Source: Providencia zhijiangensis (GTDB lineage Bacteria > Pseudomonadota > Gammaproteobacteria > Enterobacterales > Enterobacteriaceae). Taken from it: a stretch of DNA of 64,000 bases. The stretch lies in assembly GCF_030315915.2 (NCBI RefSeq), contig NZ_CP135990.1, positions 2,356,001 to 2,420,000 of the forward strand, in the 5' to 3' direction. The notes beneath the pieces are model-generated. The model did not search any database, was not told where the DNA came from, and worked only from the letters and a program-made list of their open reading frames with translations. A program made the translations under genes and the position numbers. Every line of letters begins with the position of its first letter. Position 1 is the stretch's first letter. This document shows positions 1 through 64,000 of the stretch, in pieces.

Positions 1-1
1 A

Positions 2-727
2 GCAGAGCCGGGCACCATCGTTGCATTCTCTGGTGGCTCCTTACTCAACCTTGCTCAAGGTAAATTTGGTCGTTACAACGAAAATGATGTTCGCTGGCTA
101 GCAAGTGTTGGCAGCGACTATGGCATGATTGCCGTACGTGCCGACTCCCCTTATAAAACTTTAGGCGAACTGATGGACGCCTTCAAAAAAGATCCAAACA
201 GCATTGTCTTTGGTGCGGGTGGCTCTATCGGTAGCCAAGATTGGATGAAAACGGCGCTACTGGCCAAAGCTATCGACTTAGACCCACGTAAAATGCGCTA
301 TGTGGCTTTCGAAGGCGGCGGTGAAACACTGACAGCCTTGTTAGGCAACCACGTCCAAGTGATCTCCGGCGATATTAGTGAAATGACCCCGTATATCAGC
401 GACGGAAAAATTCGCATCCTAGCGGTGTACGCCGATAAACGCTTACCAGATGCCTTATCCAATATTCCAACTGCTAAAGAGCAAGGCTACGACATTGTTT
501 GGCCAATTATTCGCGGATTCTATATGGGACCAAAAGTGTCCGATGCGGATTACAACCAATGGGTTGAAGCCTTCCAAAAATTACAACAAACCGACGAGTT
601 TAAAAAGCAACGTGAATTACGTGGCTTGTTTGAATACAACCTATCGGGCCCAGAATTGGACGCTTACGTGAAAAAAGAAGTTGAGAACTACCGTGAGCAA
701 GCGCGTTCCTTCGGATTAGCGAAATAA
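2..727 (+). CDS. tctC: TctC-type periplasmic tricarboxylate-binding protein, 5' truncated by the window edge
   Basis: The frame is open from base 2 to the stop at 725-727, so only about 241 C-terminal residues are visible and the signal peptide is lost. TctC-family proteins are periplasmic binding proteins that deliver citrate-like or other carboxylates to a TctAB membrane complex. The visible part has the family's look: a glycine/serine segment (FSGGSLLN) near the left edge, then GAGGSIGSQDW and FEGGGETLTALLGNHV, which resemble the ligand-binding loops of Bug/TctC receptors. tctB follows after 10 bases and tctA after that, the usual tctCBA order. The internal ATG at base 125 is not the start, because homologous sequence continues upstream of it. 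The substrate cannot be read from the sequence. Confidence 0.9.
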   Translation, partial: AEPGTIVAFSGGSLLNLAQGKFGRYNENDVRWLASVGSDYGMIAVRADSPYKTLGELMDAFKKDPNSIVFGAGGSIGSQDWMKTALLAKAIDLDPRKMRYVAFEGGGETLTALLGNHVQVISGDISEMTPYISDGKIRILAVYADKRLPDALSNIPTAKEQGYDIVWPIIRGFYMGPKVSDADYNQWVEAFQKLQQTDEFKKQRELRGLFEYNLSGPELDAYVKKEVENYREQARSFGLAK

Positions 728-737
728 CGGAGTCACC

Positions 738-1169
738 ATGAGCCAACGCATATTTGCCATAGTCTGGCTAATACTGTGTGGGATCGGGCTGTATATCGGC
801 TGGGGCATCCAAAGCGAGTTTACCTATGAACCACTGGGCCCCCGCCCCTTCCCGATAGCCATACTGTCATTAATGACCCTGTGCGCACTCGCACTCCTGC
901 TGGGTCGCCAAGAAGCGGTTGAATGGCCAAAGCCCTATGTCTTGCGCCGTTTAGTCTTGTTAATCATTGCATTAGTTATTTATGCATGGGCGTTTGAGTG
1001 GTTAGGATTCCCATTAGCGACCACCTTATTAACCATCAGCGTTGCCCTGTTATTTGGTGCAACTCCGATAGCCGCCCTAATTTCCGGCCCGATCCTAGGC
1101 ATTTCCCTGTTCTATGCCTTTGACCGATTACTCGATGTGACATTGCCCATCGGCGAACTTTTTAGCTAA
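738..1169 (+). CDS. tctB: TctB, small membrane subunit of the tripartite tricarboxylate transporter
   Basis: A 143-residue integral membrane protein with four hydrophobic segments (about residues 7-25, 36-55, 70-90 and 95-135), the size and topology of TctB. TctB pairs with TctA to form the secondary-transport part of the system. The start ATG follows a GGAG-like sequence seven bases upstream, and the gene is 10 bases from tctC and 10 from tctA, so the three are probably one transcript. TctB proteins are poorly conserved; the call rests mainly on topology and position. Confidence 0.85.
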   Translation: MSQRIFAIVWLILCGIGLYIGWGIQSEFTYEPLGPRPFPIAILSLMTLCALALLLGRQEAVEWPKPYVLRRLVLLIIALVIYAWAFEWLGFPLATTLLTISVALLFGATPIAALISGPILGISLFYAFDRLLDVTLPIGELFS

Positions 1170-1179
1170 GGAGAAAAGT

Positions 1180-2688
1180 ATGGAAACGTGGATGTATTTA
1201 TCTCAAGGCTTTGAGGTAGCGCTGATCCCGCAAAATATTATGATCGGGCTGATTGGCTGTTTCATCGGCACGATTGTCGGCATGTTACCGGGTTTAGGCC
1301 CTATCAACGGCGTAGCAATATTATTACCCTTAGCGTTTGCGTTAAAGCTCCCTGCTGAGTCTGCGCTTATTTTACTGGCTACCGTCTATCTAGGATGCGA
1401 GTACGGAGGACGAATTTCCGCCATCCTATTGAACGTTCCCGGTGACGCCGCGGCGATTATGACCACGTTAGATGGTTATCCGATGGCGAAGCAAGGCCAA
1501 GGTGGTATCGCGCTCTCGATTTCTGCCGTCAGTTCATTTATCGGTTCCACCATTGCGATTGTTGGGATCATTTTATTTGCGCCTTTACTGGCACAATGGT
1601 CGCTCGCCTTCGGGCCTGCTGAATATTTCGCGTTGATGGTTTTTGCTATCGCGTGTTTAGGCAGCATGATGAGCCAAAACCCCGTCAAATCGCTGCTCGC
1701 AGCATTGATTGGTTTGGCGCTAGCGACCGTCGGTGTCGATGCCAACTCTGGGGAATACCGTTTTACCTTTGACAGTGTCAACCTATCCGATGGCGTTCAG
1801 TTTATCGTCGTGGTTATTGGACTGTTCTCTGTGAGTGAAATATTACTCATGCTAGAAGGCACCGCGACCGGACAAGGATTAATCCGCAAAACGGGTCGAA
1901 TGTTATTTAGCAAGAAAGAGGCTAAAGCCTGTGCTGGCCCAACATTACGATCCTCATTTATTGGCTTTTTTGTGGGAATTTTGCCGGGTGCAGGGGCGAC
2001 TATCGCTAGCGCCATCACCTATATGACAGAGAAAAAAATTGCCGGTGATAAAGGGACATTTGGTGAAGGAGATGTTCGCGGTGTCGCGGCACCTGAAGCC
2101 GCCAATAACGCCTCTGCTTGTGGGTCATTTATTCCGATGTTAACTCTCGGTGTTCCGGGTTCGGGGACGACGGCGGTGATGATGGGGGCACTGACCCTGT
2201 ATAACATCACCCCAGGTCCGGGGATGTTCACAGAACAACCACACATCGTCTGGGGATTAATTGCCGCGCTGCTTATCGCTAACGTTGTGTTGTTAGTGAT
2301 GAATATTCCGCTGATTGGTCTATTCACTCGAATGCTCACCGTACCGCTGTGGTTCTTAGTCCCTGCGATTGCTTGTGTCTCTGCAGTGGGTGTTTACGCC
2401 GTACATAGCACCACTTTTGACCTGCTGTTAATGATGGGGCTTGGGGTATTCGGCTATATCTTAAGGAAGATGAATTTCCCACTATCCCCGCTGATCCTCG
2501 GGTTTGTTTTGGGTGAGATGTTAGAGCAAAACCTGCGCCGCTCGTTGTCTATCAGTAATGGGGATTTTAATATTCTGTGGAGCAGCTCTATTTCTAAGAG
2601 CTTATTAATTCTGGCGGTGTTGGTGCTGGTGTTACCACCGATTGTGAAGCTTATTCGCAAACGTCGTCATCAAACCGCGAAAGCATAA
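1180..2688 (+). CDS. tctA: TctA, large membrane subunit of the tripartite tricarboxylate transporter
   Basis: A 502-residue, highly hydrophobic protein of the usual TctA length, with about 12 membrane segments. It carries the family's two related glycine/proline motifs: GMLPGLGP near residue 34 and GILPGAGAT near residue 268. GVPGSGTTAVMMG near residue 330 is also typical. TctA is the main permease, driven by an ion gradient and fed by TctC. The start has a good AAGGAG ribosome site. The operon is closed by a terminator just downstream. No two-component regulator (TctDE) is visible downstream; it could lie to the left of the window. Confidence 0.92.
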   Translation: METWMYLSQGFEVALIPQNIMIGLIGCFIGTIVGMLPGLGPINGVAILLPLAFALKLPAESALILLATVYLGCEYGGRISAILLNVPGDAAAIMTTLDGYPMAKQGQGGIALSISAVSSFIGSTIAIVGIILFAPLLAQWSLAFGPAEYFALMVFAIACLGSMMSQNPVKSLLAALIGLALATVGVDANSGEYRFTFDSVNLSDGVQFIVVVIGLFSVSEILLMLEGTATGQGLIRKTGRMLFSKKEAKACAGPTLRSSFIGFFVGILPGAGATIASAITYMTEKKIAGDKGTFGEGDVRGVAAPEAANNASACGSFIPMLTLGVPGSGTTAVMMGALTLYNITPGPGMFTEQPHIVWGLIAALLIANVVLLVMNIPLIGLFTRMLTVPLWFLVPAIACVSAVGVYAVHSTTFDLLLMMGLGVFGYILRKMNFPLSPLILGFVLGEMLEQNLRRSLSISNGDFNILWSSSISKSLLILAVLVLVLPPIVKLIRKRRHQTAKA

Positions 2689-2719
2689 TTCCTACTGTAC
2701 GTTATGACTGAAAGACTTC

Positions 2720-2745
2720 GCCCCATGAAAATGGGGCTTTTTTTG
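2720..2745 (+). terminator. Rho-independent terminator of tctCBA
   Basis: A 7-bp perfect stem (GCCCCAT/ATGGGGC) with a GAAA loop is followed by seven T, 30 bases after the tctA stop. Confidence 0.9.
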
Positions 2746-2767
2746 TTTACTAGCTCACTGATTTTCT

Positions 2768-2940
2768 AATTTCGGATAGCCCTGCTCGCGTAGCCATTCG
2801 CGCCCTATATCAATGGTTGGAGTTTTGTACAATAAAGACAAACAATGCATCGTATTATCCCTCCGTCATTTTGAGTGCTTTTTATGTTGCGCATTTATAC
2901 GTAGCCCGGAAATAAAATACTTGTCGATAACACTAATAAT
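2768..2940 (-). pseudogene. Decayed second copy of the small membrane-protein gene at 9669-9992
   Basis: Bases 2771-2850 match the 3' end of the gene at 9669-9992 almost base for base (the TTTCGGATAGCCCTGCTC start and the TACAATAAAGACAAACAA stretch are shared). Bases about 2888-2940 match that gene's 5' flank (around 10029-10080). The coding middle is missing and one extra T near 2833 breaks the reading frame. This is a remnant of a duplicated gene, not a functional one. The two copies lie on either side of the AAA+/ZorAB-like operon. The rest of the gap 2940-3272 is very AT-rich and holds no gene that I can support. Confidence 0.75.
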
Positions 2941-3211
2941 TTTTTATGACCGAAGAACTATTTACGTTAAAGAATTCTAAAAATAGAACGATATAGTTAT
3001 AACTTTAAGATGCATATTTTGTTACATATTAAAAATTTATTTTATTTCACTAATCGTTAGTCGCTAATTTAGAATTACCGACCTTTTTGGGATATGAACA
3101 TATTTTCATTCATTTTGAACAATAATCACGCAAAAACATACGAAAGAGGTTGATTATTGATTGTATTAATTAATACTCCAATTATCATGTCGTTTTTATT
3201 TTTAAATGAAA

Positions 3212-3240
3212 AGGTGTACAAATTGAAACCAATTACACCT
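3212..3240. promoter_or_regulatory. Inverted repeat upstream of the AAA+/ZorAB-like operon
   Basis: AGGTGTA at 3212-3218 pairs with TACACCT at 3234-3240, and an inner ATTG/CAAT adds to the hairpin. It lies 33-61 bases before the first start codon in AT-rich DNA. It could be an operator or a leader hairpin. There is no T-run, so it is not a terminator. Confidence 0.45.
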
Positions 3241-3272
3241 ACTTATTATCTAAATTGAGAATTAAAAAATAA

Positions 3273-4232
3273 ATGGCTGAATCAACCTCGACCGAAGAAA
3301 CAAAAAAAATTAATTTAGAGTTATTTGAAAAAGATAATGATGCCAATCAAAATTTAAATACATATCTATTAAGAAATCCGCGATTTACTCTCGATAATGA
3401 TGTGATCCTATCAGCAGTAACAAAAATCTATATTGATGAATCTCTTGCCAGACTACGCTTTCATCATAAAATCTATCAAGAATGGGGATTCTCCCGTGTT
3501 GACCCTATGGGTATGACCGCTATTTTAAATTTTTACGGACCTCCTGGTACTGGAAAAACATTATGTGCTGAAGCCTTTGCTGGTAAATTAGGTTTACCTT
3601 TTATTTCACTCGGTATTGCAGAATTAGAAAGTAAGTTCATGGGTGAAACTGCAAAAAATATTCAAGCCGCATTTACTCAAGCGACTGCAACAGGTGCCGT
3701 ACTTTTCTTTGATGAGGCTGATACTTTATTAGGCAAGCGTTTGTCATCGGTAACTCAAGGTGTCGACAATGAAGTAAATGCCATGCGTTCAACATTATTA
3801 ATTGAGTTAGAGCGATTTGAAGGAATTGTCATTTTCGCCACTAATTTTGCTCGTAATTATGATGAAGCATTTCGTAGCCGAATTGGTTATCACGTTGAAT
3901 TTACTTTACCCGACCAAGATGCCTTATATCGATTGTGGGATCGTTTTTTATTGCCTGAAATTCCAATTCTAGGAAATCGTGACGATATATTAAAAACACT
4001 CTGTGAAATATCCGTTGGTTTGTCAGGTAGAGAAATTCGAACATGTATGAGGTTGGCATTACCAAAGGCTCTCATCAATGCAGAACAGCAAGGTATCTCA
4101 CCACAGTTAAGTATTCAACATTTACAAGACGCTATTACTCAAGTTTTTAGTACACATAAATCAATTGGTAACCGAAATCTCAGTACCGCTGATGATGCAC
4201 AAACCGCTAAAAACTTGTTAGGTATTAAATAA
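3273..4232 (+). CDS. AAA+ ATPase of a ZorAB-like operon
   Basis: A 319-residue single-domain AAA+ ATPase of the FtsH/VPS4/spastin type. Visible motifs are Walker A GPPGTGKT (89-96), Walker B VLFFDEAD (143-150), a sensor-1 Asn in FATN (about 191), and a second-region arginine pair RSR (201-203). The C-terminal part (230-300) looks like the helical lid, with SGREIR. The first 80 residues are not a known protease or substrate domain, so it is probably a remodelling ATPase acting on a partner. It is first in a tight four-gene operon, 15 bases before the next gene. The ribosome site is weak. Its base composition is clearly more AT-rich than the core genes. It is not ZorC, ZorD (SNF2 helicase) or ZorE (HNH nuclease). 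Confidence 0.85.
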   Translation: MAESTSTEETKKINLELFEKDNDANQNLNTYLLRNPRFTLDNDVILSAVTKIYIDESLARLRFHHKIYQEWGFSRVDPMGMTAILNFYGPPGTGKTLCAEAFAGKLGLPFISLGIAELESKFMGETAKNIQAAFTQATATGAVLFFDEADTLLGKRLSSVTQGVDNEVNAMRSTLLIELERFEGIVIFATNFARNYDEAFRSRIGYHVEFTLPDQDALYRLWDRFLLPEIPILGNRDDILKTLCEISVGLSGREIRTCMRLALPKALINAEQQGISPQLSIQHLQDAITQVFSTHKSIGNRNLSTADDAQTAKNLLGIK

Positions 4233-4247
4233 AATTGGAGCATAAAA

Positions 4248-5522
4248 ATGGGATGGTTGTCTAACATAATATCCAGCGGTGCAAGCTTGATATCTAGTGG
4301 TTTACATACGATAAAAAACGTTACTAAAACAGTTTATAACACAACTAAAGAAACGGTTACTAAAGCCGTTTCTTGGATGGCAGATAAAGCTGAAGTTTTT
4401 ATTGGTAGCGTCAAAGACGTTTGGAACAAAGTTAAACCGATTATTAATAATGTGGTACGCCCACTGATCCAAAGTGCTATTCAAGTCACCTCTTTTAGAT
4501 ATCCGTGGATAACAGCGGGTCTTACCGCGCTTGATAAAGCCCTAGAATATCTTGTTAAGTGGGATCAAACAGATTTAGCAAAACGTATTGCCCACGCGAT
4601 TGAGTGGACGATTCAGCGCGCTAAAGAACTTAAAAATGCTTATCTCACAGAAGAAGAATTAGAGAAAGCTCAGGAGCATGAAGCTGCTTTACGTGAAGCA
4701 AAATATAAAGTTCAAGGTGAAGCAAAAAAAGCTGTTGATGTTGCTACTTTAATCAACCATCACTTCCAATTATCCACTCGAATTAAAGACTTATTAGATA
4801 ATGTACAAATTGATGATTTTGAACATTATCTGCGCCTGCGTGCTTCACAGAAATTGCTGAAAAATATGGAGAGCAAGCTGGAAAATACTCAGAACATTGA
4901 TGAAATCAATGAAGACGATATTTTCATTATGGAAACAGCAAATGAACTACTTAAGCGGGAACCCAATCTTTCTGATGAAGCCATGATGCGTTTGGATAAC
5001 ATCATTATGATCCGCTTTAGTAAGAAACTGATTCCATTTGTGTTTGAAGAAATGATTATGGCATGGAGCTTTAACCTTAAAGATCTTGAGAAAGAATGGA
5101 AAAAGCTCAATACCGAATTTTCCGAACAACAAGTCATACAGCGCCGTTTAAATGTAGCATTAAAGCTAGATGACCTCACAGAAGAACAGAATCTTGAGCT
5201 GCAAGACCTAAACCGTCGCCTACCTCAACTTGAAGCAACTATGACCTTAAAACGTAAGCGTACTAATGAGATGCGCCACTACGTTTATGCGGCTGAAGGT
5301 TTTCTACAAATGTTAGAAAAAGATCCTGAAGAGTTTGTCGATCAAGAATATTTAATGGAAGACAGTAATGAGGTTGGCAAAATCATCATTGACTGTGCTC
5401 AATTTGGTAAAAAATGGGAAGAATTAACCGTTGACGAGCAAACATTGGTCATCGATTTCTCCAACATTTTCAAAAATGATAGCGAACTTCGCGAAAAACA
5501 ATTAATTGAGGTAGCCGCGTGA
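4248..5522 (+). CDS. Helical/coiled-coil protein of unknown function in the AAA+/ZorAB-like operon
   Basis: A 424-residue protein with no domain that I recognise. Residues 1-80 form repeated amphipathic stretches rich in Lys, Thr, Val and Ser (MGWLSNIISSGASLISSG at the N-terminus). These could lie on a membrane. Residues 115-220 and 285-350 are charged, Glu/Lys/Leu-rich and strongly helical, typical of coiled coils. There is no signal peptide, no clear transmembrane span and no enzyme motif. A TGGAG ribosome site precedes the ATG. The end overlaps the next gene by 4 bases (GTGA), so it is translationally coupled to the channel protein. Likely an adaptor between the ATPase and the membrane complex, but this is inference. 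Confidence 0.75.
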   Translation: MGWLSNIISSGASLISSGLHTIKNVTKTVYNTTKETVTKAVSWMADKAEVFIGSVKDVWNKVKPIINNVVRPLIQSAIQVTSFRYPWITAGLTALDKALEYLVKWDQTDLAKRIAHAIEWTIQRAKELKNAYLTEEELEKAQEHEAALREAKYKVQGEAKKAVDVATLINHHFQLSTRIKDLLDNVQIDDFEHYLRLRASQKLLKNMESKLENTQNIDEINEDDIFIMETANELLKREPNLSDEAMMRLDNIIMIRFSKKLIPFVFEEMIMAWSFNLKDLEKEWKKLNTEFSEQQVIQRRLNVALKLDDLTEEQNLELQDLNRRLPQLEATMTLKRKRTNEMRHYVYAAEGFLQMLEKDPEEFVDQEYLMEDSNEVGKIIIDCAQFGKKWEELTVDEQTLVIDFSNIFKNDSELREKQLIEVAA

Positions 5523-7351
5523 CCTTTCATGATTTTCTAAACTTCTTACTACCTGAATTTGATATTACCCAGATTATTTTTGGTGGTCTGATGTTAACGC
5601 TGGTGCTCGTTAGCATCGTCTTACTATATGTGCAAGCTAATGAAAAAACGTGGGATAAAAAATGGCAAACCCACATTGTGACTGATGAATCTGGTAATGT
5701 GGATTTGGAACAAAGCTCCATCAATGAAATAAGTCATTCAATCGCTAGTCCTGCCGAAAAAATGATTGATGTCATGCCAGGCATTCTGCTGATCATTGGT
5801 TTATTAGGAACCTTTTTAGGTCTCGGGATCGCACTAAATAAAGCGTCTGATATCCTAATTGATGCTAACTCAGCAGGTATGGACGATGCCATGGCTAACC
5901 TAATGGGTATGATGGAAGGTTTAGGCACAAAATTCAAAACCTCCACTTGGGGGATTATTGCGTTCCTTCTGCTCAAATCATGGTCTGCTTTCAAAGGCTA
6001 TGATGAAAAGCGGTTACACTGGTGCGTACAAAAAATCAGTCATTTATTACACGAATCAAAACGTAAAGCCTTTGAAGAAAAAGAGAAAGTTCAACAACTT
6101 TTTTTAGGTGCCTTAGAGAAGCTTGATAGTGGAATGATCCGTGAAGGCAATGCAAATCGTACATCATTGAGCAATATTAATGACACTATAGGGGCTTTGC
6201 ATAAGACCCTTGATGACCAAAATAAAAAGTTTCAAATTCAGCATGATAAAGCTACGGCTCAACTTGCTGAGATCATCACAAGTTCAAATAGTACAGTATC
6301 TGCCTTTGAGCAATTTACAACGCTATATTCACAACATACTGATAAGCAATTGAGCCAACTAAATCATGTCAGCCAAGCGCTAAGTAGTTATATATCAACC
6401 AGTAATGAAGTTAGTACAAAGCAGTTAGATGCACTCACTGACACCCGAAACTCACTGCAAGAGTTTATCGCATTAAATAGTGATAACTTGAACACGATTA
6501 AATCATCTGCACAAACAATGTCTGACTCTGCTCATGCAATGGGTGATTCTGCTCAATCGTTACGTGATGCTATTGATGAGTTCAAAATGGGTGTTGGTGA
6601 TGTTCTCGGAACCATTAAAGACGATTTAGGATCAACCATTGACGCAATGGGAAGTAGCTTTAGTGAGAACATGCAAAATATCTCATCCAGTATGACACAA
6701 GCAACTGGTGGTATTTCAGATGCCGTGACCACACTATCAGAAAATGTTGGTAACACCATGACCAGCGTTAATGAATCCATTAATGATTCAATGAGAAAAC
6801 AGAGCGCTGCTCAGCATGAGTTTATTTCTGTAAGTAGTTCATTAGGTACAGATGTCGGCGTAATGAAAACACTGATCGAGGATTTAAGTGAGCGTATTTT
6901 AAGTAGTTTAAGCGCTATCTCATCCAGCAATCGTCAAGTTGCTAGCCTCAATAGCAAATATAATGAAATTACTGAACAAAGTATTAACAGTGCAAATTCA
7001 ATACAAGAGTTAGTTGAGCAGTTAAAAACTATTCAGTTTAACAACCCACTACAGCCATCACTCGATGCTATAACCAAAGATATTAACCGCGTTATTGCGG
7101 GGATTGAAAAATTAAACATGGGAATGCCAGAAAAAGAAACAGCGACGAAAGTGATAAACACCTTAACAGAACATTTATCAAAAAATACTCTTGAACTACA
7201 AGATATTAAAAGTGTTCTACTATCACCAAAGCTAACATCTACTCCTGATAATTTGCAAAAGTTATTAGCTGATGCAAACTCATCTCTCAAGCAAATTAAT
7301 AAAAATTTAGATGGTATGAACCTCGTTAATTTGCAAAATGAGGCGAGTTAA
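5519..7351 (+). CDS. ZorA/MotA/ExbB-like proton-channel protein with a long helical tail
   Basis: 610 residues, with a GTG start overlapping the previous stop. Three membrane segments are visible (about 17-38, 86-106, 142-156). The second carries LLGTFLGLGIAL, the signature of MotA/TolQ/ExbB channels and close to that of ZorA. From about residue 170 to the end there is no membrane segment; the chain is rich in Ser, Asn, Gln and heptad-like leucines, a long intracellular coiled-coil tail. In Zorya, five ZorA and two ZorB form a proton-driven motor whose ZorA tail signals into the cytoplasm; this layout is the same. The stop overlaps the next ATG (TAATG), which supports co-assembly with the protein that follows. 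A flagellar MotA role is unlikely given the tail and the neighbours. Confidence 0.85.
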   Translation: MTFHDFLNFLLPEFDITQIIFGGLMLTLVLVSIVLLYVQANEKTWDKKWQTHIVTDESGNVDLEQSSINEISHSIASPAEKMIDVMPGILLIIGLLGTFLGLGIALNKASDILIDANSAGMDDAMANLMGMMEGLGTKFKTSTWGIIAFLLLKSWSAFKGYDEKRLHWCVQKISHLLHESKRKAFEEKEKVQQLFLGALEKLDSGMIREGNANRTSLSNINDTIGALHKTLDDQNKKFQIQHDKATAQLAEIITSSNSTVSAFEQFTTLYSQHTDKQLSQLNHVSQALSSYISTSNEVSTKQLDALTDTRNSLQEFIALNSDNLNTIKSSAQTMSDSAHAMGDSAQSLRDAIDEFKMGVGDVLGTIKDDLGSTIDAMGSSFSENMQNISSSMTQATGGISDAVTTLSENVGNTMTSVNESINDSMRKQSAAQHEFISVSSSLGTDVGVMKTLIEDLSERILSSLSAISSSNRQVASLNSKYNEITEQSINSANSIQELVEQLKTIQFNNPLQPSLDAITKDINRVIAGIEKLNMGMPEKETATKVINTLTEHLSKNTLELQDIKSVLLSPKLTSTPDNLQKLLADANSSLKQINKNLDGMNLVNLQNEAS

Positions 7352-8004
7352 TGAAAGACAAACCTAATGAGTGGGTTTCAATCTCTGATTTAATGTCGGG
7401 AGTCATGGCTGTCGTCATGTTGCTGCTAGTTATGTCAGTTTTGCAAAAAACTTGGTCAGACATTAAACATAAACAAGAGATGGAACAAGGGATCGGTGCA
7501 CAACGTGAAAAAGTGAGCAACATGTTAAATAATATCAAAACATCTTTAGATGGCACTGATAACGAAAACTTAGTTGCACTTGATATGAACTCACAAAAAA
7601 TCACCTTAAGAGATGGTGTATTTAACCGAGGAAGTGCGTGCGTCGCACCACAAGCAGAACCGGCCCTTCAAACAATTAAAAGTCAAGTTGAACTGTTTTT
7701 AGCTGAGTTCACATTAGGGCAGGTATTCATCGAAGGTTATACCGATAATATTCCAGTCACTCGCCCTGTCACCAACTTTGAGCATTTTTGTACTGTTTAT
7801 GATGACAATTTTACGTTATCAGCAGCGCGAGCTCGAGAGGCAAGAAAATCAGTTGTTGGTGAACTAAGTAATTCAGCCGCAAAACGCGTAATTGTTGCCG
7901 GATATGGAGATTCTCAACCGATCCAAGGGATTCCACCAGAGGATGCTCGACAACGCAGAATCGAAGTTCGCTTTGTATTACCAGATAGTACGAGTACAAA
8001 ATAA
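7351..8004 (+). CDS. ZorB/MotB-like protein with OmpA peptidoglycan-binding domain
   Basis: 217 residues. A single N-terminal membrane helix (about 12-31) starts with SISDLMSG, where Asp13 sits at the place of the proton-carrying Asp of MotB and ZorB. Residues 80-210 are an OmpA-like fold: EGYTDN (128-133), LSAARA (156-161), GYGDSQPI (184-191) and the closing QRRIEVRF (201-208). This part should bind peptidoglycan in the periplasm and anchor the channel formed with the upstream protein. A 14-residue insertion (about 138-152, with one Cys) lies between the first two motifs. Start and upstream stop share one base, so the pair is translationally coupled. Confidence 0.85.
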   Translation: MKDKPNEWVSISDLMSGVMAVVMLLLVMSVLQKTWSDIKHKQEMEQGIGAQREKVSNMLNNIKTSLDGTDNENLVALDMNSQKITLRDGVFNRGSACVAPQAEPALQTIKSQVELFLAEFTLGQVFIEGYTDNIPVTRPVTNFEHFCTVYDDNFTLSAARAREARKSVVGELSNSAAKRVIVAGYGDSQPIQGIPPEDARQRRIEVRFVLPDSTSTK

Positions 8005-8013
8005 TTCCATCAC

Positions 8014-8044
8014 TATAAAAAAGTGAGAGTCTTTGCTCTCACTT
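8014..8044 (-). terminator. Terminator for the YdcZ-type gene (reads leftward)
   Basis: AAGTGAGAG (8021-8029) and CTCTCACTT (8036-8044) form a 9-bp perfect stem. On the minus strand it is followed by a T-run (complement of A at 8016-8020). On the plus strand it could also weakly end the ZorAB-like operon. Confidence 0.75.
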
Positions 8045-8084
8045 CCCCGCTAATTGCGTTAGTCACAAATTAAGTGCAATACCA

Positions 8085-8555
8085 TTACTTTCGTGAAAAT
8101 TGAACACATAAAACCCCTAGGATCACTAAACCAATACCCACCACTTTCTCAATCGGAATGGGGTTTCGATTCATGCCGAACCAGCCAAATTGCTCAATAA
8201 GCGCAGAAATAATTAATTGCCCCGCAATCACTAATACAAAAAATGTCGTACTGCCAATTTTAGGGACTAAAATCAAAGCCGACGTGAGGTAGAGCATCCC
8301 TGCGATGCCACCAAACCAAATCCAAATTGGTTGGTTAAATAGTTCAGTACTAAAATGGGGTTTTGGTACTTTAAAAATAATTAAAAGTGGAATTAATACA
8401 ATTAAACTGATCACCAGCGATGTTGCGCTCGCCCATAATGGGTGACCTAGTTGTCTTGCAAGTATGGCATTACTTGCCGCTTGGATTGGTACAACCGCGC
8501 CTGCCAATAATGCAACAAAGGCTAGAATGAGCCCTGTGATTGAAAATGCTGACAT
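8085..8555 (-). CDS. YdcZ/DUF606-type DMT-superfamily membrane protein
   Basis: 156 residues with five hydrophobic segments covering nearly the whole chain (about 7-27, 41-60, 73-93, 98-118, 134-152). The N-terminal GAVVPIQAASNAILA motif is typical of the YdcZ (DUF606) family of small drug/metabolite transporters. Substrate unknown. It is divergent from the LysR gene starting 103 bases away, so that regulator probably controls it. Confidence 0.8.
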   Translation of the reverse strand: MSAFSITGLILAFVALLAGAVVPIQAASNAILARQLGHPLWASATSLVISLIVLIPLLIIFKVPKPHFSTELFNQPIWIWFGGIAGMLYLTSALILVPKIGSTTFFVLVIAGQLIISALIEQFGWFGMNRNPIPIEKVVGIGLVILGVLCVQFSRK

Positions 8556-8657
8556 CGAAACCTCTTCACTAATATTGACTTAAGTTGAATGATTGCCATA
8601 GTAAAGAGAGATAACAGCATTGGAAAATGAACAATTTTATAAGGCACTATTCGTAGG

Positions 8658-9584
8658 ATGAATAACTTAAGAAAATTAGATTTAAATCAGCTAGTGACGT
8701 TGTCAGTCTTGTTGCGAGAACGGCATGTAAGCCGAGCGGCGGAAGCTTTACATAAAAGCCAGCCCGCTGTCAGTCATGCATTAAATCAACTGAGAGACAT
8801 TTTTCAAGACCCCTTATTGGTTCGCCGTGAAGGCCAATATCAACTAACAAGCAAAGCTGAGTCTCTTTATCTCCCATTAAATGAAGCATTAAAGCAATTA
8901 GATGATTTGATTGCCCAAAAACAGTTTTCTCCGCTAAGTTGCCAAAGGCGCTTTAATATCGCAATGTCCGACTACGGCGCAACTTTAATTACGATAAAAT
9001 TAGTTTCTTATTTACGCGAATATGCACCCAATATTGTCCTCAATATCTGGCACTGTAGTCGGGAAGAAATGCAAAATAAATTGCATGAAGGTAGCTTAGA
9101 CTTAGCATTCGGTATATTTGATACTCTGGATTATTCGTTACGAAATCAAACTGTCTTGACGGACAAATTTGTCAGTCTGGCTGATCATCAGCTTGGTTCG
9201 CAAGGCAAAATGGATTTAGCTAACTGGCTATCCTATCCTCATATTTTAGTGAGTATGAAGCCTTTTGATGCGAATGAAATCGACCATCAACTGCAATTAA
9301 TGAACCAACAGCGCCGTGTAGCCGTGACTGTGCCTTACTGGCAAATTGCACCCCAATTATTAACGGGGACTGACCTGATCCTAACGGTGGCGAAAAAAGC
9401 GATACCTCAATCCATGTTAAGCAAATTTACGTTATTTGATCCTCCATTATCTCTTCCTGATTTAGATTTCCAAATGGTATGGCACCAACGCGGTGATACT
9501 GATAAAGCATTAGAGTGGCTTAGAGGCATTATCGCTGAACAATTAAAAGATGACCGAGAGTTTTATGGCGAAAACGAGGATTAA
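8658..9584 (+). CDS. LysR-family transcriptional regulator
   Basis: 308 residues, the normal LysR length. The N-terminal winged helix-turn-helix is clear: DLNQLVTLSVLLRERHVSRA, then SQPAVSHALNQLR and DPLLVRR (about residues 8-55). The rest (about 95-300) is the co-inducer-binding domain. LysR proteins commonly regulate a divergent neighbour; here that is the YdcZ-type gene, with a 102-base shared intergenic region. The effector cannot be predicted. Confidence 0.9.
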   Translation: MNNLRKLDLNQLVTLSVLLRERHVSRAAEALHKSQPAVSHALNQLRDIFQDPLLVRREGQYQLTSKAESLYLPLNEALKQLDDLIAQKQFSPLSCQRRFNIAMSDYGATLITIKLVSYLREYAPNIVLNIWHCSREEMQNKLHEGSLDLAFGIFDTLDYSLRNQTVLTDKFVSLADHQLGSQGKMDLANWLSYPHILVSMKPFDANEIDHQLQLMNQQRRVAVTVPYWQIAPQLLTGTDLILTVAKKAIPQSMLSKFTLFDPPLSLPDLDFQMVWHQRGDTDKALEWLRGIIAEQLKDDREFYGENED

Positions 9585-9624
9585 AAAGGGCAGCATTTCT
9601 GCTATCTATCAGAATTTATAAAAA

Positions 9625-9654
9625 AAGCGAAAGCCCTGGCTCTCACTTTTTTCT
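9625..9654. terminator. Bidirectional terminator between lysR and the small membrane-protein gene
   Basis: AAGCGAAAGCC (9625-9635) pairs with GGCTCTCACTT (9638-9648), 11 positions with two mismatches. It has A's before it and six T after it, so it can serve both converging genes. Confidence 0.7.
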
Positions 9655-9668
9655 TCACTTGATCTATC

Positions 9669-9992
9669 CTAGCTGTCTTGTTTCGGATAGCCCTGCTCAC
9701 GTAGCCATTCGCGACCTACATCAATGGTTGGCGTTTGTACAATAAAGACAAACAAGGCACCGATCATACCGCCTAACAGCGCTCCCCCCAGAAAACCACC
9801 GGAAAAGAAACCAAAGAAAAACAACATAAAGGCTAATACGGCGGAAAGTAAAACCGCGAGTCCGGTGAGCTTCCAATATTTCGCGCCCATGCGTTTTTTA
9901 CCTTCTTTCAGGCATTGACGAAACAAGCGCCCTTGCTCTTTTCTCTCTAATCCTGCTAATTCAGGAACACTCTTCGCCGTCCAATACGCCAT
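9669..9992 (-). CDS. Small membrane protein of unknown function
   Basis: 107 residues. A charged N-terminus (residues 1-40) is followed by two hydrophobic segments (about 42-61 and 66-86). The second is very glycine-rich, which suggests tight helix packing. The C-terminus (VGREWLREQGYP) is soluble. I cannot assign a family with confidence. A broken copy of its 3' end and 5' flank lies at about 2768-2940, so it was once duplicated around the AAA+/ZorAB-like operon. Confidence 0.7.
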   Translation of the reverse strand: MAYWTAKSVPELAGLERKEQGRLFRQCLKEGKKRMGAKYWKLTGLAVLLSAVLAFMLFFFGFFSGGFLGGALLGGMIGALFVFIVQTPTIDVGREWLREQGYPKQDS

Positions 9993-10130
9993 CTTATCTA
10001 CCTTTCTTTTTAATTAAATTTTATCTAACGCATTTATACGCAGCTTAGAGGTAAGATACTTGCGGATAACTCTGATAATCGTCGTGAGAACGTCAATATT
10101 CAGTGGGCTGAGCGGTTTGTGTGGTCAATA

Positions 10131-10167
10131 AAATTTGCCCCATAAAGATTTCGGGGCAAATTTTTTA
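10131..10167. terminator. Strong bidirectional terminator
   Basis: AAAATTTGCCCC (10131-10142) and GGGGCAAATTTT (10154-10165) form a 12-bp perfect stem with A and T runs on both sides. On the minus strand it ends the small gene 10168-10425. Confidence 0.85.
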
Positions 10168-10425
10168 TTAATAAAACGGATATTTCGTATAACTCAGCAA
10201 GGTAACATTTTTATTACTCGCGTCCTCGCCATAATAAACATGTTTTGATGGTGGTGTGAAAATCTGAACCGCTTCTTTTTGTCGTTTTTCAAAAAGTGGA
10301 AACGTGATTTTAGTGTTAAATGCACGCTTAATTTTGGCAGGGAACAACCCCTTAATACTTTTAATCAATGCATTACCCAAAATTTTTAAATCATTTTTCC
10401 AAATCTTACACCGTGTGAAATCCAT
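10168..10425 (-). CDS. Small basic hypothetical protein
   Basis: 85 residues, lysine-rich and AT-rich, with no recognisable domain, signal peptide or membrane span. The start is supported by a GGAG ribosome site six bases before the ATG, and a strong terminator follows the stop, so it is probably a real gene. It lies alone between the small membrane-protein gene and fabB. Confidence 0.5.
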   Translation of the reverse strand: MDFTRCKIWKNDLKILGNALIKSIKGLFPAKIKRAFNTKITFPLFEKRQKEAVQIFTPPSKHVYYGEDASNKNVTLLSYTKYPFY

Positions 10426-10528
10426 ATTAGCTCCTTATTGATACATTAATGGAGCAAATATCATGGCACTATTTTCATTACGGTAATTTAATAAAATGAT
10501 GATTATGGTGGCGACAATAATTAAGCCA

Positions 10529-10560
10529 TAAAAAAAGCGAGAGCCTTAGCCCTCGCTTTC
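10529..10560 (-). terminator. Terminator of fabB
   Basis: On the minus strand AAAGCGAG pairs with CTCGCTTT across an inner imperfect stem, followed by a run of T (complement of the A's at 10530-10536). It lies 28 bases after the fabB stop. Confidence 0.8.
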
Positions 10561-10587
10561 TATGCAGTGCATTTCAGTGAATGAAAC

Positions 10588-11799
10588 TTATGCTTTGTAT
10601 TTGCTCATCACTAACGTTGCGTTGGTACCACCAAAACCGAAGCTGTTAGACATCACTGTATTCAGTGCTTGCTCAGTTGGTTGGGTGATGATGTTCAAGC
10701 CTTTCGCTTTCTCATCTAAATTTTCAACGTTGATGCTTGGTGCGATAAAGCCATGTTCTAACATCAGCAAGCTATAAATCGCTTCTTGAACGCCCGCTGC
10801 GCCTAAAGAGTGACCTGTCATCGCTTTGGTTGCAGAAAGTGCAGGGCAATCGTGACCAAACACTTCTTGGATAGCTTCTAACTCTTTAGTATCACCGACT
10901 GGCGTTGAAGTGCCGTGTGTGTTGATGTAATCGATTTTATCAACACCCTGCATTGCCATTTGCATACAACGCACTGCACCTTCGCCCGATGGAGCCACCA
11001 TATCAGCACCGTCAGACGTTGCACCGTAGCCAACCACTTCTGCGTAAATATGCGCGCCACGTGCTAATGCGTGTTCTAACTCTTCAACCACGACGATACC
11101 GCCGCCGCCCGCAATAACGAAACCATCACGGTCTTGGTCATAAGTTCTTGATGCTTTTGATGGAGTTTCGTTGTACTTAGTTGACAACGCGCCCATTGCA
11201 TCGAACTCACAGGTCATTTCCCAGCTCAGTTCTTCACCGCCACCAGCAAACACAACATCTTGTTTGCCCAGTTGAATCAGTTCAACCGCGTGACCGATAC
11301 AGTGTGCAGACGTTGAACATGCAGAGCTGATGGAGTAGTTAACGCCTTTGATTTTGAACGGGGTTGCTAAGCAAGCAGAAATACCGGAAGCCATTGCACG
11401 AGTCACCATATATGGACCCACACCACGCAGACCTTTTGCACGCATACCGTCAGAGCCAGCTACTTGGTTACGTGGGGAACCACCACCAGAGCCAACAACA
11501 ACACCCGTACGCAGGTTAGACACTTGGTCTTCCGCTAAACCTGAATCTTTAATCGCCTGTTCCATTGACAGGTAAGCATAGACAGAGCAATCACTCATGA
11601 AACGGCGGACCTTACGGTCAATCAGACCTTCAGTATCCAGCTTGACATCACCCCAGACATGGCTACGCAGCCCTACCTTTTTAAATTCTTCTGAGAAAGT
11701 GATCCCGGAACGACCTTCCTTCAGAGAAGCCAGTACTTCTTCCTGGTTATTACCAATGCTGGAAACAATACCTAGGCCAGTTATGACTGCACGCTTCAT
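10588..11799 (-). CDS. fabB: FabB, beta-ketoacyl-ACP synthase I
   Basis: 403 residues, matching FabB. It condenses malonyl-ACP with acyl-ACP and is needed for unsaturated fatty-acid elongation in the cytoplasm. The thiolase-fold active site is complete: Cys161 in SSACSTS, His295 in NTHGTSTP and His330 in GHSLGAAG. The C-terminal SFGFGGTNA motif is present. It is divergent from mnmC, as in E. coli. A FabR-type palindrome and a possible FadR site lie in the shared upstream region, matching the known dual control of fabB. Confidence 0.97.
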
Positions 11800-11851
11800 T
11801 CGTTACCTCATGTCTATAATTATATGATTACGGGATTACAGGTGTCACTTT

Positions 11852-11869
11852 AGCTTACACTTGTACGCT
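11852..11869. promoter_or_regulatory. FabR-type operator upstream of fabB
   Basis: AGCTTACACTTGTACGCT is an almost perfect inverted repeat of the half-site AGCGTACA, the pattern described for FabR at fabA and fabB. It lies 53 bases before the fabB start. Confidence 0.65.
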
Positions 11870-11870
11870 G

Positions 11871-11887
11871 AACAAGTCCGATCAGGG
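11871..11887. promoter_or_regulatory. Possible FadR site upstream of fabB
   Basis: AACAAGTCCGATCAGGG matches the FadR consensus AACTGGTCNGACCNGTT at most positions, including the GTCNGA core. FadR activates fabB in E. coli. The match is imperfect, so this is tentative. Confidence 0.4.
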
Positions 11888-12000
11888 TAAATATTTGTAT
11901 TTTTTTTATCATGACACAAATAAGGCTTTTATGTGACGGTAGCCTTACAGCCATATCAGCGTTAGAATTTGAATATGATTTGGCAATAACAGGCTTAAAC

Positions 12001-14031
12001 GTGAAAAAAACAGCTGTACAAACCGCTCACCTCAGTTGGAATGAGGAAGGCACACCGATTTCAGAACAGTTTGAAGACATCTATTTTTCTAACCAAAATG
12101 GCTTAGAAGAGAGTCGCCATGTGTTTTTGCAGGGAAACCATTTTCCACAGCGATTTCTAACACACCAAGATGAAACTTGTGTGATTGCCGAGACAGGATT
12201 TGGTACTGGATTGAATTTTCTCGCTTTATGGCAGGCCTTCAACCAATTCAAAGCCGAAAACCCCAATGCAAAATTACAACGATTACATTTTATTAGCTTC
12301 GAAAAATACCCTTTATCAAAAGCCGATTTAATCGCCGCACACCGTTGTTGGCCAGAGTTAGCCGAGCTTTCAGAGCAATTATGCGAACAGTGGCCACCCG
12401 CCTTACCCGGTAACCATCGAATTATTTTAGAAAATAGTGCAATCACCCTCGATTTATGGATTGGTGATGTAAATACGCAAGTATCCATACTTAATGACAA
12501 TTTAAACAATAAGATAGATGCGTGGTTTCTAGATGGTTTTGCCCCTTCCAAAAACCCGCAGATGTGGAGCGAACAGTTGTTCGCTGCAATGGCAAAATTT
12601 GCACGTAAAGGTGGAACATTTGCCACCTTTACGGTTGCTGGATTTGTTAAACGTGGATTACAGCAAGCGGGCTTTACGATCATGAAGACCAAAGGATTTG
12701 GTCAGAAACGTCAAATGCTAACGGGGGTACTAGAAAATAATCTGACTCGCCCGATGGCACCTTGGTTTGCGCGTCAACCCGCATCTCATACCGATGATAT
12801 CGCGATTATTGGCGGTGGTATTGCCAGCCTCACCTTAGCCCGTTCACTCAGGAAACGCGGTGTGAATGTCACTATTTACTGTCAAGACCAGCAAGTCGCC
12901 CAAAATGCGTCTGGAAACCGCCAAGGCGCAGTCTACCCCCTATTAACCGGGAACGATAATGCCCTAGAGCGCTTTTTTGTCAGTGGCTTCCCGTTTGCCA
13001 CTCGCTTTTATCAGCAACTGAGCACGCAAGGTATCGAATTTAATGGGCAATGGTGTGGGGTAAGCCAAATGGCGTATAACCCTAAATCCACCAAAAAAAT
13101 CGACAACATGCTGCAAACCGAATGGCCGGAAGAGTTTGTTGTTGGCAAAGATAGGCAACAACTCAGTGAACTTAGTGGTGTGGATGTCAATCATCGAGGT
13201 ATTTATTACCCCTCTGGCGGCTGGCTATGCCCTGCGCAATTATGCGAAAGCTTAGCGCAAAAACTCGCTGAAGAAGGCGTTAAATTCCACTTTGGTCTGT
13301 CAGTCACCGACTTACAACGTTCAGAAAACGGTTGGGAACTGACATTCGATAACCAGCAAACAGCCCATCATCAAACGGTGGTGATTGCCAATGGCCATTT
13401 GCTGAACCAATTTGAGCAGACTCAGAACCTGCCTATCACCCCTGTTCGCGGGCAAGTGAGCCATATTCCGACAATCCCAACATTGCAGCAATTAAAAACC
13501 GTGTTGTGCTTCGAAGGTTATATGACGCCGGAAGATACCACAAACCAGCACCACTGCTTGGGGGCGAGTTATCAACGCGATAATTTGAGTCTTGAATACT
13601 CCGAGGAAGAGCAGCAAGAAAATCTGCAAAAATTGCTCACCAGCTTACCGGATGTGGATTGGACGGCGCAGGTGGATATCTCTGACCAACAATCTCGCCA
13701 AGGGATCCGCTGCGTGATCCGCGACCATATGCCGCTACTCGGCAATGTGCCTGACTTTGGTGCTTTAATGCAGCAATATGCGGATTTACCTGACCAACTG
13801 CGCCACGAACACGCCGTTGCCCCATCCCCCGCTTATCCTGACCTGTTTGTATTCGGTGCATTAGGGGCTCGAGGACTTTCCACGGCCCCACTGTGTGCAG
13901 AAATCCTCGCGGCGCAAATTTTTGATGAACCCATGCCTGCTGACGATGACGTACTTTCCGCATTACATCCAAATCGTTTTTGGGTGAGAAAGTTATTGGC
14001 GGGACGCCCAATCACCACGAAAGAAGCGTAA
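12001..14031 (+). CDS. mnmC: MnmC, bifunctional tRNA 5-methylaminomethyl-2-thiouridine synthase
   Basis: 676 residues from a GTG at 12001. It completes mnm5s2U34 in tRNA: the C-terminal FAD oxidase removes the carboxymethyl group and the N-terminal methyltransferase adds the methyl. Visible signs are [19 protein letters not shown] (about 24-42), the SAM-binding [11 protein letters not shown] (about 62-72), DGFAPSKNP (about 179-187), and the FAD-binding [15 protein letters not shown] (about 269-283). An ATG 90 bases earlier is in frame, but family similarity begins only at VKKTAVQ, and an AGG ribosome site lies seven bases before the GTG, so I chose the GTG. It is divergent from fabB, as in E. 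coli. Confidence 0.95.
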
Positions 14032-14054
14032 GTGAAAGAAGCAGAAACGAAAAA

Positions 14055-14074
14055 GGGCTTCCATTTGGAAGCCC
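14055..14074. repeat. Hairpin, copy 1 of a repeated element
   Basis: GGGCTTCC (14055-14062), loop ATTT, GGAAGCCC (14067-14074). The whole 20-base unit recurs exactly at 14217-14236. On the minus strand this copy is followed by five T, so it can act as a terminator for the GNAT gene. Confidence 0.75.
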
Positions 14075-14169
14075 TCAGACCATTGACAAACCATCAGGTT
14101 TGGAAATGGCTCTTTTGGGTTGTAAAATTAACGAGGAAAATCAATTTATTGATTTTCGCCTGATAACAC

Positions 14170-14202
14170 AAAGAGGGAAAAACCACGCTTTTATCCCTCT
14201 TT
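14170..14202. terminator. Hairpin between mnmC and the GNAT gene
   Basis: AAAGAGGGA and TCCCTCTTT are 9-bp perfect arms around a 15-base loop. It lies between the two copies of the 20-base hairpin. It may be a terminator, but the T-run is short. Confidence 0.4.
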
Positions 14203-14216
14203 GTCATCAACCTCAA

Positions 14217-14236
14217 GGGCTTCCATTTGGAAGCCC
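14217..14236. repeat. Hairpin, copy 2 of a repeated element
   Basis: Exact second copy of the 20-base hairpin at 14055-14074, 162 bases downstream and just after the end of the converging GNAT gene. Confidence 0.75.
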
Positions 14237-14258
14237 TCTGTACGAATCAATATTAAAC

Positions 14259-14792
14259 TTAATTCACGTTCAACTGCATAGCACAGCGATCTATCGCTTG
14301 AAACCCTGCATCCACTTCGTGTTGCAAGATATCTTGTAATTCACTCGTCAATTGCACCTCTTCCATTATCGAAAAACCAAGGCGCTGATAATACGGTGCA
14401 TTCCACGGAATATCACGAAACGTGGTTAGTGTAACCTGACCAATCTGTAGGGACTGAGCGAACTCAATAACCTGCTGAATAAGCCGCTTACCTAAGCCTT
14501 GCCCTTGCGCTGACTGCTGAACTGAAAGCTCCACAATATGCAGGCTATCGCTCAAATGTTCCGCCATAATAAAGCCAACGGGCTGGTCATGATTATCCAC
14601 CGCAAGCCACTCTAAGCCATTCGCAATACACTCAACGTGGTTTTCTTCCGGTTGAACTTCACCTTGGGCAATCCAATCAAACTTCGGGTGTCCTGCAAAA
14701 GTTTGCCCCGCAGACGCTTCCACCGCGGGTAAGAATTGGGCATCTTCATGGGTTGCTAATCGAATGGAATACATGCAGTCAATGGAATCCAT
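14259..14792 (-). CDS. GNAT-family N-acetyltransferase
   Basis: 177 residues. The central acetyl-CoA-binding segment is clear: IVELSVQQSAQGQGLGKRLIQQ (about residues 87-108), containing the Q/R-x-x-G-x-G/A loop. The C-terminal APYYQRLGF is also typical. The substrate is unknown. The ATG lies four bases after the stop of yfcL, so they are probably co-transcribed; a second ATG six codons in (MYSIRLA) is also possible. E. coli has no gene at this place between yfcL and mnmC. Confidence 0.85.
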   Translation of the reverse strand: MDSIDCMYSIRLATHEDAQFLPAVEASAGQTFAGHPKFDWIAQGEVQPEENHVECIANGLEWLAVDNHDQPVGFIMAEHLSDSLHIVELSVQQSAQGQGLGKRLIQQVIEFAQSLQIGQVTLTTFRDIPWNAPYYQRLGFSIMEEVQLTSELQDILQHEVDAGFQAIDRCAMQLNVN

Positions 14793-14796
14793 AAAA

Positions 14797-15069
14797 CTAA
14801 CGCACGGTATCTAACAGTGTTTTCCACATACCCAGCACCAGAATTTGGTCTGGTGGGGTCAGTTCGCCGGCTTTAATAGCATTTTGGATACTCAGCTCAA
14901 CGCGCTGATACAGTGCATCAACACTGGTTTCGTTCTCTTCTTCCAGTTCTGCCACAGCAAGGGTTAAGTGACCACGCAGATAGCCACCAGCAAACAGCTC
15001 ATCATCGCTGGCGTGTTCAACCATATCATCAATTCTTGTCAGTATGCGTGTTTCAAAATCCGCAAGCAT
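14797..15069 (-). CDS. yfcL: YfcL family protein
   Basis: 90 residues, acidic and helical, matching the short YfcL family in size, sequence character ([20 protein letters not shown] start, [15 protein letters not shown] near the end) and position between mnmC and epmC. Its function is unknown. It starts 30 bases after the end of epmC and probably shares its transcript. Confidence 0.85.
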
Positions 15070-15099
15070 GCTTAATCCTTACTGTAGTGAGTGATTCTA

Positions 15100-15648
15100 T
15101 TAGGCGAAAATATCTTCCGGATAAGGGAACAGTTCCGCACAAAGTGGAGGTGTATTGTAAAACGATTGTAACGCATTAATAAAGCGCAGCGGTCTCTCTG
15201 GGATACCTTTTTCGAGGTACTCCATCACTTGGGCATGCACTTTGCGCATAAAAGCGATACGGTCGGGTTCGAAATCCCCTTCTAAATTGTCGCAACTCAC
15301 ATTAAACGGGATGCCCGTTGCCACACAGAAAAACCAATCTAGCGCTTGTGGTTTAATTTCAACCACTTCAAAGTCACACTGGGTTTTCTCATCGCGACCA
15401 TCTGGGCAGTACCAATAACCGTAATCCACTTGCTGGCGTCGTTTTTCCCCAGCAATACACCAGTGAGAAATTTCATGAAGAGCACTGGTAAAAAAGCCGT
15501 GTGCAAACACAATTTGGCTGTATGGCGTGGTGTCATCGGCTGGTAAATAGATAGGCTCGTCGTCCCCTTTTACCAATTTGGTATTGTACTCTTCGCCGAA
15601 ACACTGTTCGAAAATATCAATAAGTTGCTGATAATGATGTTGAGTCAT
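15100..15648 (-). CDS. epmC: EpmC, elongation factor P hydroxylase
   Basis: 182 residues, the YfcM/EpmC size. It hydroxylates the beta-lysylated lysine of elongation factor P, the last step after EpmB and EpmA. The visible metal-site region is HGFFTSALHEISHWC (about residues 50-64), with the HEISH element. The gene sits 17 bases after the TSUP gene in the same direction, the same order as in E. coli. Confidence 0.92.
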   Translation of the reverse strand: MTQHHYQQLIDIFEQCFGEEYNTKLVKGDDEPIYLPADDTTPYSQIVFAHGFFTSALHEISHWCIAGEKRRQQVDYGYWYCPDGRDEKTQCDFEVVEIKPQALDWFFCVATGIPFNVSCDNLEGDFEPDRIAFMRKVHAQVMEYLEKGIPERPLRFINALQSFYNTPPLCAELFPYPEDIFA

Positions 15649-15665
15649 GGAACGCTTAAATCATC

Positions 15666-16469
15666 TTAAAATAATGTGAGAAACCAAGCTTTAATATCAT
15701 CACCGTGGCTGTCATTTAACAGCTTAATACTCATTAAGAGTGAAATCACGACGATCATCGGCCTGATAAGTTTTTGTCCTTTGGTTAACACTAAGCGAGC
15801 GCCAAGTCTCGCTCCAACCATTTGGCCGGCAAGCATAACAAACCCGAGCACCCAAAGAACATGACCTCCGATAATAAAAAAGATCAAAGATCCAAAATTG
15901 GAGGCGAAATTTAACAATTTTGCATGTGCGGTGGCTTTGGCGAGGTTATACCCTAATAACAGGACATAAGCGAGCGCTAAAAAAGAGCCAGTTCCTGGGC
16001 CAAATGCGCCATCATAAAAACCAATTCCCATCCCCGCAGCAACCCCAAAAATTGGCATACTAACGCGCTGAGGCCTATCTTGCACACCCAAAGATGGCGT
16101 GAGTAAGAAATAGAGCCCGACGCAGATGACCATCACTGGCAGCAACTGCTTTAAAAAAGCGGTATCAATGGATTGGATTAAAATCGCCCCGAGCATTGCC
16201 CCAATCATCGTCATGATCACGGGGAAGATTTGCTCTCGCAAATTAATGGCTTTACGCCGTGCAAAATAGAGTGTGGCGGAGAATGAGCCACCGATAGCTT
16301 GTAATTTATTGGTCGCCAAGGTTTCCACGGGAGTGATCCCCACAGAAAGCAGCGCAGGAATAGTCAGTAAACCACCGCCCCCTGCGATAGAGTCAATAAA
16401 ACCGGCAAGTAGAGCGACAAAAAACAGCAGAGCGTAGACTTCAGGCGCAACGGCGGTAAGCCAATCCAT
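15666..16469 (-). CDS. yfcA: TSUP-family membrane protein YfcA
   Basis: 267 residues with eight or so membrane segments and the duplicated TSUP motif: GFIDSIAGGGGLLTIPALL (about 22-40) and its second-half partner near GIGFYDGAFGPGTGSF (about 155-170). TSUP proteins export or import sulfite, sulfoacetate or similar anions; the YfcA substrate is not settled. In E. coli mepA follows between yfcA and aroC; here mepA is absent. Confidence 0.88.
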   Translation of the reverse strand: MDWLTAVAPEVYALLFFVALLAGFIDSIAGGGGLLTIPALLSVGITPVETLATNKLQAIGGSFSATLYFARRKAINLREQIFPVIMTMIGAMLGAILIQSIDTAFLKQLLPVMVICVGLYFLLTPSLGVQDRPQRVSMPIFGVAAGMGIGFYDGAFGPGTGSFLALAYVLLLGYNLAKATAHAKLLNFASNFGSLIFFIIGGHVLWVLGFVMLAGQMVGARLGARLVLTKGQKLIRPMIVVISLLMSIKLLNDSHGDDIKAWFLTLF

Positions 16470-16645
16470 TTTACATTCCAGATAAGTGAACTATCACGAT
16501 GCAGATTTGTTATCTATTGATTATCTTATTGAAAGCTAAACAATATCACAGCCCGGATGGATTATAATCGAGGTTTCATCCCAACCTTTAACTCACAGTG
16601 GATACCCTTGCCAAACAAGAATATCCACTGAAAAACGTCAATGAT

Positions 16646-17734
16646 TTATTCGAATGGCGCCACTGCTGGCACAACATCCGCACACTGCCCGCGATGACGC
16701 AAGAAGTGATCCATCAGCACAATTGCCATCATCGCTTCCGCGATAGGCACCGCGCGAATACCCACACAAGGGTCATGGCGACCTTTGGTGATCATCTCAA
16801 CTTCTTCACCATCACGATTCAAGGTTTTCCCTGAAACGGTAATGCTAGAGGTCGGTTTCATGGCGATATGGGCAATAATTGGCTGGCTACTGCTAATGCC
16901 CCCTAAAATTCCACCTGCGTGGTTAGACGTAAAACCGTGGCGAGTGATTTCATCACGGTTTTCACTGCCTTTTAAGCTCACCACACCAAAACCATCGCCA
17001 ATTTCTACGCCTTTTACCGCATTAATACTCATCAGTGCATGGGCGATGTCGGCATCTAAGCGGTCAAAGACTGGCTCACCTAAACCCGCTGGGACATTTT
17101 CAGCTACAACGGTGACTTTCGCACCGATGGAGTCCCCCTCTTTTTTCAAGCCACGTAGCAGCTCATCAAGGGCATCCAATTTGCTCGGATCAGGGCAGAA
17201 GAATGGGTTTTCTTCGACAATCGACCAATCTTTAATTTCACACTCTACGCTGCCCATTTGGGTCAGACATGCACGAATTTGAATTCCAAATTTTTCTTGC
17301 AGGTATTTCTTTGCAATCGCACCCGCAGCAACACGCATCGCTGTTTCACGGGCGGATGAACGCCCGCCACCGCGATAATCGCGCAGGCCATATTTCTGTT
17401 CATACGTGTAATCGGCGTGCCCTGGACGGAACACGTCTTTAATCGCACCATAGTCTTGGGAACGCTGATCGGTATTTTCAATTAATAGACCGATACTGGT
17501 GCCTGTCGTCACTCCGTTGAAAACTCCCGATAGAATTTTCACTTGGTCGGGTTCACGACGCGCCGTAGTATAGCGCGATGTGCCCGGACGACGGCGATCT
17601 AAGTCGATTTGTAAATCTGCTTCTGTCAGTGCGAGTCCCGGTGGAACACCGTCAACGATGCAGCCTAATGCTAGCCCGTGTGACTCTCCAAAGGTGGTCA
17701 CACGAAACAGTTGCCCAATTGAATTTCCAGCCAT
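16646..17734 (-). CDS. aroC: AroC, chorismate synthase
   Basis: 362 residues, the standard length. It converts EPSP to chorismate with reduced FMN, the last common step of aromatic biosynthesis. All three signature regions are present: [18 protein letters not shown] (about 12-29), the [16 protein letters not shown] region (about 117-132) and [17 protein letters not shown] (about 315-331). The position after prmB matches E. coli. Confidence 0.97.
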
Positions 17735-17850
17735 TCCCTGTTTCCTATTTGCTTGCGATTCTTATACTTGTTAAGAAATATGATGTTATGCGTAATTATT
17801 ATGTTTTATTTGATTATGCCGAGTAACGCAACTCTTTATTAATTAATATA

Positions 17851-18783
17851 TTAATCAATATAAAGAGCAAAGTGCTCGTGATGTTCAACCAACTGTTCGC
17901 GGGTTAACATAAACACACCATCACCACCAAATTCGAAATCTAACCAGATAAATGGAATATCTGGATATTGCTCAATCAGATGCACCATGCTGTTACCCAC
18001 TTCGCACACTAAAATTCCCTCTTCGGTTAAGAAGCGTGGAGCATTAGCGAGAATGCGGCGAACCAGTTTCAGACCATCGCTACCGGCTGCCAGCGCCAGC
18101 TCAGGCTCGACACGGAATTCTTGCGGCAGATCATCCATATCTTCTGCATCCACATACGGTGGATTGGTAACGATCAGGTCATATTTAACGTCTGGCATAT
18201 CACGGAATAGGTCAGAACGAATTGGGATCACGCGGTGCTCTAAACCGTGATTCGCAATGTTTTGCTCCGTCACAGCCAATACATCCGTAGAGATATCAAC
18301 TGCATCGACTTCCGCTTCAGGGAATTCATGGGCGCAGGCAATCGCAATGCAGCCACTTCCCGTGCACAGGTCGAGGATGGTTTGTGGTTCATCAGATAAT
18401 AAGCCCACAAAATGGTTGTTAATCAGCTCACCAATTGGCGAGCGTGGGATCAACACGCGCTCATCCACATAGAATTCATGTCCACAGAACCACGAGCTGT
18501 TAGTCAGATAGGCAACTGGAATGCGGTCATTGATACGACGTAATACACGCTCAATAATGCGGTGGCGCTCCGTTGGAGTCAGACGCGAAGTTAGTAGCTC
18601 ATCCGGTAAATCCAGCGGTAAATACAGGCTTGGCAACACTAACTGTAAAGCTTCATCCCATGGGTTATCGGTGCCGTGACCATAATAGATATTGGCAGCA
18701 TTAAAGCGGCTCATGGTCCAACGTAAAATGTCTTGAATGGTATGAAGTTCTGCGACGGCTTCATCAACGAAGATCTTTTCCAA
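17851..18783 (-). CDS. prmB: PrmB, 50S ribosomal protein L3 glutamine methyltransferase
   Basis: 310 residues. It methylates a glutamine of ribosomal protein L3. The SAM-binding motif [15 protein letters not shown] lies at about 136-150 and the catalytic NPPY at about 206-209, the signature of the PrmA/B/C-type N5-glutamine methyltransferases. Unlike E. coli, where smrB is the divergent neighbour, the hut cluster is inserted here. Confidence 0.95.
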
Positions 18784-18913
18784 GAAGGGATTCTCCTGCC
18801 TGTGGATTAAAAGGGAAAATTTGAATGGCTAAAGTTTGCCACGAAGTGAAAGACAAATCAGCAGATTAATGTAAGAAAATACGCAGATAAGCACTTGTTT
18901 GCGCATTTTGGCG

Positions 18914-18951
18914 CTAAAAATAACCGCGCCCCGGATTTTCATCAAGGGCGC
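18914..18951 (-). terminator. Terminator downstream of the hut permease gene
   Basis: GCGCCC (18926-18931) pairs with GGGCGC (18946-18951). On the minus strand a TTATTTTT stretch follows. It closes the hutU-hutH-permease transcript. Confidence 0.65.
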
Positions 18952-18976
18952 AGTGTCTATCATGATATTAAAAACG

Positions 18977-20365
18977 TTACGCTAATTCTTCGACTTCATC
19001 CGTAGGTTTTTCCGGTTTTTTTACCCATACCGCATAAGCAATGGTGAGTAACAACAACCAACCGATACCCACATACAGCGCAATTCGGGTACTTTCGAAA
19101 TAACCTAATACACCGAAAATAAACACCATAAAAGCAATTGCAAGGATAGGGGCAACTGGCCACATCGGAACTGGGAATTTCAATTGTTGAACTTGCTCTG
19201 GCGTCATCTTACGGCGCATCGCAAATTGCGCCAGTAAAATCATTAACCAGACCCAAATCGTGGCAAACGTAGCAATCGAGGCGATCACTAAGAACACATC
19301 TTCGGGGATCACATAGTTCAGTACCACACCAATAAACAGCACCAGCACCATGACTAAGACGGTCATCCATGGCACCCCATTTTTGGTTAACTTAGTGAAT
19401 GATTTAGGCGCCTGCCCTTCATGAGCCATGCCATACATCATGCGACCTGCACCAAAAATGTCACTGTTAATTGCCGAAATGGCGGCGGTGATCACCACCA
19501 CGTTCAAGATATTCGCCGCAGCTGAAATGCCTAAACTATCAAAAATCTGCACAAATGGGCTGCCATTTTGACCAATTTGGTTCCACGGGTAAATGCACAT
19601 CAATACAAACAGCGTTAATACGTAGAACAGTAAGATACGTACAGGCACCGCATTAATGGCTTTTGGAATAGTCACTTCTGGGTTTTTGGCTTCGCTCGCC
19701 GTGATCCCGATGACTTCAATTCCACCAAAGGCAAACATCACTACCGCAAATGACGCGATCACCCCTCCTATGCCATTTGGCATAAACCCGCCATGGTCAA
19801 ATAGGTTTGATACCCCAACCGCATGTTCAGCAGCTTGACCGAAACCAAACATCATAATGGCCGCACCGCCGACGATCATGGCGACAATCGCCCCCACTTT
19901 CACTATCGACAACCAAAATTCCATTTCACCGAATGTTTTTACGTGGCACAGGTTAATGGCACCGATAAAGCAAATAATACTGAGCACCCAAATCCACTGA
20001 GCCACATCAGGGAACCATAATTTCATATAGACCCCAAATGCCGTGACATCAGCCAAGCAGACAATTAGCATTTCAAAAACATATGTCCAGCCGGTGAAAA
20101 AACCCGCTCGCGGACCTAAATAGTGGCTAGCATATTGGGAGAATGACCCTGCCAATGGGCTGCGAACCGCCATTTCACCGAGCGCGCGCATCACCATAAA
20201 AACAGCGGCGCCCCCAATAATATAAGCCAGTAAAACGGCCGGGCCGGCAGTCTCAATAGCTTTGGCTGAACCATAGAATAACCCCGTTCCTATTGCTGAA
20301 CCGAGGGCCATAAATCGGATGTGGCGCGCAGAAAGCCCACGCGCAAGTTGTGATGTGCTTTGCAT
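18977..20365 (-). CDS. APC-family amino-acid permease, probable histidine permease (HutT/ProY type)
   Basis: 462 residues with 12 membrane segments. The N-terminus, [25 protein letters not shown], closely matches E. coli ProY and the AAT family of H+-coupled amino-acid permeases; [14 protein letters not shown] (about 216-229) is also family-typical. It lies 100 bases downstream of hutH in the same direction, and HutT permeases are ProY-like, so histidine uptake is the likely job. Sequence alone does not separate histidine from proline transport. Confidence 0.85.
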
Positions 20366-20465
20366 GTTGTGTCCTTCGTATTTTTATCAGTCGTTTCGAA
20401 GAGAATTCGCAGCCGATACATAGTCGGCTGCTTCTAAAACACTTACTTATAGGAACTGCAGGTTT

Positions 20466-21998
20466 TTATGAATGAAAAACCGAGTTTGCTGCAAACAACG
20501 TGGCAAGTTTATGTTGATCAATCAGCGAGATAGCCGCCTCGATATCCGGTGCGAAATAACGGTCTTTATCGTAATACGCCACTTTATCACGCAGAGTTTT
20601 ACGGGCTTTTTCCAGTTTTTCGCTCGATTTCAAGCCATCGCGGAAATCCATTCCTTGACATGCAGATAACCATTCAATGGCTAAAATGCCTGTCACGTTT
20701 TTCGCCATTTCCCATAAACGGCGACCTGCTGCTGGTGCCATGGAAACGTGGTCTTCTTGGTTGGCGGATGTTGGTAAGCTATCCACACTAGATGGATGCG
20801 CTAATGCTTTGTTTTCACTGGCTAATGCGGCTGCCGTCACCTGTGCAATCATAAAGCCGGAGTTTACGCCACCATTGTTAACTAAGAATGGCGGTAATTG
20901 GGACATGTGCGTGTCCATCAACATCGCAATACGGCGCTCTGATAATGCACCAATTTCGGCTAATGCCAGCGCGATATTGTCCGACGCCATGGCAACTGGC
21001 TCCGCATGGAAGTTACCGCCAGAAATAATGTCACCATTATCAGTAAACACCAGCGGGTTATCGGATACCGCATTAGATTCAATTAAAATCACTTCTGCCG
21101 CTTGACGGATTTGCGTTAAGCAGGCACCCATCACTTGAGGCTGACAGCGTAATGAATATGGGTCTTGAACTTTCGAGCAATTTGCATGAGATTGGGACAA
21201 TTCGCTGCTTGGTGATAATACATCACGGAATAACGCCGCCACATCGATTTGGCCTTTTTGACCGCGAACTTCTTGGACACGCGCATCAAATGGCTTACGT
21301 GAACCCAATGTGGCTTCGACACTTAGCGCCCCACAAACAATGCCGGATAACAGCAGATTTTCCGCCGCAAACAAGCCTTTTAACGCAAACGCTGTCGAGG
21401 TTTGAGTGCCGTTCAGGAGAGCTAAGCCTTCTTTAGCTTCCAACGTTAATGGTTTCAAACCCGCTTTTTCTAACGCTTTTTTCGCAGGTAGCCATTGGCC
21501 TTCAAAGCGCGCTTGCCCTTCACCAATCAAAATCAAGCTCATATGCGCAAGCGGTGCTAAGTCACCAGATGCGCCCACTGACCCTTTTGCAGGAATATAC
21601 GGATAGACTTGAGCGTTAACCAGTGCAATCAGCGCTTCAATCACTTCCAAGCGAATACCTGAAAAACCGCGCGCAAGGCTGTTGATTTTTAATACCATAA
21701 TCAAGCGAACCAGATCATCGTCCAGTGGCTCACCAACACCAGCCGCATGGGACATCACAATCGAGCGCTGTAAAGATTGCAGATCTTTGCTAGCAATACG
21801 GGTGTTAGCGAGTAAACCAAACCCAGTATTGATCCCATATGCGGTTTTATCTTCCGCAATGATTTGATTTACGGTCGCAACGCTTTTTTCGATAACACTG
21901 TGGGCATGTTTATCTAACGCAACAGTCACTGGCTTTTGGAAGACAACGCGTAATTCGTCGAGTGTCATTTTCCCTGGATGGATAGTTAATTTAGTCAT
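20466..21998 (-). CDS. hutH: HutH, histidine ammonia-lyase
   Basis: 510 residues from the ATG at 21998. It removes ammonia from histidine to give urocanate. The self-made MIO electrophile comes from Ala-Ser-Gly in [14 protein letters not shown], here Ala143-Ser144-Gly145. Other family segments, [11 protein letters not shown] and [13 protein letters not shown], are present. A GTG nine bases earlier is in frame but overlaps the GGAG ribosome site; the ATG is eight bases from that site and gives the usual residue numbers. The gene follows hutU by 12 bases. Confidence 0.97.
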
Positions 21999-22010
21999 CA
22001 ATGGCACTCC

Positions 22011-23690
22011 TTAACGTGTTTTTAGCATAGGTAAGTTTAAGTTTTTCTCTTTGGCGCATTCGATAGCAATGTCATAGCCCGCATCCGCGTGGCGCATCAC
22101 GCCTGTCGCTGGGTCATTGTGCAGCACACGGGCAATACGTTCTGCTGCCGCATCCGTACCATCACAGACAATCACCACACCTGAATGTTGGGAGAAGCCC
22201 ATTCCAACACCGCCACCATGATGCAATGATACCCACGTTGCCCCGCTCGCCGTATTTAATAGCGCGTTGAGTAACGGCCAATCAGACACCGCATCCGAGC
22301 CATCTTTCATCGCTTCAGTTTCACGGTTTGGACTCGCTACCGAGCCTGAATCTAAATGGTCACGACCAATCACAATCGGTGCAGAAACTTCGCCACTTCT
22401 GACCATTTCATTGAACGCTAAACCTAATTTGGCGCGATCTCCCAAACCAACCCAGCAAATACGTGCTGGTAAGCCTTGGAAACTAATACGTTCACGCGCC
22501 ATGTCTAGCCAACGATGCAGATGCTTATCGTCTGGCAGTAATTCTTTCACTTTGGCATCCGTTTTATAGATATCTTCTGGATCCCCAGATAACGCCACCC
22601 AACGGAATGGGCCAACACCGCGGCAAAATAGTGGGCGAATATAGGCTGGAACAAATCCAGGGAAATCAAACGCATGTTCAACACCCATTTCCAATGCCAT
22701 TTGACGAATATTGTTACCGTAATCGAACGTAGGAATGCCTTGGGCTTGGAAAGCCAGCATTGCTTTTACATGTTCCGCCATGGATTTTTTCGCTGCCAAT
22801 GCAGTGCCTTGTGGGTCTTTCACGCTCTTTTCACGATATTCATCCCAACTCATACCAATTGGCAGATAGCCATTGAGCGGGTCGTGGGCACTGGTTTGGT
22901 CGGTAACCATGTCTGGCTTAATGCCGCGACGAACCATTTCAGGTAACACTTCAGCCGCGTTAGCACACAGTGCGATAGAAACAGCTTTGCCTTCTGATGT
23001 GTACTTTTTGATGCGCGCTAATGCGTCATCCAGATCGGTGGCTTGTTCATCCACATAGCGAGTTCTTAAGCGGAAATCGATGCGGCTTTGCTGGCACTCA
23101 ATATTTAATGAACAAGCGCCCGCTAACGTTGCTGCTAATGGCTGTGCGCCCCCCATTCCACCTAGACCGGCGGTTAATACCCAACGCCCAGTGAGATCGC
23201 CATTGTAATGTTGGCGACCCGCTTCAACGAAAGTTTCATAGGTGCCTTGAACAATCCCTTGGCTACCGATGTAAATCCAGCTTCCTGCCGTCATTTGACC
23301 GTACATAGCTAAGCCTTTAGCATCCAATTCGTTGAAATGCTCCCAATTCGCCCAATGTGGCACAAGGTTGGAGTTAGCGATTAATACGCGGGGTGCGTTT
23401 TCGTGGGTTTTGAATACACCGACAGGTTTTCCTGATTGCACCAGCAGGGTTTCGTCGCTATCTAGCTGTTTCAGGGATTCAATAATTTGGTCATAACATT
23501 GCCAGTTACGGGCTGCGCGACCAATGCCACCATAAACCACAAGTTCATGGGGATTTTCTGCTACGTCAGGGTCGAGGTTGTTCATCAACATGCGCAGTGG
23601 CGCTTCTGTCAGCCAACTTTTAGCTGTTAAGGTCGTTCCACGAGGTGCTCGAATTTCAATATTACGATATTTGTTATTTAACTTTGTCAC
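22011..23690 (-). CDS. hutU: HutU, urocanate hydratase
   Basis: 559 residues from a GTG at 23690, the usual urocanase length. It hydrates urocanate to imidazolonepropionate using tightly bound NAD+. Visible features are [15 protein letters not shown] (about 46-60), the NAD-binding [14 protein letters not shown] (about 170-183) and the active-site Cys region [14 protein letters not shown]. Upstream codons stay open for 31 more triplets, but the GTG has a GAGGG ribosome site at the right distance and family similarity begins there. It is first in the hutU-hutH-permease unit, with a HutC-type palindrome about 57 bases before the start. Confidence 0.96.
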
Positions 23691-23746
23691 GAATATACCC
23701 TCACTTAGATGCGTGTTTGACTTATTGCGTCTCCTTATAGATATAG

Positions 23747-23764
23747 TTGTATATACATGTACAA
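23747..23764. promoter_or_regulatory. Probable HutC operator before hutU
   Basis: TTGTATATACATGTACAA is an inverted repeat with the perfect 10-bp core TGTATATACA. The same core stands before hutI at 26353-26362 and resembles described HutC sites (TGTATATACA type). It lies about 57-74 bases upstream of the hutU start. Confidence 0.75.
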
Positions 23765-23840
23765 TCAATTTATTTTTTAACAATTGTGATGACTAAAATA
23801 GACTCTAGCAATAAATATTATTTATTAAAAACAATATGAT

Positions 23841-23876
23841 AAAAAAACACCCTTTGATTTTACTGGTGTTTTTTTA
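23841..23876. terminator. Bidirectional terminator after hutC
   Basis: AAAAAACACC (23842-23851) pairs with GGTGTTTTTT (23865-23874), with A and T runs on both sides. It ends hutC on the minus strand. Apart from this hairpin and the operator at 23747-23764, the hutU-hutC gap (23691-24017) holds nothing that I can support. Confidence 0.8.
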
Positions 23877-24017
23877 TTCTAAATATGCCTACCAGATCAC
23901 ATTTAATTCACAGTTACTTTACATTTGATATTAACAAGAATGGTAATGAGCACAGCCAACAGCCCTGCGCTCAGATGAGAATAAGTGTGAGAATGAAATA
24001 TCGTTAATTGAAAAACG

Positions 24018-24761
24018 CTATGAGGAAAAACTGCCTTTGAGTTTATATCGATGACCGGGAAACAATAACTTAGTACTGGTCACGATATGGCTTTGTGACC
24101 ATGTTCGGCGGGTAATTTGCAGGCACGATGCGCCCACATGCACTTGCAAAAGCCGGGCACTGCGGTCATCCGCTTCTACCGCTTCAACAATATGCTCGCC
24201 CTGAGTCAGCGGCGCAACACGGGATAAATAATCGTGGGGAGTGATGGTCAGAAAGTCTTGTTTCAGATAATCCGGTGCTGCCAGCGCATTCACAAAACGG
24301 TCTTCAATTTGTACTGGAATATCATTCTCCAAATGGACAATCACGGAATGATAAACCGGCGTTTCTGGGGAAATATTTAACTCTTTAGCCAGTGTCACTG
24401 ATGCACTGACTTGTTCTAACTTGTTAATTTTGCAGCTGTATTGATGATTTCTGGCGAGGATCTCATCTTCAATGCTGTGGATTTCAAACAAGGCAGATTG
24501 CCCTTTCGGCTCGGCAACAAAGGTGCCAACGCCTTGAAGACGCACCAATAACCCTTCAGCGGTCAGTTCCCGCAAGGCTCGGTTCGCCGTCATTCGGCTA
24601 CAATCAAACTGCACTACCAACTCGGCTTCTGAAGGCACACGATCGTTGGCTTGCCACTCTCCTGATTGTATTTTTTCAATAATTGACTGCTTAACTTGCA
24701 AATACAATGGAACAGGAGTTTTCAGCTTCGGTTTTTTTTCGGCTGTCACGTTTATTTCCAA
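24018..24761 (-). CDS. hutC: HutC, GntR-family histidine-utilisation repressor
   Basis: 247 residues. N-terminal GntR winged helix: PLYLQVKQSIIEKIQSGEW, VPSEAELVVQFDCSRMTANRAL and GVGTFVA (about 18-85). The C-terminal UTRA effector domain (about 100-240) would bind urocanate. In known systems HutC represses the hut genes until urocanate appears. It is monocistronic here, between hutU and hutI, both of which carry its likely operator. Confidence 0.93.
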   Translation of the reverse strand: MEINVTAEKKPKLKTPVPLYLQVKQSIIEKIQSGEWQANDRVPSEAELVVQFDCSRMTANRALRELTAEGLLVRLQGVGTFVAEPKGQSALFEIHSIEDEILARNHQYSCKINKLEQVSASVTLAKELNISPETPVYHSVIVHLENDIPVQIEDRFVNALAAPDYLKQDFLTITPHDYLSRVAPLTQGEHIVEAVEADDRSARLLQVHVGASCLQITRRTWSQSHIVTSTKLLFPGHRYKLKGSFSS

Positions 24762-24872
24762 ATAAGTAATGTGTGTGAGTCGTCAACATTGAAAATTAAT
24801 CAAAATAATTACTGCCTATAGTGGAGATAAGATCCCTAGGCAGCAATCAGAACTTTATGAATAAATAGTATT

Positions 24873-24997
24873 ATACTCGTCATACTTCAAATTTCAGCGT
24901 TATTGACTACGCTCATTCGCACTAGTTACATACTTATGTATGCTCCTAGCGACTCATTGACTTGTCGCCTAGCTGCACCTCGAATTATTTAGAGTAT
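24873..24997. repeat. Enterobacterial intergenic palindromic repeat of about 125 bp
   Basis: A 125-base element in the hutC-hutI gap. Its ends are ATACTC and GAGTAT in inverted order, with further partial pairing inward (CATACTTCAA against CGAATTATTTA in reverse). The centre is ACATACTTATGTATG, an inverted repeat. I recognise this general type from Serratia, Yersinia and Proteus-group genomes, where it recurs between genes and folds into a long hairpin. It has no coding capacity. Confidence 0.65.
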
Positions 24998-25045
24998 ATA
25001 ACCTGAAAATCAGAAACGCTTTTCTATTTTAACTCAAATAAACCA

Positions 25046-26281
25046 TTAATTTTTGTGGGTGACTTTGCCTTGGTAAACACGCTGATTTAATGGATTACTG
25101 CCCTGTTCATAAATCATTTCTACCGGATCCTTGGCATTCCAGACCACAAAGTTGGCTTGATAGCCGACGCGTAGTTGCCCAAGGCTGTGTTCTCGCCCTA
25201 GGGCTTTGGCCGCGTGACGTGTTACGCCAGCCCAAATTTCTTCAGGGGTTAGTCTAAATAATACCGCCGCCATATTCATCACCATACGCAGTGAGGCAAA
25301 TGGGCTGGTGCCTGGGTTAAAGTCTGTGGAGATGGCCATGGGTACTTGGTTTTCGCGTAATAGTTCAATTGGCGGTAATTTGGTTTCACGTAAAAAATAG
25401 AACGCACCGGGTAATAATACCGCCACAGTTCCACTGCGTTTGAGGGCCTGAATACCTTGGAGATCTAAGTATTCAATATGGTCGACTGATAGCCCGTTAA
25501 ACTCGGCCACCAGCTCGCTTCCCCCTAAATTAGAGAGTTGCTCCACATGCCCTTTTACTGGAATTCCTAATTTTTTCGCTGCTAAGAATAATTTCTCGCT
25601 TTGTTTAAGAGAAAAACCAACACTTTCACAGAATACGTCCACCGCATCAAATAGCCCTTTCTTCCATAGCTGCGGCATAATTTCATCGCAAATAAGGTCA
25701 ATGTAATCGTCCGCTTTACCTTTATATTCTGGTGGAACCGTATGCGCGGAAAGTAATGTCGAGGACACATCTATCGGATAAGCTGCAAATAATCGTTTTG
25801 CCACTGACAGTTGTTTTTCTTCGTTGGCAAGATCTAAACCATAGCCCGATTTCATTTCAACGGTGGTGACGCCTTCACGGATCAACGCTTCTAAACGCGG
25901 TTTCGACACCTCAAATAGCCCATCTTCACTCATGGCTCGTGTGGAGCGAACGGTGGAATTGATCCCGCCACCTTGTGCACTAATCGTTTCATAGGAGACG
26001 CCATTCATGCGCTGTTCCCACTCTGCGGCTCGGTTACCGCCAAACACTAAGTGGGTATGGCAATCAATCAATCCCGGCGTGATTAAGCGCCCTTCGACAT
26101 CAACAATGTGGCAACCGTTAGCATCAACTTCGTCGCTTGGATGAATGGCAATGATCTGCTCACCACGAATGATTAAATCGTAATTTTCCAGTAACCCGTA
26201 TGCCGTTCCAAGTTCAGTATTCATTGTGGCGATCCGCCCGTTACGCCAGATCACATCATTTGAGTGTGCTTTAAATAACAT
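25046..26281 (-). CDS. hutI: HutI, imidazolonepropionase
   Basis: 411 residues. It opens imidazolonepropionate to N-formimino-glutamate. It is a metal-dependent amidohydrolase: the HxH metal pair is His75 and His77 in [15 protein letters not shown], with GHVEQLSN (about 239-246) and [11 protein letters not shown] (about 313-323) giving further metal and substrate positions. It is transcribed alone, with a HutC-type site about 72 bases upstream. hutG, which normally follows in enteric hut operons, is not here. Confidence 0.96.
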
Positions 26282-26352
26282 AAATCATCCCATGGCAGCA
26301 GAAACCCGATTCGGCTTCACATATGAAAGATACAGATATAAACGTATAGATA

Positions 26353-26362
26353 TGTATATACA
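26353..26362. promoter_or_regulatory. Probable HutC operator before hutI
   Basis: The perfect palindrome TGTATATACA lies 72-81 bases before the hutI start and is identical to the core of the site before hutU. Confidence 0.7.
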
Positions 26363-26533
26363 ATTAGACTACTTATCGGTCTATTGTCAATGCCTACTCA
26401 CGTAAAAGTTATAAATTTGTTACGTAGCGCTAAAAATATTCTATGATAACCGTTCATGGGAAAAATGGGTTACACTACGGTCTGTTTCGCCCATCCAAGA
26501 AAGCATCATTTATTAACAATTGATTTATAAACA

Positions 26534-27079
26534 ATGACTAAAAATAAATTCGCCTTAGAAGATGGCGACATCAATCTCTTTAAAGACGCTATTCAAGGTG
26601 CTAAGAAAATTCACCAAGACCAAATAGTGCATGCCCCTATTCGTGCGAAAGTCACTCAACCATCCAGTAAGAAAGTTCAGCAAGAACAAGTGGATGCTTC
26701 GTTTTATTTTTCTGATGAATTTCAACCACAGCTCGATAATGAAGGTCCTACTCGCTATTTAAGACCGGATGCTAACCCGTATGAGTTGAAAAAATTACGT
26801 CGTGGAGACTATGTGCCGGAGTTATTTCTGGATCTCCATGGGTTGACCCAAATGGAAGCGAAACAAGAAATTGGTGCGTTAATTGCGGCCTGTAAGCGGG
26901 AAAATGTCCATTGTGCCTGCATCATGCATGGGCACGGTAAGCATATTTTGAAGCAGCAAACGCCTCTATGGCTTGCCCAACATCCTGATATCGTTGCTTT
27001 TCACCAAGCCCCTAAAGAGTGGGGTGGCAACGCATCGCTGCTGTTATTAATTGAAACGACTGAGAGTGCTCGCCGTTAA
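26534..27079 (+). CDS. smrB: SmrB, ribosome-collision endonuclease (Smr domain)
   Basis: 181 residues. The Smr domain is plain: [15 protein letters not shown] (about 98-112), [10 protein letters not shown] (about 137-146). SmrB cuts mRNA between collided ribosomes in E. coli, feeding tmRNA rescue. The N-terminal extension that docks on the ribosome is present (residues 1-40). In E. coli smrB is next to prmB and sixA; here sixA is still adjacent but convergent and the hut cluster separates prmB. Confidence 0.93.
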
Positions 27080-27121
27080 GCACTCACTTCGTTCAGCCTT
27101 CATCCCCTAGGATGCTCAAAC

Positions 27122-27607
27122 TTAAGATTGGGTCAACGAAATCTGCGATGGGCTGAGCATCCATTCTAAGTGGCATTTCATCTGCTCAGTATCCACTTCA
27201 ACACATGCAATCGTCGATGTCGTGAACATTGGCGCTGCTTCGTGGGGACATAACTCTGAGACCAAATAGCCAACCAGTGGCAGGTGCGAAACCACCAAAA
27301 CGGCCTTGGCACCACTAAATGCGTAATCTCGAATTTGAGAGGCAACCCAATCCGCATTTCCTCCGGGGGTTAGTCCTTCCATGATTTGCGCTTGCGCTGG
27401 TAGCGATAATTCCTCACGCATCACTTGTAATGTCTGCTCTGCGCGTAAATAGGGGCTCACGAGTACTGTATCAATCTTAGGTTGACGGGCTTGTAACCAT
27501 TTCGCCATCAGTACCGAATCATCTTTTCCCTTTTGGGTTAATGGTCTTGCTGAATCACTCGCCGCCTGAATCGCCGCATCGCCGTGACGCATAATATAAA
27601 CTTGCAT
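27122..27607 (-). CDS. sixA: SixA, phosphohistidine phosphatase
   Basis: 161 residues from the ATG at 27607, equal to E. coli SixA. It removes phosphate from histidine of phosphocarrier proteins (NPr of the nitrogen PTS, and ArcB in older work). The RHG catalytic motif is at the start, MQVYIMRHGDA, with His8. The second Arg in SPYLRAEQT and a His in VSHLPLVG complete the pocket. An in-frame ATG nine codons earlier is less likely because the family begins at MQV. Confidence 0.95.
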   Translation of the reverse strand: MQVYIMRHGDAAIQAASDSARPLTQKGKDDSVLMAKWLQARQPKIDTVLVSPYLRAEQTLQVMREELSLPAQAQIMEGLTPGGNADWVASQIRDYAFSGAKAVLVVSHLPLVGYLVSELCPHEAAPMFTTSTIACVEVDTEQMKCHLEWMLSPSQISLTQS

Positions 27608-27772
27608 AATCCACCATCTGTGCCGCAGTTCCACAAGAGAACGCGGGTCTTTTTGTTAAGATAATTATTGTTAAAGATAACCATCAGTTGGGGTGAGGAG
27701 AGATTCTGCAACAAACCCGTTGCAAATAAAATGATTTACATTGTTTTTTACTGACATTTTTCGTTATTCAGC

Positions 27773-27818
27773 CATAAAAAAACCTGATAACCACAGCATT
27801 TAACTGCGGCATCAGGTT
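27773..27818 (-). terminator. Terminator of fadIJ
   Basis: On the minus strand AACCTGAT, then an inner CCGCAG/CTGTGG, then ATCAGGTT form a long stem that is followed by a T-run (complement of A at 27774-27782). It is 20 bases after the fadJ stop. Confidence 0.88.
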
Positions 27819-27838
27819 GATTAAACAGCGATTATCGC

Positions 27839-30052
27839 TTAGTGAATATCGCTATTTTCTTCCGTTGAAGATGCATTTTTTTCATGATCATTCACCGGAT
27901 AAAACGTGCGATTAGACTGTGCCATTTCAATCAATAAATCACACGGCGCAAACTTATCACCATGTTTTTCCGCTAAGTGTTGCAACGTTTCCACGGTTTT
28001 ACTGATACCAAGGCTATCCATATAACGGAAAGGCCCCCCGAAGAATGGCGGGAAACCAATACCAAATACCGCACCAATATCCCCATCTCGCGCACTACGA
28101 ATAATCTTCTCATCTAAACAGCGTGCAGCTTCATTGAGCATTAACATGACACAGCGTTGAGCAATATCCGTGTGGCTCGTTGACGTTGAGGGGTGAATGT
28201 TAATCAGTGAATAAATACCCTGGTCGACTTGGCGTTTTGTGGATTTTTTCCAGAAAGCCAGCTTACTTTTTGGCTGCCCGTAAACATAAAAACCACGGCC
28301 GTTTTTCTTCCCTTTACGGTCATCGTTGACCACTTTGTCGAGCGCATCAGGGGCTTTAAAGCGGTTACCAAAACGCTCAACCAAAATGGGTAAAATTTTG
28401 GTTCCAACATCGATACCCACTTCATCAAGTAGATGGAACGGCCCAACCGGGAAACCAAACTTCACTAATGCCTTATCAATATGGTCAATCGCCTCGCCTT
28501 CCACAAGACATTGCGCCGCTTCACACAAATACGGTGCCAGAATACGGTTCACATAGAAGCCTGCATCATCACCAACGACGATGGCGGTTTTACCTTGGCG
28601 CTTAGCAAAGGCAACCGTGGTTGCGATGGTAGTGGCATCCGTTTGCTGATGTGGGATCACTTCCACCAGCGGCATTTTATCCACGGGACTAAAATAGTGC
28701 AGCCCAATCACTTTCTCAGGATGAGGGCTACCTTCCGCAATACGATGGATGGGTAATGAAGAGGTATTTGAGGCAAAAATCGCTTTACCATCTGACATTT
28801 TTGCGGTTTCTTGCACCATTTTACGTTTCAGTGCCAGATCTTCAAACACAGCTTCCACCACAATGTCCGCCGACTCTAATCCTTGATAGGTCAATGTCCC
28901 CGAGATCCGAGCCATAATCGCATCCCGCTCCCGAGGCTGTAAACGCCTTTTACTCACTCGCTGGGAAAGCAGATCCCAGCTATAACGCAGAGCTTGAGCG
29001 ATACCTTTGTCTGAAATATCTTTAATGCGTACCGGATATTTACCCAATACCGCACTCACATAAGCGATGCCACCGCCCATCAAACCACCACCAAGCACAC
29101 CCACTTGTTTGATGATTTGCGGTTTAGCGTCCGCCCCAGTTTCATTTTTCAATGCGGTAGAGGCAAAAAATAGGCTACGTAATGCGGCAGATTCTGGCGT
29201 CATCGCCAGTTCACCAAACGCTTTGGCTTCTTCAGCGAATCCCGTTTTTAGCCCGCTATTCATACCCGCTTTCACCACCTGAATAATTTTTTCGGGTGCC
29301 GGATAGTGTCCTTGGGTTTTACTTAATGTTTTCTCTTTTGCGCTGGAAAACACTTTATTACGCAATAACTTGCTACTGAGTAAACGCTGTTGCCAAGGGA
29401 GAGGTTTACGTTTCACGCCTCCTTTCTGTGCCAGCTCAACCGCCGTATCCAATAGAATCGAAACCGGAACCACGTCATCCACCAGTCGCATTTTTAACGC
29501 TTGTTTGCCTTTTAATTGGCGTCCTGTCAGCATCATATCTAAAGCATTTGGGATCCCAATTAAACGCGGTAAACGCTGAGTCCCGCCGGATCCTGGCAGT
29601 AACCCTAACTGTACTTCTGGTAAACCCAGTTTGGTTTTATCGTCACCAGAACAAATACGCGCATGACAAGCGAGCGCTAACTCCAAGCCACCACCAAGGC
29701 ACGCGCCATGAATAGCCGCAATAATCGGTAGTGGGTAATTTTCAATTTTATCGAACAGAGTGTGCCCCTGCTTAGATAGCTCACTCGCCTGCTCTTTGCT
29801 CGTGCAGTTAGCGATCATGCTAATATCAGCACCTGCGATAAAACTGTCTTTTTTACCCGAAGTGATCACCAAGCCTTTCAGGCCTGATGTCGATTGTGCT
29901 TGCTGTAAAATGGCATGAAATTGCAGTGCAAATTCCGCCTTTAGGGTGTTCACTTTTTCATTAGGAACATCAATGTAAATCACACCAACATTGCCATTTA
30001 CTATCTTTAATGTGAATGCAGGTTCCGTGATGACTGCTGAATGTTGCGTCAT
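27839..30052 (-). CDS. fadJ: FadJ, multifunctional fatty-acid oxidation subunit alpha (anaerobic type)
   Basis: 737 residues. The N-terminal crotonase domain (about 1-190) has [24 protein letters not shown] and [18 protein letters not shown] for enoyl-CoA hydratase/isomerase activity. The 3-hydroxyacyl-CoA dehydrogenase follows (about 310-500) with the NAD-binding [14 protein letters not shown], then the C-terminal 3HCDH repeats. The start is taken at the ATG at 30052, which shares its first base with the fadI stop (TAATG, with GGAGG upstream), so the two are translationally coupled. It is slightly longer than the E. coli protein (714) through an extended C-terminus. Confidence 0.95.
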
Positions 30053-31371
30053 TATTCCGCCTCCAAAATCATTGCTACACCAAGCCCACCCGCCGCACAC
30101 GCTGTGGTCAACCCAAATCCGCCACCGCGTCTACGTAGCTCATTCAATGTTTGGGTCACCATTCTCGCTCCTGTCGCGGCAAAAGGATGACCATAAGCAA
30201 TAGAACCGCCCAGCACATTAAATTTGTCCATATCAATTTCCCCAATCGCCTTCGACAAGCCAAGTTTTTCTTGAGCAAATTTTTGACTGGCAAACATTTG
30301 AATATTGGAGAGTGTTTGAGCGGCGAATGCTTCATGCATATCAATCAAAGTCAAATCTTGCAGAGAAAGCCCCGCTCTTTGTAATGCAATCGGTGTGGCG
30401 TAGGAAGGTCCCAGTAGCATATCTTCCCACACATCGATTGCCGAGAAAGCATAACTTTTGATGTACCCTAACGGGGTATAACCCAATGCTTTTGCTCGAG
30501 ATTCAGTCATCATCAACACAGCAGCCGCCCCATCAGTTAATGGTGTGCTGTTGGCTGCGGTCACGCTACCGTGTTTTCTATCAAACGCAGGTCTGAGTTT
30601 CGCATAAGAAGCGAGCACGGAATTTTCACGCACGTTGTTATCCTGCGAAAATGCTTGCTTGTAAGGTGGCATATACGCGGTCATCACCTCTTGCTCTAGC
30701 ACGCCACTTTTCCACGCTTTGGCGGCCAGCAAATGAGAGCGATGAGCTAATTCGTCTTGTTGCTCGCGACTAATATGGTAACTTTTCGCCATCTGCTCGG
30801 CGGTGTCTCCCATGCGTAATCCCGTCGAGTATTCCGCAACACCCGGCGCAACGGGCGCTAAATCTTTCAGGCGTAATTTACTGATAAGCGATAATTTTTG
30901 CCCAAAGGATTTGGCTTTGCTTAATGCCAATAGTGTGGCAGCGAGCTTTTTCGATACACCGATAGGCAGCACAGAGGATGAATCTGCTCCACCCGCGACA
31001 CCCACGGAGATATCCCCCACCATCATGCTTTGCGCCACATTCACGATCGCTTGAAAGCTGGTGGCACAGGCGCGAGAAACACTGTAAGCATCCGTCGAGA
31101 CACTCATGCCAGTGCCTAACACAATTTCTCTGGCAATATTAGGCGCTTCCGGCATTTGAACCACTTGCCCGAAAACCAATTGTTCAATAATCGACGGGTC
31201 AATATCACTACGGTGCAGTAGTTCTGCAACGACGGTTTTGCCTAAATCTACCGCTGGCGTGTTTTGGTAGGCTGTGGATTGTTTAGCAAAAGGCAAACGT
31301 AATCCACTAACAATGGCAATCCTTTCTTTTGTGGCATGTTTATTATCGCCATGGTGGGAGAGTTGATTCAT
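30052..31371 (-). CDS. fadI: FadI, 3-ketoacyl-CoA thiolase
   Basis: 439 residues. It cleaves 3-ketoacyl-CoA in beta-oxidation together with FadJ. Thiolase catalytic residues are present: Cys102 in RACATSFQA, the His in [14 protein letters not shown], and the Cys in [12 protein letters not shown] near the end. A FadR-like operator lies about 50 bases upstream. fadJ follows with a one-base stop/start overlap. Confidence 0.96.
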
Positions 31372-31419
31372 GGTCGCTCCTGCTAAAAGAAAAATAAGTA
31401 GAATTGTTGTGATTAAACT

Positions 31420-31436
31420 GAGAGGTCTGACCTGTA
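31420..31436. promoter_or_regulatory. FadR operator upstream of fadI
   Basis: GAGAGGTCTGACCTGTA contains the FadR core GGTCNGACC and is close to the AACTGGTCNGACCNGTT consensus. FadR represses fadIJ in E. coli. Confidence 0.75.
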
Positions 31437-31550
31437 TCGATTGTTAACATATTCTTCACATTTATCAATCAGCGTCGATAAAAAATGCGAGCTCACACAC
31501 AAGTTACAATTAATTGGCAATAAAGAGGGGAAATTAGGTAAGTTTTTAGC

Positions 31551-31615
31551 AATAAAAAACCCATTCACTTCTAAAAATGACGCATCCGCGAAATAATAGA
31601 GTTAATGGGTTTTAA
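31551..31615 (-). terminator. Terminator of yfcZ
   Basis: AAAACCCATT (31556-31565) and AATGGGTTTT (31604-31613) form a 10-bp stem around a 38-base loop. On the minus strand a TTTTTTATT run follows. The loop is long for a classic terminator. Confidence 0.55.
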
Positions 31616-31635
31616 AAAGGAATTCAAACGTTTGA

Positions 31636-31932
31636 TTAACGTAAGCCTAATTGGAAAATCAGACTTTCTGCTTCACAGCTAAATGTAAAGTTAGCCGATA
31701 ACTCTACACCACCCGCAACAGGGTTGATTGAGTGAGCAATTTCACACGGTTCTGACTCAACAGATTTGGCTTTTTCTGTGAGTGTTTTCAGCATCGCTTC
31801 AGCTTCTTGCTGAGTCGCAAAAACATGCTGATACGATGCGGTGCAATCTTTATTTTCCAGAACGGTACCCACATCTACACAGCAGCACGCAGCTGTTTCA
31901 TCCGCGCTACAACGTTTAATCGCATCAGTCAT
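31636..31932 (-). CDS. yfcZ: YfcZ/YiiS family protein
   Basis: 98 residues, with the family's cysteine cluster ACCCVDVGTVLENKDC near the N-terminus and a Cys in FSCEAESL near the end. YfcZ has no settled function. It lies between fadI and fadL, the same place as in E. coli. Confidence 0.88.
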   Translation of the reverse strand: MTDAIKRCSADETAACCCVDVGTVLENKDCTASYQHVFATQQEAEAMLKTLTEKAKSVESEPCEIAHSINPVAGGVELSANFTFSCEAESLIFQLGLR

Positions 31933-32159
31933 TTTATTCTCCCAATGAACAAACTGTTAAGTAAGTATCATAACGCTGAAAAAGTGCCAAACACTAGTGA
32001 TATCAAATTTAGTTGCTAATAATTCAATATAAGTTTGATCTAGCTCCTTATATGAGCACTTATTACTCGTTAAGCTCATGCGAATGTTGCCATTTTGTTA
32101 ATTACATCGCATTTTCGAAAAGAAAAATCGCACAAAAACAAAACAACCTTGCAACATAC

Positions 32160-32176
32160 CCAGTGGTCAGACCTAT
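32160..32176. promoter_or_regulatory. FadR site 1 upstream of fadL
   Basis: CCAGTGGTCAGACCTAT has a full GGTCNGACC core. It is the first of two FadR-like sites 25 bases apart. FadR represses fadL in E. coli, where two sites are also known. Confidence 0.75.
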
Positions 32177-32184
32177 ACTCATTG

Positions 32185-32201
32185 AACTGGTCTGATTTGT
32201 C
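32185..32201. promoter_or_regulatory. FadR site 2 upstream of fadL
   Basis: AACTGGTCTGATTTGTC matches the left half of the FadR consensus fully and the right half partly. It lies 84-100 bases before the fadL start, in the 31933-32284 gap, which otherwise holds nothing that I can support. Confidence 0.7.
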
Positions 32202-32284
32202 GTAGAGGCAAGCGACCCTACAATTCAGCGCTTCTTGCGATAGAAGTCGCTTATTTAAATAAAACATACAAGAGGGTTTTGGTC

Positions 32285-33571
32285 ATGAACCAGAAAAACC
32301 TATTTGCTCGATCAGCTTTAGCAATCGCAGTGGCTGTTATTTCTTCCAATGCAAGCGCAGCTGGTTTTTTGCTGAATGAATATTCAACCTCAGCCTTAGG
32401 ACGTGCATTTTCAGGCGCAGGAGCCGTCGGCGACAACGCAAGTGAAGGCAGCCGTAACCCAGCTGCAATGATGTTATTTGATCGACCAACTATGTCGATT
32501 GGTGCGGTCTATATCGACCCAACCGTTGATATTAAAGGCCGTGACGACGATAAATATACTGCCAACAATATCGCCCCTAACGCAGTTGTACCTAACGCGC
32601 ACTTTATCTTCCCAATTAATGATAAATGGGCTGTAGGTACCTCAATGACCACTAACTTTGGTCTTTCTACTGACTTCCACAAAGATTATGCGGCTGGCCC
32701 TATCGGTGGGAAAACCGACTTAAAAACCGTTAACTTGAATTTAAGTGGTGCATACCGAATTAATGATAATTTCAGTTTCGGTGTGGGCGCTAATGCTGTT
32801 TATGCCGATGCTGAGATCACCCGTCATATGGGAAGAAGTATTCCACCTCTAGGTGTTACTCCAAGCACAACTGCAGCTAAATTAACAGGTGATGATTGGG
32901 GCTATGGTTGGAATGCTGGCTTACTCTATGAAATCAACCAAGATAACCGCTTAAGCTTTACTTACCGTTCAAAAGTGAAAGTGAAATTTGAAGACGGTAA
33001 ATATACGAATGATCTTCCTAAGCACCCATTACTGAATCCTTTACATCCTATGGGTGGCGAGACAGTTAAAGGAACCTTAAATCTTAACCTACCAGATATC
33101 TGGGAGTTCTCGGGCTACCACAAAGTCGATCCTAAGTGGGCGCTGCACTATAGCGTTTCTTACACTGGCTGGAGCACCTTTAAAGACTTAACTGCTTACC
33201 AAAAAAGCAATGGAGATGAACTGTTCCATAAAGCAGAAAACTTTGATGATGCATGGCGCTTAGCATTAGGTACTACCTACTACTATGATGATAATTGGAC
33301 CTTCCGTACCGGTATCGCATACGATGAAAGCCCAGTGCCATCTAAATACCGTTCAATCTCAATTCCTGACCAAGACCGTTACTGGCTGACCGCGGGTACC
33401 ACTTATGCATTTAACAAAGATGCCTCTGTGGATTTAGGTATTGCTTATATGCACGGTAAAAAAGTCAATATCAACGAAAGATTAGTCGAAAACGATCCAA
33501 ATACCTTAACTCGCTTCAAATCTGAAGGGTCTGCATGGTTATACGGCGTTAACTTTAACTATACATTCTAA
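32285..33571 (+). CDS. fadL: FadL, outer-membrane long-chain fatty-acid transporter
   Basis: 428 residues from the ATG at 32285, with a GAGG site nine bases upstream. A signal peptide ends at NASA before [19 protein letters not shown], the mature N-terminus that plugs the barrel. [11 protein letters not shown] carries the conserved NPA motif. The rest is alternating beta-strand sequence ending in an aromatic residue (NFNYTF), as expected for a 14-strand outer-membrane barrel. It moves long-chain fatty acids, the substrate of FadIJ. Two FadR-like sites precede it. Confidence 0.95.
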
Positions 33572-33584
33572 TCAGTTATATCTT

Positions 33585-33608
33585 ATCGGGGGAGTTCGCT
33601 CCCCTGAT
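33585..33608 (+). terminator. Hairpin after fadL
   Basis: ATCGGGGGAG, TTCG loop, CTCCCCTGAT: a 10-position stem with one G-T pair, 14 bases after the stop. The T-run is poor, but the TTCG loop and position suggest transcript-end function. Confidence 0.6.
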
Positions 33609-33927
33609 ATCTCCCTCTTCTATTTCTTCCTCTGCTTCACTTTCTTTTTATGCTCTTCGCAGAAAAATCATCCTCAAGCCAAATTTTTTCTTGACTTTTT
33701 TTTGTACAGATTTATATATTAATTATAGCCCGATGTTATTTTATTGTTAAAAACATTCCCGCGGCTTATTCATGTGCTGATCCCAGTCATAAGTATCCAC
33801 CCAATCATTTTTTATATCGATTTTTAACTGCAATACTTCCCTTCATCTTTTTGACATGAAGACGCAGTAAAGTTGCTCACTAAGCTATCATCTGAGGAAA
33901 ACCATGGAAAAAACATAGGAGGGTATT

Positions 33928-34023
33928 ATGGGAACATTATTCACTATCAGCTTTGTTAGCGTGTTAGTCGTCAGTGCCGTGATTGACACAGTCATCCAAC
34001 GAGGAAAACAGGACAATGACTAG
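33928..34023 (+). CDS. Putative 31-residue membrane mini-protein
   Basis: The reading frame begins with ATG seven bases after a perfect AGGAGG (33918-33923). It encodes 31 residues: a hydrophobic helix rich in Val, Leu, Phe and Ile (about residues 3-19) and a charged tail ending in Lys-Gln-Asp-Asn-Asp. This is the pattern of bacterial single-span small proteins. It stands alone in the fadL-mlaA gap (33609-34099), which otherwise holds nothing that I can support. I do not recognise a named homologue. The strong ribosome site is the main support. Confidence 0.55.
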   Translation: MGTLFTISFVSVLVVSAVIDTVIQRGKQDND

Positions 34024-34099
34024 CAGTTTATTTATCACTCTCTGATGTCCAAAAAAACATAGAGAGTGATAAACCCCACCAAGTCAATCGATCAACCAA

Positions 34100-34849
34100 T
34101 TAGTCAATCGAATCCAACTCGCCTTCAATGACCGCCGCATTTGGGTTATCTGCTGGTTGCAGCGTTCCCCCTTTCGATAAGAAATCATTACGTTGGAAGT
34201 AAGCTTCGCGGAACATTAAGTAAGGGTCGGAAGAGCTTTTCAGCAATCCATCAGAATCAAGTAATCTTGCACGGGTTTCAATACCTTCCAGTGCCCATTT
34301 ACCCGCTGACATCCAGAACGTTAAATAACTCAGCATTGGGTAGAGATCGTCTGCTAGGTCACCGCCTTGCTCACGCAATGTTGCGCTGCCATAACCCGGT
34401 AAAACCACATATGGACCGTAACCCACATCATAGTAGCCTAACGTATTTCCGAAACGCTTCGGTTCTTCTTTGACTAACTGAAGGTTTGCCATGCCAGCAA
34501 CATCAATTAAGCCACCGATACCAAACACCGAGTTCAAGAAGAAGCGGTTAAAGTGCTTAAAGCCTTGCTCCACTTCCCCACGGAAAAAGCTGTTTAACAT
34601 ACTGGCTGGTTCTTCAAGGTTGCCGAGAAAGTTACTGAGTCCGTTTCGAGCAGGCATTGGCACGTAATCATTCCAAGCAACGGCTACAGGTCTTAAGACA
34701 TATGGGTCTAAGACATTATAGTTAAAGTTAAACATTGCTCGGTTAAAGCCTTCTAACGGGTCTGAACGCTGCTGCGTTTCTGGGTCAACGCTCGCGCATC
34801 CAGCCATTAAAACTCCCGCGAGAAGAACGCTACTTATGCGAAACTTCAT
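34100..34849 (-). CDS. mlaA: MlaA (VacJ), outer-membrane lipoprotein of phospholipid retrograde transport
   Basis: 249 residues from the ATG at 34849. A lipoprotein signal peptide ends in LMAGC, with the lipid-bearing Cys at 18. The body carries the family's DPLEGFNRAMFNFNYNVLD (about 31-49) and YGPYVVLPGYG (about 144-154) segments. MlaA sits in the outer membrane with OmpF/C and removes misplaced phospholipids from the outer leaflet. In-frame ATGs 1 and 4 codons earlier exist; the GGAGA site fits the chosen start or the codon before it. Same position as in E. coli, after fadL. Confidence 0.93.
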   Translation of the reverse strand: MKFRISSVLLAGVLMAGCASVDPETQQRSDPLEGFNRAMFNFNYNVLDPYVLRPVAVAWNDYVPMPARNGLSNFLGNLEEPASMLNSFFRGEVEQGFKHFNRFFLNSVFGIGGLIDVAGMANLQLVKEEPKRFGNTLGYYDVGYGPYVVLPGYGSATLREQGGDLADDLYPMLSYLTFWMSAGKWALEGIETRARLLDSDGLLKSSSDPYLMFREAYFQRNDFLSKGGTLQPADNPNAAVIEGELDSID

Positions 34850-35184
34850 CATTCTCTCCATCCTTTATTCCACCTTGCCATGGTGTTTTTATCATTATTG
34901 CTAATCGCTTTATCATAAAAGCAAATACAAAAACTTGTTAAGCGTTTTGAGTGGTTTAATTGCCATATTGATATAATTATAACCCATTTAATTATCAACT
35001 TATCATAAGAAATACATTCGAATTACCCCAAACGCTAGAGTAGCTTCAGTAAATGCTATTAATTAGTGAATTAACATGGAGATAGACTTATCTGAAATTA
35101 TTTTAGACTAAACCGTCAGATGCTTAAAAACCCAACAAAGAAAAGAATAAAAAAGATAAAAGCAGAGAATTTGGGTGTAACAGC

Positions 35185-35213
35185 TTGATTCGATGGAGGG
35201 TGGACAGTAAAAT
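35185..35213 (+). promoter_or_regulatory. Promoter of the tRNA-Arg gene
   Basis: TTGATT (35185-35190), a 17-base spacer, and TAAAAT (35208-35213), followed by a G/C-containing discriminator (GCC). A transcript would start about 20 bases before the tRNA. The rest of the gap 34862-35184 is AT-rich and shows no gene. Confidence 0.55.
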
Positions 35214-35241
35214 GCCAAGCGCTATTTATCAGCATCTCAAT

Positions 35242-35313
35242 GTCCCCTTAGTTAAATGGATATAACGAGCCCCTCCTAAGGGCTAGTTGCAGGTTCGATT
35301 CCTGCAGGGGACA
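35242..35313 (+). tRNA. argW: tRNA-Arg, anticodon CCT
   Basis: A full cloverleaf is readable. The acceptor stem GTCCCCT pairs with AGGGGAC. The anticodon stem AGCCC/GGGCT encloses loop CTCCTAA with anticodon CCT at 35275-35277. The T arm is TGCAG GTTCGAT(T) CTGCA. It is nearly identical to E. coli argW and stands at the same place after mlaA. After discriminator A35313 the genome reads GAT, so the CCA end is not encoded, which is unusual for an enteric tRNA gene. Confidence 0.95.
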
Positions 35314-35416
35314 GATCCCGCACCAAGAACTTTCCCAATCTTTCTTCGCCCTATTTCGCTTTTACCTCTTCCCCTATAGTATTTTGCTTATATTCCTATT
35401 TGATAGGCTGACCACA

Positions 35417-35788
35417 ATGCGAATACTCTTTGCCTTATTGATTGGTATTCTTCTGATGGGTTGTACGATAGAGAAATCGCCTTCCCTGGTTATGGCGGGA
35501 ATGACATCAAACCAAGTAATGCAAATCGAAGGAACGCCGGATGAGCAAGCGAAGCAGGATAGTTATCAGCTATTTGTTTATCATGATAAACCACAACCAG
35601 AAGCCACAACTCAAATGACAGACCGCTGGTTTATTTTTAAGAATGGGTATTTGTTAGAATATTCTACGCAATATTTAAATTCCTCTGTCACAACAAATAC
35701 ACCATTAAGATTAACTGCAAAGCAAATATTATCTCAATGGATAGATAGCCAATCCTTGCCAACTAACCCATCAGCTCGTGCAAATTAA
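35417..35788 (+). CDS. Small lipoprotein of unknown function
   Basis: 123 residues. The signal peptide MRILFALLIGILLMGC has the lipobox LMGC, with the lipidated Cys at 16. The mature part has a SmpA/OsmE-like look: AGMTSNQVMQIEGTPDEQ (about 27-44), then a short beta-type segment ending in WFIFKNGYLLEY. OmlA/SmpA-type domains often help envelope assembly, but the family link is tentative. I use the start at 35417, because the upstream in-frame ATG would put 11 extra residues before the signal peptide. Confidence 0.7.
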   Translation: MRILFALLIGILLMGCTIEKSPSLVMAGMTSNQVMQIEGTPDEQAKQDSYQLFVYHDKPQPEATTQMTDRWFIFKNGYLLEYSTQYLNSSVTTNTPLRLTAKQILSQWIDSQSLPTNPSARAN

Positions 35789-35851
35789 GGCTTATATTGA
35801 CGACAACTTATATTGACGACAATAGTAAGCGTCGAAAACCGCTATAACATT

Positions 35852-36268
35852 TTATATCTCTTTAGAAAGATAATGGCGCTGCATGCCTAATTCAGGGAAA
35901 TTAGGGAGTGACATTTGTTTCACATAACCCAGTTTTTCATAAAATGGCAAAGCTTGGAAACTAAAGGTATCCACCAATGCATTGTGGCAGCCGAGTTTTT
36001 TACTCTCTTCTTCTGCAACGTGCATTAATTGGCTACCTAATCCATTCTTACGCATTGACTCATCCACCCACAGATAATCAATACATAACCATCGACCTTT
36101 AATTGATGCGAGAAGCCCCCCCTGCATGATCCCATTATCATCTTTGCTATACACACCAAGTTGTCCAAAATAGCTATTTTGTAAAAAAGATCGGTTGTAG
36201 CTTCTTAGCCCAGTAAATAATTCTTCTTTATCTTCAGGGGTAATCTCATGTGTAACTGTAATTTTCAT
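35852..36268 (-). CDS. GNAT-family N-acetyltransferase
   Basis: 138 residues. The acetyl-CoA site is [19 protein letters not shown] (about 81-99), following the strand [12 protein letters not shown]. The C-terminus [10 protein letters not shown] is typical of GNAT enzymes. Substrate unknown. It is monocistronic and convergent with the lipoprotein gene. Confidence 0.85.
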
Positions 36269-36467
36269 AACAATCTCATTTTATTTATCAGTATTTTTGA
36301 TTATGCAGAAAAGATCCCACCAACAAATTAATTATCGCTTACTGCCCGCATAACATCGTATTACGAACATCCTAGTTAGACACCATTTACTTAACTAAAA
36401 ACTAAACATTTTTTATCTTGCCTGTAATTTTATTCACCGTAAAATCCCCTAATCTTTCAGAAAAAAT

Positions 36468-37712
36468 GTGAATAATATGACGCTTACCATTATTATTTTT
36501 GTACTGGTCTATATTGCCATGGCATTTGGCAAACTGCCCGGCTTTAAAGTTGATAGAACGGGCGCCGCCGTCATCGGTGCATTAGCCATGATGGCCATCG
36601 ACAGCATTACGCCACCTCATGCCTGGAATGCTATTGATTACCGCACTATTGGCATGCTATTTGGTTTGATGGTGGTATCGGCTTCGTTTGTGGTTTCGGG
36701 CTTTTATAGCTGGACCGCAGATCGCGTGGCGATGCTCAAAGTCAGTGCGCCTACGCTGCTTGCCGTACTGATCGCTGTCGGCGGATTACTTTCCGCACTG
36801 TTAACCAACGACGTGGTTGTCGTCGCGATGACGCCGTTATTGGTCTCCATCACGCTATCTCGCGGGCTTAATCCCATCCCGTTTCTGCTTGGATTCTGTT
36901 TTGCCGCCAACAACGGCGCAACAGGCTCACTGATTGGTAGCCCGCAAAATATGATTGCGGCACAAGGGCTAGATATCTCCTTCGTGGGCTTGCTTCAATC
37001 TTCAGCAATACCCGCACTATTATCCTTACCACTTACATGGCTGGTACTGGTTTGGCTATATCGCAATCGTTGGTACTTAGCTAAAGAGCCGAGTAATACG
37101 CCAAAAACGGTCTCTCCTCCAACACCGCTCGATACTTGGGAAACCGCTAAAGCCGGTGTGATCACACTCGCGGTAATTGTGGCTTTTGTGGTGAGTGATA
37201 TACCAAAAGAGTTAATCGCATTAACGGCTGCGGGTTTCCTATTATTGAACCGATCTATTGCTTCTAGCGATATGCTCAAGTTAGTGGATGGGAATTTATT
37301 ACTATTAATCATGGGATTATTTGTCGTCAACGCGGCCTTTGCGGGAACAGGATTACCACAGCAAATGCTGAACGATTTACGTGCCCATGGTGTTGAACTC
37401 AATAACCCCTTCATTCTGTTTTTAATCACTGGTGTCCTCAGTACTATTGTCGGAAATAACCCCTCCGTCATGCTACTAGTTCCTTTTTTAACGCCAGACG
37501 GTAACGCTGATGCATTAGGCGCCGCATTGGTGCTTGGCTCCGGCTTTTCCAGTAACTTATTTGTGTTTGGTAGTTTGGCGGGCATTATTGTGGTGGAACA
37601 GGCCGCTGCTTATGGCGTGAAAATTACATTCTCAGAATTTGCTAAATCAGGGGGAATTGTCGCGGTGCTCTGTATGTTATTAGCCACCGTTTGGATTCTG
37701 TTTGCGTTATAA
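36468..37712 (+). CDS. SLC13/ArsB-like (ion-transporter superfamily) anion permease
   Basis: 414 residues and about 10-11 membrane segments. Two halves each carry a re-entrant hairpin-like motif: LTNDVVVVAMTPLLV near residue 112 and GNNPSVMLLVPFL near residue 332, the pattern of CitM/ArsB/DASS carriers. It is probably a sodium- or proton-coupled carrier of an anion; arsenite, citrate and other dicarboxylates are all possible. The first start is GTG at 36468; an ATG at 36477 is equally good and has no better ribosome site. Confidence 0.8.
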   Translation: MNNMTLTIIIFVLVYIAMAFGKLPGFKVDRTGAAVIGALAMMAIDSITPPHAWNAIDYRTIGMLFGLMVVSASFVVSGFYSWTADRVAMLKVSAPTLLAVLIAVGGLLSALLTNDVVVVAMTPLLVSITLSRGLNPIPFLLGFCFAANNGATGSLIGSPQNMIAAQGLDISFVGLLQSSAIPALLSLPLTWLVLVWLYRNRWYLAKEPSNTPKTVSPPTPLDTWETAKAGVITLAVIVAFVVSDIPKELIALTAAGFLLLNRSIASSDMLKLVDGNLLLLIMGLFVVNAAFAGTGLPQQMLNDLRAHGVELNNPFILFLITGVLSTIVGNNPSVMLLVPFLTPDGNADALGAALVLGSGFSSNLFVFGSLAGIIVVEQAAAYGVKITFSEFAKSGGIVAVLCMLLATVWILFAL

Positions 37713-37717
37713 AACTG

Positions 37718-37752
37718 ATGCCTTTCTCAGCTTATTTAACTGAGAAAGGCAT
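37718..37752. terminator. Bidirectional terminator between the permease and the cyclase gene
   Basis: ATGCCTTTCTCAG (37718-37730) and CTGAGAAAGGCAT (37740-37752) form a 13-bp perfect stem with T's on the right side, between two converging genes. Confidence 0.85.
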
Positions 37753-37761
37753 TTAAGATTT

Positions 37762-38502
37762 TCAGGGAAGAATAGCAAATGAGCGAACAGGAAACCCACT
37801 CGCATTATTAGGTTTAGCGACAATATTAAAAATCACGGCGCCACGAGTTGGTAATTGATCTAAATTCGCCATCAACTCTATTTGGTAAGTATCTTGTTCT
37901 AATACGTAATATTCGCCTAATAGCGCATTATTTTGGCGAAAATCTTTTGCTGCATCAGTATCAAATGTTTCATGCCCAATGGCTTTAATGCCACGCTCTT
38001 CAAATAAAAACTTGAGCGCATCCATACCCCACCCCGGAATTTGGTTATTACCTTCAGCGTCTTTATTATCCATCGCTTCCTGAGAAGGCCAACGCTTATG
38101 CCAGTCTGTGCGTAGCGCCACAAAGCTATCGGGTTCGATTCGCCCATACTCGCGCTCAAAGGCTAAAACATCATCACGAGAAAAAGCAAAATTAGGGTCT
38201 TGTGCAGCCCGCTCAGATTGGTCGATAACAATCAGCGGTAAGACCAATTCTTGCAGTTCCAATTCATGTAAAAAACGTTTTCCTTCCACAAAATGGCAAG
38301 GCGCGTCAATATGCGTACCGTATTGCCCAGGAAAGGTAAATTGCTGAGCAAAAAAACCGTCAGAGTAGCCAAATAATGTTTTAAATTCTGCAGAATCAAA
38401 CATAAAGAAATGAGGAGAATCTTTATCAAAGCTGTGCGTTAAATCCACCCATTTTTTGGATTTTAAGACCTTTAGTGCATTTAAAATCTCGTTAGCCATC
38501 AT
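37762..38502 (-). CDS. Cyclase/kynurenine-formamidase-family metal hydrolase
   Basis: 246 residues. The family signature HxGTHxDxPxH is present as QYGTHIDAPCHF, with His64, Asp66 and His70 as metal ligands. DLTHSFDKDSPHF (about 20-32) is typical of the N-terminus. Members hydrolyse formamides or cyclic amides (N-formylkynurenine, isatin). The exact substrate is open. It lies 155 bases downstream of the MetQ-like gene on the same strand and next to the divergent oxidoreductase/ABC operon, so it may act in the same pathway. Confidence 0.82.
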   Translation of the reverse strand: MMANEILNALKVLKSKKWVDLTHSFDKDSPHFFMFDSAEFKTLFGYSDGFFAQQFTFPGQYGTHIDAPCHFVEGKRFLHELELQELVLPLIVIDQSERAAQDPNFAFSRDDVLAFEREYGRIEPDSFVALRTDWHKRWPSQEAMDNKDAEGNNQIPGWGMDALKFLFEERGIKAIGHETFDTDAAKDFRQNNALLGEYYVLEQDTYQIELMANLDQLPTRGAVIFNIVAKPNNASGFPVRSFAILP

Positions 38503-38615
38503 TTTCCCCTATCTGTTTTTGGTCTTTATCAAGACAATTTTATTTTGCTATTTTTATTTATTCTGAATAGGTAATAACCAACTCTATGGCGTTTGTCTAT
38601 CTTTCTAAACGATCT

Positions 38616-38644
38616 GTTGCCAATTTTTTCACCAAATTGGCAAC
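38616..38644. terminator. Hairpin between the MetQ-like and cyclase genes
   Basis: GTTGCCAATTT (38616-38626) and AAATTGGCAAC (38634-38644) form an 11-bp perfect stem. No clear T-run on the minus strand, so it may attenuate rather than end transcription, or mark mRNA processing between the two genes. Confidence 0.5.
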
Positions 38645-38657
38645 GAAGATTCGAATA

Positions 38658-39500
38658 TTATTTAGAATAATTTGCCCACGCAGCAGGTTCAATAAAACCA
38701 TCATAAATACGCTGAGAGCGAATATAATCTGCATACTCTTTTGATTCAAAAGCCTCTTTTAAATCTTTAGCCCATTGAGTATCGAGATCTTTTTGTAGCA
38801 CAGAAACCACAACGCGATGCTCAAGTGGTGAATTTTCAACAACCAAACCATCCGCAATACGCTGCCCTGCACTCGCTACATAGTTACCATTCACTACCAC
38901 AAAATCCACATCATCCAATAGACGTAAACCTTGCGCGGCATCTGTTTCACGGATATCGAGCTTATATTTTGCAGGTTCAATGTCATTGACGCTAAAGCTG
39001 AGCGTACTGACATTCGGCTTGATTTTAATCCAACCCAGTTGCTCTAAAATTCGAGCACCACGTTCCGCGTTTACAGGGTCATTTGACAGCGCGACAATCA
39101 TGCCATCTTGCACGTCATCCAGCGTTTTGTGTTTATTCGAACGTAAGCTCTGCGGTGCGCTTGGTGAATCGGCCAATGCGACCATATTAATGTTATTTTT
39201 TTGGTTATACGCTTCCATATATGCGCGACTTTGGTTTACTGATGCGTCAATTGCCCCTTCTTCAAATGCAGGGTTAATTTGCCTATTCTGTGAAAATTGA
39301 CGTAAGGTCACTTGGTAACCTTTTTTCTCTAAAATAGGCACAATGCCTTTATCGACCTGATCAATATAATTCCCGACACCGAAGCCAATCGTAATTTGCT
39401 TTTTATCTGAACTGTCTTTTTCTTTATTATCACCACATCCTGCCAATACAATGATTGCGGTTGCCACTAAAGATAAATTTATTATTTTTTGTTTGAACAT
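38658..39500 (-). CDS. MetQ/NlpA-family substrate-binding lipoprotein
   Basis: 280 residues. The signal peptide ends in IVLAGC, with the lipidated Cys at about 22, then a charged linker. The body has the NlpA/MetQ fold marks: a start strand ITIGFGVGNY, NPAFEEGAIDASVNQSRAYM (about 86-105; true MetQ has a related NQALAD/G-D-x-x-F-x-H segment) and SNDPVNAERGARILEQLGWI (about 149-168). It would feed the MetN/MetI-like transporter encoded divergently. The ligand could be methionine, a related sulfur compound or another small amide; the metabolic neighbours argue against plain methionine. Confidence 0.85.
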   Translation of the reverse strand: MFKQKIINLSLVATAIIVLAGCGDNKEKDSSDKKQITIGFGVGNYIDQVDKGIVPILEKKGYQVTLRQFSQNRQINPAFEEGAIDASVNQSRAYMEAYNQKNNINMVALADSPSAPQSLRSNKHKTLDDVQDGMIVALSNDPVNAERGARILEQLGWIKIKPNVSTLSFSVNDIEPAKYKLDIRETDAAQGLRLLDDVDFVVVNGNYVASAGQRIADGLVVENSPLEHRVVVSVLQKDLDTQWAKDLKEAFESKEYADYIRSQRIYDGFIEPAAWANYSK

Positions 39501-39591
39501 TTGCTATTCCCTATGGTGATTACTTTCAATTTTTAATATTGCCAATCGACCGGAGTATAAACAGGATTTATTTAACGTCTTAGATCCGTTC

Positions 39592-39650
39592 GTTATAACT
39601 TAAATAGAAATGAATATAAAAATTAACCAAACTAAAATGGTTATAACCAT
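39592..39650. promoter_or_regulatory. Repeated palindromic operator in the divergent promoter region
   Basis: GTTATAAC occurs at 39592-39599 and again at 39640-39647, where it is the core of a perfect 14-bp palindrome ATGGTTATAACCAT (39637-39650). The two are 48 bases apart between the divergent MetQ-like and CMD genes. They look like a two-site operator for an unseen regulator. Confidence 0.5.
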
Positions 39651-39731
39651 ATAACAAAATGGTAGTTCGAATAATGATGTGATTGATATGTAATGAAGGA
39701 GATAAAAAAATTTAAATAAAGTGAGTTATTT

Positions 39732-40865
39732 ATGACAGTAAAATTTGATTTAATTAACAATATTCTTAACCTGACACCAGACTCAGAATTAGCGAAAACC
39801 CGCGCAGAAAGACCGGTTTCAACAGAGAATACTCAAGCCGCTTTTGAGGCCATTTTTTCTGTACCCTCTCAAATACTGCCTCTAAATGTGAAATATTATT
39901 TTGCGCTTTCCGTGGCAAAAATTACTGGTTCAGTATTACTCGCAAAATATTATGCTGAATTATTATCATCACAATCTATCGTCGAAATAACACCTGACAT
40001 TACGCTTGCTGAGAAATATCTTCGAGTATTAACCAGTAATCCAAATCAAGCGGATTACGCTTTAACGCAACAATTTATTCAGCAAGGATGGTCCGAGTCC
40101 GATATTATTTTATTGGCTCAGTTAATTACATTTGTCACTTATCAATCCCGCTTAGTTGCTGGATTGGAATTATTAGTTGGACAGAATCCGAATTCAGATA
40201 ATAAAGCAGTTCAACACTTTCCAATTACAGCAGGAAATTGGAATCACGCAACGACAACACAATTGGGACAACCATCACCAACCGCTTTTACACAACTGCA
40301 ATTAGGTTGGGAATCTTGGTTATCTGCACGAGATGTCAATTCGTTAAGTGACGATGAAACTCAAACGCTGAAAAAACATGGACAATTAAATTCTGAGTAT
40401 TTCCTTCTGTTAGCTCATCAAAGCGAAATTTTAGCGCTACGTACACAGATAGACCGCGGTATTTTTTATACCTCAGGTGGATTACCTCGTTGGGAGAGAG
40501 AGTTTGCCGCCGCTGCAGTCAGTAAAGTGAATGGCTGCATTTATTGCGCCTCAGTTCATGCGCGCAAAGCTAGCCAGTATGCAAAAGAACATCTCGTTGA
40601 TGTCGAGAAACTATTAGCAACACCCGCCGGAAGCGTACTTGCTGAAGGCTATGAACCAAGGCTTTTAGCTACCGTTTCTCTTGTCGCTTCGCTCTCAGCT
40701 ACGCCGATTCAAGCCTCTGTTGAACAAATCGAACAATTACGTTCATTAGGATTAACGGAGCTAGAATTACTCGACTTAATTCAATCCAGTGCTTTTTTCT
40801 CATGGGCTAATCGCTTAATGCTGACATTGGGAGAACCGTTTGAACTCCCTGAAAATAAGGAGTAA
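39732..40865 (+). CDS. AhpD-like (carboxymuconolactone decarboxylase family) protein
   Basis: 377 residues. The C-terminal half has the AhpD redox motif CxxCxxxH: Cys269, Cys272 and His276 in NGCIYCASVHARKASQY. The N-terminal half (about 20-150) looks like a second, degenerate CMD domain: VPSQILPLNVKYYFALSVA and the stretch to FVTYQSRLVAGL, without the Cys pair. This would be a fusion of the two CMD proteins that are often encoded side by side near flavin oxygenases and ABC importers. It may reduce a peroxide made by the flavoprotein that follows. GTGAG serves as ribosome site. Confidence 0.8.
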   Translation: MTVKFDLINNILNLTPDSELAKTRAERPVSTENTQAAFEAIFSVPSQILPLNVKYYFALSVAKITGSVLLAKYYAELLSSQSIVEITPDITLAEKYLRVLTSNPNQADYALTQQFIQQGWSESDIILLAQLITFVTYQSRLVAGLELLVGQNPNSDNKAVQHFPITAGNWNHATTTQLGQPSPTAFTQLQLGWESWLSARDVNSLSDDETQTLKKHGQLNSEYFLLLAHQSEILALRTQIDRGIFYTSGGLPRWEREFAAAAVSKVNGCIYCASVHARKASQYAKEHLVDVEKLLATPAGSVLAEGYEPRLLATVSLVASLSATPIQASVEQIEQLRSLGLTELELLDLIQSSAFFSWANRLMLTLGEPFELPENKE

Positions 40866-40869
40866 TACC

Positions 40870-42330
40870 ATGGATAAGGTTATTGGATTAGCCGCTCTAG
40901 AGGCGCAAATAAATCAGGATTTACAGTATCTTAATTTGCCGATTGGTTCATGGTCGCTATCAGATGAAGATCTCGATAAACAACAGATTAATGTTGCCAT
41001 TATCGGTGCGGGCATGTCGGGAATTACTGCGGCTTTTGCCTTGAAATTACGGGGAATTAACGCCATCGTTTTTGACCAAGCAGCCTCAGGCAAAGAAGGC
41101 CCTTGGCAAACGCCAGCTTTGATGGAAACCTTGCGGTCACCTAAACAGGTTGTCGGTCCTGCTCTCGCCTCTCCCTCTTTAACATTCCAAGCCTGGTTTA
41201 AAGCTCAATTTGGCGATGATGCGTGGGAAAATCTCGATAAAATTCCACGTTTACAATGGGGTGAGTACCTACAATGGTTTAAAACCATGACGGCACCCAC
41301 ACTGCTGAATCAGCACCAATTAGTCGATGTTAAATTAATCCCTCAAGGTCGTGAATTAACGTTTGACACTCCCAATGGACAGGTCTATTTTATCGCGCAG
41401 CATGTTGTGATTGCAACGGGTATGGAGTCATTTAGCGAGCCTAACATCCCAGAATTTATGGATAAAATTCCAACCCAATACTGGGAACATTCATATGCAG
41501 GTAGCAACTATCAGCGATTTAACGGACTTGATATTGGCGTTGTAGGCTACAGTGCGGGGGCGATGGACAGTTCAGCCACTGCATTAGAACATGGTGCTAA
41601 GTCTGTTGAGTTATTGATCCGAGCAAAAGAGATGCCGCGAGTAAACCGAGGAAAGGTCGCCGGAAGTGCCGGTTTTACCAATGCCTATGGGTATTTTACC
41701 GATGCGCAAAAATGGCATTATGCCGACTATGTTTTGAAAGCGAAAACCCCAGCCCCTCATGGCAGCACACTGCGTGTTTCTCGCCATACTCATGCATATT
41801 TTAACTTCGATACGCAAGTCAATGATGTCACCGTCAAAGAGAATAAATTGCACGTTGCCACCACTCAGGGGGACTTCTCTTTTGATTACCTCATTTTAGC
41901 GACAGGCTATCGACTGAATTGGCAGAAACACAGCGCATTTCATCGCTTAGCACCGTTTATTAAAACATGGAAAGATGTTTATACCCCACCTAAAGGTGAA
42001 GAAAATGATGAACTTGCCGCACATCCCTATCTTGGTGAACACTTTGAATTACAAGCAAAATCGGGTTACGAGTTTCCATTTATCGACCATTTTTATTGCT
42101 TCAATTTAAGTGCCTCACTCAGCATGGGTCCCGTAATTGGTCTGATCCCAGGTACCAATACCGGAGCTGAGCGTTTAGCGGATCATATTGCAGCTAAATT
42201 GTATCTGGCCCATCGGCAGCAGCACCTTGAGTTGGTTAAAACCAGTACAGAAAATGAGTTATTAGGTGATGAATGGCAGCCTGCCTTACCTCCCGCTCAG
42301 CGCGTACAACTGATTGAAAATGTGGAGTAA
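40870..42330 (+). CDS. FAD-dependent NAD(P)-binding oxidoreductase (flavin monooxygenase-like)
   Basis: 486 residues from the ATG at 40870, with AAGGAG in front; the preceding stop is four bases upstream. The FAD dinucleotide fold is IIGAGMSG (44-51). A second nucleotide-binding segment, VGVVGYSAGAMDSS-like (about 222-235), fits NADPH. ILATGYRLNW near residue 340 matches the ATG motif of flavin monooxygenases. It likely oxidises the compound imported by the ABC genes that follow. Substrate unknown. Confidence 0.82.
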   Translation: MDKVIGLAALEAQINQDLQYLNLPIGSWSLSDEDLDKQQINVAIIGAGMSGITAAFALKLRGINAIVFDQAASGKEGPWQTPALMETLRSPKQVVGPALASPSLTFQAWFKAQFGDDAWENLDKIPRLQWGEYLQWFKTMTAPTLLNQHQLVDVKLIPQGRELTFDTPNGQVYFIAQHVVIATGMESFSEPNIPEFMDKIPTQYWEHSYAGSNYQRFNGLDIGVVGYSAGAMDSSATALEHGAKSVELLIRAKEMPRVNRGKVAGSAGFTNAYGYFTDAQKWHYADYVLKAKTPAPHGSTLRVSRHTHAYFNFDTQVNDVTVKENKLHVATTQGDFSFDYLILATGYRLNWQKHSAFHRLAPFIKTWKDVYTPPKGEENDELAAHPYLGEHFELQAKSGYEFPFIDHFYCFNLSASLSMGPVIGLIPGTNTGAERLADHIAAKLYLAHRQQHLELVKTSTENELLGDEWQPALPPAQRVQLIENVE

Positions 42331-42333
42331 AGG

Positions 42334-43347
42334 ATGATTGAATTTAACAATGTCCAAAAGATCTATGAAAAAAATGGGCAATCCTTAGTCGCTCTACAAG
42401 ATATTAATTTGCATATCAATAAAGGTGATATTTTTGGTTTTATTGGTTATAGCGGTGCAGGTAAAAGCTCCCTGATCCGCTTAGTCAATCAATTAGAAAA
42501 GCCAACCGGTGGCTCCATCAAGGTCGATCAGCACAATTTAGCGGAGCATACCCCATCGCAAATACGGGCTCATAAAAAAAGCATCGGAATGATTTTCCAA
42601 CATTTCAATTTGTTGGAAACCAAGACCGTTGAACAGAATGTTGCAATGCCTCTGGTTTTACTCGGCATTGATAAGCACGAAATTACCCGTCGTGTAGATA
42701 ACATTCTCGAATACGTTGAATTGAGCGATAAGAAACACCAATACCCTAACCAGCTTTCTGGTGGGCAAAAACAGCGTGTTGGAATAGCAAGAGCGTTAAT
42801 TAATAATCCGCAAATCTTGCTGTGTGATGAGGCAACCTCTGCCTTGGATCCACAAACTACCGCCTCCATTTTGGCATTACTGCAAAAAATCAATCGTGAG
42901 CAGAAAATTACCATTCTATTGGTCACTCATGAAATGGAAGTCATTGAGCAGATTTGTCATCGTGTCGCCGTTATGGAATCCGGTCGCATTGTTGAAGAAG
43001 GCACAGTACTTGATATTTTTGCCAATCCTCAACATTCGACCACGCAAAAATTTGTGGGTACGGTACTCAATGAAAAAATTCCGGAGCGTGTACTCCATCA
43101 GCTTGAACATCAAGAAGATGTGTATCGATTAGAGTTTTTAGGCAAATCGGCTCAAGAGCCTGTAGTGAATGAACTTATCATAAAAAATATTATTAAAATC
43201 AATATCCTGTTTGCCAACATGAAAGAGATCAATGGCGTCGTTTTAGGCAGTATGTTTGTGCAAATGTTAGGAGATAAACAACATATTGATGAAGCCATAA
43301 CCTATTTACGCCATCGTGGCGTTGCAGTGAATAAGGGGACAGTATGA
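42334..43347 (+). CDS. MetN-like ABC transporter ATPase
   Basis: 337 residues. Walker A GYSGAGKSS (about 38-46), signature LSGGQKQRVGIARAL (about 140-154), Walker B ILLCDEATSALD (about 160-171). The C-terminal ~80 residues are the NIL/ACT-like domain found in MetN, which in methionine importers senses the imported ligand. The gene starts three bases after the flavoprotein stop and overlaps metI-like by 4 bases (ATGA). Confidence 0.88.
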   Translation: MIEFNNVQKIYEKNGQSLVALQDINLHINKGDIFGFIGYSGAGKSSLIRLVNQLEKPTGGSIKVDQHNLAEHTPSQIRAHKKSIGMIFQHFNLLETKTVEQNVAMPLVLLGIDKHEITRRVDNILEYVELSDKKHQYPNQLSGGQKQRVGIARALINNPQILLCDEATSALDPQTTASILALLQKINREQKITILLVTHEMEVIEQICHRVAVMESGRIVEEGTVLDIFANPQHSTTQKFVGTVLNEKIPERVLHQLEHQEDVYRLEFLGKSAQEPVVNELIIKNIIKINILFANMKEINGVVLGSMFVQMLGDKQHIDEAITYLRHRGVAVNKGTV

Positions 43348-44012
43348 ATGAGTTTTTTGAAACAGCACTGACAAGTAAACAATTTTTATTGGCCATGTCA
43401 GAAACATTCACTATGGTGAGTATTGCGCTTGTCCTAGGTTCACTATTCGGGATCTTATTGGGAATTTTATTAGTTATTACACGACCAGAAGGGATTTGGG
43501 AAAATAAACGTATTTATCGCGTGATTAACCCTATAATTAATATATTCCGTTCACTACCTTTTATTATTTTATTAGTGGCAATAATCCCATTAACGCGCTT
43601 TGTGGTAGGAACATCTATTGGCACCACCGCAGCCATTGTGCCCTTAGTCATTTATATTGCGCCTTATACGGCAAGATTGGTCGAGAATTCATTACTCAGT
43701 GTCCATTCAGGCATTATTGAAGCCGCCGATGCAATGGGGGCGACCAACTGGCAAATTGTGTGGCACTTTATTTTACCAGAAGCAAAGTCATCATTAATTT
43801 TAAGTTTAACCGCTGCCAGTATAACGTTAGTTGGAGCAACCGCGATGGCTGGAGCTGTTGGCGGCGGCGGTGTTGGTGACCTTGCGCTAAATTATGGTTA
43901 TCAACGCTTTGATAATGTTGCTATGGCAATTACGGTTGTGACCTTGGTGATTATAGTGCAAGGAATACAGTTTATTGGTGACACTTTGGCAAGAAAGGCG
44001 CGTTTTCACTAG
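43344..44012 (+). CDS. MetI-like ABC transporter permease
   Basis: 222 residues with five membrane segments, the MetI size. The ABC-coupling EAA loop is EAADAMGATNWQIVWHFILPEA (about 128-149). GAVGGGGVGDLALNYGYQRFD near the end is typical of MetI. Together with MetN-like and the divergent lipoprotein it makes a complete importer. Confidence 0.88.
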   Translation: MNEFFETALTSKQFLLAMSETFTMVSIALVLGSLFGILLGILLVITRPEGIWENKRIYRVINPIINIFRSLPFIILLVAIIPLTRFVVGTSIGTTAAIVPLVIYIAPYTARLVENSLLSVHSGIIEAADAMGATNWQIVWHFILPEAKSSLILSLTAASITLVGATAMAGAVGGGGVGDLALNYGYQRFDNVAMAITVVTLVIIVQGIQFIGDTLARKARFH

Positions 44013-44019
44013 TTAATAT

Positions 44020-44051
44020 AAAGTCGATGAAATATCTTCATCGACTTTTAT
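44020..44051 (+). terminator. Terminator of the CMD-flavoprotein-ABC operon
   Basis: AAAGTCGATGA (44020-44030) and TCATCGACTTT (44038-44048) form an 11-bp perfect stem with a 7-base loop, then TTATTGATTT. The rest of the gap up to 44382 is very AT-rich and I see no gene in it. Confidence 0.85.
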
Positions 44052-44382
44052 TGATTTCTCATACAATTACCCATCTTCCCTCCCCCTTTTCAATTCAACC
44101 TCAAAAAATATTTACACATAAAAAAGTCACTATTAACACGAATTTAATAAAAAAATAGGCTATTTCTAAAAATTAAATTTAAAAAAATGCAGTAAAATAC
44201 CAATATATTTCAAATGATTCATATATAATCATAATAGTATACATCATAATGTTTATTTGGCCTCTTGGGACTAAAAACACCATTAAATGTATGTTTTAGT
44301 CACTTTGATAACATCTCTAGCTACCTCGCGCGCTTTACGATGCATCGTCAGCGTTTTATTCACCTCTAACTGAAAACTGATT

Positions 44383-45903
44383 ATGCCGACTATCGAACAA
44401 CTTATATTGCTTTCATCCATATTGATTTTACTCGGTATTTTTTCGAGCAAACTGTCTGCAAGACTGGGTTTGCCTATGCTGGTTATGTTTCTCTTTATTG
44501 GCATGCTGGCAGGTGAGGATGGCTTAGGGAAAATTACCTTTGATAACGTCAATGTTTCTTATGCTGTTGGCTCTCTCGCCCTTGCTCTGATTCTTTTCGA
44601 TGGTGGACTACAAACCTCAGTAAAATCAATTAAGCTAGTCTGGAAACCTGCATTCACCTTAGCGACCGTTGGGGTTTTGATTACTGCGGGTATCACTGGG
44701 TTAGCCGCTGCCTACATTTTAGGTATTCCACTTCTTGAAGGGTTACTTTTAGGTGCCATTGTTGGCTCAACGGATGCCGCTGCCGTATTTTCACTGCTAC
44801 GCAATGCAGGCATTTACCTAAACGAGCGTTTACAGGCGACTTTAGAGATAGAGAGTGCAACCAACGACCCGATGGCCATATTTTTAACCGTTGGTCTGCT
44901 GCAACTTCTAATGAACCCACAAGCTTCCGGCAGTGAATTGGCGTTATTATTTGTTAGTCAAATGGGAATCGGTGCTGCTGTAGGGATTGGGGTTGGTTGG
45001 ATTTCAATAAAAATTATCAACAAAATTAAGTTACTCGCCGCAGGTCTTTATCCTGTTTTAGTGGCTGCCTGTGGTTTATTTTCATTCGGTGTCGCCAGTA
45101 ATTTAGATGGCAGTGGCTTCTTATCTATTTTTGTCACGGGTGTGGTTATTGGTAATCACTCGTTTGTTTTTCAACGCAATACCTTTTTATTCCATGATGG
45201 GCTGGCATGGTTAAGCCAAATCATCATGTTCGTGATGTTAGGCTTACTGGTTAACCCTAGCTCGTTAATTGAGGTATGGCAGGAAGGGTTGCTCATTGCG
45301 CTAGTATTAACCTTTGTAGCAAGACCACTCGCAGTTGTCCCAGTACTCAAACTATTTCGCTTCACACGAAATGAGATAGCACTTATCTCCTGGGTGGGGC
45401 TAAGAGGCTCTGTCCCGATTATTTTGGCTATTTTCCCCTTTATTTTTGGATTACCGGGTGCCAACCTTATTTTTGATGTTGTCTTCTTCGTGGTTCTAAT
45501 TTCTGCAACATTACAAGGTTCCACACTGCCTTACTTTGCCCGCAAGTTAAATCTTATGCAGCCACCACCGCTTATACCCGCTGCGACATTAGATATTACC
45601 GCTGTCGACCAGATTGATGCTGACTTAGTCGAATATACTCTGGGCGAGGACTGCTCTGCTGTGGGGCGCCGATTATCTCAATTAGCACTACCGGACCAAA
45701 CCGTGATTGCGATGATCACCCGAGAAAAAAGCGTGTTACCACCTCGCGGGTCAACAATCTTAATGGCGAATGATCATTTGTTTGTCGTACTAAAACCACA
45801 AAATCGCTTATTCCTAGAAAGATTATTCTCTGGTCAAACGTCTTCGGAGCCAACCATTATGGAGTTACCTGAGTCTGGTTTAAGCTTAAAAGGTACAACG
45901 TGA
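44383..45903 (+). CDS. nhaP2: NhaP2/CvrA-type K+/H+ antiporter, C-terminal domain cut off by in-frame TGA
   Basis: 506 residues before the stop. The CPA1 exchanger region (about 1-390) has 12-13 membrane segments, DGGLQTS, GAIVGSTDAAAVFSLL (about 126-141), the ion-site IESATNDPMA (about 164-173) and WVGLRGSVPIILA. A TrkA-C/RCK-C regulatory domain follows (about 415-488). E. coli CvrA continues with a further ~75-residue domain. Here a TGA at 45901-45903 ends the protein in the linker before that domain, although the frame stays open and homologous after it (see 45904-46110). The transport part is intact, so ion exchange may persist with altered control. Confidence 0.85.
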   Translation: MPTIEQLILLSSILILLGIFSSKLSARLGLPMLVMFLFIGMLAGEDGLGKITFDNVNVSYAVGSLALALILFDGGLQTSVKSIKLVWKPAFTLATVGVLITAGITGLAAAYILGIPLLEGLLLGAIVGSTDAAAVFSLLRNAGIYLNERLQATLEIESATNDPMAIFLTVGLLQLLMNPQASGSELALLFVSQMGIGAAVGIGVGWISIKIINKIKLLAAGLYPVLVAACGLFSFGVASNLDGSGFLSIFVTGVVIGNHSFVFQRNTFLFHDGLAWLSQIIMFVMLGLLVNPSSLIEVWQEGLLIALVLTFVARPLAVVPVLKLFRFTRNEIALISWVGLRGSVPIILAIFPFIFGLPGANLIFDVVFFVVLISATLQGSTLPYFARKLNLMQPPPLIPAATLDITAVDQIDADLVEYTLGEDCSAVGRRLSQLALPDQTVIAMITREKSVLPPRGSTILMANDHLFVVLKPQNRLFLERLFSGQTSSEPTIMELPESGLSLKGTT

Positions 45904-46110
45904 TTAAATGAAATTTATGAGTCGTATGGAATTTTGATTGAAGTTGATTCCGATAAAACACTCAATCAATTTATTCACGTTAATACTGAAAATGAACCCT
46001 CTCAAGGGGATGTGATTAAGCTAGATAACATACAAATAAAAATTGATGAAATGATCGGTCCACGTATCGTTACCGTTATTTTAGAGCCAGTAAAAATCCA
46101 GCAGGAATAA
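45904..46110 (+). pseudogene. nhaP2: In-frame C-terminal continuation of nhaP2 after the TGA
   Basis: From 45904 the nhaP2 frame is open for 68 codons to TAA at 46108-46110. The encoded segment (GILIEVDSDKTLNQF, then GDVIKLDNIQIKIDE and VTVILEPV) matches the pattern of the C-terminal CorC/HlyC-like domain of E. coli CvrA, including the G-D-x-V/I spacing. There is no start codon in its first 50 codons. It is therefore the separated tail of nhaP2, made only if the TGA is read through or is a sequencing error. Confidence 0.75.
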
Positions 46111-46179
46111 TATGGTAAAAATAGTGATAATCCATTTCCATTTTTCCACGCTTATTTTCTAATTTGTATGCATAAAAAA

Positions 46180-46208
46180 TAAAAGCCCCAAAGGGGCTTT
46201 TATTTTTG
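46180..46208 (+). terminator. Terminator of nhaP2
   Basis: AAAAGCCCC, loop AAA, GGGGCTTTT, then TATTTTT. It lies 70 bases after the TAA of the full nhaP2 frame, which supports the idea that the gene originally ended there. Confidence 0.9.
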
Positions 46209-46354
46209 CAAGTACTCTATATAAGAGGGCGATTATTATATTCAATGACTTTTACTAATTAACTTGGGTTAATTAATTTCACCGTTCTCATTTGAAACAA
46301 TTTAATTACTGAACTTAATTTGTTTCATTATGAAACACGCACAAAGAATTAATG

Positions 46355-46654
46355 TCATACGAGAGAATAAAGCGAGTCGTTAAACCCTTTAGATTCTCTT
46401 TCCTCAGATGCATTGATATCATCCTGGAGAACTTCACTGAAGAACTCTCCCATATTTACGCCTAATACCTTTAATACGCGAACTAAACAATCGATATCAA
46501 TACGATTCACACCTCGTTCATAACGAAATAGTTGTTGTTCACTAATGTCGATCTCTTTAGCTAATTGGAAAACTGTATAGCCTTGAGCTTTTCTTAAAGA
46601 TTTAATTTTTTGTCCAACTGCACAAGCGACAGGATATTTTGTATTCATAAACAT
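46355..46654 (-). CDS. Small XRE-type regulator, MrpJ-like
   Basis: 99 residues. The helix-turn-helix is VGQKIKSLRKAQGYTVFQLAKEIDISEQQLFRYERGVNRID (about 13-53), read in parts. The S/E-QQ-L/F-RYERG-x-N-x-I pattern is that of MrpJ and its many paralogues in Proteus and Providencia, which link fimbriation to motility. No fimbrial genes are beside it here, so it is an orphan. It is just left of the prophage; I count it as chromosomal. The start could also be the ATG two codons further in. Confidence 0.75.
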   Translation of the reverse strand: MFMNTKYPVACAVGQKIKSLRKAQGYTVFQLAKEIDISEQQLFRYERGVNRIDIDCLVRVLKVLGVNMGEFFSEVLQDDINASEERESKGFNDSLYSLV

Positions 46655-46911
46655 TCTCGCTTCAATCTATATTAATTGAATAAAAATCAGCAGGTATTTT
46701 CTGCCGTTTTCATTGTTATTTTATATGTACTATGTAGTTGTGGGGAGGTGATCAATCTTGCACTATTTGAAAAGGGATTGAGATAGGCTGGACGCCTTGA
46801 GATTACTGACTTGGCGAGGATTTATTTATTCTGCACTAAAGAATACAATTTGATTTAATTTGTTATTTTTTGCATTCTATTCTGCATACTAATGATCATA
46901 TTTTAGGAACG

Positions 46912-46928
46912 TTTAAACGGCATTTAAA
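46912..46928. repeat. Two TTTAAA blocks spaced 11 bp at the prophage left end
   Basis: TTTAAA at 46912-46917 and 46923-46928, one helical turn apart, between the left prophage end and the repressor stop. The same 11-bp phased pattern occurs three times at 63911-63939. It may be part of a transposase or host-factor binding region. Confidence 0.5.
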
Positions 46929-46949
46929 GGACAATTGAACAGTGCTCAA

Positions 46950-47549
46950 TCATCCTGCTTTACTGTGATTTTCATCCTGGTTTAACTCACCAGATACACC
47001 GGTATCTTTCTTTTCTTCAATGCGGCGCAAAATCTCTCTATCAATTGATTCATCACCAGCAATAGCCAGCTTGATTGCTTGCTTCAGCGTTGGGCGAATT
47101 TGCAATCGCTCAATACTATTTTCTATTGAGTCATCATTCATAAATGATGTTTTCAAAATACCTTCAATCCCTTTTCTATGTATAGCTTTTAGTAACTCAC
47201 TAATTTCATCAGTAGATAGTGATTCATATACCATATCCCAAGAGTTCTTCATTAATCGCCTATCCATTTTAGGTGTCTCTTTCTCCTTTTGCGGTTCTAA
47301 TTCGGACTTATTAATTCCAAATGCCAACCAGTCAAGGCTTACTTGCTCAGCTTCGGCTATTGTTTGAATGGCTTTAAATGATGGGTCAGTTCCTTTGTTT
47401 AAATAGTTATTTAGCGTCGAGTATGGCAGCCCCCACTCTATAGATACAGACCTTATACTGCGTCCTTGGATTAGCTCCTGGATTCTTTCTATTAGTGTTT
47501 CCTTTGTAGCGTCAGCAAAAGAAACGTTTTCACTTTTTTTTCCTTTCAT
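46950..47549 (-). CDS. Mu-like phage repressor (CI/c type)
   Basis: 199 residues, transcribed leftward as c is in Mu. The N-terminal helix-turn-helix (about 18-75) reads LIERIQELIQGRSIRSVSIE, then PYSTLNNYLNKGTDPSFKAI and VSLDWLAFG, the form of phage CI N-terminal domains. The C-terminal half is acidic and helical with no serine-peptidase (LexA-like) site, so RecA-driven self-cleavage is not expected. It should silence the early promoter by binding the operators at 47592-47658. Confidence 0.85.
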   Translation of the reverse strand: MKGKKSENVSFADATKETLIERIQELIQGRSIRSVSIEWGLPYSTLNNYLNKGTDPSFKAIQTIAEAEQVSLDWLAFGINKSELEPQKEKETPKMDRRLMKNSWDMVYESLSTDEISELLKAIHRKGIEGILKTSFMNDDSIENSIERLQIRPTLKQAIKLAIAGDESIDREILRRIEEKKDTGVSGELNQDENHSKAG

Positions 47550-47591
47550 TTTCTTTTTTACCTATTCATTTGATTTGTAAGTGATATTTCT

Positions 47592-47670
47592 AAATAAGAC
47601 CATCAATTAACCTAATTAGGAAAAGAAAGCCGTTTTATTTCTTTACATGGTCTTAATTTGGATCAATACT
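47592..47670. promoter_or_regulatory. Phage early operator/promoter region
   Basis: AAGACCAT (47596-47603) and ATGGTCTT (47647-47654) are inverted copies; extended arms agree at 10 of 12 bases. Between them is a perfect palindrome CCTAATTAGG (47611-47620). A rightward promoter TTTACA (47642-47647), 17-base spacer, AATACT (47665-47670) overlaps the second arm, so a protein bound there would block ner-A-B transcription. The first arm is placed to control the repressor gene. Confidence 0.6.
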
Positions 47671-47732
47671 GTATCCGTACAGATAACCCTAGCGGATTAT
47701 CCGCAGGGGTAATTTTTAAGGGTAAACGAAAT

Positions 47733-47987
47733 ATGGATAGAAATGAAGTAGGTCATGCAGATTGGCATCGAATCGATATTGTTGCCGCCCTTCATAAAGA
47801 AGGACTCACGATGAGAGATTTGTCAACGCGAGCAGGTTTAAAACCCGACACGCTCAAGAATGCACTGGCGCGTTCTTATCCTAAAGGTGAACGCATTATC
47901 GCTGATGCTCTAGGTATCTTACCGCAAGATATTTGGCCTAGCCGTTATAACAGTAGAGTGAACCATTATGTACCTAACTGCGAATGA
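47733..47987 (+). CDS. ner: Ner-like DNA-binding protein
   Basis: 84 residues from the ATG at 47733. It matches Mu Ner in DWHRIDIVAALHKEGLTMRDLS, LKPDTLKNALARSYPKGERII and the ending DIWPSRYNS. Ner turns down both early and repressor transcription after induction. The frame is open upstream to 47658, but family similarity starts at the chosen ATG. It overlaps the A gene by 20 bases. Confidence 0.9.
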   Translation: MDRNEVGHADWHRIDIVAALHKEGLTMRDLSTRAGLKPDTLKNALARSYPKGERIIADALGILPQDIWPSRYNSRVNHYVPNCE

Positions 47988-50010
47988 ATTGATTGGATTG
48001 CCTGAATTGCCGGGAACAGTTCAGGGTATACGCCTGGCACTGAAAAAGCGTACAGGTAAACACCCTGAATTTGTTCGTAAGCGAGAAGGCACAAAAGCTT
48101 TTGAGTATCACATTGATTGTCTGCCAGAGGCAGCTCAAGAAGTCATTAAGCAGCGTCACTTTAATGCGGTGCTAGAGCAGAAGAAAACGGATAACGCGCT
48201 AGAAAAAACGGTATCAAATGCCAGCGTTAAACCCGTTGATGAATTAGCTTTAATGCGTCAGTGCCCCGCATTGTTAGAGCGAGAGGTGTCATCGTTAACC
48301 GCAGATCAAAAAGGTATTGCTGATTCGAGAGCGACATTAGCGTTAGAAGTGCTTTCTTTGATTTATGCAGGCGATACACGCATTGGAGCGGTGACGCGTA
48401 TCTCTGAGCAGTCCCGTAAAGGTGTTTTGCCCCTAACATTGCAACAAGCCGCAGATAATGCGAATGCACGCAAAGGGACAACCCGCCGAGGTGTGAGCAT
48501 CCGCTCTTTACAGGAATGGGTCACGTTGTATCAGAGCACCAATAATGGTGACGAACGATTGGCGTTACTGGCTCCCGGTCACCATAAAGAGACACGCCCT
48601 GAGCAGGTTTCATGGCTACCAATGTTCTTATCACATCATCGTAATGTGAATGGTCCATCGTTGATGGCAGCGTACCGCACATTCACCGAAGAGTGGCAGG
48701 AGCACTATGCAGACCAGCCTACTATGTTGGATGTTATGCCCTCTTATTATGCCGTTCGTCGTGTTATGGATAAATTACCAAAACGCGAACGAGCGCGAGG
48801 ACGCGTGACAGGTTCGGCAGCTCGTGCATTGGAAACTTACCAAAAGCGTGACTGGTCACAGATGCCTGTAAATGGTTGTTGGATATCGGATGGTAAGTCC
48901 ATGAATATGAAAGTGGCGCATCCTATCCACGGACGTCCATTTACCCCTGAGTTAACGCTAGTGTTAGATGGTCGGACACGCTTTCTTGTGGGTTGGAGTT
49001 TGGACTTATCAGAGAACGTGATCGCCGTTGCATCGGCTTATCGCCACGGTATGAAATACCACGGTAAGCCATTATTTACCTATTCAGATAATGGTGGTGG
49101 TGAGAAAAACAAAACGTTAGATGCTGATATTACGGGTATTTTCCCTCGCTTAGGTATTAAGCATATGACGGGTATTCCTGGTAATCCACAAGCGCGCGGG
49201 ATTATTGAGCGTCTTAATGCGGTCATTCCTCATAACGTGGCTGAGCGATTCAAGACGTATAACGGAAGAGGTGCAGATAAAGAGCATGTACGCATTACCA
49301 GTCGACGTATTGAATCTGCTGTTAAAGCGATTGAAAACAATAAAGAACTTAACTCTGTACAAAAAGGTGCATTAGCTAAATTACCCAGTTGGCAGCAGCT
49401 ATTAGACGCCATTGAGGTTGAGGTACAGCGTTACAACTATGAACATCAGCACAGTGAATTACCTAAGCGTAATGGTCGCCATTTAACCCCTGCGGCTTAC
49501 CGCGAAGAAGTGCTAGCTGCTGAAGGCGATGAAATCGAATATCTCACTGAGATTGAGTTGCGTGAAATGTTCATGCCAGAAGTGGTCAGAAAGGCACAGC
49601 GTGGCTGGGTTGAATTTAATAACAACGAGTATTTTGCCGAAGACTTGATCCTCGTTGATGGTGAGGATGTGCGTGTTGCTTATGACATTCACGATGCGAA
49701 AGAAGTCATTATTCGTAAATTGGATGGCACCTATGTTTGTACTGCAATATGGAATGGCAACAAAGTTGCTGCCGTACCTACTACGCACATGGCTAAGGCG
49801 ATTGATGACCGTCGTAAGCGTCGCCTGGCTCGTGTTGAAGATAAACGTCGTGAGATTGAAGCAGAAGCGCGTCCATTAATCGATGCGAAGCCTGCTCCTG
49901 ATTTTGGTAGCTTTATTCCTGCGGATGAACCTATCACGACACCAAGAAAACCCATGACTTTTTTACAATCTGAATATGATTATTTATCCGCCAAAGCGGG
50001 TAATCAATAA
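47968..50010 (+). CDS. Mu-type transposase A (DDE recombinase)
   Basis: 680 residues. An N-terminal DNA-binding region (about 1-60, MYLTANELIGLPELPGTVQG) is followed by a second binding domain and the RNase-H-like core. Catalytic residues are readable: Asp308 in WISDGKS, Asp374 in TYSDNGGG and Glu414 in GIIERLN. The C-terminal Mu transposase barrel (about 500-570) has GWVEFNNNEYF. It cuts and joins the phage ends, with target choice by the B ATPase next door. Confidence 0.95.
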   Translation: MYLTANELIGLPELPGTVQGIRLALKKRTGKHPEFVRKREGTKAFEYHIDCLPEAAQEVIKQRHFNAVLEQKKTDNALEKTVSNASVKPVDELALMRQCPALLEREVSSLTADQKGIADSRATLALEVLSLIYAGDTRIGAVTRISEQSRKGVLPLTLQQAADNANARKGTTRRGVSIRSLQEWVTLYQSTNNGDERLALLAPGHHKETRPEQVSWLPMFLSHHRNVNGPSLMAAYRTFTEEWQEHYADQPTMLDVMPSYYAVRRVMDKLPKRERARGRVTGSAARALETYQKRDWSQMPVNGCWISDGKSMNMKVAHPIHGRPFTPELTLVLDGRTRFLVGWSLDLSENVIAVASAYRHGMKYHGKPLFTYSDNGGGEKNKTLDADITGIFPRLGIKHMTGIPGNPQARGIIERLNAVIPHNVAERFKTYNGRGADKEHVRITSRRIESAVKAIENNKELNSVQKGALAKLPSWQQLLDAIEVEVQRYNYEHQHSELPKRNGRHLTPAAYREEVLAAEGDEIEYLTEIELREMFMPEVVRKAQRGWVEFNNNEYFAEDLILVDGEDVRVAYDIHDAKEVIIRKLDGTYVCTAIWNGNKVAAVPTTHMAKAIDDRRKRRLARVEDKRREIEAEARPLIDAKPAPDFGSFIPADEPITTPRKPMTFLQSEYDYLSAKAGNQ

Positions 50011-50022
50011 CGGAGGTTTACG

Positions 50023-50916
50023 ATGTCTATCGTTAATGAACTTACCACGATGATGAATACCAAAGGTTGGTCACAGGCTCAAGCCGCACGCGGTATTGGT
50101 GTCAGCACGGCAGTGATTAACCAGTTTTTGCAAAATAAGTACAACGGTGATGTTAACGCGGTTGAAGAAAAAGTCCGCCAATTCATTTTACGCGAACAAG
50201 AACGTGATAAATCGCGTCGTATTAAGCCTGTCTATGTTGACACGTTAATGGCACGTAAAGGGCGTGATGTTATCCGTATGGCGCACATGGATAGTGATAT
50301 TAACGTTATCTATGGTGATGCGGGTATGGGTAAAACCATGATTGTACGCCAATACGCCAAAGAGCATTTAGATGCAGTGCTGATTGAGGCTGACCCAGGT
50401 TATACGGCTCGTGTTGTTTTAGAAGAGTTATGCAACAAATTGGGTTTAAGTAAGCGTGGCAACATGCACGAATTGAGCGAATCCATTATACAAAATCTGC
50501 GTGATTCGGGGCGCATTATCTTAGTCGATGAAGCTGAAAACTTACCGTACCGCGCATTAGAAACATTGCGTCGTATCCATGATAAATCAGGGGTTGGTAT
50601 TGTCTTGGTGGGTATGCCTCGCCTGATTCTTAACCTAAAAGGTAAGCGCGGTGAGTATAAGCAGTTATATAGCCGTGTAGGCTTTGCATTACGCATGGGG
50701 GAATCACTCCCCGAAGATGATATCACCAACATGATCACCACCATGTTACCGGAAGCGTCTGAGCCAGAAGTATTAAACGCCCTTTATAAAGCGTGTAAAG
50801 GTAATGCGCGCCGCTTGTTTAAGTTCTTACGCGGGATATCCAATGGTAGCCAAATTAGTGGGCAGCCTATCGATGTTCAAATGGTTCACGAATTCTCAGA
50901 AATGCTGATTAATTAG
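50023..50916 (+). CDS. Mu-type transposition target ATPase B
   Basis: 297 residues. N-terminal helix-turn-helix (about 14-40, GWSQAQAARGIGVSTAVINQF). AAA+ core: Walker A GDAGMGKT (about 98-105), Walker B RIILVDEAE (about 164-172). MuB binds target DNA and delivers it to the transposase. The gene follows A by 12 bases with a GGAGG ribosome site. Confidence 0.93.
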   Translation: MSIVNELTTMMNTKGWSQAQAARGIGVSTAVINQFLQNKYNGDVNAVEEKVRQFILREQERDKSRRIKPVYVDTLMARKGRDVIRMAHMDSDINVIYGDAGMGKTMIVRQYAKEHLDAVLIEADPGYTARVVLEELCNKLGLSKRGNMHELSESIIQNLRDSGRIILVDEAENLPYRALETLRRIHDKSGVGIVLVGMPRLILNLKGKRGEYKQLYSRVGFALRMGESLPEDDITNMITTMLPEASEPEVLNALYKACKGNARRLFKFLRGISNGSQISGQPIDVQMVHEFSEMLIN

Positions 50917-50924
50917 GTGGCGAC

Positions 50925-51095
50925 ATGCGTAATACCATTATCGATAGACTCGAACTGATGATTGCTGAATTGGTGTTTGATAGAGAAATATCAAGTAAAG
51001 GCGTTTTATTTCACCGCGAAAATCTTGACGAGTTAATCAGTTTATTGATTGGCGCTCGTGAAGAGATAGAAAAACTTCAATTAGTACAGAAATAA
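50925..51095 (+). CDS. Small phage early protein, unknown
   Basis: 56 residues starting eight bases after the B stop, helical and charged (RLELMIAELVFDRE, ARE-EIEKL). A GGTGG site precedes the ATG. No domain recognised. Tight spacing in the early operon supports it. Confidence 0.65.
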   Translation: MRNTIIDRLELMIAELVFDREISSKGVLFHRENLDELISLLIGAREEIEKLQLVQK

Positions 51096-51106
51096 TGAGG
51101 TTCAAC

Positions 51107-51382
51107 ATGGATATCACTATTACGACTGAAAACCAATCTATTGTCTCTGACTTGCTGCGTGCAGGCTCAGTGGCACAGCACTTAGAGCAACAAGGTGTCA
51201 CCATATTAAGTGTGATCACTCGTCAAGGTAAGCCTTGCATTCATGTAGCCCGCAACAGCTATTGTGATGCGCTCATTCAGGAAGGTAAGGCATCTTACCA
51301 ATATTTTAATAGTCATAAGGGTAAGCAAGGCGTCTTTGATACAGAGGGGTGCCGAGTTTACTGGTCTGAATCAATACATTAG
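51107..51382 (+). CDS. Small phage early protein, unknown
   Basis: 91 residues; the ATG at 51107 is five bases after an AGG site, and a further in-frame ATG at 51095 overlaps the previous stop. It has mixed alpha/beta character (VTILSVITRQGKPCIHVARN) without a known motif. Part of the early operon. Confidence 0.65.
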   Translation: MDITITTENQSIVSDLLRAGSVAQHLEQQGVTILSVITRQGKPCIHVARNSYCDALIQEGKASYQYFNSHKGKQGVFDTEGCRVYWSESIH

Positions 51383-51390
51383 GAGTCATT

Positions 51391-51582
51391 ATGGCGGCGA
51401 AAATTACAATTATTATTTCGGAAGGTAAACATGGACATGCCGATGTTGAAATTACCAGGCACAAAGCAGAATCAGGAACAACTGTTGATGAAATGGCAAT
51501 GTCTGCTGAATTAGTGCAAGAAGTTGGTTTAGCACTTTGTAAAATTAAATTAGCTCATAAGGAAAAACGTAATGCACACTAA
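51391..51582 (+). CDS. Small phage early protein, unknown
   Basis: 63 residues, with an AGGAG site. It overlaps the next gene by 11 bases. The start is a beta-strand type segment (AAKITIIISEG), followed by a helix (MAMSAELVQEVGLAL). No family recognised. Confidence 0.65.
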   Translation: MAAKITIIISEGKHGHADVEITRHKAESGTTVDEMAMSAELVQEVGLALCKIKLAHKEKRNAH

Positions 51583-52210
51583 TCCAAAACAATTTACACA
51601 ACATGAAGTTATCGAGAACTACTGGCGTGATGCAAAAGGCATTTTAACCCCAGTTGACTTAATTAAACCCATCGATATGCAGCGTGATGCATTGGTTGGC
51701 GAGTTAGTCACTCAGGCTCAACAAATCAGTGAGTTATTACGTCAATTTAAAATCGCAGCTTTCGGTGATATTGAAGCATTCATCGCCCTGTCAGCAGAAC
51801 AGTTTGGCGTTAATGTAGGGGGTAAAAAAGGCAATGTCACGCTGTATTCATTCGATGGTCGCTATAAAATTCAACGAGCGATACAAGACCGTATTGCTTT
51901 TGATGAGCGTTTACAAGCGGCTAAGGCGTTGATTGATGAATGCTTAAAGGATTGGGTGCAAGGTGCTAAACCGGAGATCCACTCCATTATTGATCAGGCT
52001 TTTGCTGTTGATAAAGAAGGCAATATTAATACGGGAGCTGTTCTTTCACTTCGCCGCTTAGATATTAAAGATACACGTTGGATAAATGCGATGGAAGCGA
52101 TTGGTGAAGCTATTCAAGTTGTTGGTAGCCGCCAGTATGTCCGTATCTATGAGCGTGTTGGTGATAATGATCAGTATGTTCCTATTTCACTTGATATTGC
52201 CGGAGTCTGA
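51572..52210 (+). CDS. DUF3164-type phage protein
   Basis: 212 residues. The body matches the DUF3164 pattern of Mu-like phages: a helical N-terminus, FGDIEAFIALSAEQFGV, GGKKGNVTLYSFDGRYKIQRAIQDRI (about 85-110 region), RRLDIKDTRWINAMEAI (about 165-182) and a closing YVRIYERVG. Function unknown. Mu encodes such a gene in the same early block. There is no recognisable Gam nearby. Confidence 0.8.
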   Translation: MHTNPKQFTQHEVIENYWRDAKGILTPVDLIKPIDMQRDALVGELVTQAQQISELLRQFKIAAFGDIEAFIALSAEQFGVNVGGKKGNVTLYSFDGRYKIQRAIQDRIAFDERLQAAKALIDECLKDWVQGAKPEIHSIIDQAFAVDKEGNINTGAVLSLRRLDIKDTRWINAMEAIGEAIQVVGSRQYVRIYERVGDNDQYVPISLDIAGV

Positions 52211-52211
52211 T

Positions 52212-52409
52212 ATGTCATTTATCCATTATGCCAAAACAGCATCGATTGCCGAACGCAAGGGCTTATTTGTTGAAGCACACAAGAATTGGCTTGATGCGGT
52301 TAGATTTGCGCGTAAAGACGTAAATCGCAGGTGGGCGGAATGCCGTGCTGATTATTGCCTTAAATCGTCTGGAGGTCGTCGTGTCCAAGTTAACAGCCCA
52401 ACAATTTAA
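52212..52409 (+). CDS. ANR-family (Aar-like) small regulator
   Basis: 65 residues. It fits the ANR family pattern: AERKGLFVEAHKNWLDAVRFA, then N-x-x-WAE-x-RADYC (residues about 12-52). ANR proteins bind AraC-type regulators such as AggR and reduce their activity, affecting virulence genes; a prophage copy could act on host or phage regulators. The match is by eye. It starts two bases after the DUF3164 gene and overlaps the next gene. Confidence 0.6.
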   Translation: MSFIHYAKTASIAERKGLFVEAHKNWLDAVRFARKDVNRRWAECRADYCLKSSGGRRVQVNSPTI

Positions 52410-52575
52410 TGAAAAGTACCTTGTTGGACACACCTTCATTTATCAACGTAGTCGTTTTTTACGTGGCGGACCAACTGTTAGAACATTAGGTCGAGCTAAA
52501 GATGAAGGTGAAAGAACTATTGTTGAAATCGATATTCACCCTTATTACATCGATATTGACACATTAAATTGCTAG
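52381..52575 (+). CDS. Small phage early protein, unknown
   Basis: 64 residues from a GTG with GGAGG seven bases upstream. It has a compact alpha/beta look (VGHTFIYQRSRFLRGG, RTIVEIDIHPYYIDID). No family recognised. The start lies inside the preceding ANR gene in another frame. Confidence 0.6.
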   Translation: MSKLTAQQFNEKYLVGHTFIYQRSRFLRGGPTVRTLGRAKDEGERTIVEIDIHPYYIDIDTLNC

Positions 52576-52614
52576 TTAATGTAACTCACTAAAAAATCTA
52601 ACCTTTTAATTAAT

Positions 52615-52644
52615 GGCGTAAACCCGCAGGGGCTGGCTTACGCC
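52615..52644 (+). promoter_or_regulatory. Hairpin between early phage genes
   Basis: GGCGTAA and TTACGCC are 7-bp arms around a GC-rich 16-base loop. No T-run, so it is more likely an mRNA structure than a terminator. Confidence 0.4.
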
Positions 52645-52667
52645 TAAATTCAGATAACGAGGTATTT

Positions 52668-53123
52668 ATGTCTAATAATCATGCATCAACTAATAATATG
52701 AGCCAACCGAAAATCATTATTACAGCAACTCCAGTTTGTTATGTCAGACAACTTACACCATTAAAACCACAAATTGATATTTCCAAAATTTGTACTGATG
52801 AGTTTTGTGAACCTATCTTCATGAAATTTAGCGAGCATGATGTGCAGCTTTCTCATGAATATATTCGAGAATTGCAAGATCAAGGCGTTGATAAATTGAT
52901 TAATTCATTACAAAACGCATTGAATTTACTGCATGAACGTGATTGCGCAGGTGCTGTAACTTCGATGCTTAAAGATGAAATTAATAGTTGTAAAGCTTTC
53001 GCTAGACGGCTCCGTAACCCTATCGATAAATCAAATCTTTGCGATAGCTGCAATGACTGGATGCGTGGCGGATGCTCTTCAATGTGTTCTGCCTACGGTG
53101 TAAAAGGAGATCATCATGCGTAA
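52668..53123 (+). CDS. Phage early protein with C-terminal cysteine cluster
   Basis: 151 residues. The C-terminus has four cysteines in LCDSCNDWMRGGCSSMC, which looks like a zinc-binding knuckle. The middle is helical. No named family. The stop overlaps the next gene by 8 bases; an AGG-type ribosome site is present. Confidence 0.65.
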   Translation: MSNNHASTNNMSQPKIIITATPVCYVRQLTPLKPQIDISKICTDEFCEPIFMKFSEHDVQLSHEYIRELQDQGVDKLINSLQNALNLLHERDCAGAVTSMLKDEINSCKAFARRLRNPIDKSNLCDSCNDWMRGGCSSMCSAYGVKGDHHA

Positions 53124-53430
53124 AGGTTGGTGCCCTACCTGTGAAAAAGTGCTTCCTAAGTCATTATTCTCTATCAGTATTGGTGACAAAGTCGATTTCA
53201 CTATTCAACGTTACAAGGTTAGTTCTCGTGGTATGTCTATCAAGGCATCATCACGTACAGGTAAGGTGATTGATATTCAAGGTGAAATTGCCATTGTCTT
53301 GTATCGGAAGCAAGAATCTAAAATACATATCAATAACTTGTCATTATCTGATATCCCAAATGACCTAACTCGCATGATTTGTGGTGAGTGTGAATGCAAG
53401 CCTGCGGAGGTGTCAGATGGGCATCAGTAA
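53116..53430 (+). CDS. Zinc-ribbon-like phage early protein
   Basis: 104 residues. It starts with WCPTCEKVLPKS and ends with CGECECKP, two CxxC-type pairs that could fold into one zinc ribbon around a beta-rich core (KVIDIQGEIAIVLYRK). Overlaps both neighbours by several bases. Confidence 0.65.
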   Translation: MRKGWCPTCEKVLPKSLFSISIGDKVDFTIQRYKVSSRGMSIKASSRTGKVIDIQGEIAIVLYRKQESKIHINNLSLSDIPNDLTRMICGECECKPAEVSDGHQ

Positions 53431-53848
53431 AGAGCAATGGGTGAAAATTGAAGGAGATCTAAAAGATTATTTCGCATCGGTCGATTTTCAATACAAAGGC
53501 ATTGAAATTGGTGTAAGGCGCGTAAGTATAGGTGAAGGGAAAACCGCGTTAGCCGTTTTTTTAGATGGGGAAATTCGCACTGGGTGGGGATGGACAAATA
53601 GTGATGTGTTTAACCCCTTGGTTGAGTGCTTTTGGTCTAAGCGCCAAAAATCATACTATAGTCCGGCAAGAGTTAAGAAGTTGGAAAAAATTTATGGGAA
53701 AAGGCGAGTTAAAAAGGAGATCTCAAATCTTCATGAAAAACTTACCTGGTATCACCCCTATTTTAGCAAAGCTTCCGTGCTGGTTCGTCAGTTTAAGCGT
53801 ATTGAAGGGTTAACGTTGAAAGTAGATAGTCAAGGTGACTCACTATGA
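53417..53848 (+). CDS. Phage early protein, unknown
   Basis: 143 residues from an ATG seven bases after GGAGG. It contains a Trp/Gly segment, RTGWGWTNSDVFNP, and a basic helical region (ARVKKLEKIYGKRRVKKEI), which suggests nucleic-acid contact. No family recognised. Confidence 0.65.
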   Translation: MGISKEQWVKIEGDLKDYFASVDFQYKGIEIGVRRVSIGEGKTALAVFLDGEIRTGWGWTNSDVFNPLVECFWSKRQKSYYSPARVKKLEKIYGKRRVKKEISNLHEKLTWYHPYFSKASVLVRQFKRIEGLTLKVDSQGDSL

Positions 53849-54228
53849 CTAATTTAAGGAAAACCTCACAGGCAGCGGCGCGTAAGCGCCGCCAAAGAGC
53901 GAGACAGCAAAAAGATGGCTTACACCGTATGGAGATTGCACTGAATGATAAGGAAAATGAAGCGTTAGATTATCTTTGTGTGCATCGCAATCCTGGGCGT
54001 CAACCCTATGACCGTAACGAATTAATTTCACTGCTATTGCTGTGCAGCTTAGAGCAGCTAAAACGCCAGCAAGCCAAGTTAGGGACATGTGAACACTGCA
54101 AAGAACAAATGCCGAATCATTGTGATGGGTTGTTTATGGGACAATCTAATTGCTGGTTAACACGCGATGCTCGTAAACTTAATCTCACTAGCGTGACTGG
54201 TCACGCTAATTTAGAGGAGACAGAATAA
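53845..54228 (+). CDS. Small phage early protein, basic N-terminus with Cys motif
   Basis: 127 residues. The first 20 are very basic (ARKRRQRARQQKDG). GTCEHCKEQMPNHC (about 87-100) could bind zinc. Overlaps both neighbours (ATGA and A of ATG). Function unknown. Confidence 0.65.
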   Translation: MTNLRKTSQAAARKRRQRARQQKDGLHRMEIALNDKENEALDYLCVHRNPGRQPYDRNELISLLLLCSLEQLKRQQAKLGTCEHCKEQMPNHCDGLFMGQSNCWLTRDARKLNLTSVTGHANLEETE

Positions 54229-54656
54229 TGACATCCCCTAATGCAAAGATATTAATTGGTATCATTAAAGCTGCTCAACAGTACCTTAAATTGGATGATG
54301 AAACCTATCGAAGTATCCTTGTTCGCATGACGGGTAAGAACTCCGCTAAAAAGTTAACGTTAGACGAATTAAGCCAAGTTCGAGACTATCTTCATGAGCA
54401 AGGATACCCAAGAAAATCGGCAAAGAAATACGGACGTAGACCAAGCGTGCCCGCTACACGCGAGTCAATCCTCAGTAAGATTGAAGCATTACTTGCTGAT
54501 GCGGGTAGACCTTGGGAGTATGCAGAATCGATGGCTAAGCATATGTTTAAGCGTGAAAAAATTGAATGGTTAACGTTTGATGAGTTATCTAACTTAATGA
54601 AAGCCTTAATCATTGATGCAAAACGGAGGGCGAAAAATGGATCTCAAAGCCGTTGA
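54228..54656 (+). CDS. GemA-like (Mu gp16, DUF1018) protein
   Basis: 142 residues. It fits the GemA/gp16 pattern: KAAQQYLKLDDETYRSILVRMTGKNSAKKLTLDEL (read in parts, about 13-47) and a second half with WLTFDELSNLMKAL. In Mu, GemA modifies host gene expression and DNA supercoiling. Same place as in Mu, just before the Mor region. Confidence 0.82.
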   Translation: MTSPNAKILIGIIKAAQQYLKLDDETYRSILVRMTGKNSAKKLTLDELSQVRDYLHEQGYPRKSAKKYGRRPSVPATRESILSKIEALLADAGRPWEYAESMAKHMFKREKIEWLTFDELSNLMKALIIDAKRRAKNGSQSR

Positions 54657-55068
54657 GCATTTACTCCCTGATACATTACGCCATATTGCGGGCTTAATTG
54701 GGTATCCTGATACCTTAAAACTGATAGAAGTTTTCGGTGGTACAACGTTTGTATTTACAAAAAGTACAGAGACAGAGCGCTTTAAGCTTTTATCGCACGC
54801 GATTGGTGATCAAAGTGCAGTAGTGCTTCAAACTCATTTTGGCGGTACTGAAATTTATATTCCCAATGCTTCAGCTGCTATGCGTGAATGGCGCAATCAA
54901 CGATTTATCAGTGAATATAACGCCCTTTTAAAGGGCGGTTTATCCGGTGTTAAAGCTGTAATAAAGCTGTGCCCTAAGTTTGGTTTTAGTGATCGTCATG
55001 CCTGGGACTTGTTATCACGCTATAAACAATCTGCTATCCTAACCGCAAAGCAACCGAATTTATTTTGA
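54637..55068 (+). CDS. Mor-family late/middle transcription activator, copy 1
   Basis: 143 residues from the ATG at 54637 (GGAGG site). The Mor fold is recognisable: LLPDTLRHIAGLIGYPDTLKLIEVFGGTTF (about 6-35, read in parts), YIPNASAAMREWRNQRFISEYNALL, then the helix-turn-helix ending KLCPKFGFSDRHAWDLL. Mor activates the middle promoter of Mu. It is paralogous to the protein at 55692-56150. Confidence 0.85.
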   Translation: MDLKAVEHLLPDTLRHIAGLIGYPDTLKLIEVFGGTTFVFTKSTETERFKLLSHAIGDQSAVVLQTHFGGTEIYIPNASAAMREWRNQRFISEYNALLKGGLSGVKAVIKLCPKFGFSDRHAWDLLSRYKQSAILTAKQPNLF

Positions 55069-55075
55069 GGATATC

Positions 55076-55600
55076 ATGCAAAAAATACTTATTGGAATGT
55101 TGTTATCTTTTTGTTCAATTAGTGCATTGGCTATTGATGGATATAAAGGAATTAAATTTGGCTCGTCAGTAAAGGAAGTTTTAAACGCCAATATTTGTTC
55201 ACTAAAACAATTTCCTGATATGGAGAAAATACCTGAGACTCAAGAGTATGGATGTTTCAATTTACCTTTTGGAGGAAAGAATACACTAGGTATGGCATTT
55301 TTTATTGATGGTAAATTTAAGCGATTTGCTATCAATGTAGATGATAATTATGTTTCTGTATTGAACGGTTTAATCGAAAAATATGGAAAACCTTCATCTA
55401 GTAACACTCCCGAAGAGATAACTGCTGCATCCAGAAATGGTAACCCTGTTTTTGTCCGTTTTGATAATGATACAATTTTTATACGTTTAGAATGGAATGT
55501 CGCTACTGGAAAGGAAAGTGCTCTTCTAATCTATACTTCACATGATTTTGATAAACTGATGGCATTAAAAAATAAGAAATCAATTATTAACGATATTTAA
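55076..55600 (+). CDS. Exported cargo (moron) protein, unknown
   Basis: 174 residues, clearly AT-richer than its phage neighbours. A classical signal peptide (MQKILIGMLLSFCSISALA) ends in ALA before IDGYKG, so the product goes to the periplasm. The mature protein begins GYKGIKFGSSVKEVL, similar to small periplasmic domains that start with G-x-x-x-G-x-x-x-x-E-V, and has a Cys pair (about 42 and 62). It sits between two Mor genes and before its own terminator. Probably a lysogenic-conversion gene; role unknown. Confidence 0.7.
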   Translation: MQKILIGMLLSFCSISALAIDGYKGIKFGSSVKEVLNANICSLKQFPDMEKIPETQEYGCFNLPFGGKNTLGMAFFIDGKFKRFAINVDDNYVSVLNGLIEKYGKPSSSNTPEEITAASRNGNPVFVRFDNDTIFIRLEWNVATGKESALLIYTSHDFDKLMALKNKKSIINDI

Positions 55601-55648
55601 CCACTGAACCCCTTCAACACGCGAAACCCCAAGAAAAATGAAATACTG

Positions 55649-55680
55649 AACACCTTCCTTTTGGAGGGTGTTTTCATTTT
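55649..55680 (+). terminator. Terminator after the exported cargo gene
   Basis: AACACCTTCC, loop TTTT, GGAGGGTGTT, then TTCATTTT: a 10-bp perfect stem 48 bases after the stop, before the second Mor gene. Confidence 0.85.
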
Positions 55681-55691
55681 AAGGGGGTAAC

Positions 55692-56150
55692 ATGCAAACA
55701 ACTATCAATGAAGCCGAACTCGAACGGCTTGAAAACCTACTGCCAGACTCTGCAAAGCAACTCATTGACGTCATTGGCTACAATGCGACATCACGCCTTA
55801 TTAGCCGTTTTGGTGGTGTCACCCTCGCAGGTGTCAGCGGTGAGGCTGCAGAGCGTACCGGAGGCGTTCACCGACTATTACGTGAAGTCTTAAATGAAGG
55901 CGAGTGCAAGCAGCTCTTGCACTACATTGGTAAAACTGCATTTTATATCCCGCGATGTGAAGAAGCCTTTCGCCAAATTCGCAACCAACACTTTATCAAA
56001 GAGTTACTGACGTTGAGTGAGCAAGGTCGTTCGCGTCGCCAGGCAATGGCATTACTGTGCCCCAAATACGGATTTAGTGACCGCATCGGTTGGAAACTGT
56101 TGCGTGACCTTGACGCAGAGAGCGCCGCTCAAGACCGTTTATTTGATTGA
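55692..56150 (+). CDS. Mor-family transcription activator, copy 2
   Basis: 152 residues with the same layout as copy 1: LENLLPDSAKQLIDVIGY, RFGGVTLAG, YIPRCEEAFRQIRNQHFIKELL and LLCPKYGFSDRIGWKLLRDL. It may serve as the late activator (the C role in Mu). It begins after a terminator, with a GGGGG ribosome site, so it is separately transcribed from copy 1. Confidence 0.85.
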   Translation: MQTTINEAELERLENLLPDSAKQLIDVIGYNATSRLISRFGGVTLAGVSGEAAERTGGVHRLLREVLNEGECKQLLHYIGKTAFYIPRCEEAFRQIRNQHFIKELLTLSEQGRSRRQAMALLCPKYGFSDRIGWKLLRDLDAESAAQDRLFD

Positions 56151-56334
56151 TATTTGCGTGTCTTTTATGACACACTAAAACCCCCTTTAGGGTTTGGTAT
56201 TCAACTGCTGAACCCCTTCCAACACTCCCGATATTCCTATCTCCTTATACTCAAACTCTCTTATTTCTGATTGGGTTTTTCGTCCATTTCCCTCGGTTTT
56301 TTGGAGGCCGTTATGTGAGCGTTAGGAGGTTGCC

Positions 56335-56640
56335 ATGAACCCAGTCTTCCTCGTAAAGGATAGATACATGGATGAAAAGATAACCCAGATCATCACTCAA
56401 ATATCGTATTGGTTCGCGGGTCTGGGTTTATTTTTTAGTGGTTTGTCATTGTATGAGTGGGGATTTCTCATTGGTGTGTTTGCCAGTGTGCTGCTTGGGA
56501 CATTGACCTATCTCTTAAATCGCCGAGAGCAAAAACGCCGAACGCGCATTTTAGAGAACTATTTCTCGAATAAACCCGTTTCTCGTGAGGATGCCGAAAA
56601 GCTGATTGAAGCATCCATCAAATCCCCCAAGGATTTATAA
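56335..56640 (+). CDS. Holin-like membrane protein with two possible starts
   Basis: 101 residues from the ATG at 56335, which has a perfect AGGAGG five bases upstream; a second ATG at 56368 has its own AAAGGA and would give 90 residues. Two membrane segments (about 25-45 and 49-66 of the long form) and a very basic C-terminal tail (RREQKRRTR) fit class II holins. It is just before the endolysin. The two starts, 11 codons apart, one adding a Lys and an Arg, recall the lambda S holin/antiholin pair. Confidence 0.75.
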   Translation: MNPVFLVKDRYMDEKITQIITQISYWFAGLGLFFSGLSLYEWGFLIGVFASVLLGTLTYLLNRREQKRRTRILENYFSNKPVSREDAEKLIEASIKSPKDL

Positions 56641-56641
56641 C

Positions 56642-57205
56642 ATGGATATGAAGCAGCGTTATCTCTCTGCCGCCGTTGTGGCGTTGATTGTCGGTGGAGC
56701 CAGTGAAAGCCAGATATTTGACCAGTTTATCAAAGAAAAAGAAGGTAACTTTACCACCGCTTACCAAGATGCAGGCGGGATTTGGACAGTATGCCAAGGC
56801 GTCACCCGTATTGATGGTCGTCCTGTCAAGCCGCGTGAAAAGCTCACTGATGCACAATGTGAACGCTTAAATGCCATTGAGCGTGACAAAGCCATTTCAT
56901 GGGTACAAAAACACGTTCCCCTGTCTCTCACGCCGCCACAAATCGCGGGTATCGCGTCTTTCTGCCCTTACAACATTGGCGCAGGTAAGTGCTTTTCATC
57001 CACGTTCTACCGCAAGTTACACGCGGGTGACATCGAGGGAGCCTGCAAGGAGATCCCCCGTTGGGTCTTTGATGGTGGAAAAGATTGCCGAAAAACCCAA
57101 GGGCAACCCGGCGGCTGTTATGGTCAAGTGATCCGACGTCACCAAGAGGCTGAGTTGTTGTGTTGGGAGTTAATGCAGGTAAATACGACATGGACAAAGC
57201 CATGA
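56642..57205 (+). CDS. SAR-type endolysin (GH24 lysozyme)
   Basis: 187 residues. The catalytic triad is Glu34-(8 residues)-Asp43-(5 residues)-Thr49 in KEKEGNFTTAYQDAGGIWTV, the spacing of the P21/T4-like lysozymes. The N-terminal stretch (about 7-20, YLSAAVVALIVGGA) is weakly hydrophobic and rich in Ala, Gly and Ser, typical of a releasable signal-anchor, so the enzyme may reach the periplasm by the Sec route and be freed when the holin collapses the membrane potential. It begins after the holin stop. Confidence 0.9.
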   Translation: MDMKQRYLSAAVVALIVGGASESQIFDQFIKEKEGNFTTAYQDAGGIWTVCQGVTRIDGRPVKPREKLTDAQCERLNAIERDKAISWVQKHVPLSLTPPQIAGIASFCPYNIGAGKCFSSTFYRKLHAGDIEGACKEIPRWVFDGGKDCRKTQGQPGGCYGQVIRRHQEAELLCWELMQVNTTWTKP

Positions 57206-57759
57206 ACTCAATCGCAGAAAACACATTAACCCGCTCGTTTAAAGTCGCTTTAATTATCGCAGCATGGTTGTTGTTTGCGATTGGTGCAACGGCGGGCGCT
57301 GTCTTAGCACGTTCTTACTACAACGGCATTATTCAAGCGAACCAATCTCAATACGATAAGAATTTAAAAGCCATCTCCGATGAAGCTGCGGCTGCGACCA
57401 AACAAGCCAATGCGCGTATGGAGCAGGCTCAACGCGAAAAACAACGGTTAGATGAGCGTTATGCCAAGGAGTTAAGTGATGCACAAAAAGAGTCTAAAGC
57501 TTTACGTGATGACCTCTCTGCTGGTCGTCGCCGGTTGCAGTTCGCCAGAGCCGACCTTGCAACCTGTCAGCTCACCGCAAGCCACAGTTCCAGCACCCGC
57601 CCCATGGGCGATGAAGCCGAAATCCGATTCTCTGTCGAAGCTGGACTCCTTGTTGAAGATATCCGAGCCGGTATCCAACTAGACCAAGCCAAGCTTGACT
57701 ACTTGCAAGACTACGTCACCAACGTGGTGAATGAATGCCGTCGAGAGGTGACACCATGA
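57190..57759 (+). CDS. Rz-like inner-membrane spanin
   Basis: 189 residues. One N-terminal membrane helix (about 18-40, FKVALIIAAWLLFAIGATAGAV) is followed by a long coiled coil with many Gln, Glu, Ala and Lys (about 55-125). It is the i-spanin of the lysis cassette and overlaps the endolysin. The start could also be the ATG at 57202, which overlaps the endolysin stop. The Rz1 frame lies inside it. Confidence 0.8.
   Translation: MDKAMNSIAENTLTRSFKVALIIAAWLLFAIGATAGAVLARSYYNGIIQANQSQYDKNLKAISDEAAAATKQANARMEQAQREKQRLDERYAKELSDAQKESKALRDDLSAGRRRLQFARADLATCQLTASHSSSTRPMGDEAEIRFSVEAGLLVEDIRAGIQLDQAKLDYLQDYVTNVVNECRREVTP
57479..57682 (+). CDS. Rz1-like outer-membrane lipoprotein spanin, embedded in Rz
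   Basis: 67 residues in another frame wholly inside Rz. AAGGAG lies seven bases before the ATG. The signal peptide ends in LLVVAGC, a good lipobox, and the mature part is proline-rich (SSPEPTLQPVSSPQATVPAPAP), as Rz1 proteins are. Rz and Rz1 join the two membranes to fuse them at lysis. Confidence 0.82.
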   Translation: MHKKSLKLYVMTSLLVVAGCSSPEPTLQPVSSPQATVPAPAPWAMKPKSDSLSKLDSLLKISEPVSN

Positions 57760-57965
57760 TTCGTTACCGTCCGATGATCGTCGCTCTGGCAATTGTGCTC
57801 TATCTGGTGTTGTTTCTCGGTGTGGGTATGTACCTGCGCACTGTGAGTACCTGTGACCAAGCTCAAGCCCAGAGTCACCGTTTAACGTATTTAGACGGCA
57901 TGGTTTGCCGTTATCTCGATACCCATGAGGCAATAACGCCTCCATCTTCAAGGAGTTTACGATGA
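57756..57965 (+). CDS. Small membrane protein of the late phage region
   Basis: 69 residues. The ATG overlaps the Rz stop (ATGA). One membrane helix (about 7-28). The C-terminal part has two Cys. No family recognised. Confidence 0.65.
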   Translation: MIRYRPMIVALAIVLYLVLFLGVGMYLRTVSTCDQAQAQSHRLTYLDGMVCRYLDTHEAITPPSSRSLR

Positions 57966-58210
57966 AAAAACGCCCACAGCAGGGACGCAAAAAAGACGTT
58001 TTAATTGCTATTAACAGCCAGTTAAACCGCATTGAAAGCAACATTAATCGACAAATGCAAAGCATGGATGAGCAAATCGAACTCATCCGTGAAGAAGCAA
58101 CTAATGGCGCGATTAAGCGGGGTTATGTCGCGGGCGCTATTTCAGGTGGTGTAACCGCCTGCGTGGTCAGCACGGCGTTGATTTTAATCCGCGCGAAAAT
58201 GGGCTTGTAA
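57962..58210 (+). CDS. Small coiled-coil/membrane protein of the late phage region
   Basis: 82 residues with AAGGAG before the ATG. Residues 15-48 are a Gln/Asn/Glu-rich coiled coil and residues 53-76 one membrane helix (GYVAGAISGGVTACVVSTALIL). It holds the place of Mu gp25/gp26, but I cannot confirm homology. It starts just before the previous stop. Confidence 0.65.
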   Translation: MKKRPQQGRKKDVLIAINSQLNRIESNINRQMQSMDEQIELIREEATNGAIKRGYVAGAISGGVTACVVSTALILIRAKMGL

Positions 58211-58212
58211 TT

Positions 58213-58713
58213 ATGGCGTATCCGCAGGAGACCCGCGATAAGTTACGCCGAGCCTATATCTTTAGTCAGTTATCCCTTGAGGTGGCTGCCAGTCAGATAG
58301 GCGTGGCGTTTGTCACCGCCCGACGCTGGAAGAAAGAAGCCCAAGATAAAAATGATGACTGGGACAAAATGCGCGCTGCGCACATGTTAGCCGGTGGCGG
58401 CGTTGAAGATGCAGGTCGTGCGGTATTGATGAGCCTCGTTGTGCAGTGTCAAGCGGTGACTGAGCAAATCAATACTAACCCTGATATTCCGGCAGATAAG
58501 CGTGTTGAGCTGCTAGCGAGCCTTGCTGATGCGTTTAATAAAGCCACATCCGCCAGTAAAAAGATATTGCCTGAAACCGATAAGTTGGCAACTGCTATCG
58601 ATGTGATCCAACGGTTCGGGCAGTTTATCAGTGACAAGTACCCACAACACAACGTGGTGTTTGTGGAGATTTTAGAAGCCTTTGCCGATGAATTGGAGCG
58701 TGCCTATGGATGA
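58213..58713 (+). CDS. DUF1804 protein, probable terminase small subunit
   Basis: 166 residues. The N-terminal helix-turn-helix reads RDKLRRAYIFSQLSLEVAASQIGVAFVTARRWK (read in parts, about 8-40), and the rest is helical (VELLASLADAFNKATSASKKILPE). This matches the DUF1804 family that precedes terminase in Mu-like phages. It probably recognises phage DNA for packaging. Confidence 0.82.
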   Translation: MAYPQETRDKLRRAYIFSQLSLEVAASQIGVAFVTARRWKKEAQDKNDDWDKMRAAHMLAGGGVEDAGRAVLMSLVVQCQAVTEQINTNPDIPADKRVELLASLADAFNKATSASKKILPETDKLATAIDVIQRFGQFISDKYPQHNVVFVEILEAFADELERAYG

Positions 58714-58924
58714 AGTTAAGCAGCAGTTAAAAAACTATCAATATCAAATACGTGGATTTGTTTCGACTGAAGCAACTGAAGAGGAAAAGGCACAACTCGC
58801 AGAAGCAGAAAAAGAGACGCAAGTGTTTATCATTCAGTTACAGGAGCGCTACCCTAATTATTTAGGTTTAATGGGTGGTGCTATTGCTGTTCTTGATACT
58901 TTATTGAGCTGGGAACAGGAATAA
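58706..58924 (+). CDS. Small phage protein before terminase, unknown
   Basis: 72 residues, acidic and helical (TEATEEEKAQLAEAEKETQ). It overlaps the DUF1804 stop by 8 bases, and its last base is the first of the terminase gene. No family recognised. Confidence 0.65.
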   Translation: MDEVKQQLKNYQYQIRGFVSTEATEEEKAQLAEAEKETQVFIIQLQERYPNYLGLMGGAIAVLDTLLSWEQE

Positions 58925-60555
58925 TGGCAAAAAAGGTTTCCTTAAAAGAGTTTAAAGCCTCACTCCAGGACTACATCACCGAACTGCGCCAAACCATTGA
59001 GGCAGAGTGTTTGGGCTTTGATGCTGACCCCAAGGCGGCTGAGGCACGACGTGCGCAAGCCGCGGATGCACAGAACGGCTACAGCTTCTTTGTAGAAACC
59101 TATTTCCCGCACTATGTACGCCATCACTCTCGCAGTCAGTTACATGATTATCTCTTTAGCCGGTTGCCTGCGATTGTTGCCAGCTCGGATGCTGAAAGTG
59201 ACGCCATCGCCGCCCCGCGTGGTGAGGCTAAATCCACGCTAGTGAGTCAACTCTTTACGCTGTGGTGCATTATCCGTGAGCTGAAAAAGTATCCGGTCAT
59301 CATTATGGACAGTATCGACCAAGCCTACCCGATGCTCGAAGCTATCAAAGCCGAACTGGAATATAACCCGCGACTGAAAAATGATTATCCCGATATTTGT
59401 GGTCAAGGGCGTACTTGGCAGATGGGGACTATCGTCACCCGCAATAACATTAAAGTCACGGTTGCCGGTAGCGGTAAAAAACTGCGTGGTTTGCGACATG
59501 GTCCATATCGTCCTGACTTAGTGGTGCTTGATGATATTGAAAACGATGAGATGGTGCGTAACCCAGAGCAGCGCGACAAGCTGCATAATTGGTTAAAAAA
59601 GACCGTCATGCCGCTCGGTGAAGCCGGGGGTAAAACCGACATCGTTTACATCGGGACTATCTTGCATTATGACTCTGTGCTCTCTCGTACCCTCAATAAT
59701 GCGATGTGGCGAACAGCGCGGTTTAAAGCCATTCTCCAAATGCCTGCCAATATGAAGTTGTGGGATGAATGGGAAACCTTGATCCACAATAAACACATTG
59801 AGGAAGCTGAGCGCTTCTACCACGAAAATGAGCCTGCCATGTTGGAAGGTTCGATTGTGTCATGGGCGGCACGTCCACTGTTGGCGCTCATGAAAATTCG
59901 CGCTCGTGATGGTCATGATACCTTTGACTCTGAATACCAGAATGACCCGGTCAGCGGTGAAGATGCCATCTTTGCCAGTTGCATTACATTTTGGTCTAAC
60001 CATCTCTCTGATTGGGTCTTTTACGGTTCCTGTGACCCAAGCCTCGGTAAACAAAATAAAACCCGTGACCCATCGGCGCTGCTCGTTGGCGGCTTTAACC
60101 GCATGACGGGTATCTTAGACGTGGTTGAGGCGGATATTAAGCGCCGTTTGCCCGACCGGATTATTTCGGACGTCATTGACTATCAACGTGAGTATGGCTG
60201 TTTGGTGTGGGCGTTTGAGTCTATTGCATTTCAAGAGTTCTTGCGCACCGAGCTGGTGAAGCGTTCGGCGATGTTAGGCGTACCCGTTCCCGCTATCCCT
60301 GTTATTCCCAATAGTGATAAAGCCTTACGCATTGAGTCCTTGCAGCCCCACATGGTCAATGGGCTGATACGGTTACATCCAACGCAACACACCCTAATTG
60401 ACCAATTACGCCACTTTCCTAAAGCCGATCATGATGATGGTCCTGATGCGTTGCACATGCTTTGGTCATTGGCGGTCTCTCGTTCTGGTAACACTGAAAT
60501 TCACACACGCCCCCGCAGACCTGAGGGTCGGCGCTTTGGTTCGGGGGCTTGGTAG
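58924..60555 (+). CDS. Terminase large subunit (Mu gp28-like)
   Basis: 543 residues. A Walker A-like APRGEAKSTL (about 97-106), Walker B LVVLDDIEND (about 199-208), and the C-terminal RNase-H-like nuclease with SCDPSLGKQ (about 370) and an acidic DHDDGPDALHM near residue 510. It packages DNA by the headful method in this phage class. Same position as Mu gp28. Confidence 0.9.
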   Translation: MAKKVSLKEFKASLQDYITELRQTIEAECLGFDADPKAAEARRAQAADAQNGYSFFVETYFPHYVRHHSRSQLHDYLFSRLPAIVASSDAESDAIAAPRGEAKSTLVSQLFTLWCIIRELKKYPVIIMDSIDQAYPMLEAIKAELEYNPRLKNDYPDICGQGRTWQMGTIVTRNNIKVTVAGSGKKLRGLRHGPYRPDLVVLDDIENDEMVRNPEQRDKLHNWLKKTVMPLGEAGGKTDIVYIGTILHYDSVLSRTLNNAMWRTARFKAILQMPANMKLWDEWETLIHNKHIEEAERFYHENEPAMLEGSIVSWAARPLLALMKIRARDGHDTFDSEYQNDPVSGEDAIFASCITFWSNHLSDWVFYGSCDPSLGKQNKTRDPSALLVGGFNRMTGILDVVEADIKRRLPDRIISDVIDYQREYGCLVWAFESIAFQEFLRTELVKRSAMLGVPVPAIPVIPNSDKALRIESLQPHMVNGLIRLHPTQHTLIDQLRHFPKADHDDGPDALHMLWSLAVSRSGNTEIHTRPRRPEGRRFGSGAW

Positions 60556-60564
60556 GAATAGATT

Positions 60565-62148
60565 ATGTCGAAAATTGTTGATATCAACGGTAACCCAATA
60601 CAACGTGAAGTTTTAAAGTCCCCGCAAACCGTTAGCGTGGGACGCATGAGCCGCATTTATCCCGATCATCCTTCGCGTGGTCTGACTATCCGTAAGCTTC
60701 CACGCATCTTACAGGCGGCAGAACGCGGTGATTTAAGCGCGCAGTCCTGCCTATTCAGTGACATGGTCGAGCGTGATGGTCATATCTTTGCGGAAATGGA
60801 AAAGCGCAAGAATGCGTTATTGACGCTGGACTGGTCGATTGAACCACCTAAGAACGCGAGCAAAGCCGAACTGGACATGACCGCAAACGTGCAAGCCTGG
60901 TTTGATGCGATGCCTGAAATTGAAGATATTATTCTTAATGGTATGGAGGCGGTTGGTCATGGATTCAGTTGCCAAGAGTTAGAGTGGGAGCGATTAGATG
61001 GCACATGGTTGCCAAAAGCCCTGCATTTACGTCCGCACTATTGGTTCCGCACGCTCCCTGAGCAACGTGATGCAATCCGACTTAACACGGATGAAATGAA
61101 CGGCTCTGAATTATGGTCGTTTGGGTGGCTGGTGCATCGCCATAATGCACGCAGCGGGTTTATTGCGACCAGTGGGCTTTTCCGTGTGCTCGTGTGGCCG
61201 TATCTCTTTAAAAACTTTTCGTTGCGCGATTTTGCTGAGTTCTTAGAAATTTACGGGTTACCTGCCCGTATCGCTAAATACCCCGCAGGCACCTCCGATG
61301 AGGACAAAGACAAGCTGTTAGATGCCTTGGTTAATCTGGGGCATGATGCCGTGGCAACGGTACAGCAAGGCACGGATATTAACTTTGAGAGTGCCGCAGG
61401 GGGTGGCTCTGACCCGTTCATGGAAATGATTGCCTGGGCGGAACGCACGCAATCCAAGGTAATTTTGGGGGGCACATTGACTTCGCAAGCGGATGGAAAA
61501 AGCTCCACCAATGCACTCGGTAACGTGCATAACGAAGTGCGTCATGATTTAAAAACTGCCGATGCCCGTCAGCTTGAGGGTATGTTTCGCCAGCTAATTC
61601 AAATGCTGTTGGCACTCAATGGCTATCAAGATGTGAACCCGCGCCGTTTACCTCGCTTTGTATTTGATACCCGTGAGTCAGTCGATTTACCGCAATTTGC
61701 GGATGCGATTGATAAGCTGGTTAATGGTGCAGGCGTAGACACGATCCCCTTATCCTGGGTGCATAAGAAAGCGGCTATTCCACAGGCACAAAAGGATGAG
61801 CCAGTATTACGTCCACGTCAAACGGTGCCACTATTGCCAACCCCATTAAGTTACGGGCATTCTCGCCACGGTTTGGGGGTACTCAGTCAAGTGGTCGAAG
61901 CCGATGGGATTGACCCTGCACAAATCACACTCGATAACGCACCACCCCAATCGGACAGTATCAGTGCGGCGATGAGCCAACTTTTAACGCCAATGGTCGC
62001 CGCGCTCAAGCAAGGGCAAAGCGTGGATGAGGCAATGAATATTGTCGCGCAAAGCTATCCACTTCTGGATGATGCCACGCTACAAGCATTGTTAAGCCAG
62101 GCGATTTTTGTGGCTGATGTGTGGGGGCGACTCCATGCCGACAGTTAA
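60565..62148 (+). CDS. Portal protein (Mu gp29-like, DUF935)
   Basis: 527 residues. It shows the DUF935 pattern: RKNALLTLDWSIEPP (about 86-100), GFSCQELEWERLDGTWLPKAL, FRVLVWPYLFKNFSLRDFAEFLEIYGLPARI (read in parts, about 213-243) and KVILGGTLTSQADGKSSTN. It forms the ring through which DNA enters the head. It begins nine bases after the terminase stop and overlaps the F-like gene. Confidence 0.9.
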   Translation: MSKIVDINGNPIQREVLKSPQTVSVGRMSRIYPDHPSRGLTIRKLPRILQAAERGDLSAQSCLFSDMVERDGHIFAEMEKRKNALLTLDWSIEPPKNASKAELDMTANVQAWFDAMPEIEDIILNGMEAVGHGFSCQELEWERLDGTWLPKALHLRPHYWFRTLPEQRDAIRLNTDEMNGSELWSFGWLVHRHNARSGFIATSGLFRVLVWPYLFKNFSLRDFAEFLEIYGLPARIAKYPAGTSDEDKDKLLDALVNLGHDAVATVQQGTDINFESAAGGGSDPFMEMIAWAERTQSKVILGGTLTSQADGKSSTNALGNVHNEVRHDLKTADARQLEGMFRQLIQMLLALNGYQDVNPRRLPRFVFDTRESVDLPQFADAIDKLVNGAGVDTIPLSWVHKKAAIPQAQKDEPVLRPRQTVPLLPTPLSYGHSRHGLGVLSQVVEADGIDPAQITLDNAPPQSDSISAAMSQLLTPMVAALKQGQSVDEAMNIVAQSYPLLDDATLQALLSQAIFVADVWGRLHADS

Positions 62149-63292
62149 ACAAGCCGTCGATTTACGCTATGCCATGAGCCTCCCACCTGCGGAGGCGATT
62201 GCTTACTTTGAAAGTAAAGGCTATGCCATCGGTTTTCACTGGTATGACATTGAAGCCCAAGCCCATGCCAAAGCGTTTACCGTGGCGGGTGTGCTCAAAT
62301 TGGATATCTTGCACGATATTCGCCAAGCGTTAAACGAAGCCCTTGAAAAGGGTGAGACCTATGCCGACTTTGAACGGCGCTTAATCCCCATTCTTGAGCA
62401 GAAGGGTTGGCTCGGTAAAAGTTTGGTTGCGGATATGGACACGGGGGAGCTGCACGGTAAACGCTTAACGCCACGTCGATTAGACACTATATTTCAAACC
62501 AACCTGCAATCGTCATACATGGCAGGACGTTATAAGCAGCAAATGGTAACGGTGGATGAGCGTCCCTATTGGGAGCGTGTGGGGATTATGGATAACCGCA
62601 TTCGTCCTTCTCATGCGGCACTTAATGGGTTTATTGCCCGTTATGATGATCCGATTTGGCAAACCATTTACCCGCCCGATGGTTATCGTTGTCGTTGCCG
62701 TGTGCGCACGCGCAGTGCTGAGGATGTTGAGCGCTTAGGGTTGATGGTGCAATCGTCTGAGGGGCGTTTGGTCGAGGTTGAGCAGGAGTATGGTGTGCCA
62801 GGTGAAACCCGAACTGTCACCGGTTTTAAAAACCCGAAAGACGGTCAAGTGTACACGCCTGACCCCGGTTTTGGGTTTAATCCTGGACAGGTAAGCTATC
62901 AGCCTGAATTGGATAAATATCACCCGACGGCAGCAAGCCAATACATCACAGGCTCACTCACAGGTGCAGATTTCCGATTGGGGTATCAAGAGGCAGTGCA
63001 AGCCCCAACACCGAACCCCGCGCAACGTTATCCCATCGCCGCACGCCCAAGTGGAACAGGAAAGACAACGGAGGCTGTTTATGTGGATGCGCCAACGATG
63101 AAGGATCTTGCTCAGCACGATATTGAACAATTAGATTATTTGTTTGTGCAAGAGATTATCGAATCCCCCCAAAGAACACGATTAGGCGATGATGGTACTC
63201 AATACTATGCAACGCAACATGATAAGCGTTGGTGGGTGGTTGAAGTCAACGGTAATCAATTGCAGCGCGTCACTACGCAAACCGACTTTTGA
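62135..63292 (+). CDS. F-like head morphogenesis protein (Mu gp30)
   Basis: 385 residues from the ATG at 62135, overlapping the portal end by 14 bases. The Mu F core is clear: TIFQTNLQSSYMAGRYKQQ, RPYWERVGIMDNRIRPSHAALNG and PDGYRCRCRVR. It is a minor head protein of the SPP1 gp7 family. The C-terminal ~70 residues carry an extra segment (DIEQLDYLFVQEIIE, RWWVVEVNGNQ) that could be a small added domain. Confidence 0.88.
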   Translation: MPTVKQAVDLRYAMSLPPAEAIAYFESKGYAIGFHWYDIEAQAHAKAFTVAGVLKLDILHDIRQALNEALEKGETYADFERRLIPILEQKGWLGKSLVADMDTGELHGKRLTPRRLDTIFQTNLQSSYMAGRYKQQMVTVDERPYWERVGIMDNRIRPSHAALNGFIARYDDPIWQTIYPPDGYRCRCRVRTRSAEDVERLGLMVQSSEGRLVEVEQEYGVPGETRTVTGFKNPKDGQVYTPDPGFGFNPGQVSYQPELDKYHPTAASQYITGSLTGADFRLGYQEAVQAPTPNPAQRYPIAARPSGTGKTTEAVYVDAPTMKDLAQHDIEQLDYLFVQEIIESPQRTRLGDDGTQYYATQHDKRWWVVEVNGNQLQRVTTQTDF

Positions 63293-63299
63293 GGTCAAT

Positions 63300-63839
63300 A
63301 TGATCACGATAAAAATTGATACGCGAGAATATGAAGCCGCACTGCAAAAGTTGGTTGATGGTATCGAAAGTCGTGCCCCCTTGATGCGTAAAATAGCAGG
63401 CGTCATGGCGGATGCTGTTGAGGAAAACTTTGCCCAAGAAGGTCGTCCCGCGTGGTTGGGTTGGAGTCCGGCTTATGCTCGCCGCCGTGCCGGTGGTCGC
63501 ATTCTGCAAGACAGTGGACGACTAGCCAGCAGTATCGGTCAATACAGTGATAATGATAGTGCCGTTGTGGGAACCAATGTGAAGTATGCCCGCATCCATC
63601 AGGAAGGGGGTGAGATTAATATGCCAGCCCGGAGTCAGCAGGCGTATTATCGTCAGCGTAAAGATGGCACCGTCGGCAATCGCTTTGTGAAAAAGTCCCG
63701 CAGTAACTTTAGTCAGTACCATACGTTGCCAGCGTATAAAATTAAAATCCCTGCGCGTCCGTTCTTGCAATTGGATGATGCCGATGAGACGCGCATTACA
63801 CGCACAGTAGAAGACTATCTCACCCAATTAATTGAGTAA
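63300..63839 (+). CDS. G-like virion morphogenesis protein (Mu gp31)
   Basis: 179 residues with a GAGG site six bases before the ATG. It fits the Mu G/phage virion morphogenesis family: AGVMADAVEENFAQEGRPAWLGWSPA, RILQDSGRLASSI, YARIHQEGG and the closing IPARPFLQLDD. It acts in tail or head completion. In Mu the next gene is I (protease/scaffold); here the window ends before it. Confidence 0.88.
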   Translation: MITIKIDTREYEAALQKLVDGIESRAPLMRKIAGVMADAVEENFAQEGRPAWLGWSPAYARRRAGGRILQDSGRLASSIGQYSDNDSAVVGTNVKYARIHQEGGEINMPARSQQAYYRQRKDGTVGNRFVKKSRSNFSQYHTLPAYKIKIPARPFLQLDDADETRITRTVEDYLTQLIE

Positions 63840-64000
63840 GTCCAAATAGTGCCTGTAAGACGCTGTGAGCGATTATCACTATTTAGAGTGTCATTGTTCG
63901 TGGTGAGGTGTTTAAATCGTTTTTAAATGGGGTTTAAATGCGTTATCGTAGCGCTAATGAATCGATAGTCTCTTAACCCCACCTTTTTTAATTTCCTCTC
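63840..64000. other. Gene-free stretch after G, with phased TTTAAAT repeats
   Basis: At least 161 bases without a gene. It has an 8-bp inverted repeat (AAATAGTG 63844-63851, CACTATTT 63877-63884) and three TTTAAAT blocks at 63911, 63922 and 63933, spaced exactly 11 bp. In Mu the strong gyrase site lies in the same G-I gap near the centre of the genome. Confidence 0.6.

Follow-up and report, generated by a model that had tools for sequence, protein, structure and literature searches.

Does the four-gene operon at positions 3273-8004 of a 64,000-nucleotide stretch of Providencia zhijiangensis DNA (hereafter the window) encode a defence system that has not been described before, and how would its proteins act? 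The operon consists of four densely packed open reading frames, read on the plus strand over 4.7 kb. These encode an AAA+ ATPase (P0001; 3273..4232; 319 aa), an all-helical protein (P0002; 4248..5522; 424 aa), a ZorA-like channel protein with a GTG start (P0003; 5519..7351; 610 aa) and a ZorB-like protein (P0004; 7351..8004; 217 aa). A gap of 15 bp lies between the first two genes and is followed by overlaps of 4 bp and 1 bp, exactly as an earlier note, made from the sequence alone, had described in proposing one operon of four AT-rich genes; the G+C content of the cassette was 37.7%, against 43.5% for the window. No RNA element and no Rfam match was found in the 5' leader of the cassette, and in the four proteins neither a nuclease domain nor a homologue of ZorC, ZorD, ZorE, ZorF or ZorG was found.

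The cassette is an insert, foreign at its location and horizontally spread. The inserted segment (2738..8069), comprising the cassette and its AT-rich 5' leader, is missing from congeners, whose alignments join position 2737 to 8051 or 8070. Two congeners carry the empty site, in which window position 2737 is followed by approximately 38 bp of other sequence and then by the equivalent of 8051 or 8070, and the helical protein was absent from 23/23 congeners, including one genome of the same species. A direct repeat was also confirmed: its left copy (2770..2849), a decayed copy of the 3' end of a 107-aa gene, matches with 93% identity over 80 bp the right copy (9681..9759), which lies inside the intact 107-aa gene (9669-9992, minus strand). 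Both the decayed duplicate adjoining the operon and the horizontal gain that its location was said to fit were upheld. The surroundings of the window copy are housekeeping genes and no defence island. Some further copies of the cassette likewise lie among housekeeping genes.

The ZorA-like and ZorB-like proteins are well supported, by fold and invariant residues, as an inner-membrane stator of the ZorA/ZorB type, while its 5:2 assembly and ion-driven rotation are inferred. The ZorA-like protein matched PADLOC ZorA1 (7e-15) and showed three hydrophobic helices and a long helical tail, which in the family alignment extends 338-698 residues past the last transmembrane motif. Its AlphaFold model was best matched by the type I Zorya ZorA structure 8vvn (Foldseek probability 1.00; VIA Z 11.8, 4.1 A over 168 residues), and also by 8vvi and 8qyd. 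Thr98 (GLLGTF; 5810..5812, plus strand) and Thr141-Ser142 (KTSTWG; 5939..5944, plus strand), each kept in 34/34 sequences, are predicted to be polar residues of the ion path by analogy with ZorA, MotA and ExbB. The ZorB-like protein has one transmembrane helix and an OmpA-type peptidoglycan-binding domain (Pfam OmpA 9e-9; PADLOC ZorB1 3e-21). Asp13 at the start of this helix (7387..7389, plus strand), the predicted ion-carrying residue, was found in 36/36 proteins, as were D132, N153, S157 and R160, of which D132, S157 and R160 are peptidoglycan-binding residues of the OmpA type. The plan assigned to the last two genes at first reading, a channel with a long cytoplasmic tail and a transmembrane Asp joined to an OmpA domain, was thus confirmed.

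That reading would have been refuted had the pair fallen inside the housekeeping Tol/Exb/Mot family, which was not seen. TolQ and ExbB split off at 100/100 in the ZorA tree, and in the ZorB tree the ZorB-like proteins formed a clade separate from MotB and Zorya types I-III with support of 98/98. The placement of MotB outside this clade is tentative: MotA and MotB each enter with a single row on a long branch. The ZorA-like proteins also formed a group of their own (90/91), for which the bootstrap has not settled. The structure-model alignments were built without rows from annotated records.

The first gene encodes a classical AAA ATPase with a single cassette (Pfam AAA 8e-28). Its sequence contains a Walker A motif (GPPGTGKT, residues 89-96; 3537..3560, plus strand) and a Walker B motif (FFDEAD, residues 145-150; 3705..3722, plus strand), with K95, T96, D147 and E148 present in 38/38 relatives. 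The R203 finger was invariant in the alignment of relatives (38/38), and the pore loop F122-M123-G124 was nearly so among the same 38. The closest domains were those of CDC48/VCP/AFG2 and the best PADLOC match was IetA (107 bits); the ATPase had been called spastin/FtsH-type, of which the AAA+ identity held and the specific assignment to spastin or FtsH did not.

The 424-aa helical protein gave no credible match in Pfam, NCBIfam or PADLOC, and its counterparts in related cassettes share 32-60% identity. The AlphaFold model was all-alpha with a mean pLDDT of 75.6; the model was confident for the large C-terminal helical body, and pLDDT fell below 50 at residues 1-49. An N-terminal amphipathic helix region was recognized at residues 2-62 (4251..4433, plus strand), with an MG[FWLI]-type start across the family. 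The hydrophobic moment of the N-terminus was high in 36/36 rows of helical partners, including the divergent partner from Bacteroidota, with a net charge of +1 to +9. A basic amphipathic N-terminal helix, predicted in a region of low pLDDT, is accordingly common to all 36 partners and is the most uniform feature of the protein. Because of this uniformity a membrane role is favoured, and the protein probably binds membranes, which is inferred from the predicted helix alone. The description of this protein in the earlier note as helical or coiled-coil held in part, with an amphipathic N-terminus instead of a simple coiled coil. Foldseek returned no match at E <= 0.001 against the PDB and viral models, and the best VIA-align score (Z 8.3) did not exceed what helical models reach by chance; the absence of a fold match does not demonstrate a new fold.

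Two identities were considered for the helical protein and gained no support. An ESCRT-III/Vps4-like reading, pairing the AAA+ ATPase with an amphipathic-helix protein, found no supporting match: none to membrane remodellers of the ESCRT-III/PspA type was listed, and the model is weak at the N-terminus. Compared by profile with ZorC, ZorD, ZorF and ZorG as possible remote relatives, the protein gave no match with a probability as high as the 20% reporting threshold.

A search of 84,980 species genomes for close relatives of the AAA+ ATPase yielded 38. In all 35 of those on long enough contigs, the same genes followed downstream in the same order, and therefore the four-gene grouping is not due to chance. 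The gaps and overlaps in these cassettes are typical of a single operon. The hosts are unrelated bacteria of several phyla and range from Enterobacterales to Cloacimonetes and Bacteroidota, with a divergent helical protein in the Fibrella cassette. The cassette is single-copy and patchy, a full-length match being found in 6/392 genomes of the bacterial family, and a DNA search of E. coli genomes gave no match.

The flanks of the relatives showed that the cassette usually sits among anti-phage genes, the window copy being an exception. PADLOC families numbered 127, 163 and 130 in 117, 110 and 100 flanking proteins, respectively (about 1.3 per protein), against 15 in 87 proteins of control regions from the same genomes (0.17 per protein); the control is small, and overlapping models count one protein several times. 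The known defence genes in the flanks included JukA/B, type I R-M, Druantia, DarG and WYL regulators, and JukA/JukB, WYL regulators, HsdR/HsdM and helicases recurred as neighbours in 25/39 loci. The co-occurrence of the four genes elsewhere, which the earlier note had proposed as a check, was thus met, in conserved order, in several phyla and beside known defence genes.

In the known Zorya types a MotAB-like motor is coupled to effectors that attack DNA, except that type III has two partner proteins whose action is unknown. Type I (ZorABCD) shares with the cassette the three-helix ZorA channel with a long cytoplasmic tail, the ZorB transmembrane Asp with a peptidoglycan-binding domain and the island location; however, the cassette lacks ZorC and ZorD, and the AAA+ ATPase and the helical protein precede ZorA/B in the operon. 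The NCBIfam cut-offs of type I were far from reached (ZorA_1, 38 of 190 bits; ZorB1, 26 of 400), and the two upstream proteins showed neither a PADLOC match to ZorC or ZorD nor similarity to the genes of two type I loci. Type II (ZorABE) has the same ZorAB motor plan, but none of the four proteins matched ZorE, its nuclease, in PADLOC, and the ZorA and ZorB clades are separate. Type III (ZorA, ZorB, ZorF and ZorG) likewise has four genes, a ZorAB pair and two partners that are not nucleases, in its case DUF3348 (ZorF) and DUF2894 (ZorG) proteins; no match to either domain was found in Pfam or PADLOC, and the genes beside zorAB in type III loci showed no similarity to the partners found here. 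The earlier claim that none of the known partners (ZorC, ZorD, ZorE or the type III proteins) is present was upheld.

IetAS has an AAA+ ATPase of related sequence, whereas the ATPase studied here is tied to a ZorAB pair and lacks the IetS protease. Membership in IetAS was rejected, the score being 99.4 of the 510 bits of the NCBIfam IteA/IetA cut-off and the next gene encoding the helical protein, with no protease in the cassette. MotAB, TolQR and ExbBD share the stator fold and the polar residues of the pair, as judged from structure and alignment, but the cassette has a long tail, separate trees and a mobile context, without flagellar, Tol or TonB partners. No description of the four-gene set was found in Pfam, NCBIfam, PADLOC 2023, PHROGs or the open literature searched, and the possibility that it already bears another system name, which would also have refuted the first reading, was not borne out in these sources. 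The cassette probably represents a new Zorya-like (ZorAB-type) kind of defence, its phage activity being inferred from context.

On balance, we lean towards reading the operon as a new type of ZorAB-based anti-phage system with an AAA+-driven, membrane-directed, non-nucleolytic output, defence being inferred from context since no phage experiment exists. The defence reading rests on order conservation, empty sites, defence islands, invariant motor and AAA+ residues, the ZorA fold, amphipathic N-termini and partners unlike typed Zorya genes. A defence role and a ZorAB-type motor are well supported, anti-phage activity again by context only; the proton-motor-driven defence or envelope-sensing device inferred in the earlier note is supported to this extent. 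The step from the AAA+ ATPase to the membrane is a proposal that we do not yet consider the better bet. A bolder version, about which we remain tentative, has an ion-driven, peptidoglycan-gripping stator and an AAA+ unfoldase jointly arming a membrane-inserting or membrane-coating helical protein, so that Zorya sensing would lead to a membrane-directed output without any nuclease. In the mechanism inferred for the preferred reading, upon phage penetration the ZorB-like protein would sense or grip disturbed peptidoglycan, and ions passing Asp13 and the ring of ZorA Thr98/Thr141-Ser142 would move the ZorA core and cytoplasmic tail. The tail would activate an AAA+ hexamer whose target would be no nuclease (ZorD or ZorE) but the helical protein, which it may load, unfold or release. 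The amphipathic helix would then act on the inner membrane where the phage infects, so that genome entry may be blocked or the cell depolarised. This explanation is weakest in the lack of phage data and of a fold match that tells the activity of the helical protein, the position of the window copy outside a defence island and the purely inferred protein contacts. If it is true, a ZorAB motor that works through an AAA+ ATPase and a protein that probably binds membranes would show the motor to be a general, swappable infection sensor, and the cassette would be a clean system for studying how torque or ion flow reaches a cytoplasmic partner through the ZorA tail. The cassette is compact, is present in several phyla and lends itself to direct testing with laboratory phages.

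Among the alternatives, it remains possible that the AAA+ ATPase and the helical protein unfold or sequester phage proteins or DNA-bound complexes, with the ZorAB-like pair as a sensor and no membrane action. The classical AAA domain with its conserved pore loop, the nearest defence relative IetA (the ATPase of IetAS) and the confident C-terminal body favour this view; however, the uniform amphipathic N-terminus points to membranes, and no DNA-binding domain was found. It is unlikely that the pair is itself a toxic effector, a regulated proton or sodium leak causing abortive depolarisation that the AAA+/helical pair keeps shut until infection. Leak-type action was an early proposal for ZorAB (PMC8565338), and regulator genes would here be co-transcribed ahead of channel genes, but ZorAB of known Zorya drives nuclease effectors instead of a lethal leak (PMC12409362, PMC11890865). 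An envelope maintenance or stress device doing Tol/Exb-like cell-wall work as a mere island passenger, for which the OmpA domain, the stator homology and the copies among housekeeping genes (the window copy too) could speak, is very unlikely against the patchy, single-copy, horizontally inserted distribution, the strong defence-gene neighbourhood and the separation from Tol/Exb in the ZorA tree. The reading of a ZorAB-based system with membrane-directed output is retained as the preferred one.

Juk (JukA/JukB) is a frequent neighbour in which no sequence relation to the cassette was found, and it is not the same system; the early infection vesicle is reportedly the site at which JukB makes pores (PMC13282480). 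One phage record (L006) was considered as a phage-borne copy and rejected on its UNVERIFIED mark, the presence of JukAB and its likeness to the Pseudomonas island L036; it is probably bacterial. In another locus (L034), JukA starts 21 bp past zorB, and the AAA+ gene directly adjoins a WYL gene.

The four genes of the cassette lie on the forward strand (window 3273-8004), the first two 15 bp apart and the later junctions overlapping by 4 bp and then 1 bp, and specify an AAA+ ATPase of 319 aa, a helical protein of 424 aa, a ZorA-like protein of 610 aa, and a ZorB-like protein of 217 aa. A Pfam search of the four proteins matched the ATPase to AAA (8e-28) and the ZorB-like protein to OmpA (9e-9), and gave no credible match for the other two. 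PADLOC matches were obtained to ZorA1 (7e-15), ZorB1 (3e-21), and, for the ATPase, IetA (4e-31). NCBIfam scores were far under the curated cut-offs (ZorA_1, 38 against 190 bits; ZorB1, 26 against 400; IetA ('IteA'), 99 against 510).

The predicted ZorA-like model (mean pLDDT 66; approximately 75-92 across most of residues 1-200) had Zorya type I ZorA 8vvn as its best structural match (Foldseek probability 1.00; VIA Z 11.8; rmsd 4.1 over 168 residues), followed within about 1-1.5 Z in VIA by TolQ, type II ZorA, and ExbB. In the ZorA channel-domain tree, TolQ/ExbB split off at 100/100 and the cassette proteins formed one group (90/91, bootstrap not settled). The cassette ZorB-like proteins formed a single clade (98/98), separate from ZorB1, ZorB2, ZorB3, and MotB. 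By its fold match and separate clades, the pair is therefore of the ZorAB type but belongs to none of the three typed Zoryas.

Asp13 of the ZorB-like protein was invariant (36/36 relatives), as were D132, N153, S157, and R160 of its OmpA domain (36/36), and Thr98, Thr141, and Ser142 of the ZorA-like protein were kept in 34/34 relatives. In the ATPase, K95, T96, D147, E148, and R203 were conserved in all 38 relatives, and the pore-loop-like F122-M123-G124 was nearly invariant. The roles of these residues are carried over by analogy from their families. Two cysteines of the ZorB-like periplasmic domain, C97 and C147 (gene at window 7351-8004), were also kept in 35 of 36 relatives and, from this conservation, may be linked by a disulphide characteristic of the clade.

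When 84,980 species genomes were searched with the AAA+ alignment as query, 38 close relatives (46-73% identity) and three weak, unrelated matches were returned. Three of the 38 stop at a contig edge, and in all 35 loci testable for gene order, genes for the helical, ZorA-like, and ZorB-like proteins came after the AAA+ gene, always in that order. Intergenic gaps were small in all cassettes, and the helical-protein and zorA genes overlapped by 4 bp in most. The helical partner of Fibrella (Bacteroidota) fell under the profile threshold, yet it was in place, started with MGFWS as in the others, and matched the family by profile comparison (hhalign 96.6%). Hosts included Enterobacterales, Pseudomonas, Burkholderiales, Stenotrophomonas, Acinetobacter, Psychrobacter, Haemophilus, Cloacimonetes, and Fibrella; extra copies were found on a Paraburkholderia replicon, one IMG/VR contig, and one unverified contig in a phage collection. 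The UNVERIFIED 'bacteriophage' record L006 (MT835507.1) looks like a defence island of bacterial origin and resembles the Pseudomonas island L036. The Haemophilus ZorA-like gene (L031:12294-14363) is broken into two frames, either because this copy has decayed or because of an error in sequencing.

Within the window's own family, full-length matches occurred in 6 of 392 genomes, the window genome counted, and one of the six (G957) also carried a separate Zorya I ZorB on a different contig. Among 295 genomes from the class to which Fibrella belongs, the Fibrella copy alone reached 409 bits, all others scoring 170 or less, and no zorAB neighbour was present at nine inspected loci of these lower-scoring proteins. 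The next-nearest AAA+ proteins of that class (L159-L167) are approximately 450 aa long. Because some of their neighbours resemble contractile-injection-system proteins, shared ancestry of the cassette AAA+ with ATPases near such proteins is conceivable.

The inserted segment is AT-rich (37.7% G+C versus 43.5% for the window), and the helical protein was found in none of 23 congeners searched, one of the same species included. In two congeners the empty site consisted of the counterpart of window 2737, approximately 38 bp of other sequence, and then the counterpart of 8051 or 8070. The earlier note had placed a decayed duplicate beside the cassette, and this held: a 93% direct repeat (window 2770-2849 and 9681-9759) brackets the cassette together with DMT-type and LysR genes. 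In the same-species genome G420 (locus L092), window 2849 directly adjoins 9681, and exactly 2850-9680, with the cassette and two neighbours, is missing; recombination between the repeat copies, by inference, would explain this absence.

The helical protein model was all-helical (mean pLDDT 75.6; above 90 at residues 280-350 and below 50 at residues 1-49). No significant fold match was detected in PDB or viral models, the best VIA Z of 8.3 being within the chance range for helical models, and no relation to the genes of the Zorya I, II, and III loci examined was found by profile. Residues 21-62 formed a basic, strongly amphipathic stretch in 36/36 family members checked (moment above shuffles, p <= 0.02 each); residues 1-75 carried a net charge of +1 to +9, and most members started with MG[FWL]. 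Basic amphipathic helices commonly bind membrane surfaces. Membrane binding by this N-terminal stretch is thus a possibility predicted from sequence, without binding data.

PADLOC families numbered 127, 163, and 130 in 117, 110, and 100 flanking proteins, respectively (E <= 1e-15), and the control of 18 arbitrary 8-kb regions from the same genomes gave 15 matches in 87 proteins. The defence names included type I R-M, JukA/JukB, Druantia DruM, DarG, SoFic, HEC-06, type II and IIG R-M, and WYL. At least one seeded recurrent neighbour family (JukA, JukB, WYL, HsdM/R, PLD-helicase, ADP-ribosylglycohydrolase-like, or integrase) was present in 25 of 39 loci; the assignments of JukA, JukB, and four WYL proteins were checked with PADLOC. 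The four-gene set had no name in Pfam, PADLOC (2023 version), NCBIfam, PHROGs, or the open-access literature searched (subscription papers were outside the scope). The cassette is likely a ZorAB-based defence of a new type, distinct from Zorya I, II, and III, its defensive role being inferred from context.

In the published picture of Zorya, envelope disturbance during infection activates ZorAB, and the signal passes via the ZorA tail to effectors (PMC11890865; PMC12409362). As the motor residues are intact and the effector genes are replaced, the simplest reading is that the sensor was kept and the output swapped. The AAA+ protein would then receive the signal and remodel the helical protein, which may in turn act at the membrane. 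Pore formation at the infection vesicle has been reported for JukB (PMC13282480), which is often encoded nearby, so such an output would not be out of place. Two rivals remain possible, namely that the AAA+ arm acts on proteins rather than on the membrane, or that the output is a gated ion leak through ZorAB.

At locus L034, the AAA+ gene is directly adjoined by a WYL gene, and only 21 bp separate zorB from JukA; JukA and JukB (L034:7535-9150) lie directly 3' of zorB. JukA or JukB was also near the cassette in L005, L006, L010, L014, L015, and L036, and cooperation between the two systems is possible. A WYL-type regulator, or a relative of one, stood immediately upstream of the AAA+ gene and co-directional with it in L019, L022, L025, L031, L034, and L045, which may point to a defence-type regulator; PADLOC returned nothing for the L025 protein (L025:6915-7721), and no such gene precedes the window copy. 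A phage-type integrase was located 170-234 bp past zorB in four Enterobacterales-type loci. On either side of the Fibrella cassette lies a gene for a phage-lysozyme-like protein with a long, repetitive tail (L044:8439-9605 and L044:14928-16127). A recurrent gene pair, encoding a PLD-like protein and a large helicase of the SNF2 type (PADLOC PDC-M27C), stood near the cassette in L006, L021, L029, and L036, and also in L023 and L024.
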